Part shown: piece after piece, positions 1-64,000 of the stretch
Layout: every line of letters starts with the position of its first letter
Numbering within the stretch: position 1 is the stretch's first letter
Source: Sporomusa sp. KB1
GTDB taxonomy: Bacteria; Bacillota; Negativicutes; Sporomusales; Sporomusaceae
Direction: 5' to 3'
DNA: 64,000 nt
Assembly (NCBI RefSeq): GCF_007830295.1
Contig: NZ_VLKC01000002.1
Coordinates: 2,762,204 to 2,826,203 of the forward strand
Position numbers and translations under genes: made by a program
Notes under the pieces: generated by a model
What the model was told of the DNA's origin: nothing
Databases searched by the model: none
What the model saw: only the letters and a program-made list of their open reading frames with translations

Positions 1-384
1 TTGACAGCATCACCAGCAGAGTTGACGCTAATGCTTTATAACGGAGCTATCCGTTTTGTTACAGAAAGCATACAGGCTATTGAAAAAAAAGATATAAACA
101 AGGCACACACATCCAATATGCGAGCGCAAAAGATTGTTCGTGAACTGATGCTGGCAACTGACATGAAGCAGGAAATATCTCAGAAATGGATATTAATCGA
201 CGAATATATATTACATTGTTTAGTTCAGGGCAATATAAAAAAGGATAAGCTTAAACTCGAAGAAGCTAAAAAATTCCTGCTGGATTTTCGCGACGCATGG
301 GTTCAAGCGATGAAACAGGTGTGCATGGACCAGGGGAAGAATAATGCTGCAAACAAAGCCGTAGAAAGAAAGATTGAGGCATAA
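1..384 (+). CDS. fliS: Flagellar export chaperone FliS (5' end cut by window)
   Basis: FliS binds the disordered C-terminus of flagellin in the cytoplasm and keeps it soluble until export through the flagellar type III apparatus. The visible 127 residues begin inside the conserved N-terminal motif ASPAELTLMLYNGAIRF, so roughly the first 10-15 residues lie upstream of the window and the TTG at base 1 is not a real start. The remainder is the helical bundle expected of the family, with a charged tail. csrA follows 50 bp downstream and flagellin lies 2 kb further on, matching the usual fliD-fliS-csrA-hag neighbourhood of Firmicutes. Confidence 0.93.
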   Translation: MTASPAELTLMLYNGAIRFVTESIQAIEKKDINKAHTSNMRAQKIVRELMLATDMKQEISQKWILIDEYILHCLVQGNIKKDKLKLEEAKKFLLDFRDAWVQAMKQVCMDQGKNNAANKAVERKIEA

Positions 385-434
385 GGTTATTAGGGGATTG
401 ACTCATCATGGATTTTATTGTGAGGTGACGCATT

Positions 435-641
435 ATGCTGGTAGTAGGACGAAAACCTGGCGAATATGTTATGATCGGCAAAGATATTATGGTTAAAGTC
501 ATCAAAAGTGATGACGGCCACTTAAGACTGGGAATTGATGCGCCAAAATCTACAAATATTATCCGTGGGGAGATATTTGAAGATCAATTAAATAATAGAC
601 AAAGTAATCAACCTGTAGATATTTCGCAGCGAGTTTTGTAA
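435..641 (+). CDS. csrA: Carbon storage regulator CsrA
   Basis: CsrA is a small dimeric RNA-binding protein that represses translation by covering GGA motifs in mRNA leaders. In Firmicutes its main known target is the flagellin transcript. The 68-residue protein opens with MLVVGRKPGEYVMIG and carries the LGIDAPK segment typical of the family. The start ATG follows GAGGTGACGCATT. It lies directly after fliS and is closed by a strong hairpin terminator. No fliW, the protein antagonist of CsrA in many Firmicutes, is seen inside the window; it may be upstream. Confidence 0.95.
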   Translation: MLVVGRKPGEYVMIGKDIMVKVIKSDDGHLRLGIDAPKSTNIIRGEIFEDQLNNRQSNQPVDISQRVL

Positions 642-706
642 AAATAAGCATGCGGGATATTCCTTTATGGCAAGCATTCAGTGGTAATGGAAGTTATAAA
701 CACGAA

Positions 707-752
707 AACCCGCTAATTACCTGACTTTGTTAGGTAATTAGCGGGTTCTGCT
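707..752. terminator. Bidirectional rho-independent terminator
   Basis: A perfect 16-bp inverted repeat (707-722 with 732-747, 9-nt loop) sits between the converging csrA and the 804-1433 gene. T-rich stretches are near both sides, so it can end transcription in both directions. Confidence 0.85.
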
Positions 753-803
753 GTTTTAGTGGTTTTTCCTGACAATGGAGGTTTTTTCTTCACCGTTATA
801 AAG

Positions 804-1433
804 CTATTGTGCAGTATCGATTGCTGTGCTAGTAGAGCTAGCAGCTTCGGTTTCTTGTTTTTCTTGTGCTTTTTCTTGTTCACGTTTGGTGATTTCTGCG
901 GAGTATTCACTCTGCGTGATTTCACCGTTACTCAACATTTCTTTTAACTGAGATGTGCTGTATTGTGAGAGATCATCACTAGACGTAGAATCATCATCGC
1001 TGCTATCACTGCTCGCGGTTACACTATTTGCGTCACCGCTGGGAGCAGCGGTACTGGGTGTTTCAGCAACCTCACCAAGAGAAGAAGTTACGATAGCTGC
1101 ATCAGTATTAGATGAAGCTGTTGAAGAATGGAGTGAATTCAAAAGAGCACCTTCCTGGCTGATTTCAACCGAGTAGGCTGCCGAAATACCAGTTTGTTGT
1201 GCAGTAGCTACATTTTGCTGAGATTCAAGGGAAGCCTGAATAATTTTTGTTTGAGTAGATGAATTTTGCAAGGAGCTCGTTCCTGTTGCAGCTTGACTTA
1301 TTTGGGCAGTATCTTTGTCGGCATTCGTAGCGAGGGTGGTTGCATCCGTTGCTGCCGGCTGTGATGTTGCAGCTGATACACTTTGCGCTCCGTACTGAGT
1401 TGATGAAAGCCAGTCGTTGTTTTGAATACGCAT
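804..1433 (-). CDS. Ser/Thr/Ala-rich protein with SHOCT-like tail, unknown function
   Basis: I do not recognise a named family. The start is taken at the ATG at 1433 because GGAGGAAT lies just before it; a longer in-frame start at 1448 would overlap that ribosome binding site. The 209-residue protein opens with MRIQNNDWLSSTQYG, followed by about 130 low-complexity residues rich in Ser, Thr and Ala, like flagellar-secreted or hook-associated proteins. Near the C-terminus, SQLKEMLSNGEITQSEYS resembles the SHOCT (short C-terminal) domain. No signal peptide or membrane segment is seen. Placement between csrA and flagellin hints at a link to flagella or secretion; that is inference. Confidence 0.7.
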   Translation of the reverse strand: MRIQNNDWLSSTQYGAQSVSAATSQPAATDATTLATNADKDTAQISQAATGTSSLQNSSTQTKIIQASLESQQNVATAQQTGISAAYSVEISQEGALLNSLHSSTASSNTDAAIVTSSLGEVAETPSTAAPSGDANSVTASSDSSDDDSTSSDDLSQYSTSQLKEMLSNGEITQSEYSAEITKREQEKAQEKQETEAASSTSTAIDTAQ

Positions 1434-1492
1434 GTTAGATTCCTCCATATATTTTTTGTTTATTATTAATTGGATAGCATCATTGCAATTAA

Positions 1493-1924
1493 TTAAGGTA
1501 GTTTACCTGCGATTTTTTGTAATTCACTGATAGCATTAATTAAACGCTGAACTTCCTGGTCATCCAAATGCTCAATTTTTTCCGCTAACATTGCAAATAT
1601 TTTTTCTTTGAAGATCTCAATAGTGCTTAACCCGGACGTGGTTATATTTATCTTGATGATTCTCCTATCGGTATTATCATATTTTCTTTGGACAAAACCC
1701 TGTGAAACCAGCTTATCAATAATAGGTGTCATCTGTTGTTTCAATATGAGTATTTCGCTAGAAAGTTCGGTCATGGTGGCTTTTTTTTCTTTCAAAATTG
1801 ATAGTACATTAGCTTGTATTGGACTAAGAACTGGTTTAAATTGATGTTCGAAAGGTTTTACAAACTTTTTATCGAGAAGAGGAATTAAATCGAATATCAT
1901 TTCAGTAGCTTTTACCCTATTCAA
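1493..1924 (-). CDS. MarR-family transcriptional regulator
   Basis: Winged-helix MarR regulators dimerise and bind palindromes near their own gene. The sequence has the recognition region ATMTELSSEILILKQQMTPI, then the wing RKYDNTDRRIIKINIT and a long C-terminal dimerisation helix. I choose a TTG start at 1924 because GGGAGG lies 7 nt before it; the longer frame up to 1954 lacks a ribosome binding site. Length (about 143 residues) is normal for the family. The gene diverges from flagellin, and a 26-bp-arm palindrome sits about 40 bp upstream as a probable operator. Its ligand is unknown. Confidence 0.85.
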   Translation of the reverse strand: MNRVKATEMIFDLIPLLDKKFVKPFEHQFKPVLSPIQANVLSILKEKKATMTELSSEILILKQQMTPIIDKLVSQGFVQRKYDNTDRRIIKINITTSGLSTIEIFKEKIFAMLAEKIEHLDDQEVQRLINAISELQKIAGKLP

Positions 1925-1964
1925 AAAGAAACCTCCCAAAAATTTCATTGACACTATACCGCGA

Positions 1965-2022
1965 TATGATTAATACACTTATATAGTAAACTATCATTTA
2001 CTATATAAGTGTATTAATCATA
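1965..2022. promoter_or_regulatory. Perfect 26-bp-arm palindrome, candidate MarR operator
   Basis: Arms 1965-1990 and 1997-2022 are exact reverse complements around a 6-nt loop (CTATCA). The arms contain TATATAGTAAA. The element lies 41 bp upstream of the marR-type start and about 155 bp upstream of the proposed flagellin promoter. MarR proteins usually bind 16-20 bp palindromes, so this could be a double operator; a terminator-like or mobile-element origin is possible too. Confidence 0.6.
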
Positions 2023-2176
2023 AATAAGTATTAACTATAAATATAACTTATTATAGCATGCTTGCTATTAAATTCCAAGATAGTAAAAGAAAGTATCAAG
2101 CCAATCTGTCAAGCCAAATAAATAGAGTATTTAATGAAGAAATCGACAATAAATAAACACTTAATAAATTATTAAA

Positions 2177-2203
2177 TAATTATCAAATATTCATTTCCGA
2201 AAT
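2177..2203 (+). promoter_or_regulatory. Possible sigma-28 (SigD/FliA) promoter of flagellin
   Basis: TAAT at 2177-2180, a 15-nt spacer, then TCCGAAAT at 2196-2203 resembles the sigma-28 pattern TAAA-N15-GCCGATAT, with deviations in both boxes. It would give a leader of about 130 nt. Confidence 0.4.
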
Positions 2204-2220
2204 TCATAGTAGATGAATAG

Positions 2221-2338
2221 GAAGGAGGAATTTTCCGAAAGACTTTCCATTAGAGAGTCGTTCATTTTAAGCAAAGAGTAACAAAATGGTGCACGGAAGC
2301 TAAATTTTAAAAACAGGAAAATCAAGGAGGAATTTATT
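2221..2338 (+). promoter_or_regulatory. Flagellin mRNA leader with several GGA motifs, candidate CsrA-binding leader
   Basis: The leader carries two nearly equal ribosome-binding-like motifs, GAAGGAGGAATTTTCC at 2221 and AAGGAGGAATTTATT at 2324 just before the start. Two more GGA motifs sit at ACGGA (about 2293) and ACAGGA (about 2313). CsrA binds paired ANGGA sites of this sort, and csrA lies 1.7 kb upstream. Control by CsrA is inferred from these motifs only. Confidence 0.5.
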
Positions 2339-4045
2339 ATGGCAATGGTAATCAGTACCAACATGTCCGCATTAAACACCACAAACCAATTAAACAAAAA
2401 CTCTAACCTCATGAATTCAGCTCTGGAGAAACTGTCATCCGGTTATTCTATCAACAGCGCTGCCGATAATGCCGCCGGTCTGGCGATTTCCGAAAAAATG
2501 CGCGCACAGATCCAGGGTTTGGATCAAGCGAGCAGCAACTCCCAGGACGCCATTTCACTGGCTCAGACTGCTGACGGAGCTCTTGACGAAACTAATGAAA
2601 TTTTAAAACGTATGCGCGAACTGGCTGTCCAGGCTTCTTCCGATACCTTGACAGACGATGACCGGGAAGCCATCCAGGACGAAGTTGACACACTGCGTCA
2701 GGAAATTGACCGTATTTCTGATGACACCGAATATAACACCATTAAGCTTCTTAACGGTAATAGCGGTTCAGGGACGTCTATATCCGGCACAAATGCAGCT
2801 GCTATTGTGTCTTCTGAAACAACGGCCGGCAATAATACCGCTTCCGGAACTTATGATGTAGTTTACCACTCAGTTGCTACTCAGGCAACGACTGGTTCAA
2901 GCGCCGGAAGTAGCGCACTTGGCACTACCGCCGCTTCCGCTAATGCAGCCAGCCTTAGTTCTTATGCCGGCGACATTTCTATTAATGGGACAACCATTAC
3001 TATTGAAGCAGGCGATACTGTTGAAGGTCTTATTGAGAAAATCAATGATGAGACAGATACCACCGGTGTTACAGCAACATTGGTTAGCGGGTCAAGCGGT
3101 TATTATGTTCAGTTAACAGATAGCACCTATGGCAGTAAATCGGCAATCACGCTGGAAGCCGATAATGATGCCTTGTCTGATATATTTGCGGCAACGACCA
3201 GCGGTACTGCAACCAGTGTTACTGAATACGGTACCAATGCGACCGGTACTATTAATGGGGCTGCTGCCGTAGGCGATGGCAATACTCTGACTGCATTTGG
3301 TTTGACTGTTACCGGTAACGATACTGAATTAGCTAATTTAGCTACTTCTACTACTTACACTACCGCTAAAGAAGCTCTTGACGACTCTTTAGATACTTTG
3401 GTCAGCGCTATGGCTGTATCTACAGATCTTGATGATGTGGCAGCAGCCACTGCCTATACTGATGCGCTTTCCAATGGCAATGCTACTACGATTAACAATG
3501 CGCTGCAATCTTTGCTTGATCAAGCCCAAGTTTCCACAACTTTAGGCACTGAGTTCTCCGATTATGAATCTGCCTTGACGGATCTGAATGCTATAACTGT
3601 GGCAGATGCGACGGTTACTGTTGATTCTTCCAGCAACCTGACCTTCCAGGTTGGCGCAAACTCTGACCAAACCATGACGCTGTCCATCAGCGATATGGAC
3701 GCTAACGCTCTGGGCGTAGCAGGAAGCACTTCCGATGCGGGTATTGACCTCAGCTCTGCTGAAGTAGCTACTGACGCTATCACCACTATTGATGCCGCCA
3801 TCAGCAAAGTGGCTGCTGAACGTTCCAACCTTGGCGCTGTTCAGAACAGCTTGGAAAGTAACATCAATAACCTGGATACTGAAAGCGAAAACTTAACTTC
3901 CGCTGAATCCAATATCCGCGACACTGATATGGCTTCCGTAATGGCTGAATACACTAAACTGAGTGTTATTACTCAGGCTGCTACTGCAATGCTGTCTAAA
4001 GCTAATTCTCAGCCGCAACAAGTATTGACTCTGTTACAAGGTTAA
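2339..4045 (+). CDS. fliC: Flagellin, long form with variable central domain
   Basis: This is the major filament protein, exported and polymerised outside the cell. The 568 residues include a canonical N-terminal D0/D1 part (MAMVISTNMSALNTTNQLNK through about residue 140) and a C-terminal D1/D0 part (about 480-568, ending in QPQQVLTLLQG). Between them lie about 340 residues rich in Ser, Thr, Ala and Gly. This central part includes a Flagellin_IN-like segment near residue 215 (ISINGTTITI then GDTVEGLIEKIND). The Ser/Thr richness offers many O-glycosylation sites, which fits the sugar genes that follow. The start has AAGGAGG 8 nt upstream. It is about twice the length of a minimal flagellin such as B. 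subtilis Hag. Confidence 0.96.
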   Translation: MAMVISTNMSALNTTNQLNKNSNLMNSALEKLSSGYSINSAADNAAGLAISEKMRAQIQGLDQASSNSQDAISLAQTADGALDETNEILKRMRELAVQASSDTLTDDDREAIQDEVDTLRQEIDRISDDTEYNTIKLLNGNSGSGTSISGTNAAAIVSSETTAGNNTASGTYDVVYHSVATQATTGSSAGSSALGTTAASANAASLSSYAGDISINGTTITIEAGDTVEGLIEKINDETDTTGVTATLVSGSSGYYVQLTDSTYGSKSAITLEADNDALSDIFAATTSGTATSVTEYGTNATGTINGAAAVGDGNTLTAFGLTVTGNDTELANLATSTTYTTAKEALDDSLDTLVSAMAVSTDLDDVAAATAYTDALSNGNATTINNALQSLLDQAQVSTTLGTEFSDYESALTDLNAITVADATVTVDSSSNLTFQVGANSDQTMTLSISDMDANALGVAGSTSDAGIDLSSAEVATDAITTIDAAISKVAAERSNLGAVQNSLESNINNLDTESENLTSAESNIRDTDMASVMAEYTKLSVITQAATAMLSKANSQPQQVLTLLQG

Positions 4046-4070
4046 TATAGATAGTAAACAGTAAAAATAT

Positions 4071-4112
4071 AAAGCACAAAGGCTCTGGTAAACAGAGCTT
4101 TTGTGCTTTTTG
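4071..4112 (+). terminator. Rho-independent terminator after flagellin
   Basis: The arms AAGCACAAAGGCTCTG and CAGAGCTTTTGTGCTT form a long stem with a 5-nt loop and end in a T run. This isolates flagellin from the glycosyltransferase genes, which have their own promoters. Confidence 0.88.
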
Positions 4113-4140
4113 AATACTGCAGACTATATCTATTAATTAA

Positions 4141-4166
4141 TAAAATTCCAAGAATTAATCCGATAT
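4141..4166 (+). promoter_or_regulatory. Sigma-28-like promoter of first TPR glycosyltransferase
   Basis: TAAA (4141-4144), a 14-nt spacer and TCCGATAT (4159-4166) match TAAA-N14/15-GCCGATAT in all but one base. The same arrangement recurs before the paralogue at 6195, so the promoter was duplicated with the gene. Confidence 0.7.
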
Positions 4167-4207
4167 TACTATAGAACGCCGGATTTTGCATTGTAGGGGA
4201 GAATAGT

Positions 4208-6136
4208 GTGGCTAAAATTTCCGCATGTGTAATAACAAAAAATGAGGAAGAATGCATTGGACGTTGTCTGCAAAGCGTAAAGGATAGTGCTAATGAAATC
4301 ATCGTTGTTGATACGGGTTCCACTGATGCTACGGTACCTATCGCCCAACAATTCGGTGCAAGGATTTATCCATATCAATGGCGGGATGATTTTTCGGCAG
4401 CCCGCAATTATGCGCTGGATCAGGCAAAAGGTGACTGGATTATTTTTTTGGATGCTGATGAGTATATTGCCGCCGAAACCATTAAAAATGTCCGCAAGAT
4501 TATTGACAAAGTGCATGGCAACCGCAAGATCGAAGCTATACGCTGCCAGTTGAATAACCTGGAGGGAGTTGGCGGGACGCTGCGAAGCTCCAATCCGTGC
4601 ATCCGGGTATTCCGTCATTCGCCGGTTATTCGTTATAAAGGCCGTGTTCATGAAACTGTTTTTAAACACGAACAACCTGTTAAACCGGGAAATGTTTCAA
4701 GCCAGATGCTTCTTATTTATCATACAGGTTATACCAAAGAAAAAATGTTGGAGAAAGTACGGCGTAATACAGCCATAGTAGAAGAAGAAGTGAAAAACGG
4801 TATTATCCGTGATATGACGTATTGCTATTTGAGTGATGGCTGCTGGCGTGAGGGAAAATACGAAAAAGCAATTGAATATGCCCAAAAAGCAATCAAGCAG
4901 CTGGAAAACCTATATAGCGAAATTGATTATAAACCTTATGTTTTCCTCATAAACAGCATGACATGTATAAAAACATATAGTGAAGAAGTCGTAACTCAAA
5001 GCTGCCAGGAGGCGATAGAGAAATTTCCTCACCATCCGGAGATTTGGATGTTTACAGGGCTTTATTACCGGAGTATCGGACGATGCGAAAAAGCATTGGC
5101 AGTTTTATTGAAGGCGGTTGAAACAAACGCCTGTTACAATGATTTTAACCGCAACAATGATTTTTATGCACTAAGCGCAGAGGTGTATCTGAATATTGCG
5201 CAAATCTATGAAATGAAAAACCAGTCATCTCAGGCGCTTGAGTATTACGTGAACGTATTGCAACGCGACAAATATAATCAGGTAGCTTTTGACGGACTTC
5301 TTGCATTAATACGGCAGCAAGAACCGGCTGCTGTCATCTACTTTTTAAATACAATATATACGGTGATTAGTGAGCAGGATATCCGGTTTTTAGTAGAGCA
5401 TTTGACGCGGTTAAAGGTGAAGAAAGTACTTGACTACTATCATAAAAACTTAATGGATAAATTTGGGGATAAAAAACTTAATGGCTTGGTGTTGTTCACA
5501 AGTTGCAAGTTTGATGAAGTTTTTCCGTTCTTTGCCGATGTATTTCGCAAACACGGAGAATATGATATGGAGTTATTGGCTGTGGTCGCACTGCTTGTTA
5601 ATGAAAGTCCTGATGCCGCAGATTTGTTAGGAACGCAATTGCAACCGGCCTTCAGAAGAATCATTAATGCTTATTTTAAAACAGAAACTGAGGTTCAGTT
5701 AACTGATGAAGATTTTCCGGTTTTTTGTGATGTGGTGGCTGAAGTGATTTATTTGGGGAGTCGGGAGCAAGTCGAAAAACTGCTAGACTTAGGGAAACAA
5801 GCTTTTTCTGACGAAACTGCCAGACAAATCGGGCCGTTTCTTATTCAGCAACGGTTTTTCGGATATGGGGCTGACATGACTTTGTATTATATAAAGCGGG
5901 CAAAGCCGGAGACAGAACAGCTAAGTCTGTTATATTGTGATGTTGGCTATTGTTATTATAGATTGAAAAATTTTGCAGGAGCAGCTGCGTATTTTTCAAA
6001 AGCTTTGGAATCAGGTTATCAACGAAAATATATTGTTGATTTTCTGGAATGGTCACAGCAGCAATGCAGTGATACAAGTCTTAAAGACCAGTTTAATAAT
6101 TTGAAAACACGATATGCTAAGCAGCTTCAAGCATAA
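4208..6136 (+). CDS. GT2 glycosyltransferase with TPR repeats (flagellin glycosylation candidate)
   Basis: The first 230 residues form a GT-A fold family 2 transferase: ACVITKNEEE at the N-terminus, DTGSTDAT at about 35-42, and LDADEY at 81-86 as the metal and nucleotide-sugar DxD site. The rest, to residue 642, is helical with TPR-like units such as EKAIEYAQKAIKQ and SQALEYYVNVLQ, and ends in a last TPR (GYCYYRLKNFAGAAAYFSKA). GT2-TPR proteins next to flagellin commonly glycosylate it, with the TPR part gripping the protein substrate. GTG start with GGGGAG upstream. It carries its own sigma-28-like promoter. A paralogue follows directly. Confidence 0.88.
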   Translation: MAKISACVITKNEEECIGRCLQSVKDSANEIIVVDTGSTDATVPIAQQFGARIYPYQWRDDFSAARNYALDQAKGDWIIFLDADEYIAAETIKNVRKIIDKVHGNRKIEAIRCQLNNLEGVGGTLRSSNPCIRVFRHSPVIRYKGRVHETVFKHEQPVKPGNVSSQMLLIYHTGYTKEKMLEKVRRNTAIVEEEVKNGIIRDMTYCYLSDGCWREGKYEKAIEYAQKAIKQLENLYSEIDYKPYVFLINSMTCIKTYSEEVVTQSCQEAIEKFPHHPEIWMFTGLYYRSIGRCEKALAVLLKAVETNACYNDFNRNNDFYALSAEVYLNIAQIYEMKNQSSQALEYYVNVLQRDKYNQVAFDGLLALIRQQEPAAVIYFLNTIYTVISEQDIRFLVEHLTRLKVKKVLDYYHKNLMDKFGDKKLNGLVLFTSCKFDEVFPFFADVFRKHGEYDMELLAVVALLVNESPDAADLLGTQLQPAFRRIINAYFKTETEVQLTDEDFPVFCDVVAEVIYLGSREQVEKLLDLGKQAFSDETARQIGPFLIQQRFFGYGADMTLYYIKRAKPETEQLSLLYCDVGYCYYRLKNFAGAAAYFSKALESGYQRKYIVDFLEWSQQQCSDTSLKDQFNNLKTRYAKQLQA

Positions 6137-6194
6137 TAAAAATGGCAGGAAAGGCTTGTCTTGAAGTATTCCTCAAGCCTTAATAAAAACTTAA

Positions 6195-6220
6195 TAAAAT
6201 TCCAAGAACATTATCGATAT
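6195..6220 (+). promoter_or_regulatory. Sigma-28-like promoter of second TPR glycosyltransferase
   Basis: TAAA (6195-6198), a 14-nt spacer beginning with the same ATTCCAAGAA as the first copy, then ATCGATAT (6213-6220). The likeness to 4141-4166 supports both sites. Confidence 0.62.
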
Positions 6221-6289
6221 AATTACTAGATAGCGAAAATTGTAAAATTGGGGAAAGTACTTGGCTTTTTCTATTTGGGAGCGAAAAAA

Positions 6290-8218
6290 GTGGCGAAAAT
6301 TTCTGTATGTGTAATAACAAAGGATGAGGAAAAAAATATCAGGCGTTGTTTGCAGAGCGTAAAGAATATTGCGAATGAAATAATTGTTGTCGATACAGGT
6401 TCCACCGATGCTACGGTAACCATTGCAGAAGAATTTGGCGCCAAAATTTTTTACTATCAATGGAATAATGATTTTGCAGCAGCTCGAAATTATGCATTAG
6501 CCCAGGCTGGCGGCGCTTGGATTATTTTTTTGGATGCGGATGAATATATTGCAGCAGAAACCATTAATAATGTTCGCCCCTTTATTGATAAAATTCATGG
6601 CAATCGAAAGATTGAAGCAATAAGCTGTCTAATGCGTAATCTGGAAGGCGTAGATGGGCCCCTGCGAAGCTCAAACCCATCGATCCGGATATTTCGAAAT
6701 TCTCCGCTTATTCGTTACCAGGGGCGTATTCATGAAGCGGTGTATAAGAGTGGAAAACCCCTTAAACTGATTGGTGTTACTGATCAATCGATTGTAGTCT
6801 ATCATACTGGTTATACAAGAAAAAACATTTTTGAAAAATTGCGGCGTAATACAGAACTGTTGGAAGAAGAAGTGAAAAGCGGCGTTATTCGCGATATGAC
6901 ATACTGTTATCTTAGCGATAGTTACTGGCGATATAAAGAATACGAAAAAGCCATAGATTATGCGCAAAAAGCAATCAAACAGATGGCCAAGCTCAAAAGC
7001 GAACTGGATTATAAACCTTATGTATACCTTGTAAGCAGCATGACTCGCATGAAAACATATAGTGAAGATGTTGTGCTCGCCACTTGTAAGGAAGCTCTGG
7101 CGAGGTTTCCACATCATCCTGAAATATGGCTGTATCAGGGAATTTATTATTGGAATATTGGATGTTGCGAGCAAGCGTTGGCATCATTGCTGAAAGCGAT
7201 TGAAGCCAACGCTAACTATAAGGATTTTCACCGCAATAATGATTTTTATGGATTAAGTCAGGACGCATACTCGACTATTGCGCAAATTTATGAAATGAAG
7301 AACCAGCCAGCGAAGGCACTTGATTATTATATCAAAGTATTGCAATGGGATAAATTAAATCAGACAGCCTTTAAGGGCCTTGTTTCTTTAATCAGAAACC
7401 AAGATCCTGCGGACGTTATCTATTTTTTGAATAGAATATATAATACTGCCGCTGAAAAAGAGATTCGGTTTCTAATTGAAAACTTATCAAAATTAAAGGT
7501 GAAAAAAGTTCTTGATTACTATCATCAGATTTTACTGACTAAATTTGATGATAAAAATATTAACGGGGTAGTATTGTTAACAAACTGCAGTTTTGAAAAA
7601 GCATTTCCGGTACTTGCGAATTCTTTTCGGGTACAAGGCAGTTATGAAATGGAATTGTTAGCAGTGGCTGCATTAATTAGTAATGGGAATCCTGCTTTGG
7701 CAGATTTATTGGGGCCTAGGTTGCGACCTGCATTTAGAAAGATTATTACTGCGTATTTCCAAATAGATAAAGATGTTCAACTAATGGATGAAGATTGTGC
7801 GGTTTTTTGTGATTTGCTCAGAGAAATCATGTATTTGGGCAGCCAGAAACAAGTAGAAACATTTTTAGAGTTAGGGAAAAAGTTCTTTTTAAATAAAGTC
7901 TTTAGCCAAATTAGCACGTTGCTTTTACAGGAGCGTTTTTTTGGTTATACACTAGACATGGTTTTATACTACATTAACAATGCAAATTTGGAAACATCGC
8001 AGTTGAGCTTGCTCTACTGTGATGCCGGTTATTGTTGTTATAGATTAAAAGATTTTTCCGAAGCAGCAAAATATTTCGAACGGGCATTGGAGCTAGGGGA
8101 TAGACGACATTACATCTTTGATTTTCTGGAATGGTCATTTCAGCAATGTCCTGATGAAAAAATAAAAAGAAAACTTCGAATGATGAAAGAGGGACTTACA
8201 ACCTGCTCTAATAAATAA
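6290..8218 (+). CDS. GT2 glycosyltransferase with TPR repeats, tandem paralogue
   Basis: Close paralogue of the preceding gene over its whole length: the N-terminus MAKISVCVITKDEE, DTGSTDAT, LDADEYIAAET, and the TPR tail ending in DFLEWSFQQCPD. I place the start at the GTG at 6290, not the TTG at 6248, because GGGAGC lies just upstream and the N-terminus then aligns with the first copy. Divergence is spread along the protein, strongest in the C-terminal half, so the two may add different sugars or act on different sites. The next gene (radical SAM) starts 13 bp after its stop, suggesting co-transcription. Confidence 0.87.
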   Translation: MAKISVCVITKDEEKNIRRCLQSVKNIANEIIVVDTGSTDATVTIAEEFGAKIFYYQWNNDFAAARNYALAQAGGAWIIFLDADEYIAAETINNVRPFIDKIHGNRKIEAISCLMRNLEGVDGPLRSSNPSIRIFRNSPLIRYQGRIHEAVYKSGKPLKLIGVTDQSIVVYHTGYTRKNIFEKLRRNTELLEEEVKSGVIRDMTYCYLSDSYWRYKEYEKAIDYAQKAIKQMAKLKSELDYKPYVYLVSSMTRMKTYSEDVVLATCKEALARFPHHPEIWLYQGIYYWNIGCCEQALASLLKAIEANANYKDFHRNNDFYGLSQDAYSTIAQIYEMKNQPAKALDYYIKVLQWDKLNQTAFKGLVSLIRNQDPADVIYFLNRIYNTAAEKEIRFLIENLSKLKVKKVLDYYHQILLTKFDDKNINGVVLLTNCSFEKAFPVLANSFRVQGSYEMELLAVAALISNGNPALADLLGPRLRPAFRKIITAYFQIDKDVQLMDEDCAVFCDLLREIMYLGSQKQVETFLELGKKFFLNKVFSQISTLLLQERFFGYTLDMVLYYINNANLETSQLSLLYCDAGYCCYRLKDFSEAAKYFERALELGDRRHYIFDFLEWSFQQCPDEKIKRKLRMMKEGLTTCSNK

Positions 8219-8230
8219 GGGAGTGATTTG

Positions 8231-9238
8231 ATGGTTTCTGAAATAAAACCGCTATATGGACTTGAACGGGTAAAACTTTCCAATGCGGTGCCGCTTCCGG
8301 CTCCGTTTACCTTATTTGTTTTTCCCACAACGTATTGTAATTTTAAATGTCAATATTGTGGACATTCACTTGGTTACGATCAGATGAAAGAAAAATATAA
8401 TTTTGAGCCGGAAAATATGTCTAGGCAGACTTATAGTCGTATTATTGAACAATCGAAAGAATTTTCCACTAAATACAAAATGCTGTCTTTAACCGGTCAC
8501 GGTGAACCGCTTCTCAATAAAGAGCTGCCATTTATGATTGAGCTTGCTAAAAAAGCAAATGTGACAGAAAGAATTGAAATCATATCGAATGCTTCTTTGT
8601 TAAGTCGCGAACGGTCACAAGCATTAATTGAAGTCGGGCTTGATACATTAAGAATATCCCTCCAAGGCCTTTCAAGTCGCAAATACGAGCAAGTTTGTGG
8701 CTTTAAGCTTGATTTTGATGAATTTATAGATAATATTCGTTACTTCTATCACAACAAAAAGCAATGCAAAGTATTTGTAAAAATTATGGATATTGCTTTA
8801 GAACAGGGAGAAGAAGAACGCTTTTATCATCTTTTTTCAGATATAAGTGACCGGATGTATATTGAACAGTGCCGGCCTGTTTATGATGGGGTCGATTATT
8901 CACAAAGCACGGCACAGGTGGTTGACCGTTATGGCCGTACTCACGCTAAACGGATGGTTTGTCCGTTGCCTTTTTATATGTTAGGTATCTTTCCTAACGG
9001 CGATGTAGAGCCGTGTGATACCATTTATAAGCCTGTGGTTGTCGGTAATGTCCACCAGGAAAGCCTGTATAATATCTGGAATGGCGCTAAGCTGCGACAG
9101 TTTCAGAGGCTGCAACTGGAAAAACAACGTGAGAATAATCCTAAATGCAGGGTATGCTGTGCTCCTGATGATGTAGCACAGCCGGAGGATGCTCTGGATG
9201 ATACTGCTGATACTATTGTAAAAAGGTTCAAATTCTAA
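8231..9238 (+). CDS. Radical SAM/SPASM protein
   Basis: The protein has a 4Fe-4S radical SAM motif CNFKCQYC at about residues 36-43, a glycine-rich SAM segment (LTGHGEPLLN), and a C-terminal SPASM region. That region has CPLPFYMLGIFPNGDVEPC, a later NIWNGAKLRQF and CRVCC, which ligate auxiliary clusters. SPASM enzymes modify peptides or carry out dehydrogenations on sugars and other substrates. The ATG at 8231 follows GGGAG. It sits between flagellin glycosyltransferases and an NDP-sugar pathway, so a role in making or attaching the flagellin modification is the simplest reading. Substrate unknown. Confidence 0.87.
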   Translation: MVSEIKPLYGLERVKLSNAVPLPAPFTLFVFPTTYCNFKCQYCGHSLGYDQMKEKYNFEPENMSRQTYSRIIEQSKEFSTKYKMLSLTGHGEPLLNKELPFMIELAKKANVTERIEIISNASLLSRERSQALIEVGLDTLRISLQGLSSRKYEQVCGFKLDFDEFIDNIRYFYHNKKQCKVFVKIMDIALEQGEEERFYHLFSDISDRMYIEQCRPVYDGVDYSQSTAQVVDRYGRTHAKRMVCPLPFYMLGIFPNGDVEPCDTIYKPVVVGNVHQESLYNIWNGAKLRQFQRLQLEKQRENNPKCRVCCAPDDVAQPEDALDDTADTIVKRFKF

Positions 9239-9268
9239 TACTTCGCACCTTCGACAGGAGGGATAGGA

Positions 9269-10288
9269 TTGTCAGATAAAGTGATTACCAGGATTACCCC
9301 CAGTGGTAAACGAACAGTTTTAGGGACTGTGCTTCCGCTCGATACTCCCTTTTTGGTGCAGATGTTTCCTGTTTATGCCTGTAATTTTCAATGCGGTTAC
9401 TGTTTGCATTCCTTGCCGCGTGAGCAGCATGGCTACATAGCGGACAAGCCTTTTATGGATATGGACCTATATAGGCAATGTATTGATGAGATGCAGCATT
9501 TTAAAAACAGATTAAAAATGCTGCGGTTTGCCGGTATTGGTGAACCTCTTTTACATAAACATATTGCTGACATGGTCGCTTTCGCAAAGACAAAGAATGT
9601 TGCGGAAAGTGTAGAGATTGTTACAAACGGAGCTCTGCTTACCGATAAGTTGTCCCTGGAACTTATTCAGGCAGGGTTGGATAAATTGAGAATCTCAGTA
9701 CAGGGAATTTCGGCAGAAAAATACAAGGTAGTTTCCCATGTAACTATAGATATGGATGAATTCATAAATAAATTGCGGTTTTTTTATCAAAACCGCGGTA
9801 ATACAAAAATCTATATTAAAATCATTGACTGTGCACTTTCGGACAAGAACGAAGAACTCCAATTTTTCAAAATGTTTGAAGCTGTGTGTGACTCTATTGC
9901 TATTGAACATTTGACACCTACGGTAAAAGGCATTGACTATACTAATCTATCAGGCGGCAAAGCGTTAGCGGTCACGCAAAGCGGTAATCCTCTGATTGAA
10001 ACCTCCATATGTCCGCAACCTTTTTATATGATGCAGATTAATCCAGATGGCGCGGTTGTTCCCTGCTGTTCTATGGCGTATCCTGTTGTTTTTCGAGAGC
10101 GGAATATGATGATACCGGAAATTTGGAACAGTGAATCATTTTTGGAATTTCGCAGACAATTGCTTAATGGAACGGAAAGTGTAGGTGGTGTCTGTGCTTC
10201 GTGCTCTTTATATAAATACGGTTTATTTCCTGAAGATAGGCTTGAACCATATGTAGAGCAATTAAAAAAATCAATATCTAAAAAATAA
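9269..10288 (+). CDS. Radical SAM/SPASM protein, second copy
   Basis: A 339-residue relative of the upstream gene: CNFQCGYC cluster motif, RFAGIGEPLLH, and SPASM cysteines in ICPQPFYMMQINPDG...VPCC and GVCASC. TTG start preceded by GGAGGG. Both copies share the segment around IRISVQGIS/LRISLQGLS before a helical part. The pair probably acts on related substrates in the same pathway; the function of neither is established. Confidence 0.86.
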   Translation: MSDKVITRITPSGKRTVLGTVLPLDTPFLVQMFPVYACNFQCGYCLHSLPREQHGYIADKPFMDMDLYRQCIDEMQHFKNRLKMLRFAGIGEPLLHKHIADMVAFAKTKNVAESVEIVTNGALLTDKLSLELIQAGLDKLRISVQGISAEKYKVVSHVTIDMDEFINKLRFFYQNRGNTKIYIKIIDCALSDKNEELQFFKMFEAVCDSIAIEHLTPTVKGIDYTNLSGGKALAVTQSGNPLIETSICPQPFYMMQINPDGAVVPCCSMAYPVVFRERNMMIPEIWNSESFLEFRRQLLNGTESVGGVCASCSLYKYGLFPEDRLEPYVEQLKKSISKK

Positions 10289-10368
10289 ACTGGTACTGAT
10301 GTAGATATGAAATTATTTCTATTTGATGAGCTTTTGAAAAATTTAATTTGTAAGGGAGGAGAGTAATT

Positions 10369-11145
10369 GTGAAGGTGGTTATTCTCGCCGGAGGATATGG
10401 GACCCGTATTAGTGAGGAATCACATCTGAAGCCCAAACCGATGATTGAAATCGGTGAACGTCCTATATTATGGCATATCATGAAACTGTATTCCCACTAC
10501 CACTTTAATGATTTCATTATTTGTTTAGGCTATAAAGGGCATATGATTAAAGAGTATTTTGCCAATTATTTTTTGTATGGTTCGGATGTTACTTTTGATT
10601 TAGCCAGCAATAGCACATGTACTCACTCCAGCGCGGAGGTGGAGCCCTGGAAAGTTACGCTTGCCAACACCGGATTGGATACCCAGACTGGCGGTCGGAT
10701 AAAACGGATAAAAAAATATATTGGCGACGAGACTTTTCTGCTTACTTATGGTGACGGGGTTGCTAATATCAATATAGAAGAACTTGTTGCCTTTCATAAA
10801 TCCCACGGAAAGCTTGCCACGGTAACCGCCGTCCAGCCCAGCGGCAGATACGGAGTTTTAGGGCTTAACGAGGATGCTAGCGTTCTGGAGTTTATTGAGA
10901 AGCCCAAGACGTTAGATGCATGGGTGAATGGTGGCTTTTTTGTCTTAGAGCCAGGGATTTTCGAGTATATTGAAGGCGATCAGACTCCCTTTGAAGGCCA
11001 TCCTCTCACAGAACTGGCAGAGGCAGGGCAAATTATGGCCTATAATCATAATGGATTTTGGAGGTGCATGGATACGCAAAGAGATAAGCTTATCTTGGAA
11101 AATTTATGGGCGAGCGGCCAGGCTCCCTGGAAGGTATGGATTTAG
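10369..11145 (+). CDS. rfbF: Glucose-1-phosphate cytidylyltransferase
   Basis: Makes CDP-glucose from glucose-1-phosphate and CTP in the cytoplasm, the first step to CDP-6-deoxy sugars. The sequence has the nucleotidyltransferase signature ILAGGYGTRISEES at residues 5-18, KPKPMIEIGERPILWHIMK, and the GDGVA and GGFFVLEPG segments typical of RfbF. Length 258 is normal. GTG start with GGGAGGAG upstream. rfbG begins at the base after its stop codon, so the two are co-translated. Confidence 0.94.
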   Translation: MKVVILAGGYGTRISEESHLKPKPMIEIGERPILWHIMKLYSHYHFNDFIICLGYKGHMIKEYFANYFLYGSDVTFDLASNSTCTHSSAEVEPWKVTLANTGLDTQTGGRIKRIKKYIGDETFLLTYGDGVANINIEELVAFHKSHGKLATVTAVQPSGRYGVLGLNEDASVLEFIEKPKTLDAWVNGGFFVLEPGIFEYIEGDQTPFEGHPLTELAEAGQIMAYNHNGFWRCMDTQRDKLILENLWASGQAPWKVWI

Positions 11146-12228
11146 TTGAGTTTTGAACTGTTTAAAAGAGCCTATTGCGGGCAAACGGTATTAGTTACAG
11201 GCTGCAGTGGATTCAAAGGCTCTTGGCTATCTGTATGGCTGCATACACTAGGGGCCAGGGTCGTCGGGTATGCGCTGCAACCGCCGACAGAGCCATCTAT
11301 GTTTCGCGCTTGCAGCCTGGACAACCATATAATTAGTATGGAAGCCGATATTTGCGATGATGTTGCCTTGACGGAAGTATTCAAAACCTATAAGCCGGAT
11401 ATCGTTTTTCACCTAGCTGCTCAACCGCTGGTGCGTTACTCGTATCTGCAGCCTAAGGAGACTTTCGAGACAAACGTAATGGGCACTGTTAATGTATTAG
11501 AAGCAGCTAGGAATACTGGGACGGTTAAGTCTATCGTTGTTATTACAACTGACAAATGCTATGAAAACCGGGAATGGGTTTACGGTTATCGTGAAACAGA
11601 CCCTATCGGTGGCTATGATCCCTATAGTGCCAGTAAAGGCTGCGCTGAACTCGTCGTGTCAGCATTTCGCAACAGTTTTCTTATGAGTCGCGGAATAGGC
11701 TTGGCTTCCGCCAGGGCCGGAAATGTAATTGGCGGCGGTGACTGGGCAGTTGATAGATTGTTGCCTGATTTTGTCCGGGCAGTCGTAGACAACAAGCCTA
11801 TTCGGATAAGAAATCCATTGGCTACCCGCCCTTGGCAGCATGTGCTGGAACCATTGTCCGGTTATCTATTGTTGGGAGCGTTATTGCTGGCTGAGCCAAA
11901 AAAGTACAGCAGCGCCTGGAATTTTGGCCCCAGAGATACCGATGTTTTGCCTGTAGAGGAGATTCTCAGGCTGGCAATTGCGGAATGGGGAGCAGGAAGA
12001 GTAGAAAAAGAAGCTGGTAAGCAGCCGCACGAAGCTACTTTGCTGAAACTTGATATTAGCAAGGCCGAGGTCTATTTACGCTGGCATCCGGTTTTTTCAT
12101 GCCGTGAGGCAATAAAGAGAACTGTTGAATGGTACAAAAAATATTATGAAGAATTTTCTAGCGATATGTTTTTATTTACTGTTGAACAGATTCGAGAATA
12201 CGAGCATGTACTGCAATTGCGGAGTTGA
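11146..12228 (+). CDS. rfbG: CDP-glucose 4,6-dehydratase
   Basis: Converts CDP-glucose to CDP-4-keto-6-deoxyglucose with bound NAD. Extended SDR protein with the nucleotide-binding TGCSGFKGSWLS near residue 18, FHLAAQPLVRYSY, the TTDKCYEN loop and the catalytic YSASK. Length 360 fits RfbG. TTG start directly abutting the rfbF stop. No rfbH (3-dehydratase) is present, so the 3,6-dideoxy sugars of Salmonella and Yersinia are not the expected product. Confidence 0.94.
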   Translation: MSFELFKRAYCGQTVLVTGCSGFKGSWLSVWLHTLGARVVGYALQPPTEPSMFRACSLDNHIISMEADICDDVALTEVFKTYKPDIVFHLAAQPLVRYSYLQPKETFETNVMGTVNVLEAARNTGTVKSIVVITTDKCYENREWVYGYRETDPIGGYDPYSASKGCAELVVSAFRNSFLMSRGIGLASARAGNVIGGGDWAVDRLLPDFVRAVVDNKPIRIRNPLATRPWQHVLEPLSGYLLLGALLLAEPKKYSSAWNFGPRDTDVLPVEEILRLAIAEWGAGRVEKEAGKQPHEATLLKLDISKAEVYLRWHPVFSCREAIKRTVEWYKKYYEEFSSDMFLFTVEQIREYEHVLQLRS

Positions 12229-12234
12229 AATGAT

Positions 12235-13122
12235 ATGAATAGGGTGCTTGTAACCGGGGCTACCGGTTATATTGGCTCAAATTTGGTAAAACGATTTATA
12301 AAAAATGATGTTGAAGTCCACATTATTACCCGTGTCACTTCCCTGGTAGAGCAATCTGATATTAGCGGTCTTCCTGTTGTAATTCATCAGCATGATGGTA
12401 CAACGGCAGGAATGATAGGAATTTTTCAATTAGCACGGCCTGAGGCGGTATTTCATTTAGCGGCTAAATTTGTGGCCGAGCATGAGAGCAGGGATGTAGA
12501 GGAATTAGTGGACAGCAACCTGATGTTTGGCCTGCAGCTTTTGGAAGCCATGGCGGCAACGCGGGTTCGACATTTAATAAATGCAGGGACTGCTTGGCAG
12601 CATTATGAGCAGGAGGCATATAACCCGGTTAATCTGTATGCGGCAACCAAGCAGGCTTTCGAAACATTGGCCGCGTATTATGTCCGGGCCGGTTTGCTAA
12701 AAATGATTACGTTAAAGCTGCTGGATACCTACGGCCCCAATGATCCAAGGCCTAAATTATTTACTTTATTTAAGCGTGTAAGCTCCAGTAGGGAATGGCT
12801 GAAGATGTCTTACGGCGAACAGCGGTTGGGGTTGGTCTACATTGATGATGTGGTGAATGCTTTTTTGATGGCGGGACAATATATTGAAACTCTGCCGGAT
12901 TTTGAAATGCCGTCATATAGTATTGCTCCTGAACAATTGCATTCTTTACGTGAAATCGCGGCCATATATGAGGCGGCTAGCGGTAACCGGCTGAATATCG
13001 GATGGGGGGAACGGCCATACCGGATCAGGGAAGTCATGCAGCCGTATGTTGGTGCAAGACTTCCCAGCTGGGAGGCAAAAGTTGCTTTGGCAGATGGGAT
13101 AAAGAGATGCTTGGAAGTCTGA
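12235..13122 (+). CDS. SDR-family NDP-sugar epimerase/reductase
   Basis: An extended short-chain dehydrogenase of 295 residues: VLVTGATGYIGSNL at the N-terminus, FHLAAKF, and catalytic YAATK at about residue 140. It starts 6 bp after rfbG. In known CDP-6-deoxyhexose pathways such a protein is the 4-ketoreductase that finishes the CDP-sugar (as in CDP-abequose, paratose or 6-deoxy-altrose synthesis). Which stereoisomer it makes cannot be read from sequence. Confidence 0.85.
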   Translation: MNRVLVTGATGYIGSNLVKRFIKNDVEVHIITRVTSLVEQSDISGLPVVIHQHDGTTAGMIGIFQLARPEAVFHLAAKFVAEHESRDVEELVDSNLMFGLQLLEAMAATRVRHLINAGTAWQHYEQEAYNPVNLYAATKQAFETLAAYYVRAGLLKMITLKLLDTYGPNDPRPKLFTLFKRVSSSREWLKMSYGEQRLGLVYIDDVVNAFLMAGQYIETLPDFEMPSYSIAPEQLHSLREIAAIYEAASGNRLNIGWGERPYRIREVMQPYVGARLPSWEAKVALADGIKRCLEV

Positions 13123-13189
13123 GGAATGCGCTTTCCTAACTTCTTCAGGATAAAGGAGAGCACCGTGAAAGATTGTAATGGGAGTGATT

Positions 13190-13279
13190 ATGGCGAAATC
13201 ATGGTCGGATTTGTACGACGTATCGGATGAGACGGTATTTAGGAGGAATTATCATAGTGATGAACGACTACTATATTGA
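13190..13279 (+). other. Very short ORF with good ribosome binding site, possible gene remnant
   Basis: ATG at 13190 follows GGGAGTGATT and opens a 29-codon frame (MAKSWSDLYDVSDETVF...) that overlaps the next gene in another frame. It could be the start of a deleted gene or a chance frame. Confidence 0.25.
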
Positions 13280-14777
13280 ACCAATTGTCATTGATTCGGA
13301 TACACTTATCCCGCGTTCACCGTCGGCCAATATGTGGGAAAATCGTAAAAATGCATATTTTATGTATGACACGCCGGATGTTCCGACATGCTCCATTGTT
13401 GTGACGGGGTATAACCGTCTGGACAAGACTAAATATTGCGTCGACTGTATTTTGCAATATACGCAAGACGTAGATTACGAACTCATTCTCGTCGATAATG
13501 GCAGCAATGATGGGACTTTAGAGTTTTTCCAGTCGGTACAATATAAAAACAAGAAAATTATTCGTGTGACACAGAACCGCGGAACATTTTTGCCTTTTAG
13601 ATATTATGCCAATATTTTCAAAGGCAGATATCTTGTTAATATATCCAATGATGTTTATGTAACACGGAATTGGTTAAGCAATCTGCTTAAGTGCTACCGA
13701 TCCGACCCGAAAATCGGTTTTATCGAGCCGGTTTCTTCAAATATATCAAATCTGCAGGAAGTAGATCTTGGTTTTTCTAATTTTGATGATATGCAGAAAA
13801 TGGCCGCTGAGTTCAATAAAAGCGCCCCAGCAAAATGGGAGGAGCGTATGCGGCTTATAAGTACAATTAACTTTTTTTCACGAGATGTTTTAGATAATGT
13901 AGGTATAAACGATGCCGCCTACCTCCATGATTTCGCGGAGGATGACCTGTGCGTCCGCATACGGCGTATGGGTTACAAACTTGTTCTTTGCCGCGATACA
14001 TGGATCTGCCATGATCATGATTTCCGAAATATGGAGGATAAAGACCCCGGTGCGTTTCAGGCAAGCCTGGAAAGAGGACGCGCCGTTTACCGCGAAAAAT
14101 ATCACGGTATCGATCCGTGGGACGATATAAACAACTTCGAGATGGCGCTTCTCGCTCCACTTGATTCTGCTAGGCTTCCCAAATCGATAAAAGCGCTGAC
14201 AGTTGATATACGTTGCGGAACCCCTGCCTTGGAGATCCGTAATCGTCTGAAACGACGCGGGATTACGGACGTTACGTCACATGCATTCACAACGGATGCG
14301 AAGTATTTTCTCGATTTACAGACGGTATGTGCAGGAGTCAAGTGTGATAGAATTGACTTCATACGGCAGCATTATGCCAACGATACATTTGACATTGTCG
14401 TAATCGGCGAACCAATCAATACCTATCCCATGCCAATTAGACTTTTGCAAAATCTGTACGGCTTTCTCAAATCCGGTGGCATGCTGTTGTTCAAAGTCCG
14501 CAACACGGATAATTATCGTGCCTTTTTGCGCTCTATCGGGATGGGTGTGCCATCTGACCCCGATTTGCCTTCGAGCACGCCGTTAAACGAAGTACTAGAG
14601 TGCCTGAAACTTTTTGGCGCGAATGACTGTGCTACTTCCGCTGAACTTGATGACTTATCGGAAGCCGATCAAAAATTCTTGTTCGATAAGCTAAAAGCAG
14701 CGAATCCGAACGCCAATCAGAAAACACTGAATCGACTATGCATCAAGAATTATTGCGTTAGGGCAATCAGGAGGTAG
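13257..14777 (+). CDS. GT2 glycosyltransferase fused to a methyltransferase-like domain
   Basis: The start is taken at GTG 13257, 10 nt after AGGAGG; ATG 13260 is equally possible. Residues about 35-270 form a GT2 domain (SIVVTGYNRLDKTKYC, LVDNGSNDGTLEF, NISNDVYVT in place of a plain DxD, then HDFAEDDLCVRIRRMG). The last 190 residues look like a class I SAM methyltransferase fold: VDIRCGTPALEIRNRL at motif I, a FDIVVIGEP strand and LKSGGMLLFKVRN. Motif I lacks the usual GxGxG, so SAM binding is doubtful. A flagellin or surface glycan is the likely acceptor. Confidence 0.8.
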   Translation: MMNDYYIEPIVIDSDTLIPRSPSANMWENRKNAYFMYDTPDVPTCSIVVTGYNRLDKTKYCVDCILQYTQDVDYELILVDNGSNDGTLEFFQSVQYKNKKIIRVTQNRGTFLPFRYYANIFKGRYLVNISNDVYVTRNWLSNLLKCYRSDPKIGFIEPVSSNISNLQEVDLGFSNFDDMQKMAAEFNKSAPAKWEERMRLISTINFFSRDVLDNVGINDAAYLHDFAEDDLCVRIRRMGYKLVLCRDTWICHDHDFRNMEDKDPGAFQASLERGRAVYREKYHGIDPWDDINNFEMALLAPLDSARLPKSIKALTVDIRCGTPALEIRNRLKRRGITDVTSHAFTTDAKYFLDLQTVCAGVKCDRIDFIRQHYANDTFDIVVIGEPINTYPMPIRLLQNLYGFLKSGGMLLFKVRNTDNYRAFLRSIGMGVPSDPDLPSSTPLNEVLECLKLFGANDCATSAELDDLSEADQKFLFDKLKAANPNANQKTLNRLCIKNYCVRAIRR

Positions 14778-14780
14778 CGT

Positions 14781-15356
14781 GTGAATATTACATTGACAAA
14801 AATATCAGGTGTATATATTGTAAAACGCGAGCCGTTTTCCGATGAGCGAGGGACATTTTCACGCATGTTTTGCCGCCGCGAACTGGAGGCAGCAGGACTA
14901 TGCGGCGAAATCGCGCAAATGAACCTATCAACCAATAGAAAAAAAGGTACACTCCGAGGATTGCACTCTCAATTCGGCAATGCGGCGGAAGATAAACTTG
15001 TAATGTGTGTTCAAGGTGCGATATTCGATGTGTGTGTGGATGTTCGAAAAGACTCACCGACATATTTGCAGTGGGTCGGTGAAACCCTTTCAGCGGAGAA
15101 TGGGTTTGGTCTCTATGTTCCGAAAGGTTGTGCTCATGGGTATCTGACGCTGACGGATGATACGCAAGTGTTATACCTTGTAACGCAATATTACACGCCG
15201 AATACGGAAGTGGGATACAGATTCGACGACCCTGTTTTTGGAATAAAATGGCCAGTTGTGGCGCCATATATAATGAGTGAAAAAGATAAGAATTGGGAGT
15301 ATTATGGGTTCAGGCCGGTCGATGTCACTCAAAAATTGGCTCGAACAGACGCATGA
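14781..15356 (+). CDS. rfbC: RmlC-like NDP-4-keto-6-deoxyhexose 3,5-epimerase
   Basis: Cupin-fold epimerase: FSDERGTFSRMF, the catalytic-His region LRGLHSQ, DVCVDVRKDSPTY, and YVPKGCAHGYLTL. GTG start with AGGAGG 5 nt upstream, 3 bp after the preceding stop. Annotated families are dTDP-4-dehydrorhamnose 3,5-epimerases, but no rmlA, rmlB or rmlD is near, so a CDP-linked 4-keto sugar from RfbG is the likely substrate. The last 15-20 residues appear to be read out of frame through the remnant of another gene (see 15301-15471), so the natural C-terminus may have been lost. Confidence 0.87.
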   Translation: MNITLTKISGVYIVKREPFSDERGTFSRMFCRRELEAAGLCGEIAQMNLSTNRKKGTLRGLHSQFGNAAEDKLVMCVQGAIFDVCVDVRKDSPTYLQWVGETLSAENGFGLYVPKGCAHGYLTLTDDTQVLYLVTQYYTPNTEVGYRFDDPVFGIKWPVVAPYIMSEKDKNWEYYGFRPVDVTQKLARTDA

Positions 15357-15471
15357 AACATTGCAATTAGATACACCTATAAAAATTGGTGCGAAACCCG
15401 ACGACGGACTGCTGTTCGAACGTGAATGGTTGATGCTGCGCCGTTCACGAGTGAAACGAGTTATGCACTGA
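15301..15471 (+). pseudogene. 3'-terminal relic of an SDR sugar epimerase
   Basis: In the frame that overlaps the end of rfbC, the peptide begins MGSGRSMSLKNWLEQTHETL and continues IGAKPDDGLLFEREWL. This matches the C-terminal pattern of SDR nucleotide-sugar epimerases (IGSG-x-S...L...E, then a G-x-x-P-D-D-G...W-L segment). The head of such a gene is missing, so this looks like a deletion junction inside rfbC around base 15300. Confidence 0.45.
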
Positions 15472-15544
15472 GCATCAATTTTGCGGATGCGGTGAGAAGG
15501 TCGCGAAGTTGGTAAATAAACAGGAGTAGTTGGAGGATTACAGC

Positions 15545-17308
15545 ATGAATATGCCGGAACATATCACACAGGAGTTTCTTGACCTAATTAAACTCCCCAA
15601 CCCAAACTCAAACGCGAAACGACTGAACTACCTATTGGTTATGCCGCGTATCGCGATGAATGACGATACTATATATATGATGCCTTATGGGCTCTGCCTT
15701 GTTTCATCCGCGCTCAAAGCCTCTGGTCGTAATGTGTTTACATTAAACTTGAACTACAAAACGAACCCTTATGAGCTTTTACGCCAGGAGATAGTTAACA
15801 ATTCAATTGATGTTGTTGCCACGGGCGGTTTGAGCGGTCAGTTTTCTTTGCTTAAAGAAATACTTGATACAGCGAAATCTGTAAACCAGAACATCATCAC
15901 AATTACCGGGGGCGGGATAATTACAGCCGACCCGAATGTTGCGATGGAGGCTCTTGAAACGGCTGATTATGGCATAATCGGTGAGGGTGAGATTGCTATA
16001 AACGACCTTGCCTATGCATTGGAAAACAATGAAGATATTAATAGTGTCGCGGGGCTTGTACTACCTGACGGTACCATAACTGCGCAGCGTCCTGAAATCG
16101 CTAATCTTGATATATTGCCGTTTCCGGACTATGATGGGCTCGAATTAGCGATGGTGCTGCGGGATAATTTGCACGCACAGTCTTGGTTTGAGAATAATGC
16201 CGTTAGTATCACCTTAAGCCGTTCCTGCCCATATAATTGCACATTTTGTTTTCATTCAAGCGGAAAAAAATATCGAAGGCGGTCACTTGACAATATCTTT
16301 GAGGAATTGGACTGGATTACTGAGAAATACGGGGGTTCATTCTTCATAATAAATGACGAGTTATTTATTTCTAATAAGCGGTTTTTAACTGCTTTTTGCA
16401 GTCGCATCAAGAAATATAACATAAGATATTGGGTACAAACACGAGTAGATACAGTTTCAAAAGAAATATTGCAGTTATTGAAAGACAGCGGTTGTAGTGT
16501 AATCAGTTACGGTGTTGAAAGCGCGGATAACAGGATACTAAAGTCTATGAGAAAAAATATTACCGTAGAGCAAATCGAACGAGCATTTGATTTGGCGCTT
16601 GAAGTCGGACTGCCTGCATATGGCAATTTGATTTTCGGTGATGTGGAGGAAACTCCAGAAACTATTGGCACTTGCCTAAACTGGTGGAAAAATCATCCGC
16701 AATACAACATTTTTATATTATACATACTTACATTTCCGGGAACACATCTATATAAAGTTGCTTGCGAACGCGGCATAATAAAAGACCGTGTAAAATATTT
16801 GATAGATAATGACACACAAATAAATGTTACAAAAATGTCTGATGAAGAATACTGGGATATCATCAAGAAGGTGGAACTGTTTCAGATAATGACAGCTAAT
16901 GGAGTAGATGTTGATTTCGCAGATATCAGTGAGCAAATCAATGTACTCCGCAGTAACCTGGAAAAGCTTGTTACTAAACACAAAATTGCGATTTGGCCAA
17001 CAATATTCTCAACAATCAATCTTCTGAACAGTATATCGGAAATGTTTGTGAATGCAGACAATGTGTTTTTTGTGAATAGTGCACCTAAAGATACGCGCCT
17101 TCAGGGAATTGAACGCTTTGGCAAGTCAGTATTTGAACCCGATATTATTATGGAACATAATATTGATATTGTGCTGTATGCGTATACCCAGACGGCCAGT
17201 GCCGAACGAATTTATGAAAGAATTTGTTCGGTGATTCGCGACCAATATCCGCAGATTAAACGAGTCATAAGGCTGTCTGAACTGCTTGATAAAGATTTTG
17301 TTTGCTGA
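15545..17308 (+). CDS. B12-binding radical SAM enzyme with C-terminal Rossmann-like domain
   Basis: The ATG at 15545 follows GGAGG by 8 nt. Residues about 25-180 look like a cobalamin-binding domain (LLVMPRI...YGLCLVSSALKASG, VATGGLSGQ, ITGGGIITADPNVAMEAL, GEGEIAI). Next comes a radical SAM core with LSRSCPYNCTFCFHSSGKKYRRRS. The last 130 residues form a further alpha/beta segment (HKIAIWPTIFSTINLL, VFFVNSAPKDTR, FEPDIIMEHNIDIVLYAY) resembling the Rossmann-like tail seen in some sugar C-methyltransferases. B12-dependent radical SAM enzymes often methylate unactivated carbons. Tandem paralogue follows. Confidence 0.85.
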   Translation: MNMPEHITQEFLDLIKLPNPNSNAKRLNYLLVMPRIAMNDDTIYMMPYGLCLVSSALKASGRNVFTLNLNYKTNPYELLRQEIVNNSIDVVATGGLSGQFSLLKEILDTAKSVNQNIITITGGGIITADPNVAMEALETADYGIIGEGEIAINDLAYALENNEDINSVAGLVLPDGTITAQRPEIANLDILPFPDYDGLELAMVLRDNLHAQSWFENNAVSITLSRSCPYNCTFCFHSSGKKYRRRSLDNIFEELDWITEKYGGSFFIINDELFISNKRFLTAFCSRIKKYNIRYWVQTRVDTVSKEILQLLKDSGCSVISYGVESADNRILKSMRKNITVEQIERAFDLALEVGLPAYGNLIFGDVEETPETIGTCLNWWKNHPQYNIFILYILTFPGTHLYKVACERGIIKDRVKYLIDNDTQINVTKMSDEEYWDIIKKVELFQIMTANGVDVDFADISEQINVLRSNLEKLVTKHKIAIWPTIFSTINLLNSISEMFVNADNVFFVNSAPKDTRLQGIERFGKSVFEPDIIMEHNIDIVLYAYTQTASAERIYERICSVIRDQYPQIKRVIRLSELLDKDFVC

Positions 17309-17395
17309 GATAGTCAGGAGTGCGCAGACACAAGTATTAGCATAGCCTGCTGCTTGTTGAAATCATATGGGCGTACAAGTAAGGAGGGGCATACA

Positions 17396-19141
17396 ATGCC
17401 GGAACATATTACGCAGGAGTTTCTTGACTTAATTAAGCTCCCAAATACTAACGCGCAACGGCTTAACTACCTGTTTGTTATGCCGCGTATTGTTACAAGA
17501 GATGATATGACGTATCAACTGCCTTATGGCTTTTGCATGGTTTCATCCGCACTAAAAGCTTCAGGGCGCAGTGTGTTTACACTAAATTTGAACTATAAGG
17601 CGAATCCATATGATCTGTTGCGTCAGACCATTATTGACAATTCAATTGATGTTATTGCCACCGGCGGACTGAGTGGTCAGTATTCTCCTCTGAAGGAGAT
17701 AACAGATACGGCAAAATCTGCAAAACCTGACGTAATTACGATTGTCGGCGGCGGAATTATAACAGCAGAGCCCGATGTCGCAATGGAAGCTCTTGGAACA
17801 GCAGATTACGGTATTATAGGCGAAGGCGAAATCACTATTAATGCGCTTGCGTATGCGCTGGAAAACGACGAGGATGTCGAGCTGGTTGAAGGAGTAGTAC
17901 TACGTGATGGTACAGTTGCTCCGATGCGTCCCGAAGTTGCCAACCTAGACCTTCTGCCGTTTCCGGACTATGACGGGTTTGAATATAGCTTGCTGCTGCG
18001 GGATAAATTGTTCAGTAGCTCAGGTGTGAATGAAAAAACCGCAGTAGTTACTACAGGGCGATCCTGTCCGTTTAATTGTACGTTTTGTTTTCATTCAAGC
18101 GGTAAAAAATATCGTAGACGTTCAATTGACAATATATTTCAGGAAATCAATTGGATCATATCTAACTACGACATCAAGTACATAATGTTTGTCGATGAAT
18201 TATTCGTAAAAGACAAAAAATTTGTTAAAGAAGTAACGGATCGTATTAAGAAATTCAATGTTAAGTATTGGGTTCAGACGCGCGTGGATATGATTACAAA
18301 AGAAATATTACAGATGCTAAAAGACAGCGGCTGTTATGAAATAACTTATGGTGTTGAAAGTGCGGATAATAATATCCTGAAGAGTATGCAGAAGAATATT
18401 ACGGTGGAGCAAATTGAACGAGCGTTCAATCTATCTTGCGAAGTCGGACTTCCCTCAAAGGGATATATCATCTTCGGTGACTTGGCGGAAACCGCTGAAA
18501 CGATTAACAATTCCCTGAACTGGTGGAGAGCGCATCCAGAGTTTGACATAAGGTTATGGTGGATTTTAACGTTCCCAGGATCACATTTATACAAAGTAGC
18601 TTGCGAGCGCGGCCTAATATCTGATCGTGTTCAGTACTTGAAGAATAACGATACGCAATTGAACATATCCAAAATGTCCGATGAGCAATATTGGGAAATG
18701 GTCAAGAAAGTTGAACTGTTCCAAACACTGTCGACAGCTGGTGTTAATATTAATTTTGATGATATTGACGATATTGCAGGTGCAATCGGCAAAAACCTCA
18801 ATCACTTGCTCAAAAAACATGAAATCGCGATTTGGCCGGCAACATTAGACATAATTATAGTGCTTAACTATATATCATCAGCATTTGTCAGTAGTAATAA
18901 AGTGGTCTTTATTAACGCAAACCCGAATGATTCGTATGTCTTGGGTATCGAACGCTTTGGCAAAAGGGTATATACGCCCGATGAAATTTTAGCTAACAGT
19001 GACGTTGACACAGTGCTCTACGCTTTTGGTCATAGAAGTTCACATAAGGTTTATGCTCAGATTAGCAAAATGATAAAAACCCAATACCCAAAAGTAAGAC
19101 AAATGATAAATATTTCTGAATTGTTGAAGAAGGTTATATGA
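17396..19141 (+). CDS. B12-binding radical SAM enzyme, tandem paralogue
   Basis: The same architecture as the gene before it: MPEHITQEFLDLIKLPN at the start, GGGIITAEPDVAMEAL, RSCPFNCTFCFHSSGKKYRR as cluster motif, and the tail HEIAIWPATLDIIIVLN with VFINANPNDSYVLGIERFG. The start at ATG 17396 has AAGGAGGGG upstream; a longer frame from 17354 has none. The ATGA overlap with the glycosyltransferase at 19138 shows translational coupling. Strong conservation between copies and shared N-terminus indicate a recent duplication. Confidence 0.85.
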   Translation: MPEHITQEFLDLIKLPNTNAQRLNYLFVMPRIVTRDDMTYQLPYGFCMVSSALKASGRSVFTLNLNYKANPYDLLRQTIIDNSIDVIATGGLSGQYSPLKEITDTAKSAKPDVITIVGGGIITAEPDVAMEALGTADYGIIGEGEITINALAYALENDEDVELVEGVVLRDGTVAPMRPEVANLDLLPFPDYDGFEYSLLLRDKLFSSSGVNEKTAVVTTGRSCPFNCTFCFHSSGKKYRRRSIDNIFQEINWIISNYDIKYIMFVDELFVKDKKFVKEVTDRIKKFNVKYWVQTRVDMITKEILQMLKDSGCYEITYGVESADNNILKSMQKNITVEQIERAFNLSCEVGLPSKGYIIFGDLAETAETINNSLNWWRAHPEFDIRLWWILTFPGSHLYKVACERGLISDRVQYLKNNDTQLNISKMSDEQYWEMVKKVELFQTLSTAGVNINFDDIDDIAGAIGKNLNHLLKKHEIAIWPATLDIIIVLNYISSAFVSSNKVVFINANPNDSYVLGIERFGKRVYTPDEILANSDVDTVLYAFGHRSSHKVYAQISKMIKTQYPKVRQMINISELLKKVI

Positions 19142-20190
19142 ATATACTCCACTTAGCTGCGCATATGGGAGATGGTGCAGGGAAGGCAATCGGTGGGTTG
19201 GCGATTCTTGGGAACAAATCCGGCAAAGATACTCATCGTATTCTTCTCTTGGACGAACCACGTAAAACAAACCATATTAACCGCTGTTGTGCTGCAGGGA
19301 TTGAAGTTTTGCCAAGGGATTCGGCGGAGTTTGCAATAAATGAAGCTGACGTTGTCGTTCTTAGTTGGTGGGGCAGCCCAACCATGGACATGTTTCTGCG
19401 CGAATTCCCGAATATTCCATGCCGAGTTATGCTTTGGACGCATAAGAACGGCTTTTACGATCCTCCGCTCTCAGACGCGCTTGTCCGCTCGTGTGACAGA
19501 TTGCTTGTCACTTCACCGCTGACACTTGAAAATCCGGTATGGAGTGATGGTACGCTAGTGTATGGTTTCGGTGATTTCGCACCAGAAAAAATTCCGCCTA
19601 AAACTGACTATTCGCTCAACAGCGATTCGTTTGTAATCGGTTACGTTGGAATGCCGAGTTACAAACGCTTTTCACACAATGCTCTCGATTATATGAGCAA
19701 GACTATATCAATGATTCCTGATGCCGTTTTCATCTTGTCCGGCGAGTATTCTGACGAATTCAAGTCTGATATTACATTGACGGGGGTGGAAGATAAAGTA
19801 AAATTACTCGGTTGGACGAACGATGTCCTTGGCCTACTTCGAACATTTGACGTTTTTGGGTATCTTCTGCGGTCAGATTCGTCGGCAACGACGGAGAACT
19901 CTGTGCTGGAAGCTATGGCGGCTGGATTACCCGTTGTGATGGCTCGCAAACCGGTTGGGAAGTATCTAATTGGAGATGGAGCGGGCTTTCTCGCGGATTC
20001 TCCTGAGGAGTATGCGAATAATCTGTTGCGGCTTTATGAAAGTGAGGACTTACGGCGTAGTGTCGGACAAGTTGCGAGAAAACATATTTTAGTAAGCTGC
20101 AACGCTTCGGATAACTTGAATCGCTTTAATGAAGCGTGTCTTAAGGTTGTTGAAAAACAAAAATATATTCACAAATTTGGAGGATTTTAA
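19138..20190 (+). CDS. GT4-type glycosyltransferase
   Basis: A GT-B fold transferase of 350 residues. The C-terminal half has IGYVGMPSYKRFSHNALDYM, VKLLGWTNDVLGLLRTFDVF, and the sugar-nucleotide site TTENSVLEAMAAGLPVV. The N-terminal half begins MNILHLAAHMGDGAGKAIGGL. It overlaps the preceding radical SAM gene by 4 bp and runs to within a base of the next start, so it belongs to the same operon. The donor sugar is unknown; the CDP-sugar made upstream is a candidate. Confidence 0.87.
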   Translation: MNILHLAAHMGDGAGKAIGGLAILGNKSGKDTHRILLLDEPRKTNHINRCCAAGIEVLPRDSAEFAINEADVVVLSWWGSPTMDMFLREFPNIPCRVMLWTHKNGFYDPPLSDALVRSCDRLLVTSPLTLENPVWSDGTLVYGFGDFAPEKIPPKTDYSLNSDSFVIGYVGMPSYKRFSHNALDYMSKTISMIPDAVFILSGEYSDEFKSDITLTGVEDKVKLLGWTNDVLGLLRTFDVFGYLLRSDSSATTENSVLEAMAAGLPVVMARKPVGKYLIGDGAGFLADSPEEYANNLLRLYESEDLRRSVGQVARKHILVSCNASDNLNRFNEACLKVVEKQKYIHKFGGF

Positions 20191-20191
20191 G

Positions 20192-21226
20192 ATGGCTGTT
20201 ATCGCGCCGAGCTATGATACGAATAGAACCAACCTTAGGGATGTTATACCACTTGCAAGCCCATATACCGTCCAAATTGAACCTACGCGTATGTGTAATC
20301 TCAGGTGCTTTTTCTGTATGCATCATAGCCGTGGTACAAGCAATGATCTTTTGAAAGAAAGCGGTTTCAAGCTTGCACATATGGATATGGATTTATACGA
20401 TAAAATTGTGCGTGATATCATGGGCTTTTCCGAACCACCAAAGATGATCAATTTTTGCGGAATCGGGGAACCGCTTATGAATCCGCGATTTGGTGAGATG
20501 ATTAGACGCATGCGAGCGGCTGGATACTCAGGACGTATCATCACCTACACAAACGGTGTGCTGTTGAGACCGGCAGTTGTAGACGAGCTGACGAGCAGCG
20601 GCTTATCTGAAATTCGTATTTCTTTGAACGGCTTAACGGCGGAAAAGTACAAGCAGGTGACTGGAGTTACATTAAGTATGGAGGAATACGTAGAAAATAT
20701 ACGTTACTTATATAAGCATAAGAAAGACACGAAAATATATATAAAAATAATAGAAAACCTATTTGAACAGGACGACGACAGAGAAAAGTTTTACCAGATG
20801 TTTGGCGACATTTCTGATGTAATGTATGTGGAAAACATTATACAACTGCAGCGTCAAATGAAAGATTATGGCGGTATAACGGAAGAAAACTATAAAAATG
20901 TATTCAACGAACCGATGTCGCGTAACTGGAAAACCTGTGCGTGCATGTTCTATCAAACCCATATAGATGCGGACGGCTATGTATTCTTTTGTGTATCGCT
21001 GGGTAATCCAAGTAAATATGCAATCGGCAACATCAATGACGATGCTCTTGTTGAAATATGGAATGGCAGGAATCGCTTAAAAGCGCTCTGCACGAACTTG
21101 CGTAACGGTTCGGATAGTATACCGATGTGCGTTGATTGCGAAGGAAAATACGATATCATTTCAGACGAAGAATATCTTGACGACAGCAGCGAAATGTTGC
21201 TTGACCGTCTGCCGGGTTGTGACTGA
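20192..21226 (+). CDS. Radical SAM/SPASM protein, third copy
   Basis: The ATG at 20192 follows GGAGGATTTTAAG. It has the cluster motif CNLRCFFC at about residue 35, then FCGIGEPLMNPRFG and a SPASM part CACMFYQTHIDADGYVFFC with CVDC near the end. The tail EEYLDDSSEMLLDRL is shared with the next gene. It is more like the following copy than the pair at 8-10 kb, so two subfamilies of SPASM enzymes exist in this island. Confidence 0.86.
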   Translation: MAVIAPSYDTNRTNLRDVIPLASPYTVQIEPTRMCNLRCFFCMHHSRGTSNDLLKESGFKLAHMDMDLYDKIVRDIMGFSEPPKMINFCGIGEPLMNPRFGEMIRRMRAAGYSGRIITYTNGVLLRPAVVDELTSSGLSEIRISLNGLTAEKYKQVTGVTLSMEEYVENIRYLYKHKKDTKIYIKIIENLFEQDDDREKFYQMFGDISDVMYVENIIQLQRQMKDYGGITEENYKNVFNEPMSRNWKTCACMFYQTHIDADGYVFFCVSLGNPSKYAIGNINDDALVEIWNGRNRLKALCTNLRNGSDSIPMCVDCEGKYDIISDEEYLDDSSEMLLDRLPGCD

Positions 21227-21251
21227 TTAAAATGAAAGGAGGGCTTTAGCA

Positions 21252-22277
21252 ATGGCAATAATTCAGCCGAGCTTTGATAATAAGCGTCAGAATCTACGAG
21301 ATATTATTCCGCTCAGTGCTCCGTTCCACATCGGGATTGAACCGACGCGATTTTGCAACTTTAAATGTTTTTTTTGTCAGCAGTCAACCAGAGGTGATGC
21401 GGATGATCTATTTGTCAAAAAAGGACAGGCGATTCAGCATATGAATTTTGAGTTGTACAAGAAAATTATCAACGATATTATGGATTTGCCTGAACAGCCG
21501 AAAAAAATACAGCTTGCGGGAATGGGTGAGCCGATCCTCAATCCTGAATTAGGAAAGATGATAAGGTATCTCCGGTCTGCAGGCTTTAGTGGACGCATTA
21601 GCACATACACCAATGGCATGGCTTTAACACCGCAAATAGCCGACGAATTAGCCGACAGCGGTTTAACCAGCCTGCAAGTGTCGGTGTATGGTATAACGGC
21701 AGAAGATTTTAAAAGCCTTGCGGGCACTTCGGTTGATGTGGATCAGTATGTCAAAAATATTCAATATATGTTTGAACATAAAAAATCTATCCAAATCCGC
21801 CTGAAGACAACGGATGACGTTGTAACGACAGAGGTCAAACGTAAAGCATTTTTTGATATGTTTGATGGAGTTTGTGATCAGATATTCGTGGAACATATTA
21901 TCAATATTCCCAACCAGATGGGAAGGCTACGAGTTAAAGCACGCAACATTACACAGTATAGCGAAGAACTTGAAAGCTACCGCGCTATATGTCCCTGGAT
22001 GTTCTATCAATCCCATATCAATATTGATGGAGATGTGTTCTTTTGTGATATTCTTGCTAAGCCTAAAGAATATGCGATTGGCAATATAAAAGACAGTTCT
22101 TTTGTAAGCATTTGGAATGGTGCACAGAGAAGTGAATTGCTTTGCACGGGGTTAAAATGTGGTCAGAATAGCATCACGCAGTGCATTGACTGCGATGACA
22201 GATTTTCTATGACTGCTCCCGAGGAGTACCTTGATGATTGCCGTGAAGAACTATTGGAGAGGTTGCAACAACAATAA
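21252..22277 (+). CDS. Radical SAM/SPASM protein, fourth copy
   Basis: 341 residues with CNFKCFFC, LAGMGEPILNPELG, and SPASM segments ICPWMFYQSHINIDGDVFFC and CIDC. It shares its N-terminus (AIIQPSFDNKRQNLRDIIPL) and acidic tail (EEYLDDCREELLERL) with the previous gene, its tandem paralogue. ATG with AAAGGAGGG upstream. Last gene of the sugar/radical SAM run; no terminator hairpin is evident before the protease gene. Confidence 0.86.
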   Translation: MAIIQPSFDNKRQNLRDIIPLSAPFHIGIEPTRFCNFKCFFCQQSTRGDADDLFVKKGQAIQHMNFELYKKIINDIMDLPEQPKKIQLAGMGEPILNPELGKMIRYLRSAGFSGRISTYTNGMALTPQIADELADSGLTSLQVSVYGITAEDFKSLAGTSVDVDQYVKNIQYMFEHKKSIQIRLKTTDDVVTTEVKRKAFFDMFDGVCDQIFVEHIINIPNQMGRLRVKARNITQYSEELESYRAICPWMFYQSHINIDGDVFFCDILAKPKEYAIGNIKDSSFVSIWNGAQRSELLCTGLKCGQNSITQCIDCDDRFSMTAPEEYLDDCREELLERLQQQ

Positions 22278-22365
22278 ATGTGTATGAAGGCTGTATACTA
22301 CGATAAATTGTTATATTAAGTTATATACCGTCAAAAAGGTACAGTAAAAGAAGGTTTTTTTAATT

Positions 22366-23442
22366 ATGCTGAAAAAATTAGTATATTTTTTTCTCATTCT
22401 ATTTCTAACACTTCCCCTGCACACTGCCCAGGCGCAGAATGTGGGTTTTGCAAAAAGTGCAAGGGGAGATACGTATTATTTTGTAACTGAATCTATTAAG
22501 GCGGTCAATAATAAGATATTTGTCTCTTCCATGTGTGAATATGGTACTGAACGCAATGGCATTGCCAAAAAGGCATTTGCCATCGTGTTTGATTCCGGGG
22601 AGAGAAAATATAGATTACTTGGAGTTGCCAGTATAGGTATTGATGGGAAGGTGCTTGAAAAAAGAGAGTATCCACAGGCAGTCTGGAATGAGATTGCCGG
22701 GAACCCTACCGAAGAGGCACTTTTCCTCGCCGTTACCCGCTATCTGGCTCATAATCCGCTTGCTTCTTCCAGTCGGGGACAAAATCAGCCTTCCAGGCAT
22801 AAGCAGGCTACCGCCACGGGTTTTTTCATAACCCCTTCGATTGTAGTAACCAACAATCATGTTGTGAATGCGGCCAAACAAATTGAGGTTATTTATAATA
22901 ATGAGATGAAAGCAGCCGCTACGATTATTTGCACTGATCCGGCGAGCGATTTGGCCTTGTTGCAGGTAAGTGGCCTTGAAAATAGTGTTGTTCCGCTGGT
23001 GTTGGGACAATCAGGAAAAGTACGGGAAGGCACCCGCATTTATGCCGTTGGCTTTCCTCTAATAGCCTATACTGGGACAGCAGCAAAGATAACTGAGGGG
23101 ATTATTAGCGGGACTGCCGGCTACAAAGGCGATTTGAAACAATTTGAAATCAGCGCGCCTATCCAGCCGGGAAACAGCGGAGGGCCACTGCTTAACGAAA
23201 AAGGAGAGGTGATCGGTGTTGTGGCGGCGGAGCTGGGCAGAAAATTTGTTGATAAAACCGGTATTATTCCCCAAAGTGTTAACTTTGCCGTAAAGTCTGA
23301 CAACATACGTAGTCTTCTTGCAAATCAGTTGGGCAACTTCAATTTACCTATATCAGGGCAGCAAAGACTTATGCGGGATGCCGTCAATATTATGGATCTG
23401 GCGAAGAAAGGCATAGTACGTATTTCGGTTGTTGTGGAATAG
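22366..23442 (+). CDS. Secreted trypsin-like serine protease, no PDZ domain
   Basis: A signal peptide (residues 1-23, cleavage near AQA) leads to an N-terminal region of about 125 residues of unknown fold with a surface-protein look. A trypsin-like domain follows, with His165 in NNHVV, Asp195 in SDLALL and Ser271 in GNSGGPL. HtrA/DegP proteins have the same domain, but here no PDZ domain follows, since the protein ends about 85 residues after the catalytic Ser. Probable role in quality control or processing outside the membrane. There is no clear link to the flagellar genes beside it. Confidence 0.88.
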   Translation: MLKKLVYFFLILFLTLPLHTAQAQNVGFAKSARGDTYYFVTESIKAVNNKIFVSSMCEYGTERNGIAKKAFAIVFDSGERKYRLLGVASIGIDGKVLEKREYPQAVWNEIAGNPTEEALFLAVTRYLAHNPLASSSRGQNQPSRHKQATATGFFITPSIVVTNNHVVNAAKQIEVIYNNEMKAAATIICTDPASDLALLQVSGLENSVVPLVLGQSGKVREGTRIYAVGFPLIAYTGTAAKITEGIISGTAGYKGDLKQFEISAPIQPGNSGGPLLNEKGEVIGVVAAELGRKFVDKTGIIPQSVNFAVKSDNIRSLLANQLGNFNLPISGQQRLMRDAVNIMDLAKKGIVRISVVVE

Positions 23443-23597
23443 ACGGATGTAATTGTTTCGAAATTGGGCGCTAAACACATAGTATTGGTTAATTTGCCAC
23501 AGGTGTAGCTTTTACCAGTTTATCAGTCTGCAACCAATGGGGGCAGGCTTGCATTATCTGAAACATTGACTTATTTCACAGTTTGATAGTCATGACT

Positions 23598-24899
23598 TTA
23601 CTCAATTCCTGCTAGCTTCTCTACCGCATATAGTGGCAAATTTAGCAGCCATTCTTCTTTTTTGTAGTCCGCCATTGAGGTGCGGACGGAGATTTTGGGA
23701 TTGAACTTATCTCGATAAGTTTTTAAACTTTTTGCCTGCAAATTGATTTCAGCTTTGACTTCCAGGGGGATTATAGTATTGCCGTTGTCGATTACAAAAT
23801 CGATTTCCGCACTACCACGGTCATTTGTCCAGTAATAAGGCTCGATCCCTTTCAGCGTTTTGAGTTGCTGTAATACATATTGTTCTGTCAACGCGCCCTT
23901 GAATTCCTTGAACATTTTGTTGCCGTCAAGCAGGGTATTTTGCTTTAAACGTACCATACAGGAGAGCAGTCCTACATCAAGAAAAAACAGCTTGAAGGTT
24001 TTCAAATCCTCATATGCTTTCAGCGGCAAACTGGGAGCTGTTACACGATATACCTTATGTACAAGGCCACAGTCGATCAGCCAGAGCATTGCCAGCTCGT
24101 AATCCTTTGCCCGAGCACCTTCCTTAATCAGGCCATAGATGAATTTTTTGTTTTCCTTGGTTAGCTGTGATGGAATACTGTTCCAGAGCATACGGATACG
24201 CGGCACAACATCGTGGGGAGCATGCTTTGAAAAATCTTGTTCGTAAGCGGCAAGGATACGCTGCTGAATTTCCCGTGCTTCATTAAAGTCCATGTTCTCC
24301 GCAAAGTTCAAAACAGCCTCAGGCATACCACCTACATAGTAGTAATATTTGAGCATGTCGATGTATGTTTGCTTGAAGGTTGTTGCCATTTCAAAATCGT
24401 CATTTTGAAGCAACTCGATAAATTGTTTTTTCCCCATTGCCATTAAAAATTCGGTGAAAGACAGCGGATATAAGTCCATGAAATCCACCTTGCCCACGGG
24501 GAAGGATGTGCCGTGATGTAGCGCCACACCGAGTAAGGAGCCCGCACAAACAATATGATACTGCGGTGCATTTTCATTAAAGTATTTTAGTGCGGTCAAT
24601 GCTTTGGGTACTTCCTGTATTTCATCAAAAATAAGCAGTGTGTTTTCGGGATTGATTTTCCGTCCGGCATACAGTTCCAGTCCGGTAATAATACGCTCCA
24701 CATCAAGATTGACATCAAACAAATCTTTCATGCGTTGACTATTGTCAAAGCTGATATATACTTGATTTTCATAAGCGGTTTGTCCGAATTCTTTCATCAG
24801 CCATGTTTTGCCGACCTGCCTTGCACCGCGGATAATCAGCGGTTTTTTGTTCTTTTTTGATTTCCATTTATATAACACTTCTATTGCTGTACGGTACAT
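23598..24899 (-). CDS. AAA ATPase with DUF4143 and PD-(D/E)xK-like C-terminus
   Basis: The start is taken at the ATG at 24899 (MYRTAIEVLYKW) with GAGGTG 6 nt upstream. It has Walker A GARQVGKT at 25-32 and Walker B LLIFDEIQE at 88-96. A DUF4143 region ends in SAEIDFVIDNG...IPLEVKAE, a nuclease-like PD-(D/E)xK pattern. Such ATPases are widespread in bacteria and archaea, often as single genes within accessory DNA; their role is not established. Single gene with no operon partners. Confidence 0.85.
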   Translation of the reverse strand: MYRTAIEVLYKWKSKKNKKPLIIRGARQVGKTWLMKEFGQTAYENQVYISFDNSQRMKDLFDVNLDVERIITGLELYAGRKINPENTLLIFDEIQEVPKALTALKYFNENAPQYHIVCAGSLLGVALHHGTSFPVGKVDFMDLYPLSFTEFLMAMGKKQFIELLQNDDFEMATTFKQTYIDMLKYYYYVGGMPEAVLNFAENMDFNEAREIQQRILAAYEQDFSKHAPHDVVPRIRMLWNSIPSQLTKENKKFIYGLIKEGARAKDYELAMLWLIDCGLVHKVYRVTAPSLPLKAYEDLKTFKLFFLDVGLLSCMVRLKQNTLLDGNKMFKEFKGALTEQYVLQQLKTLKGIEPYYWTNDRGSAEIDFVIDNGNTIIPLEVKAEINLQAKSLKTYRDKFNPKISVRTSMADYKKEEWLLNLPLYAVEKLAGIE

Positions 24900-24949
24900 A
24901 CACATCACCTCACAAATCGTAACGATAATATTATAATGCACAACCACAT

Positions 24950-25074
24950 AAACTGCAACGACTTTTTATATATTTATTACATTATATGCAGTGAATAGGG
25001 GGTAATGCTACTGGATTAGGGGCTTACAGACAAGGGAAAGGTCCCTCGCCGGAGTTGCCTGTTATCTTGTGATT
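24950..25074. other. Intergenic stretch without recognisable feature
   Basis: Part of the 332-bp gap upstream of the ATPase gene. It is AT-rich next to the ATPase start, where its promoter should lie, and holds no convincing frame or structure before the tandem repeat at 25075. Confidence 0.4.
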
Positions 25075-25134
25075 GACACAGATAAAGGGACAGGCTCCTG
25101 TCTGGACACAGATAAAGGGACAGGCTCCTGTCTG
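25075..25134. repeat. Two tandem 30-bp repeats with palindromic core
   Basis: Two identical, adjacent 30-bp units each contain GACAGGCTCCTGTC, a self-complementary core. The reverse strand reads AGGAGCCTGTC, the same word found in hairpins at 32921, 34587 (one change) and 35202, so this is one dispersed family. Confidence 0.8.
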
Positions 25135-25138
25135 CACA

Positions 25139-25187
25139 AAAAAGACTACCAAGCCCAGCCTAGAAAAGTTGGGTTTGGTAGTCTTTT
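25139..25187 (-). terminator. Rho-independent terminator of the 25.2-28.4 kb operon
   Basis: Arms AAGACTACCAAGCCCA and TGGGTTTGGTAGTCTT pair with one bulge; on the minus strand the hairpin is followed by a T run. An almost identical hairpin ends the response-regulator gene at 28393. Confidence 0.85.
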
Positions 25188-25231
25188 CTCAGAATAAAGA
25201 ATATGGCCAATTTTATTTTAAAAAATCATTT

Positions 25232-25996
25232 TTAATTCCCCAAAGAAATTGCTTTTGCCATTTCATTAAACGCCAGCAAAAATTGCTGCTCTGAAACTGT
25301 TTTATTTTTCATGTAATCGCAAAAATACTTCCAGGAATCCTCTTCATTTAGAATACCGTCTTTTGTCCGAATATGTGAAAAAAGCCCTGTTTTAATATGC
25401 CTTGAACCGAACGCACGCAGTGATATAATCTTCACAAATCGCGGATTTGGACTCATATTAATTTTAATAGAGCGGTAATCATGATGACTATAATGCAAGG
25501 AAGCTAATGTTTTAGCCGAGATTCTTATCATAAAATCCAATAACAGCTGATTGGCTATCGGCTTTGCAAAACGGCACCACACGTGATAGCCGCGTCCACT
25601 TTTAACATTGACGGTCTCTATGCCATGTTTTCCAAGATGCTGTTGTAAGTAGTCTACGGCAAGCTCTATTTCCGGTATAAGCTCGTTATTATTCTGTTTA
25701 TAGTTATTGTCTATATTAAAACAAAGCGTGTTGTTTGCCGTTTCATCAAAATAAAGGCAGACATTATAAGCTTGGTTTACATGTCCTTGCAGCAATCTTT
25801 GTTTATGATCCTCTGAGACATGTAACAGCCTGTATTTATGGATAAAGTTGTTTTCCATCTGAACATAATCTAATGTCGCATCATCTGCTGTCAGTTTCTT
25901 GATAAACTCAAAACCGTAATTTTTATTTTCTATTTTTACTTTATCTTTACACATGGTTTGATAGAATTCATTTAGAAGTTCTACTCTTGTATCCAT
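25232..25996 (-). CDS. Archaeo-eukaryotic primase (PriS-like) domain protein with altered catalytic positions
   Basis: 254 residues with three segments that line up in order with archaeal/eukaryotic primase small subunits: FNIDNN at 93-98 (motif I, normally DxD), SGRGYHVW at 133-140 (motif II), and LRAFGSRHIKTGL at 193-205 (PriS pattern R-x-P-G-S-x-H-x-K-T-G). The first Asp of motif I is Asn, and the Asp usually found about ten residues before the GSxH motif is not seen (Val188 or Asn184 nearby). Catalysis may thus be lost or changed. Its start overlaps the upstream nucleotidase gene by 16 bp with GAGGAG before it, so the two are coupled. No helicase, ligase or phage genes are adjacent. Confidence 0.62.
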   Translation of the reverse strand: MDTRVELLNEFYQTMCKDKVKIENKNYGFEFIKKLTADDATLDYVQMENNFIHKYRLLHVSEDHKQRLLQGHVNQAYNVCLYFDETANNTLCFNIDNNYKQNNNELIPEIELAVDYLQQHLGKHGIETVNVKSGRGYHVWCRFAKPIANQLLLDFMIRISAKTLASLHYSHHDYRSIKINMSPNPRFVKIISLRAFGSRHIKTGLFSHIRTKDGILNEEDSWKYFCDYMKNKTVSEQQFLLAFNEMAKAISLGN

Positions 25997-26553
25997 TGTT
26001 TAATCTCCTCAAAGCGGGTAAACCCTTTTGCTGTTTGGGAAACAACCGAACTATGCTTGGCCATAAGGGGATAATATATCTGGATGCCATAGCGTTCACC
26101 GTAGGTAATATTTAATAAATCATCATCAATTAAATATGGGACATCCCATAATTTACAAAAAACAATTTTATTTAGGGCCGTAATTAAGTAATCATAGGGA
26201 ATATGATTATCCTGGAGCCATTTTTTAGTACATTCCCCAGTCAAACGCAAATTTCGCTTGGTGCAAATAACGATTTTCCAGCCATTAGCTTTTAACCAAT
26301 TCATAAACTGAACGCCCTCCGGGTTAGCTTGTGCCAAAGGATAACATTGCTCATGGATACGATGACGAAAATCAGAAAACTTAGTTGTCAAAAATTCACT
26401 TTCTGCAAAAACGTCGTGTTTTACCAGATCAAGATAGTTATCAAATTCTTCAAGGGACAAGCCATAGGAAGCTTTAAATGTAAACGTAGATTTTGCTAAG
26501 GTATCCGAAAAATTATTTAACACATTGTCAATATCCACAGCGATTACTTTCAT
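25981..26553 (-). CDS. HAD-superfamily 5'(3')-deoxyribonucleotidase-like protein
   Basis: 190 residues of the NT5C-like HAD group: motif I AVDIDNVLNN at the N-terminus (nucleophile Asp and acid Asp), motif II in VICTKRN, and motif IV YLIDDDL. The family removes phosphate from nucleotides or similar small phosphates. GAGAGGTAGG precedes the ATG. It overlaps the primase-like gene, which suggests a joint role with nucleotides or nucleic acid ends; this is inference. Confidence 0.8.
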   Translation of the reverse strand: MKVIAVDIDNVLNNFSDTLAKSTFTFKASYGLSLEEFDNYLDLVKHDVFAESEFLTTKFSDFRHRIHEQCYPLAQANPEGVQFMNWLKANGWKIVICTKRNLRLTGECTKKWLQDNHIPYDYLITALNKIVFCKLWDVPYLIDDDLLNITYGERYGIQIYYPLMAKHSSVVSQTAKGFTRFEEIKQWIQE

Positions 26554-26606
26554 ATAACCTACCTCTCTATTTACCGGTACCTGTTTTATTTTGCTTGCTC
26601 GTCTTC

Positions 26607-27467
26607 TTAAAAAAGAATCTCGTCATGTTCCCCGAGGTAGCCGAAGCGCCGCATCACGGTCGCGTGGTCGCTCACAAGCTGTGAGATTTGGGCTGGGGTT
26701 AGTACTTTACGATAACTCCCTACTTTGCCTTCACGAAAAAAAGCAACCATATTAGCCGGCTTCTCACGAAAGCCCGTGCATTCTTCCTGCTGTTTCAAAG
26801 TTTTAAAATCAGCTCCTGCTATTGCCTGCTGGATTTCTTCCGAAACTGCCGGGAATCCAGCAAAAGCTGCTGCCATTGTGAAGGTCTCCAAAGGCTTGGC
26901 ATGCATATCCTCATACCGAATCACTTTCACCGGGAATCCCGGACCATTTGTCCAACTTGCCACATGACCGCTCCAGGTCAGCAGTTGCTGCTTTAATTTG
27001 ATATGTAAATGGCGGGTGCTGTCAGAAAAACAATAGTTTGGATCGCCCATATGTTTAATCGCGGTGTCGACATCACACTCAAGATGATAGGCTAGGGATA
27101 CCGCCGTATCCAGGGGGTTTCGAATAATATATATGGCACCATTACAACCGCTTGTAGGGATAAGGGGCTGTTTATCTGCCAGAAAAGTATAAGCATCATG
27201 TATTTTTATATACAAAGGCTTGGGGGCTTGAGCCGCCATATAGGCATATACTTTGGGCCGCAATGCATTGATTTCTTCCGCAGTCAAATCGGAAGCCTCT
27301 ATCCCTAGTATATAGTCGAAAATACTTCGCAAACTGGCAGTTCCATCTGTTTTTAGGCTATTGATATCTATTGAATCTTTATTTGCGCATAGTAAACGGC
27401 TAAGAAAAGCGCGAAACCAGGTATTTCCTGATTTAGGGTAAGAGGCCAGCCAAAAGATACCTGTCAT
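26607..27467 (-). CDS. Sulfotransferase-family protein
   Basis: The N-terminus has the PAPS 5'-phosphosulfate loop IFWLASYPKSGNTWFRAF, and later VIRYEDMHAKP and RNPLDTAVSLAYH match the 3'-phosphate-binding segments. Length 286 is usual. Sulfotransferases move sulfate from PAPS to hydroxyl or amino groups on small molecules, peptides or glycans. It shares a 4-bp ATGA overlap with the upstream HprK-like kinase, so the two are translationally coupled. Confidence 0.87.
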   Translation of the reverse strand: MTGIFWLASYPKSGNTWFRAFLSRLLCANKDSIDINSLKTDGTASLRSIFDYILGIEASDLTAEEINALRPKVYAYMAAQAPKPLYIKIHDAYTFLADKQPLIPTSGCNGAIYIIRNPLDTAVSLAYHLECDVDTAIKHMGDPNYCFSDSTRHLHIKLKQQLLTWSGHVASWTNGPGFPVKVIRYEDMHAKPLETFTMAAAFAGFPAVSEEIQQAIAGADFKTLKQQEECTGFREKPANMVAFFREGKVGSYRKVLTPAQISQLVSDHATVMRRFGYLGEHDEILF

Positions 27468-28378
27468 AAGCCTATCTCCTCCTCAAGCCGATTTACTAGA
27501 TCATCTAGCCAAAAACCATCCATAGGGTAACAGATGCGGAAGATATCAACAGTGTTCGCAAGGTGGCGGCATTGCTTTAGCTGGGCCGGCCGTCCGCCTT
27601 TCCCCGATAAAAACCAGTAACGATAGGTGTTAGTAGCGATTGTCGCGAGTTTCTCTGAATCGGTTAATTTGAGAACTTGAACTTCTTTTGTATTATCGCG
27701 GGTCAGTTGACAGAACCACCTTAGCGGTACCGTTTTAACGGAAAACATCTTATCAAGCGGAAGCTGATACTTTTCCAAACCGTTACGCACACGCGGCAAC
27801 AAGGCAATAGCTTCTCCCAGTTCTTCCACCGCATCCGCCCAGAGTTTGAGCCGGGGATGACCTGGGACAATTTCTGGCTGCCCTTTGCTGGACAACGAAA
27901 TCACACATACCTCATCAGTCAGAAATTCATGATTTTTTTTGCAGAGCATACCTGCCAGGGTCGATTTGCCAACCCCGGAATCGCCACTGAGAATAAGCCC
28001 CTGACCGTTAATTGCTACTGCAGCACCATGCAGAACAAACTGCCTCCGTAACTGCAGCAAGGCGGCTAATACAGGCCCCAGTAGAAATACTTGTACGTCA
28101 GCATCAGCAGCAGTTGCAAATGGTTCTACGATAATTTCGCGTCCATCGATTATATAGTAGCGGGCCACTCCGTCCAGATTGAGTAAAAATTTTCCCGGAG
28201 CAACCTGAAAAAGTATAGCATTAATAATTGCATTTTCCAGAGCGTCCGGCACAGTTCCATACCGTATTACTACATCCGGCGAGCCTTTCCCCTCTACAAG
28301 GCCCGGCAAATAAAAATCCGAAGCGATAGTTAACCCATAGGCATTATAAAAAAATTGCTTCCGTCTCATTTTTTTCAA
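27464..28378 (-). CDS. HPr kinase-like (HprK-related) P-loop protein
   Basis: 304 residues. The middle has QFVLHGAAVAINGQGLILSG then GDSGVGKSTLAG (Walker A) and FLTDEVCVISL, as in the kinase domain of HPr kinase/phosphorylase. The N-terminal 110 residues are not the HprK N-domain and the HPr-binding tail is lacking. HprK-related proteins of this form occur in peptide natural product clusters (for example the kinase that tailors some lasso peptides) and beside sulfotransferases. No precursor peptide, PqqD or cyclase gene is visible here. First gene of a four-gene operon. Confidence 0.78.
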   Translation of the reverse strand: MKKMRRKQFFYNAYGLTIASDFYLPGLVEGKGSPDVVIRYGTVPDALENAIINAILFQVAPGKFLLNLDGVARYYIIDGREIIVEPFATAADADVQVFLLGPVLAALLQLRRQFVLHGAAVAINGQGLILSGDSGVGKSTLAGMLCKKNHEFLTDEVCVISLSSKGQPEIVPGHPRLKLWADAVEELGEAIALLPRVRNGLEKYQLPLDKMFSVKTVPLRWFCQLTRDNTKEVQVLKLTDSEKLATIATNTYRYWFLSGKGGRPAQLKQCRHLANTVDIFRICYPMDGFWLDDLVNRLEEEIGL

Positions 28379-28392
28379 CCAACTTCCATTGT

Positions 28393-28430
28393 AAAAAGAC
28401 TACCAAGCCCAACCAGGTTTGGTAGTCTTT
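28393..28430 (-). terminator. Rho-independent terminator after the response regulator
   Basis: Arms AAAGACTACCAA and TTTGGTAGTCTTT, followed by T residues on the minus strand. Shares sequence with the hairpin at 25139. Confidence 0.82.
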
Positions 28431-28437
28431 CATTAAC

Positions 28438-29124
28438 TTAATTCGCAGCCAAGGCGGCATCTTTTTCTTTATGTAGATAATAGCCTACGCCCCAAACAGT
28501 TTTAAGATTAGAGAGTTTGAGTTTTTTGCGCAGGTAATGAATATATAGATTGACAGTGGTAAATTCGGCTTCTGAAAAGTAGCCCCATACCTTTTGGATG
28601 ATTTGCTCTTTGGTTACTACATGACCATAGTTACGGATCAACAATTCTAACAGCTGGGACTCCTTGAGGGTTAACTGAATTACCTCATTGCCTTTTAGTA
28701 CTTGGCAACGAAGAGGGTTTAAGATAATATCGTCGGCAGTAAGCACATTTTCTGCTATTGCTCCGCCGCGACGGCGGGTTAAAGCTTTGAGGCGTGCCAA
28801 TAACTCAATCGAGTAAAAAGGCTTAATCAAGTAATCGTCAGCGCCTGCGTCCAGGCCCTCGGCCCGGTCTTCAGGAGAATCCTTGGCAGTTAAAAAGATA
28901 ACCGGAGTATTATGTCCCAGGCTGCGAAACTCCTTGAGTAAAGAAATTCCATCTTGCTGAGGCAGCATGCGGTCCAGCACTATAATGTCATATATGTCGG
29001 TACAAGCCATTTCCAGGCCTGTTTGGCCATCTAGCGCGGTATCTACCACAAAGCCATTCTTTCTTAACAAGTGCGATAATGAGTCAACTAGTTTGCTTTC
29101 ATCTTCTACGAGCAGTAGTTTCAT
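28438..29124 (-). CDS. OmpR/PhoB-family response regulator
   Basis: A receiver domain with LLLVEDE at the start, phosphoacceptor Asp in DIIVLDRMLPQQDG (about residue 51), FLTAKD and LIKPFY, then a winged-helix DNA-binding domain ending with VNLYIHYLRKKL. Its kinase gene lies just upstream on the same strand, but 120 bp apart. The gap holds a copy of the palindrome found before the kinase gene, so each gene may have its own regulated promoter. Confidence 0.92.
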   Translation of the reverse strand: MKLLLVEDESKLVDSLSHLLRKNGFVVDTALDGQTGLEMACTDIYDIIVLDRMLPQQDGISLLKEFRSLGHNTPVIFLTAKDSPEDRAEGLDAGADDYLIKPFYSIELLARLKALTRRRGGAIAENVLTADDIILNPLRCQVLKGNEVIQLTLKESQLLELLIRNYGHVVTKEQIIQKVWGYFSEAEFTTVNLYIHYLRKKLKLSNLKTVWGVGYYLHKEKDAALAAN

Positions 29125-29143
29125 TTACGACACCCTTTGTAAC

Positions 29144-29157
29144 CACAGCCTTGTGAA
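29144..29157. promoter_or_regulatory. Shared operator-like motif upstream of response regulator
   Basis: CACAGCCTTGTGAA followed 8 bp later by CCATCC. The same 14-mer and CCATCC recur at 30558 upstream of the histidine kinase. Confidence 0.5.
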
Positions 29158-29244
29158 AATTTCACCATCCTTGGTATCTCTATACGTTATTATGACAGAT
29201 AGGTATTGGAATTTTATTTAGTTTAAATAAATATTTATAAAGAA

Positions 29245-30537
29245 TTAAACACTGGGTTTATGAGGAAGTTGGACGGTAAAGATAGTTCCTTCCCCAGGAA
29301 TGCTGGTCACAGTAATTGAGCCGCCATGATTTTCAATGATCCATTTGGCAATAGATAGTCCGAGTCCTGAACCGCCCTTGTTCCGTGATTTATCTACTTG
29401 GTAGAAACGATCAAAAATTTTATCCAAATGTTCAGCAGCAATGCCTTCTCCGGAGTCGGAAACGGTTAGAATAATTTTACTGCCTGCCTGCGACAAGGCA
29501 ACTGATATTTTGCCACCAGGAGCCGTGTGACGACTGGCATTATCCAGCAGGATAGCAATGACCTGTTTTAGCTGGGCTTCGTCGCCATAGACTTCCATAG
29601 CAGAGCTTGCATGCACCTCCAGCACTAAAGAATGTTGCTGAGCTACGGCCTCAAACGGAGCTATTGCCTGCCTGAGAGCTGCATCTAAGAAAACTAGTTG
29701 TTTTTTGAGCGGTTGCTGCGTGGAATCGGCTCTGGCTAAAAACAGGAGGGAATTAACAAGGTTTTTCATGCAGATACTTTCCTCCTGGATGTTATTGAGC
29801 CATTTGCTTTGACTGGCTACCGTTTCGTCCAGGCTATCCTGGACAATATCCAGATTGGTTTGAATAATGGTCAGCGGTGTGCGCAATTCATGGGACGCAT
29901 CAGAAAGAAAATCTTGCTGTTGCCGCCAGGCTTTTTTTATGGGAACCATAGCGCGGTTGGCCATATAGAAGCTGGCACCAAAGGAAAGGATTGCACAGAC
30001 AAGGCCGACAGCAAGGAGAGTTGTCAGTACAAGTTGCAGCATATTGGTTTCTTGGGTTAGATCATGGAAAACGATTACAGTGCCATACTGGTTGTCCAGC
30101 GGGGCTTTAAGATAAATGTAGCTTGTTTCTTCTAATATAAGGGTGTCTTGATTGGCGGTCGCCTGCAAAGCCTGGTTGGTAAGCGCTGTCAGGCGGCTTG
30201 CATCAAGGGGCTGATTGGAGGACTGAAAGGTAATCGCATCCTCAGGTGAAGTCTTAACAAAGAAGAAATTAGGTCCGGGCGGAGGCCCCGGGGGTGAAAT
30301 CGGTGGCGGTCCAGGCGGAAGAGGACGGGGATCGCGGCCGGTACCACTCGGCCGCTGCGGCAAATCACTGATTATCCCTGCTTGAATATCAGCGGTAATT
30401 CTTTGCAACCCGGCATTGGTATGTTTGGTCATATCGATTTTGGCAAAAAAATAGGTGCCGCAAATAAGCAAAAAAAACAGGGCCAGCATGATTGCTACAT
30501 TAATTAAGGTAAGTTTAAGGCGCAGCTTCTGAAACAA
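29245..30537 (-). CDS. Sensor histidine kinase with proline-rich extracytoplasmic loop
   Basis: Two membrane segments (about residues 10-30 and 165-190) enclose a sensor loop. The loop contains a stretch of repeated Pro and Gly around residues 60-92, unusual for such kinases. The DHp box is DASHELRTPLTIIQTN, and the ATPase has an N box (LDNASRHT), DSGEGI and GSGLGLSIAKWI. TTG start with AAAGGAG upstream. It pairs with the response regulator downstream. No target gene is certain; the divergent L,D-transpeptidase gene suggests cell envelope sensing. Confidence 0.9.
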   Translation of the reverse strand: MFQKLRLKLTLINVAIMLALFFLLICGTYFFAKIDMTKHTNAGLQRITADIQAGIISDLPQRPSGTGRDPRPLPPGPPPISPPGPPPGPNFFFVKTSPEDAITFQSSNQPLDASRLTALTNQALQATANQDTLILEETSYIYLKAPLDNQYGTVIVFHDLTQETNMLQLVLTTLLAVGLVCAILSFGASFYMANRAMVPIKKAWRQQQDFLSDASHELRTPLTIIQTNLDIVQDSLDETVASQSKWLNNIQEESICMKNLVNSLLFLARADSTQQPLKKQLVFLDAALRQAIAPFEAVAQQHSLVLEVHASSAMEVYGDEAQLKQVIAILLDNASRHTAPGGKISVALSQAGSKIILTVSDSGEGIAAEHLDKIFDRFYQVDKSRNKGGSGLGLSIAKWIIENHGGSITVTSIPGEGTIFTVQLPHKPSV

Positions 30538-30555
30538 TACTATAGAACTCCTTTA

Positions 30556-30571
30556 TTCACAGCCTTGTGAA
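30556..30571. promoter_or_regulatory. 16-bp palindrome upstream of histidine kinase
   Basis: TTCACAGCCTTGTGAA is a perfect inverted repeat with a 4-bp centre, 18 bp from the kinase start. It shares 14 bp with the site at 29144. Confidence 0.5.
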
Positions 30572-30833
30572 GAGTACCCATCCGTGGAAATATAAATTCA
30601 TTCTCTCAAATAAATATTAAGAAAATGTTGTTTTCGGTTAATAATTTACCAATAATTTGTCGAAAAACCCCTAGTATATTGTAAAGCAAGTAAGGGCTTT
30701 TTGCCAAGTATTACATAAAATTAATCTCAACATACAAAATCTAAAAAAATGTCTGAATAAAGCTTTATTGTATGCATGGATAACCGAGCAAGTTAATAGG
30801 ATGTTAGTAGCAAATACTGAGCAGGAGTAAAAT

Positions 30834-31556
30834 ATGAACATGCATTTTTTTAATGTAAATACCAAGCGGACCAAAACCCGGTTTAGTATTATTATTATTG
30901 CAGCGCTATTTGTTCTATTTGGCGGTATCTGGTTGTTTGAATATCTGGATGCTGCTGCTCTCAACTACTCAGTCAGCCAACCGTCGCAAGCACCAGAGGG
31001 TGAAATGCATCTAATCATCAGGATTCCCGACCGGGTGCTTGAACTATATAATAATGGGAGGCTATTTAAGCGTTACCGGGTTGCTGTCGGCAAACGGGCG
31101 ACACCAACGCCTTTTGGGGAATGGAATATTGTGTATAAAGGCTGGAGCCCCCAAGAGGTGATGGGCACCCGCTGGATGGGGCTTGATATACCATGGGGAA
31201 GCTACGGTATACATGGAACAAGCGCCCCTTGGTCAATTGGTAACTTTGCCAGCCATGGTTGTATTCGCATGCGCAATCAGGATTCGGAAGAACTGTATGA
31301 ATGGGTGCCTGTTGGGACGGCTGTTGACATTCTTGGCCCGAAACCCGGTCTGAACCGGGTGCTGCGCCGGGGAAGCCAGGGGCCTGATGTTGTTGTATTG
31401 CAGCTCAAACTAGTGCAGCTGGGCTATTACCAGGAACGGGCCAAGGGAACCTTTGGCAAAGAAACCGAGGCGGCGCTGCGGGCTTTTCAACGGGACAACA
31501 GGTTGCCGGAAACTGGTATTACAGATGAAAAAACCTTGCAATTGCTTCAACTGTAA
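30834..31556 (+). CDS. L,D-transpeptidase (YkuD) with peptidoglycan-binding domain
   Basis: The N-terminal anchor SIIIIAALFVLFGGIWLFEYL (residues 18-38) leads to a YkuD domain at about 57-175 with the catalytic Cys143 in SHGCIRMRN and GSYGIHGT before it. Residues 180-240 form a PG_binding_1 domain (VLRRGSQGPDVVVLQLKLVQ...). Such enzymes form 3-3 cross-links or attach proteins to peptidoglycan, acting outside the membrane. Diverges from the histidine kinase gene. GGAG lies before the ATG. Confidence 0.93.
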   Translation: MNMHFFNVNTKRTKTRFSIIIIAALFVLFGGIWLFEYLDAAALNYSVSQPSQAPEGEMHLIIRIPDRVLELYNNGRLFKRYRVAVGKRATPTPFGEWNIVYKGWSPQEVMGTRWMGLDIPWGSYGIHGTSAPWSIGNFASHGCIRMRNQDSEELYEWVPVGTAVDILGPKPGLNRVLRRGSQGPDVVVLQLKLVQLGYYQERAKGTFGKETEAALRAFQRDNRLPETGITDEKTLQLLQL

Positions 31557-31561
31557 AGCAA

Positions 31562-31611
31562 CAAAAAACAGGCTCCAGTGGCGTTTTGCCGGCGGAAACC
31601 TGTTTTTTGTT
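31562..31611. terminator. Bidirectional terminator
   Basis: CAAAAAACAGG and CCTGTTTTTTG pair around a loop of about 26 nt that can itself fold, between two converging genes. Confidence 0.75.
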
Positions 31612-31616
31612 TCGGC

Positions 31617-32807
31617 CTATGACAGGCGCATTGCCTTTTTGATACGATCAAGGCCTGCTGCAATATTTTCGCAGGAGGTTGCATAAGAGAAACGGAGATA
31701 TTCCTGAGTTTCCCCGATATTTCGCCCCCCAAAAGCTGAGCGGGGCAGTACGGCTACATCGGCGTTATAGAGCAGATGCTGCTGCAGAGCCTTGCTGTCA
31801 GGCAGGCCTAAACGCTCACAGGCCTCGGTGACATTAGGGAAAACATAGAAGGCACCAGTAGGTGTTTGGCAGGAAAAGCCGGGAATGCTGTTTAGTCCGG
31901 CGGCAATTAAATCACGTCTGGCTTTAAACTCGCTAACCATGTTGCTGACAAAATCCTGCGGGCCAGTTAACGCCGCCAAACCGCCATATTGTACAAAGGT
32001 GTTTGTGCAGGATTCACAGTTAGTGATTAGGCGGGCAATATGTACAGCTAACTCTTCCGCCATAACTCCATAGCCTAGACGCCAGCCAGTCATAGCATAC
32101 GATTTAGAAAAGCCATCAAGAATGATGGTTCGTTCCTGCATACCTGGCTGTGAGGCGATGCTCACAAAAGTTCCCTCATAGGCAATTTGGCTGTAAATTT
32201 CGTCAGATAATACCCACAAATCGTGTTTACGGGCAAGTGTGGCGATGTTTTCAATATCCTGGGCAGTCAACATACCGCCAGTGGGGTTATGGGGACTGTT
32301 TAAAATAATGAGTTTGGTTTTGGGAGTGATACGATTTTCCAGTTCATTCGTATCCAGGCTGAAATTCTTTTCTTCCAATATCGGGGCGGCTACCGGTAGA
32401 CCACCGGTGAAACGGATGACCGACTCATAAATGGGAAAACCCGGATTAGGGTAAATGACCTCGTCGCCGGGGTCAACTAAGGCGTGCAGTACATAGTAGA
32501 TGATTGGCTTACCACCAGGGGTGATCACTACTTGTTCGGGTTTTACCTGTAGCTGGCGGGTAGTGGAAACGTGGCTGGCAATGGCTTCTTTAAGCGGCAA
32601 AATACCAGCCGAGGGACTATAGTGGGTAAAATTGTTCTGGATAGCGGTAATACCGGCTTGTTTAATGTTATCAGCAGTGTCAAAATCAGGTTCACCAATG
32701 GCAAAGCTAATAATATCGCGGCCAGTCGCTTTGAGACGGTTTACTTCATTAAGTACATCAAAAGCGTTTTCTGTACCAAGATTGCCTAAACGAGCAGCTA
32801 GTTTCAT
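31617..32807 (-). CDS. Class I/II PLP-dependent aminotransferase
   Basis: A fold-type I aminotransferase of 396 residues close to the AspC-like/aromatic group. The PLP lysine is in DGFSKSYAMTGWRLGYG, with NSPHNPTGG and VLSDEIYS (the Asp that holds the PLP ring nitrogen) before it, and a final RFSYATS with the substrate-carboxylate Arg. Ribosome binding site AGGAGGAATAATCGCGCT before ATG. Single gene; the amino acid used cannot be fixed from sequence. Confidence 0.92.
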   Translation of the reverse strand: MKLAARLGNLGTENAFDVLNEVNRLKATGRDIISFAIGEPDFDTADNIKQAGITAIQNNFTHYSPSAGILPLKEAIASHVSTTRQLQVKPEQVVITPGGKPIIYYVLHALVDPGDEVIYPNPGFPIYESVIRFTGGLPVAAPILEEKNFSLDTNELENRITPKTKLIILNSPHNPTGGMLTAQDIENIATLARKHDLWVLSDEIYSQIAYEGTFVSIASQPGMQERTIILDGFSKSYAMTGWRLGYGVMAEELAVHIARLITNCESCTNTFVQYGGLAALTGPQDFVSNMVSEFKARRDLIAAGLNSIPGFSCQTPTGAFYVFPNVTEACERLGLPDSKALQQHLLYNADVAVLPRSAFGGRNIGETQEYLRFSYATSCENIAAGLDRIKKAMRLS

Positions 32808-32920
32808 AGCGCGATTATTCCTCCTGAATATGATATGGGTAGCTCCTGGCTATGCATGAATGCAAAATAAATATGATTCAGTAACAAAAGGAAACAATTA
32901 AAAACTTAAATAGTAAGAAA

Positions 32921-32945
32921 AGGAGCCTGTCAGTGACAGTCTCCT
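32921..32945. repeat. Dispersed hairpin repeat (AGGAGCCTGTC family)
   Basis: AGGAG-C-CTGTCA-G-TGACAG-T-CTCCT folds into a hairpin with one mismatch. A near-identical copy lies at 34587-34611. Both are in gaps flanking the GpgS-like gene. Confidence 0.75.
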
Positions 32946-33061
32946 CCTATATTACTGTGATTTTCTCTAATAGTCAAGATTGACTTAACACTGTTGTTAT
33001 TCCCGAAACACAAAATTCCGTATCCGGTGGCTCTGTCATTCGTAAAAATATCGCAAGGATA

Positions 33062-34483
33062 TCAATTCCCATAATCGCGCCAAACGGTGCTAAACCGTTT
33101 GGCGTCAATTTTAAAATCGCCATGCGCCGAATAAACGCGTCTCAAAATATTGGGCAGAGCCTGTTCACCATGAAAACCCTTTAATTCAGCCATGACCTGA
33201 ATAATCTGAAAGGCCATTTCACTAAGGCCAATGACTCCCTTTGACTTATGAATGACTTCACCAAGATTTACCTGGCAAGTAGACCAGAGATTGGCTTGTT
33301 CGACAGCTTGAATAAGCATAGCCATTTCTACGCCGTAATTTGCCGGTATGCGCATTCTGAGCAGGGAATCGCGGTATATCGCCACCGTTCCGGCTAGCGG
33401 TTGAATATAGCCGGAAAGCTCAGGACTGAAGGTGTTAATCCAGGGGCGGGCTAATATTTCCGTAACACGGCCGCCGCCCAGTTCTAGTCCGGTTGCTTCG
33501 ACACGCACCGGGCGGGAAAAGTAGCCTTTGGAAAACTTTATCTCAGGATGGGTAAGCATCGGCCCTAATAGACCATAGAAAAAGCGGGGTGTGATTGTTT
33601 CAATATCAGTGTCTACCCACGCCAGAATATCAGCGTCGGTAACATAGGCACTTTTGTACATAGCCTCGCCTTTACCCCGGTAACTGCCCTGTTCCGGGAC
33701 TATTTCGGCATGCTGATAAACGGGAATTCCATGGGACTGGGCAATAGCTGTCGTGTTGTCTGTAGAATTAGAGTCTATGAGAATAATATCGTCAATGACT
33801 CCGGCATCTTTTACCTCAAGGGCAGTTTGTATCACATTGCCAACTGTTTTTTCCTCATTTAGACTTGGTAGAATAATAGCAATTTTGACACCTAAGTTTT
33901 TTTTGCATGCCCGCAGAACCGAGGGTAGAGAAAAGTCAGCTGCTTCATAGGTTCTCTCCCGCACCCAACGGTAAATGGCATCACTTTGATCGAAATCAAT
34001 ATCCTGTACCGGCCCGCGTACTAGGGTTATACTGCCTTCATATACTTGTCTCAATTGCTTATAAAGGGGATCAATTTCTGATTGTGCCAGCGGTGCACCA
34101 AAGAATAACATGTTATAGTGGGAGCCGATGCCTTTGATCAAATCAAAAATAGTAGCCTCACGCCGCCAAGTAATATTCACATTGTCAAACAGTGTGTGGG
34201 CAGGTGCTACTACTGATGACAGGAAGACTTCCTCCAATTGAGGAATTTTTTCTTCTAAGTGATATATATGCGCCTCTTTGATACCTGCTTGCACCATAAC
34301 ATCAAGTACTGATCGGGCATTACTGCCACCGCGGAGAACTGCTGCGACTGGGCCGTCGACCCAACCGTCGGTAACGGCGGCGATCTGCTCGTGATAATTT
34401 GGCAGCTCTGTTATATCAGCAATATCCTTAATTATGATTTGAGGGTTACCTTGAAAGGGCCATTTTTTCATAGAGGCAGTCAT
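33062..34483 (-). CDS. GpgS-like glycosyltransferase with extra N-terminal domain
   Basis: Residues about 205-473 match glucosyl-3-phosphoglycerate synthase (GT81): IAIILPSLNEEKTVGNVIQ, LIDSNSTDNTTAIA, WVDTDIETI (DxD-like), PLAGTVAIYRDSLLRM and NYGVEMAML. GpgS makes the precursor of glucosylglycerate, a compatible solute. The first 200 residues have no place in the classical enzyme; AAVLRGGSNARSVLDVM and MLFFGAPLAQSEIDPL look vaguely like a universal-stress-protein fold. The ATG at 34483 follows GGGAGG. No phosphatase (GpgP) gene is adjacent. Confidence 0.82.
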   Translation of the reverse strand: MTASMKKWPFQGNPQIIIKDIADITELPNYHEQIAAVTDGWVDGPVAAVLRGGSNARSVLDVMVQAGIKEAHIYHLEEKIPQLEEVFLSSVVAPAHTLFDNVNITWRREATIFDLIKGIGSHYNMLFFGAPLAQSEIDPLYKQLRQVYEGSITLVRGPVQDIDFDQSDAIYRWVRERTYEAADFSLPSVLRACKKNLGVKIAIILPSLNEEKTVGNVIQTALEVKDAGVIDDIILIDSNSTDNTTAIAQSHGIPVYQHAEIVPEQGSYRGKGEAMYKSAYVTDADILAWVDTDIETITPRFFYGLLGPMLTHPEIKFSKGYFSRPVRVEATGLELGGGRVTEILARPWINTFSPELSGYIQPLAGTVAIYRDSLLRMRIPANYGVEMAMLIQAVEQANLWSTCQVNLGEVIHKSKGVIGLSEMAFQIIQVMAELKGFHGEQALPNILRRVYSAHGDFKIDAKRFSTVWRDYGN

Positions 34484-34586
34484 AACAATTCCTCCCATAC
34501 ATATCTGGTAGAGTCTTGGCGAAAGTACAAAACAACGTTATTTTTACCCTGTTTTTATAAAGTGATACATTCTGTTAGGTAATAAA

Positions 34587-34611
34587 AGGAGCCTGCCGGT
34601 GACAGTCTCCT
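34587..34611. repeat. Dispersed hairpin repeat (AGGAGCCTGTC family)
   Basis: AGGAGCCTGCCGGTGACAGTCTCCT, differing from the copy at 32921 in two bases. Confidence 0.72.
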
Positions 34612-34772
34612 CCGTATTCAATAACAAGTCCTATTATTTTACATATATTACCACAAAAAACCCTCAATAGTCAAGTCAAAGCTATTATTTGCCCAGAAGA
34701 ATTATAAAGGCCGACAAGTGAGGAGTATGCTTTCCGCCTGTCGGCCCTAGATTAGATTAGTTAAAAATAGCG

Positions 34773-35027
34773 CTAGAGGTAGATATGAGAGATAATAATC
34801 GATACTATCATCAGCGGAAAAGCAATCTTCAGATAGTGATTAAAGGTGAGCGAAATGCCATTTTTTTCGGCGGTTCCCGCTACAATAACATTAGCTGAGG
34901 CGCCGATGAGGGTGCCGTTGCCGCCAAGGCAGGCACCCAGCGACAGTGACCACCACAGGGGAGCCAAATCAGGTTCTTCCCGGTTGACCAGCATCAGCAG
35001 GATAGCTCCTGGAAAGGCAATAGTAGC
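34773..35027 (-). pseudogene. Internally deleted relic of an ArsB/NhaD-type permease
   Basis: The frame encodes a C-terminal piece closely related to the intact permease at 35262-36554: PLWWSLSLGACLGGNGTLIG and ASANVIVAG align with that protein's end. Directly before it, ATIAFPGAILLMLVNREEPD aligns with ATVAIFGAALLMLLGKKNSD, which in the intact protein lies about 115 residues earlier. So an in-frame internal deletion has joined two distant parts, and the first half of the gene is gone. It lies head-to-head with the intact copy. Confidence 0.75.
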
Positions 35028-35198
35028 CTGATTCCAAATGTAACATTCCGTGGAAGATGAAAGCAATTATAGTAATTTTTGCATGCTGTATTTACCACTC
35101 TATTCCTTAATAGGGAATTTAGTCCGCATAAGGTAAGCTTGACAATCAATCTGGTTTTGATTATGATTGAATCACAAAAAAATATGTTTTATTTTAAG

Positions 35199-35235
35199 GA
35201 GGAGCCTGTCACCAAGGGCTCCTTCTGTTTTTTTA
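35199..35235 (+). terminator. Hairpin with T run in front of the permease gene
   Basis: AGGAGCC and GGCTCCT pair around a 10-nt loop, followed by TTCTGTTTTTTT. It lies only about 25 bp upstream of the permease start, so it either ends upstream transcription or acts as an attenuator in the permease leader. It contains AGGAGCCTGTC of the dispersed family. Confidence 0.6.
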
Positions 35236-35261
35236 GAAAATACTAGTTGGAGGAGTAAAAA

Positions 35262-36554
35262 ATGGAAAGTAATCAGGCAGCTATTGCTGTAGGTGTTTTT
35301 CTTGTGGCCTATGCGTTCATTATTTCCGAAAAAATTCATCGCACTGTTGTTGCTCTAGCCGGGGCGGTACTTATTATCATGCTGGGGGTTGTCAGTCAGG
35401 AACAGGCCATTCATCATATCGACTTTAACACCCTGGGGCTGTTGGTAGGTATGATGGTCATTGTCGCCATTACCAGCGAAACAGGTCTGTTCCGCTTTTT
35501 GGCTATTTGGGCTGCCAAGGCCGTTGGTGGTGATCCCCTGAAGTTAATGATCGCCTTAAGTGTTATTACGGCGTTATGTTCAGCCCTGCTAGATAATGTG
35601 ACAACTGTGCTGTTAATTGTTCCGGTAACGCTGAGTATTACAAAGCAGCTCAATGTTAAGCCAGCTCCTTATTTGATATCGCAAATCATTGCGTCTAATG
35701 TTGGCGGAACAGCGACCTTGATTGGAGATCCGCCTAATATCATGATTGGCAGTGCGGTTAAGGAGTTAGACTTTCTCGCGTTTGTTAATAATCTTACTGG
35801 CATAGCAATGCTTATCCTTATTGTCAATATCATTATCCTTGTACTAATCTACCACAAGCAGCTCAAAACAACTGCAGAGTTGAGTGCAAAAATCATGAGC
35901 CTTGATCCAGGCAACCAGATTAAAAATGCAAAGCTGCTAAGGATTTGTCTAGCTGTTCTGACTTTGACAGTAACGCTCTTCTTTTTTCATCAGCAGCTGC
36001 ATCTGGAGTCAGCGACAGTGGCTATTTTCGGCGCTGCGTTATTAATGCTGTTAGGGAAAAAGAACTCTGATCATGACCTGGAGAGTATTTTCCACAAGGT
36101 AGAGTGGGTGGCGCTTTTCTTTTTTGTCGGACTGTTTATTTTAGTTGGTGGACTTGTCGATACAGGGGTAATTTCTCTATTGGCCCAAAAGGCGATGGAA
36201 CTTACTGCAGGCAATCCTACAACTACGGCTATGATCATTCTGTGGCTTAGTGCGATTGCCTCAGCTTTTGTTGACAATATTCCGTTTGTTGCGACGATGA
36301 TTCCATTAATCAAAGATATGGGCGCTCTAGGAATGACTAATTTGGAACCGCTCTGGTGGAGTTTGGCGTTGGGGGCTTGTCTGGGCGGCAACGGTACGAT
36401 CATTGGTGCCAGTGCCAATGTCATTGTGGCAGGATTGGCAGCACAAGAGGGGTACCCAATATCTTTTGTAAGATTTATGAAAGTGGGTTTTCCACTGATG
36501 CTATTGTCGATACTGATTGCCAGTATATATGTGTATCTGAGGTACCTTATCTAA
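35262..36554 (+). CDS. ArsB/NhaD-type (ion transporter superfamily) permease
   Basis: 430 residues with about 11 hydrophobic segments. It carries two internally related signatures, IIASNVGGTATLIGDPPNIMIG in the first half and LGACLGGNGTIIGASANVIVAG in the second, the inverted-repeat hairpin motifs of the IT superfamily. Proteins of this type export arsenite or exchange Na+/H+; the GDPPN motif is shared by both and does not decide. No arsR, arsC or arsA is near. GGAGG before the ATG. Confidence 0.88.
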   Translation: MESNQAAIAVGVFLVAYAFIISEKIHRTVVALAGAVLIIMLGVVSQEQAIHHIDFNTLGLLVGMMVIVAITSETGLFRFLAIWAAKAVGGDPLKLMIALSVITALCSALLDNVTTVLLIVPVTLSITKQLNVKPAPYLISQIIASNVGGTATLIGDPPNIMIGSAVKELDFLAFVNNLTGIAMLILIVNIIILVLIYHKQLKTTAELSAKIMSLDPGNQIKNAKLLRICLAVLTLTVTLFFFHQQLHLESATVAIFGAALLMLLGKKNSDHDLESIFHKVEWVALFFFVGLFILVGGLVDTGVISLLAQKAMELTAGNPTTTAMIILWLSAIASAFVDNIPFVATMIPLIKDMGALGMTNLEPLWWSLALGACLGGNGTIIGASANVIVAGLAAQEGYPISFVRFMKVGFPLMLLSILIASIYVYLRYLI

Positions 36555-36582
36555 TTGTCGCCGGGTTGGCAACTTAGGCAGG

Positions 36583-36638
36583 GTAGCATATATCTTGTAT
36601 ATGATTCCTAGTCAAGGGTTTTCTTATATGCTGCTTTT
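36583..36638 (+). terminator. Possible terminator after the permease
   Basis: GTAGCATATA and TATATGCTGC pair over a 34-nt loop and are followed by TTTT. The long loop makes this a weak call. The rest of the 298-bp gap up to 36852 is AT-rich and must hold the promoter of the racemase gene. Confidence 0.4.
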
Positions 36639-36852
36639 GATTATGATAAATTGAAAACAGCATATATTTATATTCACGATTACAAATAGTAGATATAACT
36701 AGATGAAAGGTGTGTTTTAGAATATTTGCATAACTAACAATTTTACATTATAATTAAGTTGGATGTAATAAAATTGAAAACTATTGAAAATAGTAAATAG
36801 TAGTTGGTTATTGATATCGCTGTGAACGCTTGCTAACAGGAGGGAAAGAGGA

Positions 36853-37944
36853 ATGAGCCTTAGCTTGAGACTAGAGGTTGACTTGGACAAAATCAAGTAC
36901 AACGCGGCTAAAGTCATAGAACTGTGCCATAGCCGTGGGATTGCAGTACTTGGAGTTACCAAAGGATTTTCCGCAATTCCGCAAATTGTTATTGCGCTCC
37001 GCGAAGGAGGCGTTGATGGGTTAGCTGATGCCAGAATGGAAAATATTTTTGAATTAAGAAATGAAGGGTGCTTGGAGTCCATAACTTTACTACGCATCCC
37101 CCGGTTAAGCGATGTGGACAATGTAGTAAAATACTGTAACGTAAGTGTCAATTCAGAAGTAGCTGTTATTCAAGCTTTGGGGCAGGCGGCTAAGAAAATG
37201 GGGGTAGCTCACCAAATTATTTTGATGGTTGATGTGGGTGACTTGCGTGAAGGGATTATGACCGAGAATGTGCTGGATACTGTTCGCAAGGTAGTAAAAG
37301 TGGAAGGGATAAGGCTAGTGGGGCTGGGAACCAATATGGGGTGTTTTGGTGGTATTTTGCCAGAGTACAATAACCTCAACATTTTAGTGAACCTTAGTAA
37401 AATGATCGAAGCCAGACTAGGTGTACCTATGGAGGTTCTTTCTGGTGGTGGTACGTCATCACTATTACTTGTGGAAAAAGGGGAAATTCCTCCAGGTATT
37501 AATCAACTACGTATTGGGGAAGGAATATTGCTTGGAACTGACACGACAAATCACCGAATAATAGATTGGCTCAAAAATGATGCGTTTGTATTAAAAGCTG
37601 AAGTGATTGAAATTAAACTCAAACCATCGGTTCCCATTGGCAATATTGGCCGCGATGCTTTTGGCAATATTCCGGAATTCACAGATGTGGGTATTCGAAA
37701 TAAGGCTATTGTTGCTTTAGGTAAACAGGATGCATATATTGAAGGCCTTATTCCTGTTGATAAGGGCATAAAGATATTAGGCGCTAGCAGCGATCACACG
37801 ATTCTTGATATTACTGATACAACAAGCAAGATACATGTTGGTGATGAACTGGCATTTCATGTAACTTATTCAGGGTTGCTTTCAGTGAGTCAATCCAGAT
37901 ATGTAAAAAAAGTGTTTAGAAAGGATAATATATGGTCGAATTAA
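36853..37944 (+). CDS. Alanine/ornithine-racemase-family PLP enzyme
   Basis: The PLP-binding TIM barrel of fold type III: the N-terminus LRLEVDLDKIKYNAAKVI then VLGVTKGF with the PLP lysine at about residue 40, DVGDLREG, GLGTNMGCFGG, and SGGGTSSLLL with GINQLRIGEGILLG for phosphate binding. This layout (no separate C-terminal alanine racemase beta domain of the Alr type) resembles ornithine racemase (Orr) and its relatives. The last 12 bp overlap the acetyltransferase gene, so both are translated together. Substrate not certain. Confidence 0.85.
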   Translation: MSLSLRLEVDLDKIKYNAAKVIELCHSRGIAVLGVTKGFSAIPQIVIALREGGVDGLADARMENIFELRNEGCLESITLLRIPRLSDVDNVVKYCNVSVNSEVAVIQALGQAAKKMGVAHQIILMVDVGDLREGIMTENVLDTVRKVVKVEGIRLVGLGTNMGCFGGILPEYNNLNILVNLSKMIEARLGVPMEVLSGGGTSSLLLVEKGEIPPGINQLRIGEGILLGTDTTNHRIIDWLKNDAFVLKAEVIEIKLKPSVPIGNIGRDAFGNIPEFTDVGIRNKAIVALGKQDAYIEGLIPVDKGIKILGASSDHTILDITDTTSKIHVGDELAFHVTYSGLLSVSQSRYVKKVFRKDNIWSN

Positions 37945-38417
37945 TCATTGGGGCAGAAGCAAAATTGCTGGAACGTTTAGTAGAATTGGAACAAGAAGCT
38001 TTTGGCTGCGGGGGAATGAACGAGTGGCATCTGGTGCCGATTATACGGCACGGCAAAGTATTTGTCAGTAAGGATAACGATGTAATAGTCGGGGCAGTAC
38101 AATATATGCGGGACTGGAATAACCCTGAAGTGGCCTATATGATTAGTGTCTCGGTTATTGGTGAAGCTCGCGGCAAGGGAATAGGTACTGAACTTCTTGC
38201 CAAAAGCATCGAAATTCTGTTTGATGATAAAATTATTGCAGTTGAGCTTACGGTAGAAGCTGACAATGTAGCTGCTGTTAAGGTGTACAAAGAAAAGCTG
38301 GGATTTGAAGTAACTGAGTTTAGAAAAAATGAATATGGGCCAGGTCAAGACCGGTTAGTTATGGTGCTTACCAGAGAAAAGTTTACAGGGAGACAGGCTG
38401 AAATAACAACTAAGTGA
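37932..38417 (+). CDS. GNAT-family N-acetyltransferase
   Basis: 161 residues. The acetyl-CoA binding motif A reads VSVIGEARGKGIGTELLAKS, and NVAAVKVYKEKLGFEVTEF is the usual motif B. It overlaps the racemase gene by 13 bp. A pair of an amino acid racemase and an N-acetyltransferase could make or detoxify a D-amino acid by N-acetylation; this is inference from linkage. Confidence 0.88.
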   Translation: MVELIIGAEAKLLERLVELEQEAFGCGGMNEWHLVPIIRHGKVFVSKDNDVIVGAVQYMRDWNNPEVAYMISVSVIGEARGKGIGTELLAKSIEILFDDKIIAVELTVEADNVAAVKVYKEKLGFEVTEFRKNEYGPGQDRLVMVLTREKFTGRQAEITTK

Positions 38418-38421
38418 ACTC

Positions 38422-38511
38422 GTTTCAGCATAGCTGAAACATTGGGGATTCGGGTGGAGAGTCTACTCCACCTGAATTAACGCCGCCTATAGAGGCGGGA
38501 GTCTTGACTCA
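38422..38511. repeat. Cluster of four short palindromes, possible IS200/IS605-type scar
   Basis: Four hairpins lie in a row: GTTTCAG/CTGAAAC (38422-38440), TTCGGGTGGAG/CTCCACCTGAA (38449-38476), CCGCCT/AGGCGG (38483-38498) and GAGTC/GACTC. GCCTATAGAGGCGGGAGTCTT resembles the subterminal hairpins of IS200/IS605 elements, but no transposase is present. Alternatively it is part of the leader of the next gene. Confidence 0.5.
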
Positions 38512-38561
38512 TATCCAAGATAAAAGGCTAGTTCGATTTTCGCTAAGGGAGGCATCTATTA

Positions 38562-39209
38562 ATGAAGGGGAATGCCCCGATATTTCGGGCAATTGCACTG
38601 GATATAGCGCAGCGTATTATCAACAGTGAATTTGAGGAAGGAAGTAAGATTTCTGGCAGGACGTTACTTGCCGGCCACTATAATGTGTCACCCGAAACCA
38701 TTAGGAAAGCCATATCACTACTGAAAGATGAGGATGTTGTTGAGGTATCACAAGGAAAGGAAGTAACAATACTCTCGGTAGAAAAGGCCTATAATTTTAT
38801 TGAACACTATAAAAGTTCAGAATCGGTATACTCATTGCGCCAGGATATAGAAATCCTCTTGAAGGACAAGCGTCAACTTGACGAAAAATTTGAGGCAGTG
38901 CTTACAGAAATAATTAATTACTCTGATAGATTGAGAAACCTTACGCCTTATAATCCGGTGGAAATTGCAATAAAACCTGATGCTCACATTGTAGGACAAA
39001 CCATCGGGCAACTCAGATTATGGCAGCATACAGGCGCTACAGTGATGGCTATTCGCCGCGGGACAGAAATAATTATATCCCCTGGCCCAAGCGCCGTAAT
39101 CGCGGCCTATGACAGAATTGTTGTAGTTGGCGAAAACGGCATATATCAGCGGACCTCAGAGTATTTTAATCGAACTAGTAGATTAGTCGTTCAATCCAGG
39201 GAAAGCTAA
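38562..39209 (+). CDS. GntR-type regulator with RCK_C domain (BusR-like, probable c-di-AMP sensor)
   Basis: Residues 1-75 form a GntR winged helix (FRAIALDIAQRIINSEFEEG, HYNVSPETIRKAISLLKDED). A coiled-coil linker of about 50 residues follows (EILLKDKRQLDEKFEAV), then an RCK_C/TrkA_C domain (AHIVGQTIGQLRLWQHTGATVMAIRRG, with AAYDRIVVVGE). This is the layout of BusR, which binds c-di-AMP and represses osmolyte uptake genes in lactic streptococci. No busAB or potassium transporter is next to it. GGGAGG lies before the ATG. Confidence 0.83.
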   Translation: MKGNAPIFRAIALDIAQRIINSEFEEGSKISGRTLLAGHYNVSPETIRKAISLLKDEDVVEVSQGKEVTILSVEKAYNFIEHYKSSESVYSLRQDIEILLKDKRQLDEKFEAVLTEIINYSDRLRNLTPYNPVEIAIKPDAHIVGQTIGQLRLWQHTGATVMAIRRGTEIIISPGPSAVIAAYDRIVVVGENGIYQRTSEYFNRTSRLVVQSRES

Positions 39210-39228
39210 CCTTTCTATCTGGATAAAT

Positions 39229-39271
39229 GAAACCGCCAGGGTCAGAGCGAATGCTCTGTTCCTGGCGGTTT
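39229..39271. terminator. Bidirectional terminator
   Basis: AAACCGCCAGG and CCTGGCGGTTT with an inner CAGAGC/GCTCTG stem, between converging genes. Confidence 0.85.
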
Positions 39272-39280
39272 GCGTTTAGT

Positions 39281-40663
39281 CTATTTTCTCAAACGTTTAG
39301 TTATAATTCGGGCAGCATGGATGCCACTGGCACTGGCCTGTGACAGGCCGCGGGTAATACCGGCACCATCACCGATGGCAAACATGTTCTCAATCTCGGT
39401 TTCCAATTCTTCGGTTAGTTTAAGGCGCGAGCTGTAGAACTTGACTTCAACTCCGTATAGCAGCGTGTCGTCATTTGTCATGCCGGGAGCAATTTTATTG
39501 AGGGCATAAATCATCTCAATAATATTGTCCAGATGGCGTTTGGGCAATACTAAGCTCAAATCACCGGGAGTGGCTTTTAGAGTAGGTTTGGTAAAGCTTT
39601 TGGTCATACGGTGTTCATTGGAACGGCGGCCTTTTAACAGATCACCAAAACGCTGCACCAGTACACCGCCGCCGAGCATGTTGGAGAAGGAAGCAATGCG
39701 TTTACCATATTGGTGGGGTTCGGTGAACGGTTCGGTAAATTTATTACTAACCAACAGCGCAAAATTGGTGTTCTTACTATGAAGCTTTTCGTCGCGGTAG
39801 CTGTGGCCGTTTACAGTAACAATGCCGTCCGTGTTTTCGGCAACAACATAGCCTTTGGGGTTCATACAGAAGGTTCGGACTAAATCACCATATTGTTTGG
39901 TTCGGTATACCAGTTTGGCTTCATATACTTCATCGGTTATGTGTTGGAACACCTCTGCCGGGATTTCCACCCGCACTCCGACATCCACCTGGTTATTGGT
40001 TAGTGACAAACCAAGGTCATGACATTGATGGGAAAACCACTCAGAACCGGCGCGTCCAGGCGCAGCTATCAGATAGTCGCATTCAATGGCTCCGTTTTTG
40101 GCTGTTTCCAGGATAAAGGTACTGTCTTGTTTTTTTATGGTATTTACCGTTACGCCGAATAGCATAGTGATATTTTTCTGAAGATAGTCATAGATCGATT
40201 GTAGGATTTTTAAATTATTTTCAGTGCCTAAGTGGCGAACTTTAGCATCTAATAAGTGCAGGTCAACTTTTAAGGCCTCTTTGCCCAGCCCACTGTTTTG
40301 CGTGCTGAAATATTCTGCTGGTGCACCGTACTTCAAGTTGATTTGATCAACATAATCAATTAAATCAAGTACGGTTTGATCAGGAAGATACTCATTGAGC
40401 CAGCCGCCAAACTGGGTGGTGAAGTTATACTTGCCGTCAGAGAATGCTCCTGCACCGCCAAAACCGCGCATAATACCGCAGGGGTTGCAGTTAATGCAAG
40501 TAAGAACTTTTTTATCGGAGATGGGGCAATGGCGCGAATAGATGTCCTGTCCGGCTTCTATCAGAATAATGTTGATAGCAGGATTAGTGCTGACAAGCTC
40601 ATAAGCGGCAAATACGCCAGCTGGGCCGCCGCCGACAATACCAATGTCAAATTTATCAGCCAT
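39281..40663 (-). CDS. FAD-dependent dehydrogenase/oxidoreductase (COG2509-like)
   Basis: An N-terminal FAD-binding Rossmann motif IGIVGGGPAGVFAAYEL, then KVLTCINCNPCGIMRGFGGAGAFSDGK (two close cysteines in CINCNPC), and a C-terminal FAIGDGAGITRGLSQASASG that closes the flavin site. About 460 residues, usual for this group of uncharacterised flavoproteins. The start is set at ATG 40663 with AAGGAAGGTG upstream; a longer frame has no ribosome binding site. Monocistronic. Confidence 0.88.
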   Translation of the reverse strand: MADKFDIGIVGGGPAGVFAAYELVSTNPAINIILIEAGQDIYSRHCPISDKKVLTCINCNPCGIMRGFGGAGAFSDGKYNFTTQFGGWLNEYLPDQTVLDLIDYVDQINLKYGAPAEYFSTQNSGLGKEALKVDLHLLDAKVRHLGTENNLKILQSIYDYLQKNITMLFGVTVNTIKKQDSTFILETAKNGAIECDYLIAAPGRAGSEWFSHQCHDLGLSLTNNQVDVGVRVEIPAEVFQHITDEVYEAKLVYRTKQYGDLVRTFCMNPKGYVVAENTDGIVTVNGHSYRDEKLHSKNTNFALLVSNKFTEPFTEPHQYGKRIASFSNMLGGGVLVQRFGDLLKGRRSNEHRMTKSFTKPTLKATPGDLSLVLPKRHLDNIIEMIYALNKIAPGMTNDDTLLYGVEVKFYSSRLKLTEELETEIENMFAIGDGAGITRGLSQASASGIHAARIITKRLRK

Positions 40664-40769
40664 AGTAAAATCACCTTCCTTGTGCTTATGGTATAAACCA
40701 TTCCACAATATACTTTATCAAATAATGATTGCAAAAAGCAAATTAATCATAAAAGTGTTCATTCTTTGT

Positions 40770-40811
40770 TCACAGTTTGGTCACACTTTGGTAAAAAAAG
40801 TACGCTATACT
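40770..40811 (+). promoter_or_regulatory. Promoter with tandem 11-bp repeats, candidate response-regulator site
   Basis: TCACAGTTTGG and TCACACTTTGG (40770-40780, 40781-40791) are adjacent direct repeats. They end 14 bp before a TATACT -10 box (40806-40811), and the place of a -35 box has no good match. OmpR-type activators bind such 11-bp-spaced direct repeats over the -35 region. The response regulator gene lies 600 bp downstream. Confidence 0.55.
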
Positions 40812-40841
40812 AAAGTCAAATACTATCAAGGAGTGATTGAC

Positions 40842-41243
40842 ATGAAAAAGTTCACTAGTTTTGCTTTAATCGGTACGCTCGTATTGTCGCTAGCGGGTGC
40901 AGTCGCATTCGCGGCTCCAGGAAACAATCCCGGTCAGGCTTGCCCATTCTTCGGAGCGGCCGGACAACAAGCCAATCTGACTGACGAACAAAAGGCCCAG
41001 ATGGCAACTTGGCAACAAGAGCGATTTGAGCACAGAAAACAAGTGCTGCAAAAAAAGGTTGAATGGGGCTGGATAACCCAGGCTCAGGCTGATGAGCAAA
41101 TTTCTTTTATGGAACAGCAGCAGAAAGACGGTAATTTCGGCATGATGGGTATGGGACGTGGTCATGGTCATATGGGGCAAGGACGGGGCATGGGGCCGAT
41201 GAACGGCAGTTGTGGTAATAACAACGTTCAGGCTCAACAATAA
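40842..41243 (+). CDS. Small secreted protein, DUF2680-like, with Met/His/Gly-rich tail
   Basis: ATG 40842 has AAGGAG upstream; the longer frame from 40644 is ruled out by the promoter-like sequence inside it. A signal peptide (residues 1-23, ending AFA) is followed by a helical domain (LTDEQKAQMATWQQERFEHR, KKVEWGWITQAQADEQI) typical of DUF2680/YckD-type proteins. The tail GMGRGHGHMGQGRGMGPM could bind soft or transition metals. The two-component system behind it, whose sensor loop carries a like motif, probably controls it, much as CpxRA controls CpxP; that is inference. Confidence 0.8.
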   Translation: MKKFTSFALIGTLVLSLAGAVAFAAPGNNPGQACPFFGAAGQQANLTDEQKAQMATWQQERFEHRKQVLQKKVEWGWITQAQADEQISFMEQQQKDGNFGMMGMGRGHGHMGQGRGMGPMNGSCGNNNVQAQQ

Positions 41244-41252
41244 TACCGGTTG

Positions 41253-41285
41253 AAAGAGCCTGTCGCTTTTGCGGCAGGCTCTTTT
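41253..41285 (+). terminator. Rho-independent terminator
   Basis: AAAGAGCCTG and CAGGCTCTTTT with inner CGC/GCG pairing, after the small secreted protein gene. Confidence 0.87.
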
Positions 41286-41401
41286 GAGCAGACCTATGTG
41301 GGCGTCGTTTGACTTCCATTGTTGTAAGCGCACCGGTCGACTGCAAAAAGTTAGCGTGTTGTATATAGCTTGTGGTATGCTGTTGCTAAGAGGTGAAAGT
41401 T

Positions 41402-42094
41402 ATGACAGGTAAAACAGTATTGCTTGTTGATGATGAACAGGCCATCAGGGAGTTGTTGGCTTTATACCTAAATAAAGAGGGCTTCACAGTGCATGAGGCG
41501 GCTGACGGTGCAGAGGCACTTATAAAAAATCAGGAATACAAGCCGGATATTATCATTTTGGATATTATGATGCCTGTTTTGGATGGCCTTGAGGTCTGCC
41601 GTCAGATCCGTAAGTTTTCCAATATACCTATTATTATGTTGACTTCGCGGGCTGAAGATGAGGATCGCATTATGGGTCTTGAGCTTGGGGCCGATGATTA
41701 TGTGACAAAGCCCTTCAACTCCCGGGAGGTGGTTGCCAGAGTTAAGGCGGTATTGCGCCGTTTGGCTGCGCCGCAGCAACAGCCAGCACCCGCTTTAAAC
41801 TATCCACACCTGACAATTGACATGGCTAAGCATACGGTCACGGCTTTTGACCAGGAAATTTCCTTTGCTAATAAGGAAATAGAGCTGCTCTGGGAGTTGG
41901 CCGCTCAGCCAGGACGGGCATTTTCTCGCGACCAGTTGTTAGAGAGTGTCTGGGGTTACAGCTATTGCGGCGATACGCGTACTGTCGATACCCATATTAA
42001 ACGGATTAGAAAAAAGTTGGCGATAAATGCGGCTTCACCCTGGGATATAAAAACAGTATGGGGTATAGGTTACAAATTTGAGGTGAAAAAGTGA
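41402..42094 (+). CDS. OmpR/PhoB-family response regulator
   Basis: Receiver with LLVDDEQ, Asp in DIIILDIMMPVLDG, MLTSRAEDED and VTKPFN, then a winged-helix domain (ALNYPHLTIDMAKHTV...TRTVDTHIKRIRKKL). The ATG at 41402 follows AAGAGGTG. The stop overlaps the kinase start (GTGA). The most likely targets are itself and the small secreted protein upstream. Confidence 0.93.
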   Translation: MTGKTVLLVDDEQAIRELLALYLNKEGFTVHEAADGAEALIKNQEYKPDIIILDIMMPVLDGLEVCRQIRKFSNIPIIMLTSRAEDEDRIMGLELGADDYVTKPFNSREVVARVKAVLRRLAAPQQQPAPALNYPHLTIDMAKHTVTAFDQEISFANKEIELLWELAAQPGRAFSRDQLLESVWGYSYCGDTRTVDTHIKRIRKKLAINAASPWDIKTVWGIGYKFEVKK

Positions 42095-43716
42095 GAATAT
42101 CGCTGCAACACAAATTGCTAAGCAGTTTCATTATTGTTGTTGCCTTGGTATTGGTAATTGTATCTACCGGGGTTTCGCTCTTAATCCGCGATTACTTTTT
42201 TGCCAGCAAGCAGCGTGAACTGACTGACAAGGCCTATGAAACCGCGCGGGTGGTAAACAGCTATTATAATGGCGAGATCAATTATGGTCAATTGGCTAAT
42301 TTTATTAACAGCATTGACAGTTTGCTCAGTGCCAGAGTCTGGGTGGTAGACAACTCTTTTAACTTAATCGCCGCCTCCGAAGAGCAGCAGGCACCATCAG
42401 GCGGCATTCGCCGCCGGGCCGGGATGATGAAAAAAAGTCCTATGGATCAGGATTGCGATATAACAAAAGGTCAGGGCAGGATGCGGCGGCATGGCGCTGG
42501 TATGGGCCATGGCATGATGTCTGCTGCGACGCCAGACGGGTCTTCAGACAAGGCAGCAGAGCCGCAGACCGGGCAATCGCCAAGCCTTGCAGCCATAAGC
42601 GGCATTGATGAAGTAAGGCAGCAGTTGGAAGCAGCTAGCGGGACAGCTTGGACAAAAAAGGTATATCATCCCTATTATGAGGAAAACATGCTGCTTGTTG
42701 CTGTGCCACTGAACCAAACGGAGAATCAGCCGCAGGGTACTGTGCTAATTAATGCGCCTTTATCCGGATTTGACGGTTTTCTCAGCCGGATTTACTGGTA
42801 TATTGCCGCAGCCGGAACGGTGGGGATACTGATTACGATAGTTATCGCCAACTATCTTTCGACAAGCATTATCCGGCCACTGCGATCCATGCAGGCAGTT
42901 GCCTCAGCTATGGCGGGCGGTGACTATTCAGTTCAGGCCAAAGTCGAGACCAACGATGAGGTCGGCGATTTGAGCCGGTCATTAAATCTGCTGGTTAAAG
43001 CACTTAATGAGTTTGTGAGTAAAACCGAAAAAACAGATAAACTCAGACGTGATTTTGTTGCCAATGTGTCACATGAACTCAGAACACCGCTGACGATTAT
43101 GTGCGGCTATAATGAGGCGCTCTTGGACGGGACAATCTCCCAGCCTGAGCAAGTGGAGAAATACCACAAAGTCATGCGCGATGAATCCATACGGCTGCAA
43201 AAGCTAATCAATGAGTTATTGGATCTTAGTCACCTGGAAGCCGGTACGGCCACGCTGGAGAAGGAACCGGTATTCCTGGCAGAAATTGTGGATAATATTG
43301 TAACTTTGTTTAAAAAGCCAAGTCAGGAAAAGGGGGTTACCTTGCAGACCGCGCTTGCTGATGGCTTGCCGGAAATGCAGGCCTATGGTGATCGCCTGAC
43401 CCAATTAGTCCTGATTTTGCTGGACAATGCGCTTAAATTTACCCCGGCGGGCGGAACAATTACCCTAAGTGTGGGGGCAGTTAACAATATATTGACACTT
43501 AGCATCGCAGATACTGGCTGCGGTATTCCTCCCGAAGACTTGCCGTATATTTGGGAGCGGTTTTACAAAGTAGACAAGTCCCGTACCCGCATCACTGGCG
43601 GTACTGGTCTGGGCTTAGCCATTGCCAGGGAAATCATCAACCTGCATGGTGCTGCGGTTGATGTAGCAAGTGAAGTAGGCAAAGGAACGGTGTTTACTAT
43701 TCAGTTTAACATATAG
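42091..43716 (+). CDS. Sensor histidine kinase with Met/His-rich sensor loop
   Basis: 541 residues: a membrane segment at about 10-32, an extracytoplasmic domain to about 230, a second membrane segment, a HAMP domain (RPLRSMQAVASAMAGGDYS), the DHp box NVSHELRTPLTIMCGYNEA and an ATPase domain (DNALKFTPAGGTI, DTGCGIPPED, GGTGLGLAIAREI). The sensor domain includes RRRAGMMKKSPMDQDCD and RRHGAGMGHGMMSA, a probable metal-binding insertion. Coupled to the response regulator by a 4-bp overlap. Confidence 0.92.
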   Translation: MRISLQHKLLSSFIIVVALVLVIVSTGVSLLIRDYFFASKQRELTDKAYETARVVNSYYNGEINYGQLANFINSIDSLLSARVWVVDNSFNLIAASEEQQAPSGGIRRRAGMMKKSPMDQDCDITKGQGRMRRHGAGMGHGMMSAATPDGSSDKAAEPQTGQSPSLAAISGIDEVRQQLEAASGTAWTKKVYHPYYEENMLLVAVPLNQTENQPQGTVLINAPLSGFDGFLSRIYWYIAAAGTVGILITIVIANYLSTSIIRPLRSMQAVASAMAGGDYSVQAKVETNDEVGDLSRSLNLLVKALNEFVSKTEKTDKLRRDFVANVSHELRTPLTIMCGYNEALLDGTISQPEQVEKYHKVMRDESIRLQKLINELLDLSHLEAGTATLEKEPVFLAEIVDNIVTLFKKPSQEKGVTLQTALADGLPEMQAYGDRLTQLVLILLDNALKFTPAGGTITLSVGAVNNILTLSIADTGCGIPPEDLPYIWERFYKVDKSRTRITGGTGLGLAIAREIINLHGAAVDVASEVGKGTVFTIQFNI

Positions 43717-43760
43717 AAAGCGCCTGCTGCTTGATTGAGTGCAGCAGGCGCTTAGCCTTT
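43717..43760. terminator. Bidirectional terminator
   Basis: AAGCGCCTGCTGC and GCAGCAGGCGCTT form a 13-bp perfect stem with T-rich flank, between the converging kinase and methyltransferase genes. It closes the T-box operon on the minus strand. Confidence 0.88.
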
Positions 43761-43773
43761 TTAGGAGAGTATA

Positions 43774-44625
43774 CTAAGTTCTTTGTGGCAGTTTCTCTGT
43801 AACCTTCCACCACATAATTCCAACAGTGGTTGCTGATTGTTCAGTACACAGGCCATCAACGGCGCGGGACTCTAAGAAGTCGCGAATACTGGCTTCAATA
43901 TCTGGCCCGCTTATGCCAAACACAGTAAAATAGCGGGTGTAGTGCTCAATCAGATAATCAAGCGGCTCTTGCTGGTCTTGACTGTAGCTGTAAAAAGTCA
44001 AGTTAGGACGATAGCCTTCTTGGTAGAGGATGTTGAGAGGGTAAATAATGTTAAAAGAGGGGCCGGGCGGAGCTTGGCCGCGAAGTCTTTCCCACAACAG
44101 GCGGCGCAAAGTAAGGCTGTGCTGACCGGCAAAGCCAATGAGACAGCAAACTTTGCGGGCTACTTTGATCATTTTCATGAGGCTGTCATAGTCATCAATG
44201 GCCGGGCTTTTGGCGGCAAATGTAATATCATAGGCCGGTTTGGCCGCTAAGTCATTCCAATCGGCATGCAAGCAATCAATATGAGCGGATAGCCCTGCTT
44301 TATCAGCCTTGTGTTGGAGTGCAGACAGCATTTGACTGGCTGTGTCCAGACCAGTCACTTTAACGCCTTTAGCAGCCAGGGGCAACGCATAGGTGCCAGG
44401 ACCGCAGCCAATATCAAGTAAGCTATCGCCTGGCTTGACGGCTCCCTGCGCTATCAGCTGTTCAATGATATCCTGATGGGTTTGCCGGTTGGTGTTAGTA
44501 TTTTTTGTATAACTGCTGGCAAAGCTGTTCCAAAATTCGATCCAGGCTTGGGGATCAGGACTCTGTTTTCGTACAGTTTGGCGGTACTCGTCCCACGCCT
44601 TGGCCCAAAATTCGGCATTGTACAT
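43774..44625 (-). CDS. Class I SAM-dependent methyltransferase (copy 1)
   Basis: 283 residues with motif I LLDIGCGPGTYALPLAAKG, VTGLDTASQML and a post-motif region CLHADWND. The rest includes VARKVCCLIGFAGQHSLTLR and ends in TTVGIMWWK. A clear paralogue sits at 52652-53509. It is the last gene of the T-box-controlled operon, 21 bp after the FmdE-like gene. The substrate is unknown; an aromatic N-terminal part rich in Trp is shared by both copies. Confidence 0.86.
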   Translation of the reverse strand: MYNAEFWAKAWDEYRQTVRKQSPDPQAWIEFWNSFASSYTKNTNTNRQTHQDIIEQLIAQGAVKPGDSLLDIGCGPGTYALPLAAKGVKVTGLDTASQMLSALQHKADKAGLSAHIDCLHADWNDLAAKPAYDITFAAKSPAIDDYDSLMKMIKVARKVCCLIGFAGQHSLTLRRLLWERLRGQAPPGPSFNIIYPLNILYQEGYRPNLTFYSYSQDQQEPLDYLIEHYTRYFTVFGISGPDIEASIRDFLESRAVDGLCTEQSATTVGIMWWKVTEKLPQRT

Positions 44626-44646
44626 AAAATCACCTCGCTCTTGTCT

Positions 44647-45255
44647 TTACCATCCCCGGCTATATTCTTCGGTACAGGCCAGACAAGCAATTTTGCCATT
44701 TCTCAACCGGGCGCGGGCTTCCATGACTTTTTCGCCGCAGTACTCGCAGATAACAGAGTTGAAGATTTTGGCTTCTGAGGGTAGTTTGAGTTCGACGTCC
44801 TGGATTTTAAATATTTCCTCAGGCGGGGCAGCTAGCAGACAGGCAATGCGCTCAGACTGAAGCTTTTGCCAGGATTCTTCCTGCGCTGGCGTAGCTTGTC
44901 CGCTGAATACGGCAGTTTTACTGATTTCCTGCTCAGGTGTCAGGGGTATTCTATCGCCTGTTACAACAACCCGCACAGCCTTACCTGTGCTGCGATTGCC
45001 AACCGTATAGGCTTGCTTGCCATGATCTTTGTAGATCAGATTGCCTTTACCGATGGTGCAGCCTAAAATAGCCTGTATGGCATCAATGCCACAGCCGTCA
45101 GATTCGACAATAGCAACAAGTTCTTCATCGGCGGCGCGTTCTACCTTGAGATGTGCCAAGGCAGCCTTGGCGGCCAGGTAGCCGATAGTAAGTCCGGGAC
45201 AGCAGTGCCCATGAAAGTCGATGGCCTTTTGAAAATCGGCAGGACGATTGTTCAT
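44647..45255 (-). CDS. FmdE-like protein with C-terminal zinc ribbon
   Basis: The N-terminal FmdE domain has DFHGHCCPGLTIGYLAAKAAL and ESDGCGIDAIQAILGCTIGKGN, with conserved His and Cys that bind metal. The C-terminal part has CEYCGEKVMEARAR and IACLAC, a CxxC...CxxC zinc ribbon. Named after subunit E of formylmethanofuran dehydrogenase, this family occurs in many bacteria without that enzyme, often near molybdenum or nickel genes. GGAGG before the ATG; 33 bp after the synthetase fusion gene. Confidence 0.9.
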   Translation of the reverse strand: MNNRPADFQKAIDFHGHCCPGLTIGYLAAKAALAHLKVERAADEELVAIVESDGCGIDAIQAILGCTIGKGNLIYKDHGKQAYTVGNRSTGKAVRVVVTGDRIPLTPEQEISKTAVFSGQATPAQEESWQKLQSERIACLLAAPPEEIFKIQDVELKLPSEAKIFNSVICEYCGEKVMEARARLRNGKIACLACTEEYSRGW

Positions 45256-45287
45256 GATAACCTCCAGTATTTTTTATTTATTTATTG

Positions 45288-47813
45288 TTATGCGGTCTCA
45301 ATTCGGCTGTCTGCCTGTAAGCCTAATTTTTGAATTTCCTGTTCGCGCATCTTATATTTCATGATCTTTCCGGCGGCATTCATCGGGAATTCAGTAACGA
45401 AATCGATGTAGCGGGGGGTTTTATGTTTGGCCATGTGGGAACGGATATAATCCTTAAGCTCGTCGGCCGTTAGGATCATCCCCGCCTTGAGGATCACGCA
45501 CGCAACAATCTCCTCGCCATACTGCTTGTCTGGCACGCCAATCACCTGAACATCCTTGACTTTGGGATGTGTATAGATAAAATCTTCGATTTCCTTAGGA
45601 TAGATATTTTCACCACCCCGAATAATCATATCCTTGATGCGTCCGGTAAGTTTGTAGTAGCCATTTTCATCACGCCTTGCCAGGTCGCCGGTGTGAAGCC
45701 AACCGTCCTTGTCAATGACGGCTGCTGTTGCTTCAGGCATTTTGTAGTAACCCTTCATGATGTTGTAGCCGCGGGCTACAAACTCGCCATCCATATTGTC
45801 AGGCAAATCTTTGCCGGTTTTGGGATCTACAATCTTACACTCAACGCCAGGTAACTCACGGCCTACGGTGGTAACGCGCAATTCAACAGAATCATCTACG
45901 CGGCTTTGGGTGCAGCCGGGCGCAGATTCGGTCTGCCCGAACACTATTGTTATCTGAGTCATGTTCATCTTGTCTACAACATCCTGCATTACCTTGACAG
46001 GACAAGGGCTGCCGGCCATAATGCCTGTTCGTATATTAGAAAAATCTGTTTTCGGAAAGTCCTCATGCTCTAACATCGCAATAAACATGGTGGGGACTCC
46101 GTGGAAGCAGGTTATTTTCTCCCGGTTGATGCATTCCAGTGATAGCTTAGGTGAGAAATACGGCATCGGCGACATGGTGACGCCATGCGTCATTGAAGCT
46201 GTCATGGCAAGCACCATACCGAAGCAATGGAACATGGGTACGTGAATCATCATGCGGTCGGCTGTAGAAAGATCCATGCAGTCGCCGATATTTTTCCCAT
46301 TATTCACCACGTTATAGTGGGTGAGCATGACACCCTTCGGAAAACCGGTGGTCCCTGAGGTATACTGCATGTTGCATACATCATGTTTGTTGATGGAACG
46401 TTCGCGGCGATAAACCTCTTCAATGGGAACGTTATTAGCCATTGCTATGGCATCTTCCCATGTCAGGCAACCTTTCTGCCTTGAATCAACCGTAATTATA
46501 TTGCGCAGAAAAGGCAGACGTTTTATGTGCAGTGGTTTCTCCGCATCGGCGGTTTCAAGCTCTGGGCAAAGCTCTTTGATAATACCGACATAATCGGAAT
46601 CCTTATAACCGTCGATCATCACCAGTGTATGTGTATCTGATTGACGGAGCAGATATTCTGCCTCATAAATTTTGTAGGCTGTATTTACAGTGACAAGCAC
46701 CGCACCAATCTTGGTCGTGGCCCAAAAGGTAATGAACCACTGCGGGACATTAGTTGCCCAGATGGCAACATGATCACCTGGTCTGACGCCTAAGGCAATT
46801 AGCGCACAGGCAAAGGTATCGACATCGTCCCGAAATTCCGAATAGGTTCGGGTATAATCTATTGTGGTATACCGAAAAGCATACTGATCGGGAAACTCAT
46901 TAACCATGCGGTCAAGCACCTGAGGGAAGGTCAAGTCAATGAGCGTATCTTTCTCCCAGACGTATTTGCCGGTTTTGGCGTTATTGTCGAATAGACGGCC
47001 TTTGGCTGTGGTTTTCTCAATGAAACGGCTCATATAGTTTGCGAAATTTGGGAAAATAACGCCTGTATCATCAAGGTCTGGTGCCCAGTGCCTGATCCAT
47101 TCAAGTGATACATAACCATCGTATTTTATGGAGCTTAATGCCATCATGATGGCGTCAATTGGCAAATCTCCTTCACCCATTACGCGGTAGTGGATTATGC
47201 CATCTACCATAATGGAATCCTTAATATGTACATATTTAATATAGGCACCAAGATTTTGTACCGTCTGTCCTGGTGTCTCACCTGCAAAGCGGTAGGGATG
47301 ATGTATATCCCACAGGGCGGCCACTGCGTCGCTTGCCACTTGATTAAGCAGCAGGCATAGGCGGGCGGTATCGGAATAAACACCATTGGTTTCCACCAGC
47401 AGGGTTACGCCATTTTCTTCGGCTATGGGAACCAGGCGCTTTAAGGCGTTAAGTACAACCCCATCATCAACATCACCGTTTGGTTGGGGATCAAGGTCGG
47501 CCAGAATGCGGACATAGGGCGTGCCAAACTTGGCGGCTAGTAAAATATACTGCACAAGCTGTTCATGGTTTTCTTCCGCCTTTTCCGCGTACTTCAGGCA
47601 GCAACCGGAAGAAAAGCAAGGAATTTCGAGGTGTAATTCTGAGAGCTTTTGGACTGCTTGCGGGATCTGAGTTGCAGTAAAAGGATGTACAAGAACAGTA
47701 TCGTTGCCTTGTCCGCGGATTTCAATGCCGTCAAACCCAAAATCCTTGGCCATGGAATAGATATCTGTCCAACTGAAGTTGGGACAACCAAGGGTAGAAA
47801 AAGCAAGTTTCAT
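45288..47813 (-). CDS. Fusion of sugar isomerase-like TIM barrel and acyl-CoA synthetase
   Basis: 841 residues. The first 270 are a xylose-isomerase-like TIM barrel (MKLAFSTLGCPNFSW, FDGIEIRGQG, LLVETNGVYSD, ALWDIHHPYRFAGE, YVHIKDS, DGYVSLEWIRHW) with metal-ligand Glu, Asp and His in place. Residues about 300-841 are an AMP-forming acyl-CoA synthetase (YTSGTTGFPKGVMLTHYN, VFGQTESAPG, GWLHTGDLARRDENGYY, IIRGGENIYPKEIED, and the final AAGKIMKYKMRE with the catalytic Lys). The ATG at 47813 follows GAGGAG. The leader is a T-box with a Leu codon. Two enzymes of such different kinds in one chain are unusual. Confidence 0.88.
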   Translation of the reverse strand: MKLAFSTLGCPNFSWTDIYSMAKDFGFDGIEIRGQGNDTVLVHPFTATQIPQAVQKLSELHLEIPCFSSGCCLKYAEKAEENHEQLVQYILLAAKFGTPYVRILADLDPQPNGDVDDGVVLNALKRLVPIAEENGVTLLVETNGVYSDTARLCLLLNQVASDAVAALWDIHHPYRFAGETPGQTVQNLGAYIKYVHIKDSIMVDGIIHYRVMGEGDLPIDAIMMALSSIKYDGYVSLEWIRHWAPDLDDTGVIFPNFANYMSRFIEKTTAKGRLFDNNAKTGKYVWEKDTLIDLTFPQVLDRMVNEFPDQYAFRYTTIDYTRTYSEFRDDVDTFACALIALGVRPGDHVAIWATNVPQWFITFWATTKIGAVLVTVNTAYKIYEAEYLLRQSDTHTLVMIDGYKDSDYVGIIKELCPELETADAEKPLHIKRLPFLRNIITVDSRQKGCLTWEDAIAMANNVPIEEVYRRERSINKHDVCNMQYTSGTTGFPKGVMLTHYNVVNNGKNIGDCMDLSTADRMMIHVPMFHCFGMVLAMTASMTHGVTMSPMPYFSPKLSLECINREKITCFHGVPTMFIAMLEHEDFPKTDFSNIRTGIMAGSPCPVKVMQDVVDKMNMTQITIVFGQTESAPGCTQSRVDDSVELRVTTVGRELPGVECKIVDPKTGKDLPDNMDGEFVARGYNIMKGYYKMPEATAAVIDKDGWLHTGDLARRDENGYYKLTGRIKDMIIRGGENIYPKEIEDFIYTHPKVKDVQVIGVPDKQYGEEIVACVILKAGMILTADELKDYIRSHMAKHKTPRYIDFVTEFPMNAAGKIMKYKMREQEIQKLGLQADSRIETA

Positions 47814-47883
47814 TGCAGTCTCCTCACAAATCTTTTTTAGAACCATTATTAATTGGTCTGCTTATTTAGCTATGCCCAGCAAT

Positions 47884-48165
47884 GAAAAAAGCTTTCGTCC
47901 TTGAAGCATTTCTGCTAAGAGACGAAAGCGTAAACTTCCGTGGTATCACTCTTGTTGATATGAAATATATCAACTCTGCGGCATTGTCAAAATGACGAAT
48001 GCTGTCTCATAATAACGGCGAGAAAACCGTTCACACCTACTCGCTTCAACCACCAGGAAACGATTTTGCCTTCAGTTGACTGCTAGGGTGAGTTTCACGA
48101 CTGCTCTGCGCGCTGTTTCTCAGCAACCAACAGCTCTCTGGAGCGTCATACCGCAGTGTATTTTC
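47884..48165 (-). promoter_or_regulatory. T-box riboswitch with CUC (leucine) specifier
   Basis: Read on the minus strand. Stem I base UAGGG/CCCUA and ACUGC/GCAGU helices enclose a specifier loop GUGAAACUCACC. With the usual GAA-A-NNN-A pattern the specifier is CUC (complement of 48090-48092), a leucine codon. Downstream are AGAGTGATACCACGG (47938-47952, T-box consensus AGGGUGGUACCGCG with changes) and a terminator GCTTTCGTC/GACGAAAGC plus TTTTTT (47885-47930). Uncharged tRNA-Leu should favour the antiterminator and switch on the synthetase-FmdE-methyltransferase operon. Confidence 0.85.
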
Positions 48166-48299
48166 CCTATCAATGCATTAACTACTTATTTATAAACCAT
48201 TTTATAGTTTTTGTCAAGATGATTTCAGTAAATCCAGTACCATAAAAGGTCTAAATATAAAATATGATGCCAATGATTTTAGATAATTCATACTATGTC

Positions 48300-48329
48300 T
48301 TGACATATAAAAGTGAATTTTGCTACAAT
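48300..48329 (+). promoter_or_regulatory. Sigma-A promoter of the DUF3842 operon
   Basis: TTGACA at 48300-48305, 18-nt spacer, TACAAT at 48324-48329. About 280 bp of leader lies between it and the first gene. Confidence 0.75.
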
Positions 48330-48334
48330 CAGAA

Positions 48335-48465
48335 TAATGAAGGTAGCTGAAGCTGCCGAATGCCGTGTGAAGTACGGTTGTTTGTTTTACTGAAGACTGG
48401 TAATAACTTATAATGTGAAATGCAGCCATGAAGGTTTCGTGTGAAGCGATTTTCATGGTTTTTTT
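48335..48465 (+). promoter_or_regulatory. Structured leader RNA with terminator, class not recognised
   Basis: After the promoter come GCAGC-type and GCCGT-GTGAAGT-ACGG hairpins, and a terminator (CCATGAA 48426-48432, TTCATGG 48452-48458, then seven T) that ends about 145 bp before the first gene. CGTGTGAAG occurs in the first hairpin and again in the terminator loop. A ligand- or protein-controlled attenuator is likely; I cannot match it to Moco, purine or other riboswitch consensus from memory. Confidence 0.5.
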
Positions 48466-48609
48466 CATTCTAAGCATTCTTCTGTCGTCTGACAGTTTAC
48501 CCGGTGTTGCCGTATCCCGGGAGGTGCTAAGGGTTTGCAGGAGTTTGATTGTTGCTGGCCGAATATATACGGCAATCGTCCAGTTCTAGCGGAAGGTGGT
48601 AATAAGGTA

Positions 48610-49032
48610 ATGTTAATCGCGGTTATTGATGGCATGGGCGGAGGCCTTGGTGTGCAGCTGGTTGCCCAGTTATCAGCACAATTGGGGCAGAAAGCAGATA
48701 TTATTGCGCTGGGAACAAATGCATTGGCGACCAACAATATGGTACGGGCGGGAGCTATGCGTGGTGCGACAGGCGAAAACGCTGTTGTTGTTTCCATCCG
48801 CAAAGTCGATATAGTAGTAGGGCCAATTGGTATTATTATTCCTAATTCCTTGATGGGTGAGATTACGCCTAAAATTGCCGAAGCCGTTGCTTCGGCGGAT
48901 GCGCATAAAGTACTGGTACCTGTTAGTCAACAACACTTCGATATAGTCGGATTAGAAAACCGGCCACTGGTGGTGTCTATAAAAGAAGCGGTTGCGAAGG
49001 TAAATGAGCTTGTTCAGGGTAGATCGTGGTAA
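48610..49032 (+). CDS. DUF3842 family protein
   Basis: 140 residues with AVIDGMGGGLGVQLVAQLS (glycine-rich nucleotide-binding-like loop), ALGTNALATNNMVRAGA, GATGENAVVV, and VGPIGIIIPNSLMGEITP. This matches the uncharacterised DUF3842 family. The start ATG 48610 is preceded by GGAAGGTGG and gives the usual N-terminus; a longer frame exists. It leads an operon of molybdenum hydroxylase subunits, so it may assist that enzyme; its function is not known. Confidence 0.82.
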   Translation: MLIAVIDGMGGGLGVQLVAQLSAQLGQKADIIALGTNALATNNMVRAGAMRGATGENAVVVSIRKVDIVVGPIGIIIPNSLMGEITPKIAEAVASADAHKVLVPVSQQHFDIVGLENRPLVVSIKEAVAKVNELVQGRSW

Positions 49033-49043
49033 TTTATTACAGC

Positions 49044-49112
49044 AAACAGAACTCCCCCTCTATTTTATAATAATTGTAACAACTACTATAAAATAGGGGG
49101 GGAGTTCTGTTT
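49044..49112. repeat. Long hairpin between DUF3842 and hydroxylase genes
   Basis: Arms of about 25 bp (AAACAGAACTCCCCC plus CTATTTTATA, and their complements) pair with few mismatches around a 17-nt loop. A short T tract ends it (GTTT). It lies 28 bp before the hydroxylase start and could be a terminator, an mRNA processing site or a barrier that sets subunit levels. Confidence 0.7.
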
Positions 49113-49139
49113 ACCGTAAAAGATGGTAGGAGGCATTGT

Positions 49140-51257
49140 ATGGAAATGATTAGTAAATCCACCAAGAAAAAAGATCATGAAGCGAAAATAAGCGGTCGTG
49201 CTCTTTATGTGGATGATCATGTAATGGACGACATGCTTTATGGCAGGTTGTTGCGCTCTGCAAAAGCAAAAGCACGCGTCACCAGGATTATTCTTCCGGC
49301 ATTGCCTACAGGTTATTTTGTTGTTGACAAGAACGATGTTACTGGTGAAAATCGTGTTGCTATAATAGTTCATGACACTCCGGTTTATGCCGAAGATACG
49401 GTAGAATATGTTGGTGAGCCAATTTTGATGGTTGTCGGCCCGGCTGTTAAAGAAGTTGAGAGAATTTTGCATGATATTGTCGTCATATACGAAGAGCAAG
49501 TTCCAATTCTCGATATGCGCCAATCAGATACTGTTTTTTTCAATTACAATTATGCCAAAGGGGATATCGAGCAGGCTTTGAAAGCAGCTGATTATGTTTT
49601 CATCGAGACATTTCAGACTGGTTATCAGGAGCAGGCTTATCTTGAGACACAGGGGCTAATTGCTTATCCGCATGCAGGACGAATGACTGTACGCGGTTCC
49701 ATGCAGTGTCCTTATTATGTGCATGCTGCAGTCGCTAACGCATTAGGCTGTGAGGAACAGGATGTTCAGGTTATCCAAGATGTTACTGGTGGAGCTTTTG
49801 GTGGCAAAGAAGCGTTTCCCTCCATACTTGCGTGTCAAATCGCAGTAGCGGCCAAAAAGGCAAACAAACCAGTTAAGGTCATATTTGACCGGCGCGAAGA
49901 CATGGAGTTTACGTCCAAACGTCATCCATCACTATGCACCTATAAGGTGGCTATTAAAAACGGTGAAATTACTGGCATGGATATTGATGTGCTGTTTAAT
50001 AGTGGTGCCTACACCACACTTTCCGCCGTTGTTTTGCAGCGTGGCTTAATTTGTGCAAACGGTGTATATCGCATCGATAATCTGCGTGTTGCCGGACGGG
50101 CAGCTAAGACTAATACGGTACCTTGCGGAGCATACCGCGGTTTTGGCGCACCGCAGACTTTCTTTGCAGTAGAAATGGTTATGGCTCATATTGCTAAGAA
50201 AATGGGGCTTGATTCGCTTGAACTTAAAGAAAAATATATTGTGCAGCAAAGCGATGCTACATCTACAAGCGGCAAGTTTCATTTCCATGTACCTTTACCG
50301 GAAATGATTCAGCGGCTTGATGAACTTACTGATTACCGTGCCAAACGTAAGCTGTACCAGAATCAGACAGGGCGCTATCGTAAAGGTATTGGTATGTCGA
50401 TGTTTTTTCATGGCTGTGGTTTTACTGGCAGTGGCGAGCGTGATATTATTAAGGCCGTTGCCAGGATTCGAAAAAATGCCGCTGGTACGGTAGAGATTCT
50501 GGTGAGCAATACCGATATGGGTCAAGGTATCAAAACGACTTTCTGTAAAATTGTTGCAGATACTCTTGGCATTTCTTATGACAAGGTGTATATTGACAAC
50601 CCGGATACGGATCGTGTGCCAGATTCAGGTCCGACTGTAGCAAGCCGGTCGCTCATGACAGTTGGCGGTTTGTTGCAACAGGCAGCAGCGAAGCTTAAAC
50701 AAGAATGGATCGAGGGAGAAGAACAAGTTATCGAAGAACATTTCAGCGAGCCTGATTTTGTAATTCCGTTTAGTCTGGACGAATTCAAAGGAGATGCTTA
50801 CCCAACATATTCCTGGTCTGTTAATGCGATTGAAGTGGAAGTAGACACGCTTACTGCAACGACAAAGATTTTGGGGGCCTGGGGGATTTTCGATGTTGGT
50901 GTTCCTGTTGATATGAATATTATCCAGGGACAGATGCAGGGCGGTTTCCTGCAGGGGATTGGTTATGCCGCGATGGAGCAGATGGATTACAATGAGAAAG
51001 GGATGATTCGTAATAATAGTTTCAGCGATTACATCATTCCTACAGCGCTAGATGTGCCAAAGCTTGTGACTGAAATTATGAACAATCCCTATACTCACGG
51101 CCCATATGGAGCAAAGGGGGCAGGTGAACTTCCTCTTGTCGGTGCCGCTCCGGCTTATGTGGAAGCAATGGAAAATGCACTTGGCACTAATTTGCATAAG
51201 GCGCCGTTCACCCAGGAAGATACCATGAGAGTTTTGCAGGGAGGCGATAAACGATGA
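49140..51257 (+). CDS. Molybdenum hydroxylase large subunit (xanthine dehydrogenase family)
   Basis: 705 residues holding the molybdopterin cytosine dinucleotide or MPT cofactor. Seen: SGRALYVDDHVMDDMLYGR at the N-terminal a/b hammerhead, VTGGAFGGKEAF, PCGAYRGFGAPQ, VSNTDMGQGIKT, and GPYGAKGAGELPLVGAAPA with the catalytic Glu. The family hydroxylates purines, nicotinate and other heterocycles or oxidises aldehydes. The next two genes supply the 2Fe-2S and FAD subunits, overlapping in ATGA fashion. The substrate is open. Confidence 0.92.
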   Translation: MEMISKSTKKKDHEAKISGRALYVDDHVMDDMLYGRLLRSAKAKARVTRIILPALPTGYFVVDKNDVTGENRVAIIVHDTPVYAEDTVEYVGEPILMVVGPAVKEVERILHDIVVIYEEQVPILDMRQSDTVFFNYNYAKGDIEQALKAADYVFIETFQTGYQEQAYLETQGLIAYPHAGRMTVRGSMQCPYYVHAAVANALGCEEQDVQVIQDVTGGAFGGKEAFPSILACQIAVAAKKANKPVKVIFDRREDMEFTSKRHPSLCTYKVAIKNGEITGMDIDVLFNSGAYTTLSAVVLQRGLICANGVYRIDNLRVAGRAAKTNTVPCGAYRGFGAPQTFFAVEMVMAHIAKKMGLDSLELKEKYIVQQSDATSTSGKFHFHVPLPEMIQRLDELTDYRAKRKLYQNQTGRYRKGIGMSMFFHGCGFTGSGERDIIKAVARIRKNAAGTVEILVSNTDMGQGIKTTFCKIVADTLGISYDKVYIDNPDTDRVPDSGPTVASRSLMTVGGLLQQAAAKLKQEWIEGEEQVIEEHFSEPDFVIPFSLDEFKGDAYPTYSWSVNAIEVEVDTLTATTKILGAWGIFDVGVPVDMNIIQGQMQGGFLQGIGYAAMEQMDYNEKGMIRNNSFSDYIIPTALDVPKLVTEIMNNPYTHGPYGAKGAGELPLVGAAPAYVEAMENALGTNLHKAPFTQEDTMRVLQGGDKR

Positions 51258-51721
51258 TAAAATTTACGCTTAACGGCCAAGAGGTTACATCGTTTGCCAA
51301 AGCAAATGAGCGTTTACTTGATGCTTTGCGCAATGAATTTAGTCTCACTGGTGTAAAATGTGGCTGCAAAGCAGGAGAATGCGGCGCCTGTTCTGTTATT
51401 CTTGATGGTAGATTGGTTAACTCGTGCCTGGTAGCCATGGGGCATATTGAAGGCAGTACGCTGGTGACTATTGAAGGTTATCGTGAAACAGACCGTTTTG
51501 CGGCTCTGGCTAAAGCTTATGCTGCTGTCAGTGCTGTACAATGTGGTTTTTGTATTCCAGGCATGATTCTTGCTTCCGAATGTATCCTTGCCAAAAATCC
51601 AAACCCTACCGAAGCAGAAATTCGCGAAGGTATTTCTGGTAATCTGTGCAGATGTACTGGCTATAATGCGATTGTTGAAGCGATTGGTATTGCAGCAAAG
51701 GAGGGGCAAGGATTATGGTAA
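51254..51721 (+). CDS. Molybdenum hydroxylase 2Fe-2S subunit
   Basis: 155 residues with the plant-type ferredoxin cluster CGCKAGECGACSVILDG and a second, C-terminal cluster QCGFCIPGMIL...GNLCRCTGYN. It passes electrons from the molybdenum site to FAD. Overlaps the large-subunit gene by 4 bp and the FAD gene by 7 bp. Confidence 0.95.
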   Translation: MIKFTLNGQEVTSFAKANERLLDALRNEFSLTGVKCGCKAGECGACSVILDGRLVNSCLVAMGHIEGSTLVTIEGYRETDRFAALAKAYAAVSAVQCGFCIPGMILASECILAKNPNPTEAEIREGISGNLCRCTGYNAIVEAIGIAAKEGQGLW

Positions 51722-52533
51722 ATGGCTATCAAGCAACATCGCTAAACGAGGCTTTGGCTATTCTGGCCAAGGAAGCGGTTACCCCTTACGGCGGAGGTAC
51801 TGATTTAATGATTGCAGCAGATGAAAAGGCAAAGTATTTGTTCCTTATGAAAGTACCTGAGATGAAAAATATAGTGGAAGACAAGGAGTATATTCGTATT
51901 GGTGCTGCCTGTACGTTTACTGAGATTATTGAAAGTACATTGGCTCCCGCTATATTAAAGGAAGCAGTAGCACAGATTGCGGCACCGTCAATCCGCAACC
52001 TTGGTACTGTTGGCGGCAATATCTGCAACGGCTCGCCGAAGGCTGACAGTGCGCTGATCTTTTTTGCGACAGACGCTAAACTGCGCCTTGTTAGCAGCAA
52101 GGGCGAACGGGTGATTCCTATTACCGAGTTTTATCTTGGTAATAGAAAAACATCCCTTCAGGCAGATGAACTGCTGGTAGAGATTTTGATGAAGCGAACA
52201 GGTTGTAATAATTACTACTATAAGAAGGTCGGGGCCAGAGCTGCTTTGGCTATTTCCAGAGTATCGTTTGCAGCCGTACTTAACATCGAGCAAGGTAAGA
52301 TTGTTACTTGTAAGACAGCTTTTGGTGCAGTCAGTGATGTTATCATCAGACGGGCAGATATTGATGCTATGCTTGTTGGGAAGACAATCAATGAAGCAAG
52401 GGCTGTCAAGGAAGACTATCTTGCCGCCTTTTCGCAGGCGATTGTTCCTATTAGAGGTAGAATTTCGGCAGAGTATAGAAAGACTGTTTGTATGAATTTA
52501 CTGCGTGACTTTCTTGAAAGCAATGGAATCTGA
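51715..52533 (+). CDS. Molybdenum hydroxylase FAD-binding subunit
   Basis: 272 residues: PYGGGTDLMIAAD and APSIRNLGTVGGNICNGSPKAD are the two FAD-binding glycine-rich loops of the CO dehydrogenase flavoprotein family; the C-terminal part (KKVGARAALAISRVSFAAV) matches too. Third subunit of the complex. The order large-2Fe2S-FAD differs from the common FAD-2Fe2S-large order. Confidence 0.93.
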   Translation: MVNGYQATSLNEALAILAKEAVTPYGGGTDLMIAADEKAKYLFLMKVPEMKNIVEDKEYIRIGAACTFTEIIESTLAPAILKEAVAQIAAPSIRNLGTVGGNICNGSPKADSALIFFATDAKLRLVSSKGERVIPITEFYLGNRKTSLQADELLVEILMKRTGCNNYYYKKVGARAALAISRVSFAAVLNIEQGKIVTCKTAFGAVSDVIIRRADIDAMLVGKTINEARAVKEDYLAAFSQAIVPIRGRISAEYRKTVCMNLLRDFLESNGI

Positions 52534-52549
52534 TTTTCACTTGGCACAG

Positions 52550-52615
52550 GAAAACACCCCGCTGCCTGATAAAGTGGAGTTGCAAACACTTTACCAGGCG
52601 ACGGGGTGTTTTTAT
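52550..52615. terminator. Bidirectional terminator
   Basis: AAAACACCCCG/CGGGGTGTTTT and inner GCCTG-TAAAGTG/CACTTTA-CAGGC stems, T run on the plus side, between the converging hydroxylase and methyltransferase genes. Confidence 0.87.
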
Positions 52616-52651
52616 AGGATACTATATGTATGCGCATGATATATAGCCAGG

Positions 52652-53509
52652 CTATTCTAAGATAGTTGTCTTTCGGTCAGCACGCCACCACAGCACACCA
52701 ATTGTTGTATTAATTAGTTCGGAGCAATAATCCTCGACAGCCCGGTTGGTCAGAAACTCGGTAATTTTCGCTGTTGTTTCCGGTCCTTCCAGTCCAAACA
52801 AAGCAAAATAGCTGGTGTAGTACTCAATCATGTAGGCTAAGGTTTCCCGGTAACGCTCGCGGTAACTATAGAATTTGAGGTTTGGCAGGAAGCGCTCATG
52901 GTAGAGAATGTTAAAGGGATATTGGATGTCAAAGGCCATATGCTCAGGTGGTTCTCCCATAAGATGTTCCCAGAGGAGGGCCCGAACTTTAATATGGTAG
53001 GTGCCGGCAAAACCGATAAGGCAGCAGACACCGCGGGACACCGCATTCATTTTCATTAAGCTGTCATAATCATTGATGGCAGTTGTGTTGGCCGCAAAGA
53101 CGACATCATAGGCAGGCTCGGCCGGAAAATCCAGCCAGTCTGCTTGTAACGGCTCAATCCGGCAGGTAAGTCCTTCATGTACGGCCTCGGATTTCAGCAT
53201 CGACAGCATCTGGCCGGCCGTATCCAGGCCAGTCACTTGTCTGACCTTGGAAGCCAGGGGTAAGGTATAGGTACCGGCACCACAGCCTATATCAAGAACC
53301 ATGCTGAAGGGACTGATCACACCATCAGCCACGAGTCCCTCAACAACTGCATTATAGATAGAACGGCTTTGGCGGTTGCGCAAGGCATATTGTTCGGCGA
53401 ATAAATTCCAGAACTGCTGCCAGCCCTGCTTATTGCCATAACTGGGAGCCTGATTTGAGGTATCTCGGACTTCCTGCCAGGCATCTGTCCAAAACTTAGT
53501 AGTGCACAT
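52652..53509 (-). CDS. Class I SAM-dependent methyltransferase (copy 2)
   Basis: 285 residues, paralogue of the gene at 43774: MVLDIGCGAGTYTLPLASKV, VTGLDTAGQMLSML, LQADWLDFP, NDYDSLMKMNAVSRGVCCLI, and NTTIGVLWWRADRK. It stands alone here, between the hydroxylase operon and riboswitch 1. An inverted repeat at 53604-53635 sits about 95 bp ahead of its start. Unlike copy 1 it has no T-box. Confidence 0.86.
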   Translation of the reverse strand: MCTTKFWTDAWQEVRDTSNQAPSYGNKQGWQQFWNLFAEQYALRNRQSRSIYNAVVEGLVADGVISPFSMVLDIGCGAGTYTLPLASKVRQVTGLDTAGQMLSMLKSEAVHEGLTCRIEPLQADWLDFPAEPAYDVVFAANTTAINDYDSLMKMNAVSRGVCCLIGFAGTYHIKVRALLWEHLMGEPPEHMAFDIQYPFNILYHERFLPNLKFYSYRERYRETLAYMIEYYTSYFALFGLEGPETTAKITEFLTNRAVEDYCSELINTTIGVLWWRADRKTTILE

Positions 53510-53603
53510 ATATTTTCACCTTCCTGAATGCAGTTAAAAAAGGCATGAACATCCAAGGAGCTATTCCACGGATTTCATACCGAAATGTTGAATCTTCATG
53601 ATT

Positions 53604-53635
53604 CAAAACAACTACTTTAACTATAAGTTGTTTTG
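53604..53635. promoter_or_regulatory. Inverted repeat upstream of methyltransferase copy 2
   Basis: CAAAACAACT and AGTTGTTTTG, perfect 10-bp arms with a 12-nt spacer. Operator or hairpin of unknown role. Confidence 0.4.
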
Positions 53636-53669
53636 TCATAATTGTCAATTAGTAATCCTTGCACTGGTA

Positions 53670-53698
53670 TTGACACTTGTTTATGGATATGGTATGGT
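53670..53698 (+). promoter_or_regulatory. Sigma-A promoter before riboswitch 1
   Basis: TTGACA (53670-53675), 17-nt spacer, TATGGT (53693-53698). Confidence 0.7.
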
Positions 53699-53730
53699 AA
53701 CAATAGTATACCAAAACTGAATAGTTTGAG

Positions 53731-53935
53731 ATAGGTGCCTTAGAGGCTTAATAGGGAAGACCGGTTAAACGCCGGCGCGGTCCCGCCACTGTAACGGGGA
53801 GCAAGCTTAAGATATGCCACTGGGATGTATTTCCTGGGAAGGTTTAAGCAAGCAACGATCCGGAGTCAGGAGAACTGCCTGTCTGACAATCACCGTTTGT
53901 TACCCACGAGGTATGGGGAGGGGATTACAGTAGGC
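53731..53935 (+). promoter_or_regulatory. Cobalamin riboswitch 1
   Basis: It shows AATAGGGAAGACCGG, GCGCGGTCCCGCCACTGTAA, the B12 box GTCAGGAGAACTGCC (53865-53879), and TACCCACGAGG. It precedes the exported CbiK gene and is followed by two tandem terminators, which implies control at transcription level by adenosyl- or methylcobalamin. Confidence 0.96.
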
Positions 53936-53964
53936 ACTTTTAAAAGTGTAGCATAGCTTAATTC

Positions 53965-54042
53965 ACTCCTGGTTAACTGCCAGGAGTTTTTTGTTAGCTT
54001 ACTGGTTATAACTCCTGATTTTACGCGGTCAGGGGTTTTACT
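53965..54042 (+). terminator. Two tandem terminators behind riboswitch 1
   Basis: ACTCCTGG/CCAGGAGT plus T6 (53965-53992), then CTCCTGA/TCAGGGG with TTTT (about 54011-54040). The first is the likely expression platform. Confidence 0.82.
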
Positions 54043-54077
54043 ATTTTAATCACATCTAAAGGAGTTGTTGCTTACCT

Positions 54078-55010
54078 ATGAAAAATATCTATTCTTTTAT
54101 TACTACTCTATGTCTGCTGGCAGTATTTGGCTGCGTAAGCCTGATACCTTCGCTGGCAGCCGCCGCACCAGGCAATACCGGCAAAAAGGCTATTCTGGTT
54201 GTAAGCTTTGGCACTACTTATCCGGAAACTATGAAGGCAACTATTGAAGCTATTGAAAACAAAATGGCAGCTGAGTTTCCTGATTATGAAATCCGCCGGG
54301 CGTTTACTTCGCGGATTATCATCAAAAAACTGGCCGAGCGGGATGGCGTAAAAATTGATACCGAGGAAGAAGCGCTTGCCAAGTTAAAAGCCGAAGGCTT
54401 TAGTGAGGTTATTGTACAGCCGCTGCATATTTCGGCTGGAGAAGAATTTGACATGGTGAAGGATGTTGTCAGGCGTCTTGAAGCAGCTAACGCGTTTGAC
54501 AGCATCGTGCTAGGCAGACCGATTCTTTACTATATGGGCCAAGCAGGCAAGATTGACGATTATCTGGCAGCTGCCAAAGCATTAGAACTACAATATCCGA
54601 AGCGGAAAAATAACGAGGCGATTGTTTTAATGGGGCACGGCGGGGTACATCCTGGCAATTCGTCCTATGCAGCCATGCAGCAACGCTTGAGTGATGCAGG
54701 TTATAAAAATGTATATGTGTATACAGTCGAAGGCTACCCTTCGCTTACTGGGGTTATAACTAAGCTTAAAGCGAATAAAGTGAAAAAAGTTACGCTGATG
54801 CCGTTTATGCTGGTAGCAGGTGATCATGCTACCAATGATATGGCAGGTGATGAAAAGGATTCGGCAAAAAATGTCCTATTAGCTGCTGGATTTAAAGTTA
54901 ATACCTATCTTCATGGCATGGGAGAAAACGTCAATATTCAGGAGATTTATGTCCAACACACGAAAGATGCTATTGCTGAATTGAGTAAGCCCAAAACTAA
55001 AAAACACTAG
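54078..55010 (+). CDS. cbiK: Exported sirohydrochlorin cobaltochelatase CbiK
   Basis: CbiK inserts Co2+ into sirohydrochlorin at the start of the anaerobic B12 pathway. This copy has a signal sequence (MKNIYSFITTLCLLAVFGC ... AAAA, residues 1-33). The chelatase follows: VVSFGTTYPETMKATIE, RRAFTSRIIIKKLAERDG, MGHGGVHPGNSSYAAMQ with metal-binding His, and AGDHATNDMAGDEKDSA. An exported CbiK is known from Desulfovibrio vulgaris, where it binds haem or metal in the periplasm. Riboswitch 1 controls it. A cytoplasmic copy lies at 57605. Confidence 0.92.
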   Translation: MKNIYSFITTLCLLAVFGCVSLIPSLAAAAPGNTGKKAILVVSFGTTYPETMKATIEAIENKMAAEFPDYEIRRAFTSRIIIKKLAERDGVKIDTEEEALAKLKAEGFSEVIVQPLHISAGEEFDMVKDVVRRLEAANAFDSIVLGRPILYYMGQAGKIDDYLAAAKALELQYPKRKNNEAIVLMGHGGVHPGNSSYAAMQQRLSDAGYKNVYVYTVEGYPSLTGVITKLKANKVKKVTLMPFMLVAGDHATNDMAGDEKDSAKNVLLAAGFKVNTYLHGMGENVNIQEIYVQHTKDAIAELSKPKTKKH

Positions 55011-55067
55011 GAATTCGTAAAACAACTCTTGGTGCAAAAGGCTCACCATTGCTCGGGTAAAGACAAC

Positions 55068-55099
55068 AAAGCAGCGCTCCCTTATGGAAGCGCTGCTTG
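55068..55099. terminator. Hairpin between converging genes
   Basis: AAGCAGCGCT and AGCGCTGCTT, 10-bp stem, weak T runs on either side. Confidence 0.55.
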
Positions 55100-55108
55100 A
55101 ACATGGAA

Positions 55109-55612
55109 TTACTGGTGTCCCATATGCTGCATATGTCCACCGCTGGCAGAGGGATTCCACCCCATAATTGTTGGATCAACCATACCAAAAACCATGGCTA
55201 CGTGGGCCACAATGAGAAAGACGGTCAAAAGGATAAAGTGAAGCTTCATTTTATCATCCGCGGATTTTCCTTTGCCGATTACGCCAAGCTCCAGTAAGGC
55301 AATGCTAAAAAGAGGAATAACCCCGCTAAGATAGGAGCCGACTGCCAATATATCCGCAGTACCGCGCCATTGAATGTTGGGAATAACGGTAGTTATTAAA
55401 TTGAGAAAAACGCCTAGGAAATAAAACCCCAGAATAATTCCAATCCATTTATTCCAGGTTCTCCAACTACTGTTATTGGAACCTCGAAGAAAAACGGTGA
55501 AAAATTCTGTTGCAACAAGTGCTTCCGCTAATGCAACCGGAATGACCATGTACATAATAAGATTCCATGGTTGATTAACAGCCAATAATTCCATATAGTG
55601 TGTCATTGTCAT
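55109..55612 (-). CDS. Small membrane protein with Met/His C-terminal tail
   Basis: 167 residues with four hydrophobic segments (around 18-38, 58-78, 92-112 and 125-148) and a tail GGHMQHMGHQ that could bind a metal ion. I believe it belongs to an uncharacterised permease-like DUF group but am not certain which. AGGAAGG before the ATG. Linkage to two cobaltochelatases and the tail composition suggest a link to cobalt, nickel or copper handling; this is inference. Confidence 0.72.
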   Translation of the reverse strand: MTMTHYMELLAVNQPWNLIMYMVIPVALAEALVATEFFTVFLRGSNNSSWRTWNKWIGIILGFYFLGVFLNLITTVIPNIQWRGTADILAVGSYLSGVIPLFSIALLELGVIGKGKSADDKMKLHFILLTVFLIVAHVAMVFGMVDPTIMGWNPSASGGHMQHMGHQ

Positions 55613-55832
55613 AATGCTAACACCTTCCTTAAATTAAGATTTAAGTATAGTATAGATACCAAATGTGAAGAACTTATGAAGAACCTATGGTTTTTTTCAG
55701 ACGATGCTCATTTATCGGTTTACTGTTGGTCTTGCTGGAAAGGAAAAGAAAGCGCCAATATCGAACGTAATCCCAATACTATGTAAATAATTGATATTAT
55801 TGAACATTGAACACGGGTTGGCGATACGGTAA

Positions 55833-57563
55833 ATGACAAAAAAATATTGGATCATAGGATTATTGGCATTTCTGACCATTATTTCCAGCGGCTTTTTCGA
55901 TAGAGCCTATGCTTCGCAAAAGTCGGAACATAGTGCATATCCGATAACTACTTTTGAATTAATTGAGGATGTAAGGGGAGAATATGACTTTGCGGCCATA
56001 AGCTCCTCTGTTTTTGCTAATCAATTTAAGCAGTATCCCCACCAAATCATTTCTCTGGGTATTACAAAATCAATCTACTGGCTGCGCTTTCAACTACCGC
56101 CCAATAATCCAGGCGCTATTACGGCTAGTCAAATACTGGAGCTTAAGAATCCTAATATTGACAAAATAGATTTGTTTATACCGGTTAACGATAGCAGTGC
56201 GGTTGCCGGTGTAGGTTATCTTGCAAAATCGGTGGGGGTAAGCAGGCCTGCCGCCAATAGGGATGTCTTGGATAATAGCTGGGTGTTTTCCATTCCAGAT
56301 CAATACCGGCAGGACCAGTTTTTGTATCTTCGGCTGGAAAGTAGTTCGGCTCTTAGGCTGCCGGTAGTGCTATGGCGGGATAACTCTTTCTATACAGAGG
56401 CTTTTTTGAAGAATCTTGGTTTTGGCATTTTCTATGGGATTTTGCTAGCCATGTTTTTTTATAATCTGTTTATATTTTTCGTTTTGCAGGACAAATCTTA
56501 TTTGTGTTACGTGTTATATATCGGCTTTATGCTGCTCTATCAATTTCAAGTGCACGGGCATCTCAAGCTGTGGCTTGATATTGCTTATCAAAGCTATAAT
56601 GCGATTTTTTGGGTGTGGCTAACTGCTGCCTTCCTTGCGTCGATTTACTTTACTCATTATTTTCTGCAGGTTGAGTTCAATGCTCTTTGGAATAAAACGA
56701 GGGCAGTACTTGTGGTAGCAGCTTTGGTTCAAGGTTGCTGGGGCTTTTTTGGCTATACTATTTGGGCTAATCAGCTGGCACATGGGCTGGGTCTGTTTGG
56801 CCCGATCGCATATATGGCGGTGGCTGTTTGGCGTTTACGTCAGGGATTTCGTCCAGCTAGGTATTATTTACTAGCCTGGGGTGTGCTTGCGGTAGGGATT
56901 GTAGTATGGGTAATGGCCGCATATATCCCTGATACATTTACTGCAGTCAATTATCTATTAGTGGCAACAGCCTGCGAATCAATCTTACTTTCTTTTGCCT
57001 TATCGGAAAGATTTAAAACTTTGCGTTTAAAAGAAATGGTATTGACAAAACACATGAAATACTATCGGAATTTAAGTCTCACTGACGAATTGACCGGCTT
57101 ATATAATAAACGTTATTTTACTAAGGTTATGGAGCAAAAAATAGATGCAGCCCTGGAGTGTGACAGGTTATTGACATTAATGATAATCGATATTGATCAT
57201 TTCAAAATCTATAATGACAGATATGGACACCTGCGGGGTGATCAAGTGCTTAGCCAGCTTGCCCAAGTATTGCTGAATGTCCTTGAACAGTCCCAAATGG
57301 CTTTCCGGTATGGGGGAGAAGAGTTTGTTGTCTTACTGCCAGGCAGCAATTGCGAGGCGGCCGTACAGATTGCAGACAGTATTCGTGGTCAACTCCAGGC
57401 CGAAGCATTTATGCCTGCAGGGGAGGCTAAGGTAACAGTAACTGCCAGCATAGGTATTGCTGAGCTGCGGCAGGACGATACGCCGGCCAGGCTTTTTCAG
57501 CGGGCTGATGATGCCTTGTACAAAGCCAAAGCGGCCGGAAGAAACCAGGTTGTCTGCATGTAA
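55833..57563 (+). CDS. Diguanylate cyclase with 7TMR-DISM sensor
   Basis: 576 residues. Signal peptide, an extracytoplasmic 7TMR-DISM domain (about 35-190), seven membrane segments (about 200-400), and a GGDEF domain from about 410: SLTDELTGLYNKRYF, IDIDHFKIYNDRYGHLRGD and FRYGGEEFVVLLPG with the intact active site GGEEF. Makes c-di-GMP in response to an outside signal. It lies between the two cbiK genes with no evident tie to B12; a motility link to the flagellar island is possible. Confidence 0.93.
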   Translation: MTKKYWIIGLLAFLTIISSGFFDRAYASQKSEHSAYPITTFELIEDVRGEYDFAAISSSVFANQFKQYPHQIISLGITKSIYWLRFQLPPNNPGAITASQILELKNPNIDKIDLFIPVNDSSAVAGVGYLAKSVGVSRPAANRDVLDNSWVFSIPDQYRQDQFLYLRLESSSALRLPVVLWRDNSFYTEAFLKNLGFGIFYGILLAMFFYNLFIFFVLQDKSYLCYVLYIGFMLLYQFQVHGHLKLWLDIAYQSYNAIFWVWLTAAFLASIYFTHYFLQVEFNALWNKTRAVLVVAALVQGCWGFFGYTIWANQLAHGLGLFGPIAYMAVAVWRLRQGFRPARYYLLAWGVLAVGIVVWVMAAYIPDTFTAVNYLLVATACESILLSFALSERFKTLRLKEMVLTKHMKYYRNLSLTDELTGLYNKRYFTKVMEQKIDAALECDRLLTLMIIDIDHFKIYNDRYGHLRGDQVLSQLAQVLLNVLEQSQMAFRYGGEEFVVLLPGSNCEAAVQIADSIRGQLQAEAFMPAGEAKVTVTASIGIAELRQDDTPARLFQRADDALYKAKAAGRNQVVCM

Positions 57564-57604
57564 CGTGATGCATTTATCATTATGTAAAATGAGGGGAAAT
57601 ACTT

Positions 57605-58459
57605 ATGAATCAAGAACAAGCTGTGAAAAAGCAAGCCATCGTAGTTGTTAGTTTTGGCACTTCTTATCCGGAAACATTGATGCTGAATATTGAAAGTGTG
57701 GAGAATCGCATCCGTGCTGCTTTTCCTGATTATGAGGTGCGCAGGGCATTTACTTCCCGGACTATTATCAAGCGGTTAGCTGAACGCGATGGTGTCCGGA
57801 TTGATAATGAGAGACAAGCTTTAGAACGTCTCCAGACGGAAGGGTATCAGGAAGTGTATCTTCAGCCGCTGCATATTGTGCCTGGGGCCGAATATGATAA
57901 GATAAAGGAACTTGTCTGCCATTATGCCCAAGGGAAAGAAAAGGTTTTTGAAAAAATCCGGCTGGCTCGTCCGCTGCTTTACTGCATGGGGCAGGACAAC
58001 CATCCTGATGATTATGAAATTGCTATAAAGGCACTGGCAACTCAGTTGCCAGAAGCTGACCCTGCAAATGCCGTTGTACTTATGGGGCATGGCGGGATGC
58101 ATCCGGCTAATGCCGCCTATGGTATACTGCAGTTAAAACTCGAAGATGCCGGCTTTAGTAATGTCTTTGTCTACACGGTGGAGGGATTTCCATCTTTGAG
58201 CCGGATTATCAATAAACTAAAACAGAAGCAAGTTAAAAAAGTTACCTTGATGCCATTTTTGCTGGTAGCTGGCGATCATGCCACTAACGATATGGCTGGT
58301 GAGGCAGAAGGCTCTGCCAAATCCCAGCTAGTGGCGGCTGGTTTTGAGGTAGATGTATATTTCCGGGGCTTGGGTGAAAACATAGCCATTCAAGATATCT
58401 ACGTAGGCCATCTCAAAGCCGCCATTCTCCAACCGCCTCATGGGTACAGAGATTCATAA
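57605..58459 (+). CDS. cbiK: Cytoplasmic sirohydrochlorin cobaltochelatase CbiK
   Basis: 284 residues, the same catalytic parts as the exported copy (VVSFGTSYPETLMLNIESVE, RRAFTSRTIIKRLAERDG, MGHGGMHPANAAYG, AGDHATNDMAGEAEGSA) but no signal peptide, so it acts in the cytoplasm. This is the copy expected to serve B12 synthesis. It starts 42 bp after the cyclase gene, GAGGGG upstream. A 10-bp palindrome TACAGAGATT/AATCTCTGTA straddles its stop codon region at 58445-58468. Confidence 0.92.
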   Translation: MNQEQAVKKQAIVVVSFGTSYPETLMLNIESVENRIRAAFPDYEVRRAFTSRTIIKRLAERDGVRIDNERQALERLQTEGYQEVYLQPLHIVPGAEYDKIKELVCHYAQGKEKVFEKIRLARPLLYCMGQDNHPDDYEIAIKALATQLPEADPANAVVLMGHGGMHPANAAYGILQLKLEDAGFSNVFVYTVEGFPSLSRIINKLKQKQVKKVTLMPFLLVAGDHATNDMAGEAEGSAKSQLVAAGFEVDVYFRGLGENIAIQDIYVGHLKAAILQPPHGYRDS

Positions 58460-58473
58460 ATCTCTGTAACTTC

Positions 58474-58983
58474 AATTAGTTTTTTGAAAAACAAAGCTCA
58501 TTTCTGATATATTGAGTGATCCTGTTATGATGCAACTTTGCCAAAAAGATAAAGAACGTGTACTGAATGCTATAAAAAGCGGACATATCAATGCTATTGA
58601 TTTAAGCTTACCGAATAAATATCAGTAATAACAACTATGAAAAAACCGGCATAGTCAAAATTGAAGGCGAGACTTTCAGCGGATACAAACTTGGCGTACT
58701 CCGTGGCCTTCTGGATGATGCAGGTGCTGTTGAAGAAATTGTTTTTGGCAGCATTCAGATACATGATCTTGAATTATGCCGGGAAATGTTGAAGACTACA
58801 GCATGCTTCAAAGAACACGATATCTTGATCAATGACCGAGGATTCCTGTCCCGTGACGTGATGAATTTTCTAAAAAAGGAACGACTTGTAGATACCTATA
58901 TTCCGGCAAAAAAGAATATGATAATCTATGAAGATGCTGTTAGCCTAGCTAAGTCCTGTGATAAATGGAATAAGCATGTGTAA
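58474..58983 (+). mobile_element. IS remnant A (left end plus broken transposase)
   Basis: It begins with AATTAGTTTTTTGAAAAAC, the same end as remnant B at 62154. The transposase frame is broken: a peptide from 58527 stops at 58628, then another frame runs YEKTGIVKIEGETFSGYKLG ... ILINDRGFLSRDVMNFLKKE to the stop at 58983. The LINDRGF segment is typical of a DDE transposase of the IS4 superfamily. No right end is seen; the MATE gene begins right after. Confidence 0.75.
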
Positions 58984-58987
58984 TGGT

Positions 58988-60343
58988 TTAGATCACGTTA
59001 ATAGCTTTCCACTTACCTCCTACAAACCTCTTCGTTAATACTAGCAACATAATTATTCTGTACCCTATTAGTATAATCCATAGTATTTCCAGTGAAAGTG
59101 AGCCCCTTACGCAGATTATGTATGGCATAATCACATAAAATATAAAAGGAATCACAGTATACGTGACCATCATAAATCTGGTGTCGCCAACGGCTTGAAG
59201 CGCACTACCAATAGTCGAGAACACCATTTCGAGTGCAACACATATTGAGGTAAGTCTGACCAGTGGAATAGTGGCATTGTTAATTAATACAAGCCGCTCC
59301 TTATCATGTTCACTATTAAAAATAGAAATTAGAAATTCGGGCAATAGATTGAAAAAAATAACGATTAAAACGACATAACAGAAACCTATTAAAATTCCTT
59401 TTCTTAGGATTATTGCAAGATTATTCGGTCTATTAGCTCCTCTCTCTTGACCGGCTAAAATACCTACTGCAGTTGTAATCCCATATGCTGGCAATATCGC
59501 TGCAGCTTGAAGCGCAACAGCGATGTTGGCACAAGTCAAATCAAATTCACCCACCATTCCAATAATGAGAAGAAAAATACTGAAATATCCTGTAATAGTA
59601 AACGACTGTATACCGGAAAACAACCCAAATTTCACTATTTTATGAAGTAGAAATTTGTTAAAGCCAAAGTTTGTGAAAAATTGAAATCGACTTTTAAAGC
59701 TTCTTTGGTTTAACCGCAATAAATATACTGCTAGACCAATTGCGCAACTAATATTCGTCGCCAGACCTGACCCAAACATCCCCATCTCAGGAAATCCGCA
59801 CTTCCCAAATACCAAGAGCCAAGCAAAAACCATGTTTACAACATTGGTAAAAATTTCTATACGCATTGTCGTTTTGGTGTCACCAATGCCGTAACAAAGG
59901 CCGGATAAAGCAGTAGTGAATAATTGGAAGCAATTTGCAGATATAATAAGATAGAAATACTCCTTTTCAAAATGTATTACAGATTCATCATGTCCTAATA
60001 TTTGAAATATATTTTCTAACCCTACTGAAGAGACAATTAACAGAACGGCAAATAGCGCACTTAAATACACTGCTTGCCACGTGGACGCAGAGCAATCATT
60101 ATATCTGCGGGCACCAAAGTACTGTGAAACTAGCACCGAAGAGTAACCAACAATTCCTCCAAAAATACTTGCTATTGAGGTGGCAAACAAACCGGCGGGA
60201 ATCATGGCCGCAAACTGCGTAAGATTATATTGCGACACAAACATTCGGTCAACAAATATCATTGCATTCATTGCTAGCATAGAAAGTGTAGCGGGATAAG
60301 CAATCTGCACAATATGCCGATAAGAAACTATATGTCTATCCAT
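58988..60343 (-). CDS. MATE-family efflux transporter
   Basis: 451 residues, 12 hydrophobic segments, MATE features such as IAYPATLSMLAMNAMIFVDRMF and the repeated second half. GGAG lies 7 nt before the ATG. MATE proteins export drugs or metabolites using Na+ or H+. A few MATE genes in gut bacteria sit by cobalamin genes. Codon use is more AT-rich than in the neighbours, and the gene lies between two IS remnants, so it may have come in by transfer with cbiB. Confidence 0.9.
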   Translation of the reverse strand: MDRHIVSYRHIVQIAYPATLSMLAMNAMIFVDRMFVSQYNLTQFAAMIPAGLFATSIASIFGGIVGYSSVLVSQYFGARRYNDCSASTWQAVYLSALFAVLLIVSSVGLENIFQILGHDESVIHFEKEYFYLIISANCFQLFTTALSGLCYGIGDTKTTMRIEIFTNVVNMVFAWLLVFGKCGFPEMGMFGSGLATNISCAIGLAVYLLRLNQRSFKSRFQFFTNFGFNKFLLHKIVKFGLFSGIQSFTITGYFSIFLLIIGMVGEFDLTCANIAVALQAAAILPAYGITTAVGILAGQERGANRPNNLAIILRKGILIGFCYVVLIVIFFNLLPEFLISIFNSEHDKERLVLINNATIPLVRLTSICVALEMVFSTIGSALQAVGDTRFMMVTYTVIPFIFYVIMPYIICVRGSLSLEILWIILIGYRIIMLLVLTKRFVGGKWKAINVI

Positions 60344-61017
60344 GAATTTTCTCCATTTAGCGTTAGCGCTCCTTGGTTAGCCGGTCTCAAATTAAAATCT
60401 GATGCTCTTAACTGTTTTGTAAAACAATCAACCTTTTCGGTGATCAGCTCGTGGAACAGTTCACCATGTCCTTTGCCTCCTATTACTTCTACATGCGAAC
60501 CATATTTTAAGTATATAGGTCCTCAGATAACAAGCATGTTTATCAGTCTAGCCGAAGTTATATTCTAAACCGAATGAAATATAATATCATCTTTCTTCTT
60601 AGGACAGCCAATTCTACACGGGGAAAAATCATTGCTCAATTACTGGAAGAGGCTGTCCGTGTACGATCCATTGTCCGACCCAACAGAAAATTTGGCAGAT
60701 ACCGAAAAAACACTCGAAGAAGGTACTATATACACATGAAAAGTTGTATTTGACTTTTTATCTTTAATCTTAGGAAGATTAAGGCTATTTCTTTTTCATA
60801 ATTGCGATAGCCTTGTTTGTGTTGGAATTCTTTTTTCGTTTGTCTAAAAATACCCCTTTTAATAAGGGGTATTTTTAGACAAACATCCTTAAGTTGACGA
60901 CATTGCTAGCTTAGCTGGTGGTTTAGGCATTTAATGACAACGCATGCAACTACTTGGTTCAAATAAGCCCTCGCCTCTACTGGGCGAAAATAGTCAATTA
61001 GAACAATTTAAAAACAA
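60344..61017. other. 674-bp gap with gene debris and a strong hairpin
   Basis: No complete gene. On the minus strand an open frame (about 60523 down to 60332) reads YGSHVEVIGGKGHGELFHE ... and runs into the MATE start; it looks like a 3' gene remnant of unknown origin. Near 60574 a short plus-strand frame (MKYNIIFLLRTANSTRGK...) lacks a ribosome binding site. A 21-bp inverted repeat follows at 60838. Confidence 0.45.
60838..60884. terminator. Perfect 21-bp inverted repeat, bidirectional terminator or element end
   Basis: GTTTGTCTAAAAATACCCCTT (60838-60858) and its exact complement (60864-60884) around TTAAT. The A/T tracts lie inside the stem. It sits 130 bp after the cbiB stop on the minus strand. 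Confidence 0.7.
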
Positions 61018-62028
61018 CTATATAGTGTTATAAAACACTAATATTCCTAAGCTAAATATAAGAAATAAAAATGTGGCTATATGCATTAGTTTAATTGCTT
61101 TGCGTATATCAGATAACTCTACTTCTTTCACTAACTCGCCTATAGTTTGTTTTTTAACTATTTTACCAAAGTGAGGGTAGGGACCTCCTAACCTAATTCC
61201 AAGAGCTCCTGCTACCGCTGCTTCAGGATATGCGCTATTGGGACTTTTATGATTTTTTCTATCTCTTATCATTATAGAGAAGCTTTTTAAAAAACCCATC
61301 CCACAAAAAAAGGAACTCAAAGGAATTAGAATTCCTGATAATCTCGCAGGTATATAGTTTGTGACATCATCTATTTTTGCAGAAAATTTTCCAAAGTTTA
61401 TATATTTCTCATTCATATGGCCTACCATAGAATCCAATGTGCTAGCCGCTTTAAAAGCATAAGCTAAAGGAGCACTTATTCCCCAAAATGATCCTACGAT
61501 TGCATAAAACAAAGGTGATATAACACCATCGACAGTATTTTCTGAAATACATTCAATAACTCCAAGCATTATTTCCTTTTTACTTAAGTCTTTTGTATCT
61601 CTATTGAGAAGCATTACGAGCTGCTTTTTCGCTGCAAGCATATTCTCGTTTTTCAACATAATATATATCTTCATGGCTTCATCGGCAAGACACTTTACTG
61701 CCATAGAAGAATATATAAAATAAACATTTATGATGTGAAATAAAACCATGCTTATTGATGCAGCTATTTTTAGAATTGAAAAAACAATTATAAAAGTTAC
61801 AAATACAACAAATGTTGTCAAAATAAATCCAGCAAGCCTTTCTATTTTCACTATATTAACATTTCCAATTTTATTACAATAAATTTCTATTAAGCTTCTC
61901 AAAAATTGTTCCAACCTTATTATCAGCCAACCTATAGCTCTAACTGGATGAGGTAGCCAATAAGGATCTCCAATAATTAAGTCAAGTAAGTATGCCAAAA
62001 CAATGTCAAAAATCAAATCTAAAGACAT
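61018..62028 (-). CDS. cbiB: Adenosylcobinamide-phosphate synthase CbiB/CobD
   Basis: Integral membrane enzyme that attaches aminopropanol (or its phosphate) to adenosylcobyric acid. 336 residues with LIIGDPYWLPHPVRAIGWLI at the N-terminus, GVIECISENTVDGVISPLFY, AFKAASTLDSMVGH, and NSAYPEAAVAGALGIRLGGP. All family blocks are intact. The gene is strikingly AT-rich, with many ATA, AAA and TTA codons, unlike the cbiK genes, and looks clostridial. Flanked by IS remnants. Confidence 0.94.
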   Translation of the reverse strand: MSLDLIFDIVLAYLLDLIIGDPYWLPHPVRAIGWLIIRLEQFLRSLIEIYCNKIGNVNIVKIERLAGFILTTFVVFVTFIIVFSILKIAASISMVLFHIINVYFIYSSMAVKCLADEAMKIYIMLKNENMLAAKKQLVMLLNRDTKDLSKKEIMLGVIECISENTVDGVISPLFYAIVGSFWGISAPLAYAFKAASTLDSMVGHMNEKYINFGKFSAKIDDVTNYIPARLSGILIPLSSFFCGMGFLKSFSIMIRDRKNHKSPNSAYPEAAVAGALGIRLGGPYPHFGKIVKKQTIGELVKEVELSDIRKAIKLMHIATFLFLIFSLGILVFYNTI

Positions 62029-62153
62029 AAACCCTCCAAATTTAGACCATCGAAGCCTTTAAGCAGGTATGGCAAAGATTAAAACAATAATAGGTATGTT
62101 ATATAAATTACCATTTTATAATTTTTTTGTCAATAATGTTATTAACTACCTTT

Positions 62154-62628
62154 AATTAGTTTTTTGAAAAACAAAACTCATTTCTGATATAATGAAGTGG
62201 AATTTACCACGGATCTTTATAAAACGGCTCGTCAGATTTTGCAAGTTTATGAAATACGTCCTGAAATTGAAGAAGATTTTCGCCAACTCAAAGACTTCTG
62301 GAAATTGAAAGATTTCAAAAGTACGAAATTCAACTACATTACGTTTTACATCGTGATGACATTGCTGGGATACCTATACTTCCAAGTCTTTAAAAACATA
62401 GATGAAGGATAGAAATACAGAGGAAAATCGCTGCCAGTTGTATTGAAAAATTATAAAGAGAAGAAGACTCAATCCGTCATTATCTACGCTGGACAATATT
62501 TTGGTGTATTTCCATTTTTGGAATTCATGCAGCTATATGCTGGATGTAGCCCTGCGATACGCAAACTTCTTGATCAAATCTTAGGTCAAGTATAGCAATG
62601 TTTACGGTTAAATTCCAAAAGACTAATT
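62154..62628 (+). mobile_element. IS remnant B (both ends, internal deletion)
   Basis: Left end AATTAGTTTTTTGAAAA at 62154 and right end TTCCAAAAGACTAATT at 62613-62628 are imperfect inverted repeats (two mismatches in 16). About 40 bp of left end is followed by only the C-terminal part of the transposase (IRPEIEEDFRQLKDFWKL at 62260, then a stop at 62412 and further in-frame sequence to 62595). The N-terminal part kept in remnant A is deleted here. Confidence 0.75.
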
Positions 62629-62648
62629 GAAGCTCAGTAAGGTAAACC

Positions 62649-62678
62649 TTGACAACTATTTTGACTGAGGTATATACT
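62649..62678 (+). promoter_or_regulatory. Sigma-A promoter before riboswitch 2
   Basis: TTGACA (62649-62654), 18-nt spacer, TATACT (62673-62678). Confidence 0.72.
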
Positions 62679-62701
62679 AATACTGAAAACAGAATATTCG
62701 A

Positions 62702-62908
62702 GGTAGGTGCCCAATTGGGCTTAATAGGGAAGACCGGTGAAAAGCCGGCGCGGTCCCGCCACTGTAACGGGGAGCAAGTTTAAGTTATGCCACTGGGATG
62801 GATTTCCTGGGAAGGTTTAAGCAAGCAATGATCCGAAGTCAGGAGAACTGCCTGTCTGACAATCACCGTTTATTACCCACGAGGTTTGGGGAGGGGATTA
62901 CAGTAGGC
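62702..62908 (+). promoter_or_regulatory. Cobalamin riboswitch 2
   Basis: Nearly identical to riboswitch 1 over 200 nt: AATAGGGAAGACCGG, GCGCGGTCCCGCCACTGTAA, B12 box GTCAGGAGAACTGCC (62838-62852), TACCCACGAGG. It controls the BtuF-like gene behind it. Confidence 0.96.
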
Positions 62909-62933
62909 GTTTTTGTGGCGCACTAGTTGATTC

Positions 62934-63010
62934 GCTCCTGGTTTTATATACCAGGAGCTTTTTATTAGCTTGCTGTTAGTACTCCCGACTGTAACCGGTC
63001 GGGAGTTTTG
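62934..63010 (+). terminator. Two tandem terminators behind riboswitch 2
   Basis: GCTCCTGG/CCAGGAGC plus T5 (62934-62963), then ACTCCCGAC/GTCGGGAGT plus TTTT (62981-63010). Same plan as at riboswitch 1. Confidence 0.82.
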
Positions 63011-63127
63011 CTATTTGCATCTGTTTTCTTAATCAGCAGTGAATAAAAATAACACCGGTTGCTCTATTATGGCTATAAAGATGCTGCACAGCAGCGGCTG
63101 AGGAGACAACCCGTAGGAGATGATGCT

Positions 63128-64000
63128 ATGACATTTGTAAATCCAGCTAAACGACCATTCCTCCACTGGAGCATGCTCGTGGTTTTAGGACTGCTGCTGC
63201 TATTCGCCGGTGGCTGTACCGAAAAGAATAATAGTAGTTCGCCCTATGGCAAAAGTACAGCTGGTTCTGGTGGCTACGAAGTGGTCGATAGTACTGGTTA
63301 TGTATTGCAACTTCCACAAAAGCCCCGGAAGATTGTGTCGCTATCGATTAGCACTGATGAAATTCTTATGGCTCTGGTAGCCCCAGAGCGTATTGCGGCT
63401 CTGACGCATTGGTCTGGTGACAGCGGGGTATCCAATATTGTTGAACAAGCCAAAATTGTTCCTAAGAAAGTACAGGCCAATGCCGAAAGTGTTATTGCGC
63501 TGCAGCCAGACCTTGTCATTATTCCCGACTGGCTGCCGCCGGCGTTACCCCAAACACTCAGGGAAGTAGGTATTCCGGTCTATGTCAATAAAACAGCAGC
63601 CACCGTTGATGAAGTCAAACAATCTATTGCTACAATCGCTCAGGTTGTTGGTGAAGCGCAGGCCGGTGAACGGTTGGTAGCCGAGATGGAAAACCAACTG
63701 GCACAAATTAATGAGCAAGTGCGGCAGATTCCGGCAGGAAGCCAGCAGGTAGCCATCCGGTTTTCAACGATGGGTGACAACGGCGGCAAAGGCAGTACCT
63801 TTGAAGATATTTGTCGTCAGGCAGGGGTAATTGAAGGGGCGGCATTGGCCGGACTGAGCCGTGAGGACGTAATGTCCAAAGAACAAATTGTCAGTGTTAA
63901 TCCAGATGTAATTTTGCTGCCTGTCTGGGATTATAGCGGCAAAACCGATATGAAGAAGTTTGCTGAGGATATACAGAATGACCCAGCCTTGCAGTCGGTC
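63128..64000 (+). CDS. btuF: BtuF-like ABC transporter substrate-binding lipoprotein (3' end cut by window)
   Basis: The frame from ATG 63128 (GGAG upstream) is open to the window end, 291 codons seen. Lipoprotein signal LLLLFAGGC with Cys30, a Gly/Ser linker, then the BtuF/FecB-type fold: VVDSTGYVLQLPQKPRKIVS, ISTDEILMALVAPERIAALT, ALQPDLVIIPDW and VNPDVILLPVWDYSG. It should bind cobalamin or a corrinoid outside the membrane and hand it to a BtuCD permease, which is expected downstream. Riboswitch 2 supports corrinoid as substrate, over iron-siderophore or haem. Confidence 0.9.
   Translation, partial: MTFVNPAKRPFLHWSMLVVLGLLLLFAGGCTEKNNSSSPYGKSTAGSGGYEVVDSTGYVLQLPQKPRKIVSLSISTDEILMALVAPERIAALTHWSGDSGVSNIVEQAKIVPKKVQANAESVIALQPDLVIIPDWLPPALPQTLREVGIPVYVNKTAATVDEVKQSIATIAQVVGEAQAGERLVAEMENQLAQINEQVRQIPAGSQQVAIRFSTMGDNGGKGSTFEDICRQAGVIEGAALAGLSREDVMSKEQIVSVNPDVILLPVWDYSGKTDMKKFAEDIQNDPALQSV

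Follow-up and report, generated by a model that had tools for sequence, protein, structure and literature searches.

The window, a 64,000-nucleotide stretch of the Sporomusa sp. KB1 genome, contains on its minus strand two overlapping reading frames, the first encoding a deoxyribonucleotidase-like HAD phosphatase with intact catalytic residues (25981..26553, minus; 190 aa) and the second an AEP-fold protein that we call the NxD pseudo-Prim-Pol (25232..25996, minus; 254 aa). The overlap, already seen in the original prediction for this locus, spans 16 nt (25981..25996, minus), with the AEP start codon lying within the 3' end of the HAD gene. The nearest named record is from Sporomusa silvacetica, at 96% identity at the protein level. 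Pfam assigns the AEP-like protein to PF22548 (AEP-TOTE) with an E-value of 1.9e-4 and 21.5 bits, below the cut-off of 27, and gives the HAD protein a weak Hydrolase/HAD_2 match.

Residue functions were mapped from human PriS (PMC4434180), the human sequence having been checked against PDB. In that enzyme S160, R162, H166, K318 and H324 contact the nucleotide, D109 and D111 hold the metals, and D306 partly holds one of them (PMC4434180). Motif I of the window protein reads CFN-I-D-N, its codons N94-I95-D96 (25709..25717, minus) occupying the place of the D-x-D of active AEPs. Motif II, SGRGYHVW (residues 133-140; 25577..25600, minus), is the triphosphate-binding loop and matches S160, R162 and H166 of PriS. 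The motif III position, D or E in active AEPs, is N180 (25457..25459, minus), and the segment from R194 to H200 (RAFGSRH; 25397..25417, minus), within residues 192-204 (SLRAFGSRHIKTG), corresponds to K318 through H324 with the same six-residue spacing.

Fold and nearest relatives of the AEP-like protein

An AlphaFold2 model of the AEP-like protein, for which the window protein was aligned to its relatives in other genomes, has a pLDDT of 90.5 and, as a predicted structure, confirms the AEP superfamily fold: an N-terminal alpha/beta module and an RRM-like core. The top fold match is the Prim-Pol domain of the Marinitoga protein MsCAPP (7nqd/7p9j; VIA Z 22.7, rmsd 2.7, 207 aligned residues, 14% identity), and the common fold covers nearly the whole NxD protein; Prim-PolC (Z 13.9), LigD polymerase (13.7) and human/yeast Pri1 (11.8) match more weakly. 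Because of this ranking, the nearest solved relative is taken to be a CAPP/TOTE-type Prim-Pol and not PriS. The PriS profile (PF01896), searched against the window's own genome at E 1e-3, returned no match, and four archaeal controls did match. The PriS-like primase domain originally predicted is thus, by its modelled structure, an AEP domain with the RRM-like core, and the attribution to PriS itself gives way to the closer CAPP/TOTE relatives. Run against solved structures, a profile of the NxD family by itself yielded chance hits only, and CAPP was reached with the TOTE profile. The AEP model also aligns with PDB 2atz (Helicobacter pylori HP0184, function unassigned; Z 11.7, 160 residues, rmsd 4.4); with a Z within the Pri1 range of this model comparison, HP0184 may be an unrecognised AEP-like fold.

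CAPPs resemble the family in motif II (GYHIW against GYHVW), but they are active primase-polymerases with D177-x-D179 (PMC8211822), whereas the NxD family has N-x-D, has lost the third acid, and carries neither the TPR nor the C-terminal domain of CAPP. No cas genes were recognised when the open reading frames neighbouring the NxD copies were read by eye. The TOTE family PF22548 is the sole Pfam family to match all 11 NxD members scanned, with a significant profile match around motif II; its cut-off is passed only by the copy at L095 (30 bits). TOTE systems are composed of TPR, OB, TBP and effector parts (PMC12458937), and their AEPs keep DFD, mostly within reading frames some 440-1060 aa long, whereas the NxD protein is stand-alone and HAD-paired; TOTE AEPs of the phylum keep D-x-D. 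The primase domain of the UG10 (DRT) reverse transcriptases is also similar, the PADLOC model RT_UG10_large matching residues 109-202 of the copy at L022 at 3.5e-5, but again the NxD protein stands alone, without a reverse transcriptase. An AEP family with a fixed N-x-D or with HAD pairing is undescribed in the literature covered, a partial set without the Aravind, Iyer et al. 2022 TOTE paper.

Conservation of the altered active site

The NxD family was found in 17 copies in 14 Bacillota genomes, of which 10 come from the 380 genomes of the class, one from a sample of the phylum and three more from that genome's order. All 17 copies have a full-length reading frame. Set against the superfamily definition of motif I as hhhDhD/E, motif II as sxH and motif III as hD/E (PMC10345425), the family agrees in the second motif alone. 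Motif I is N-x-D throughout, N94 and D96 both being invariant; motif II is SG(R/H)GYHxW in every copy, with S133, G134, G136, Y137, H138 and W140 invariant; position 180 is Asn in 13 copies and Thr in 4, with no acid at positions 178-182 in any of them; and R194 and H200 never vary. The loss of the first motif I Asp and that of the third Asp, both picked out from the window alone in the original prediction, are shared by all 17 copies.

An internal reference is available in genome G307, where an intact TOTE-type AEP (598 aa; PF22548 E 7.5e-18) is encoded two genes downstream of the pair at L023. Its motifs FLCFDVD, SGGKGYHIW and IHVEIRP align column for column with TLCFNID, SGRGYHVW and IKINMSP of the NxD family, gap-free at motif I, and position 180 was assigned to motif III because it is aligned with the E of IHVEIRP. 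Misalignment of motif I was considered and rejected: residue D84 close by varies from copy to copy (D, N or R), the intact AEP aligns ungapped, and none of the 17 homologues has an intact DxD. The triphosphate grip (Ser133, His138, Arg194, His200) and Asp96 are thus kept and the other two metal ligands lost in every copy; from the invariant E-site residues, nucleotide binding by the AEP-like protein is likely.

Loss of catalytic acids might be expected of a former primase decaying without function, an explanation that is scarcely credible here and is contradicted by the selection data. The dN/dS of the AEP-like gene is 0.07-0.23, much like that of the HAD gene, the N94 codon is AAT as well as AAC across copies, and every frame is full-length. 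Because dN/dS is low and N94 has been kept through synonymous change, the gene is not decaying, and to judge from its sequences the family is a maintained pseudo-Prim-Pol. The strict purifying selection on D96, the triphosphate residues and N94 exceeds the needs of a scaffold, and could instead reflect an N-x-D site that is catalytic with altered chemistry; it might, for example, yield a short or cyclic nucleotide, or attach a nucleotide to some protein, perhaps the HAD partner, with the product then degraded by the HAD protein. We regard this as very unlikely, as two acids, the leading Asp of motif I and the one of motif III, are gone in 17/17 and equivalent mutations abolish the activity of tested AEPs: loss of activity follows mutation of motif I or III acids (PMC10345425), and was found for the AxA mutant of MpCAPP (PMC8211822) and the LIL mutant of PolpTN2 (PMC5862659).

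The HAD partner and a proposed mechanism

Whether a nucleotidase always accompanies the AEP-like gene had been posed as a question for survey, and the answer is consistent: a HAD gene lies directly upstream in 17/17 copies, the overlap is kept in all copies read, and a HAD profile searched over the class recovers the AEP-bearing genomes, and in addition a fragment at the end of a contig in G007, a 58%-complete genome. The AEP and HAD trees are broadly congruent, with several HAD forks weakly supported. The HAD motifs DxD, T/S, K and DD (D7, D9, T98, K129, D143, D144) are intact in the window and 13 other copies. The HAD gene at L093 is interrupted where the assembly has a stretch of N, and the two copies in G775 (L094, L095) lack the nucleophile, with E or F for D7, as well as an intact motif IV DD. 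In one of these nucleophile-less G775 relatives (L095:7942-10239, minus, G775:C19) the HAD part follows a class I methyltransferase domain in a single fusion protein, and the NxD AEP gene lies downstream. Both partners in G775 look catalytically dead; phosphatase control cannot be the function there, since the HAD protein is without nucleophile and intact DD, and these copies argue that the pair can also act through binding alone.

The AlphaFold2 model of the HAD protein (pLDDT 91.7) has a helical cap as in deoxyribonucleotidases, and its best structural match is to the 5'(3')-deoxyribonucleotidases (NT5C; mdN/cdN, 3bwv), with a VIA Z of 15.0 for the deoxyribonucleotidase-like 3bwv and about 14 for human mdN/cdN, other HADs being nearly tied. 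Unlike NT5C, it is linked to a pseudo-Prim-Pol, and a sequence match to NT5C (PF06941) is rare, occurring in 1 of 12 HAD members (8.5e-4). Because other HADs follow closely in the fold search, the deoxyribonucleotidase substrate class is a lead only. In three divergent copies (L020:7444, L021:7131 and L026:9307, all minus) the HAD start seems to be ATA, followed by AAC or AAA, where others have ATG; a Shine-Dalgarno-like AAAGGAG stands upstream of the apparent ATA start in L020 and L026, and a standard gene caller would truncate such HADs past the DxD motif.

The account that we tentatively prefer is that the pseudo-Prim-Pol holds (d)NTP but does not polymerise, and that it regulates the HAD phosphatase or serves as its scaffold, the two forming a compact module of a pseudo-Prim-Pol and a putative deoxyribonucleotidase-type phosphatase. 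The E-site of the pseudo-Prim-Pol would hold a (d)NTP, perhaps at the end of a nucleic acid, and D96 would retain one divalent metal at most; with the metal A site lost, phosphodiester bond formation would be impossible and the protein could not polymerise. Whether the E-site is occupied or empty would be relayed to the HAD protein from the overlapping gene, which would hydrolyse a (d)NMP or a terminal phosphate under the control of this nucleotide sensor, and the output would probably be control of the nucleotide pool, either in homeostasis or in response to mobile elements. The gene overlap implies co-expression, not a complex. The core of the original prediction, a re-purposed AEP fold coupled to a nucleotidase, is upheld by the structure prediction, the 17 homologues and the strict co-occurrence with the HAD gene, and its suggestion of nucleotide-signal synthesis is not, two of the three metal ligands being absent from every copy.

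The defining feature of AEP enzymes is a set of three acidic residues, and a stable family in which the first is fixed as Asn and the third is lost would, if this is true, be a natural pseudo-polymerase; its nucleotide pocket, under strong selection, would show a route from a polymerase fold to a nucleotide sensor. It is possible, although we put it forward with more reserve, that AEPs without synthesis have become a (d)NTP or DNA-end sensor subunit, passed from one bacterium to another along with a phosphatase gene as a two-gene unit, one lineage having both proteins dead and acting by binding only. As a phosphatase always accompanies it, two small proteins suffice for a direct test of the idea.

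Genomic setting, spread and competing functions

Sulfotransferase and HprK-like genes, thought in the original prediction to share an operon with the pair, flank it only in three close Sporomusa genomes (G000, G006 and G007), and in G007 CysN/CysD-like genes separate the HAD gene and the sulfotransferase (L085, G007:C13). Sulfotransferase and HprK were therefore rejected as parts of the module. The CysN/CysD-like genes in L085 point to a sulfate-activation neighbourhood in the genus. The need for a second, active AEP was also rejected, a confident further TOTE-type AEP occurring in only 4 of the 14 pair-bearing genomes. Compared with a copy in a different family, the window shows a dS of 0.57, against 1.24 and 2.06 for same-genus copies, with codon usage outside the model; a dS lower across families than within the genus suggests horizontal transfer of the pair. 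Searches of phages, plasmids and IMG/VR found no AEP homologues, and two weak HAD matches in IMG/VR were rejected as pairs of the NxD/HAD family.

These patterns bear on whether the pair serves as a sensor in antiviral or mobile-element conflict, in which the AEP-like protein would recognise invader nucleic acid or a replication intermediate and bring about nucleotide depletion or growth arrest via the HAD protein or another partner. Its relatives are conflict-system AEPs (PF22548 TOTE, the UG10 RT-associated primase and CAPP), its spread is patchy (10/380 class genomes) with the low cross-family dS suggesting transfer, and two settings are suggestive: in G604 (L026, G604:C16) the pair sits in a defence island, surrounded by Wadjet JetD, an MNT-like protein (PDC-S09) and two BrxC/BrxD-family ATPases, with the HAD gene immediately preceded by a PbeA-like helicase, and in G307 what looks like a mobile element carries it alongside IstB/DnaC-type ATPase and SpoVG-like genes. 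The absence of replication and phage genes noted originally thus holds for the window neighbourhood and fails in G307, where such an ATPase and the intact AEP accompany the pair. Most genomes, however, have ordinary metabolic or flagellar neighbours (flagellar in G095 and G318, other metabolic genes elsewhere), no PADLOC model matches the window's pair, and the copies are missing from the phages, plasmids and IMG/VR searched, so that we consider a conflict role unlikely, if worth keeping in view. Nucleic-acid end repair, with the HAD protein removing 3'- or 5'-terminal phosphates while the AEP-like protein holds the DNA end, would amount to a LigD-like split of POL and phosphoesterase without synthesis. 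The HAD protein does match PHROG 415, annotated as polynucleotide kinase, at 1e-10 to 1e-13, and Pnkp1 very weakly, and the AEP fold matches LigD-Pol and Prim-PolC at Z of about 13-14; yet LigD-Pol exists to polymerise and its metal ligands are absent from the NxD family, no ligase, Ku or kinase genes were recognised by eye beside the copies, and the helical cap resembles that of deoxyribonucleotidases, all of which makes repair distinctly improbable.

Several neighbouring loci have features of their own. The intact TOTE/CAPP-type AEP of G307 (L023:831-2627, minus, G307:C39) has a weak ROS/MucR-like N-terminus plus an HTH. On an IMG/VR contig (L071:4920-5999), a gene for a short HAD protein similar to the partner precedes a phage AEP-like gene, and a large polymerase-like ORF is close by; this AEP has D-F-D but no His in its motif II (TGGKGFQMN), and falls outside the NxD family. 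In the window, a DUF4143 AAA ATPase lies just downstream of the pair (23598-24947, minus; PADLOC candidate PDC-S01, 1.2e-190). Farther along, two adjacent paralogous genes (20129-21226 and 21252-22277) read as radical SAM/SPASM-like proteins, and adjoin what appear to be a B12-binding-type radical SAM protein (17354-19141) and a glycosyltransferase-like gene.
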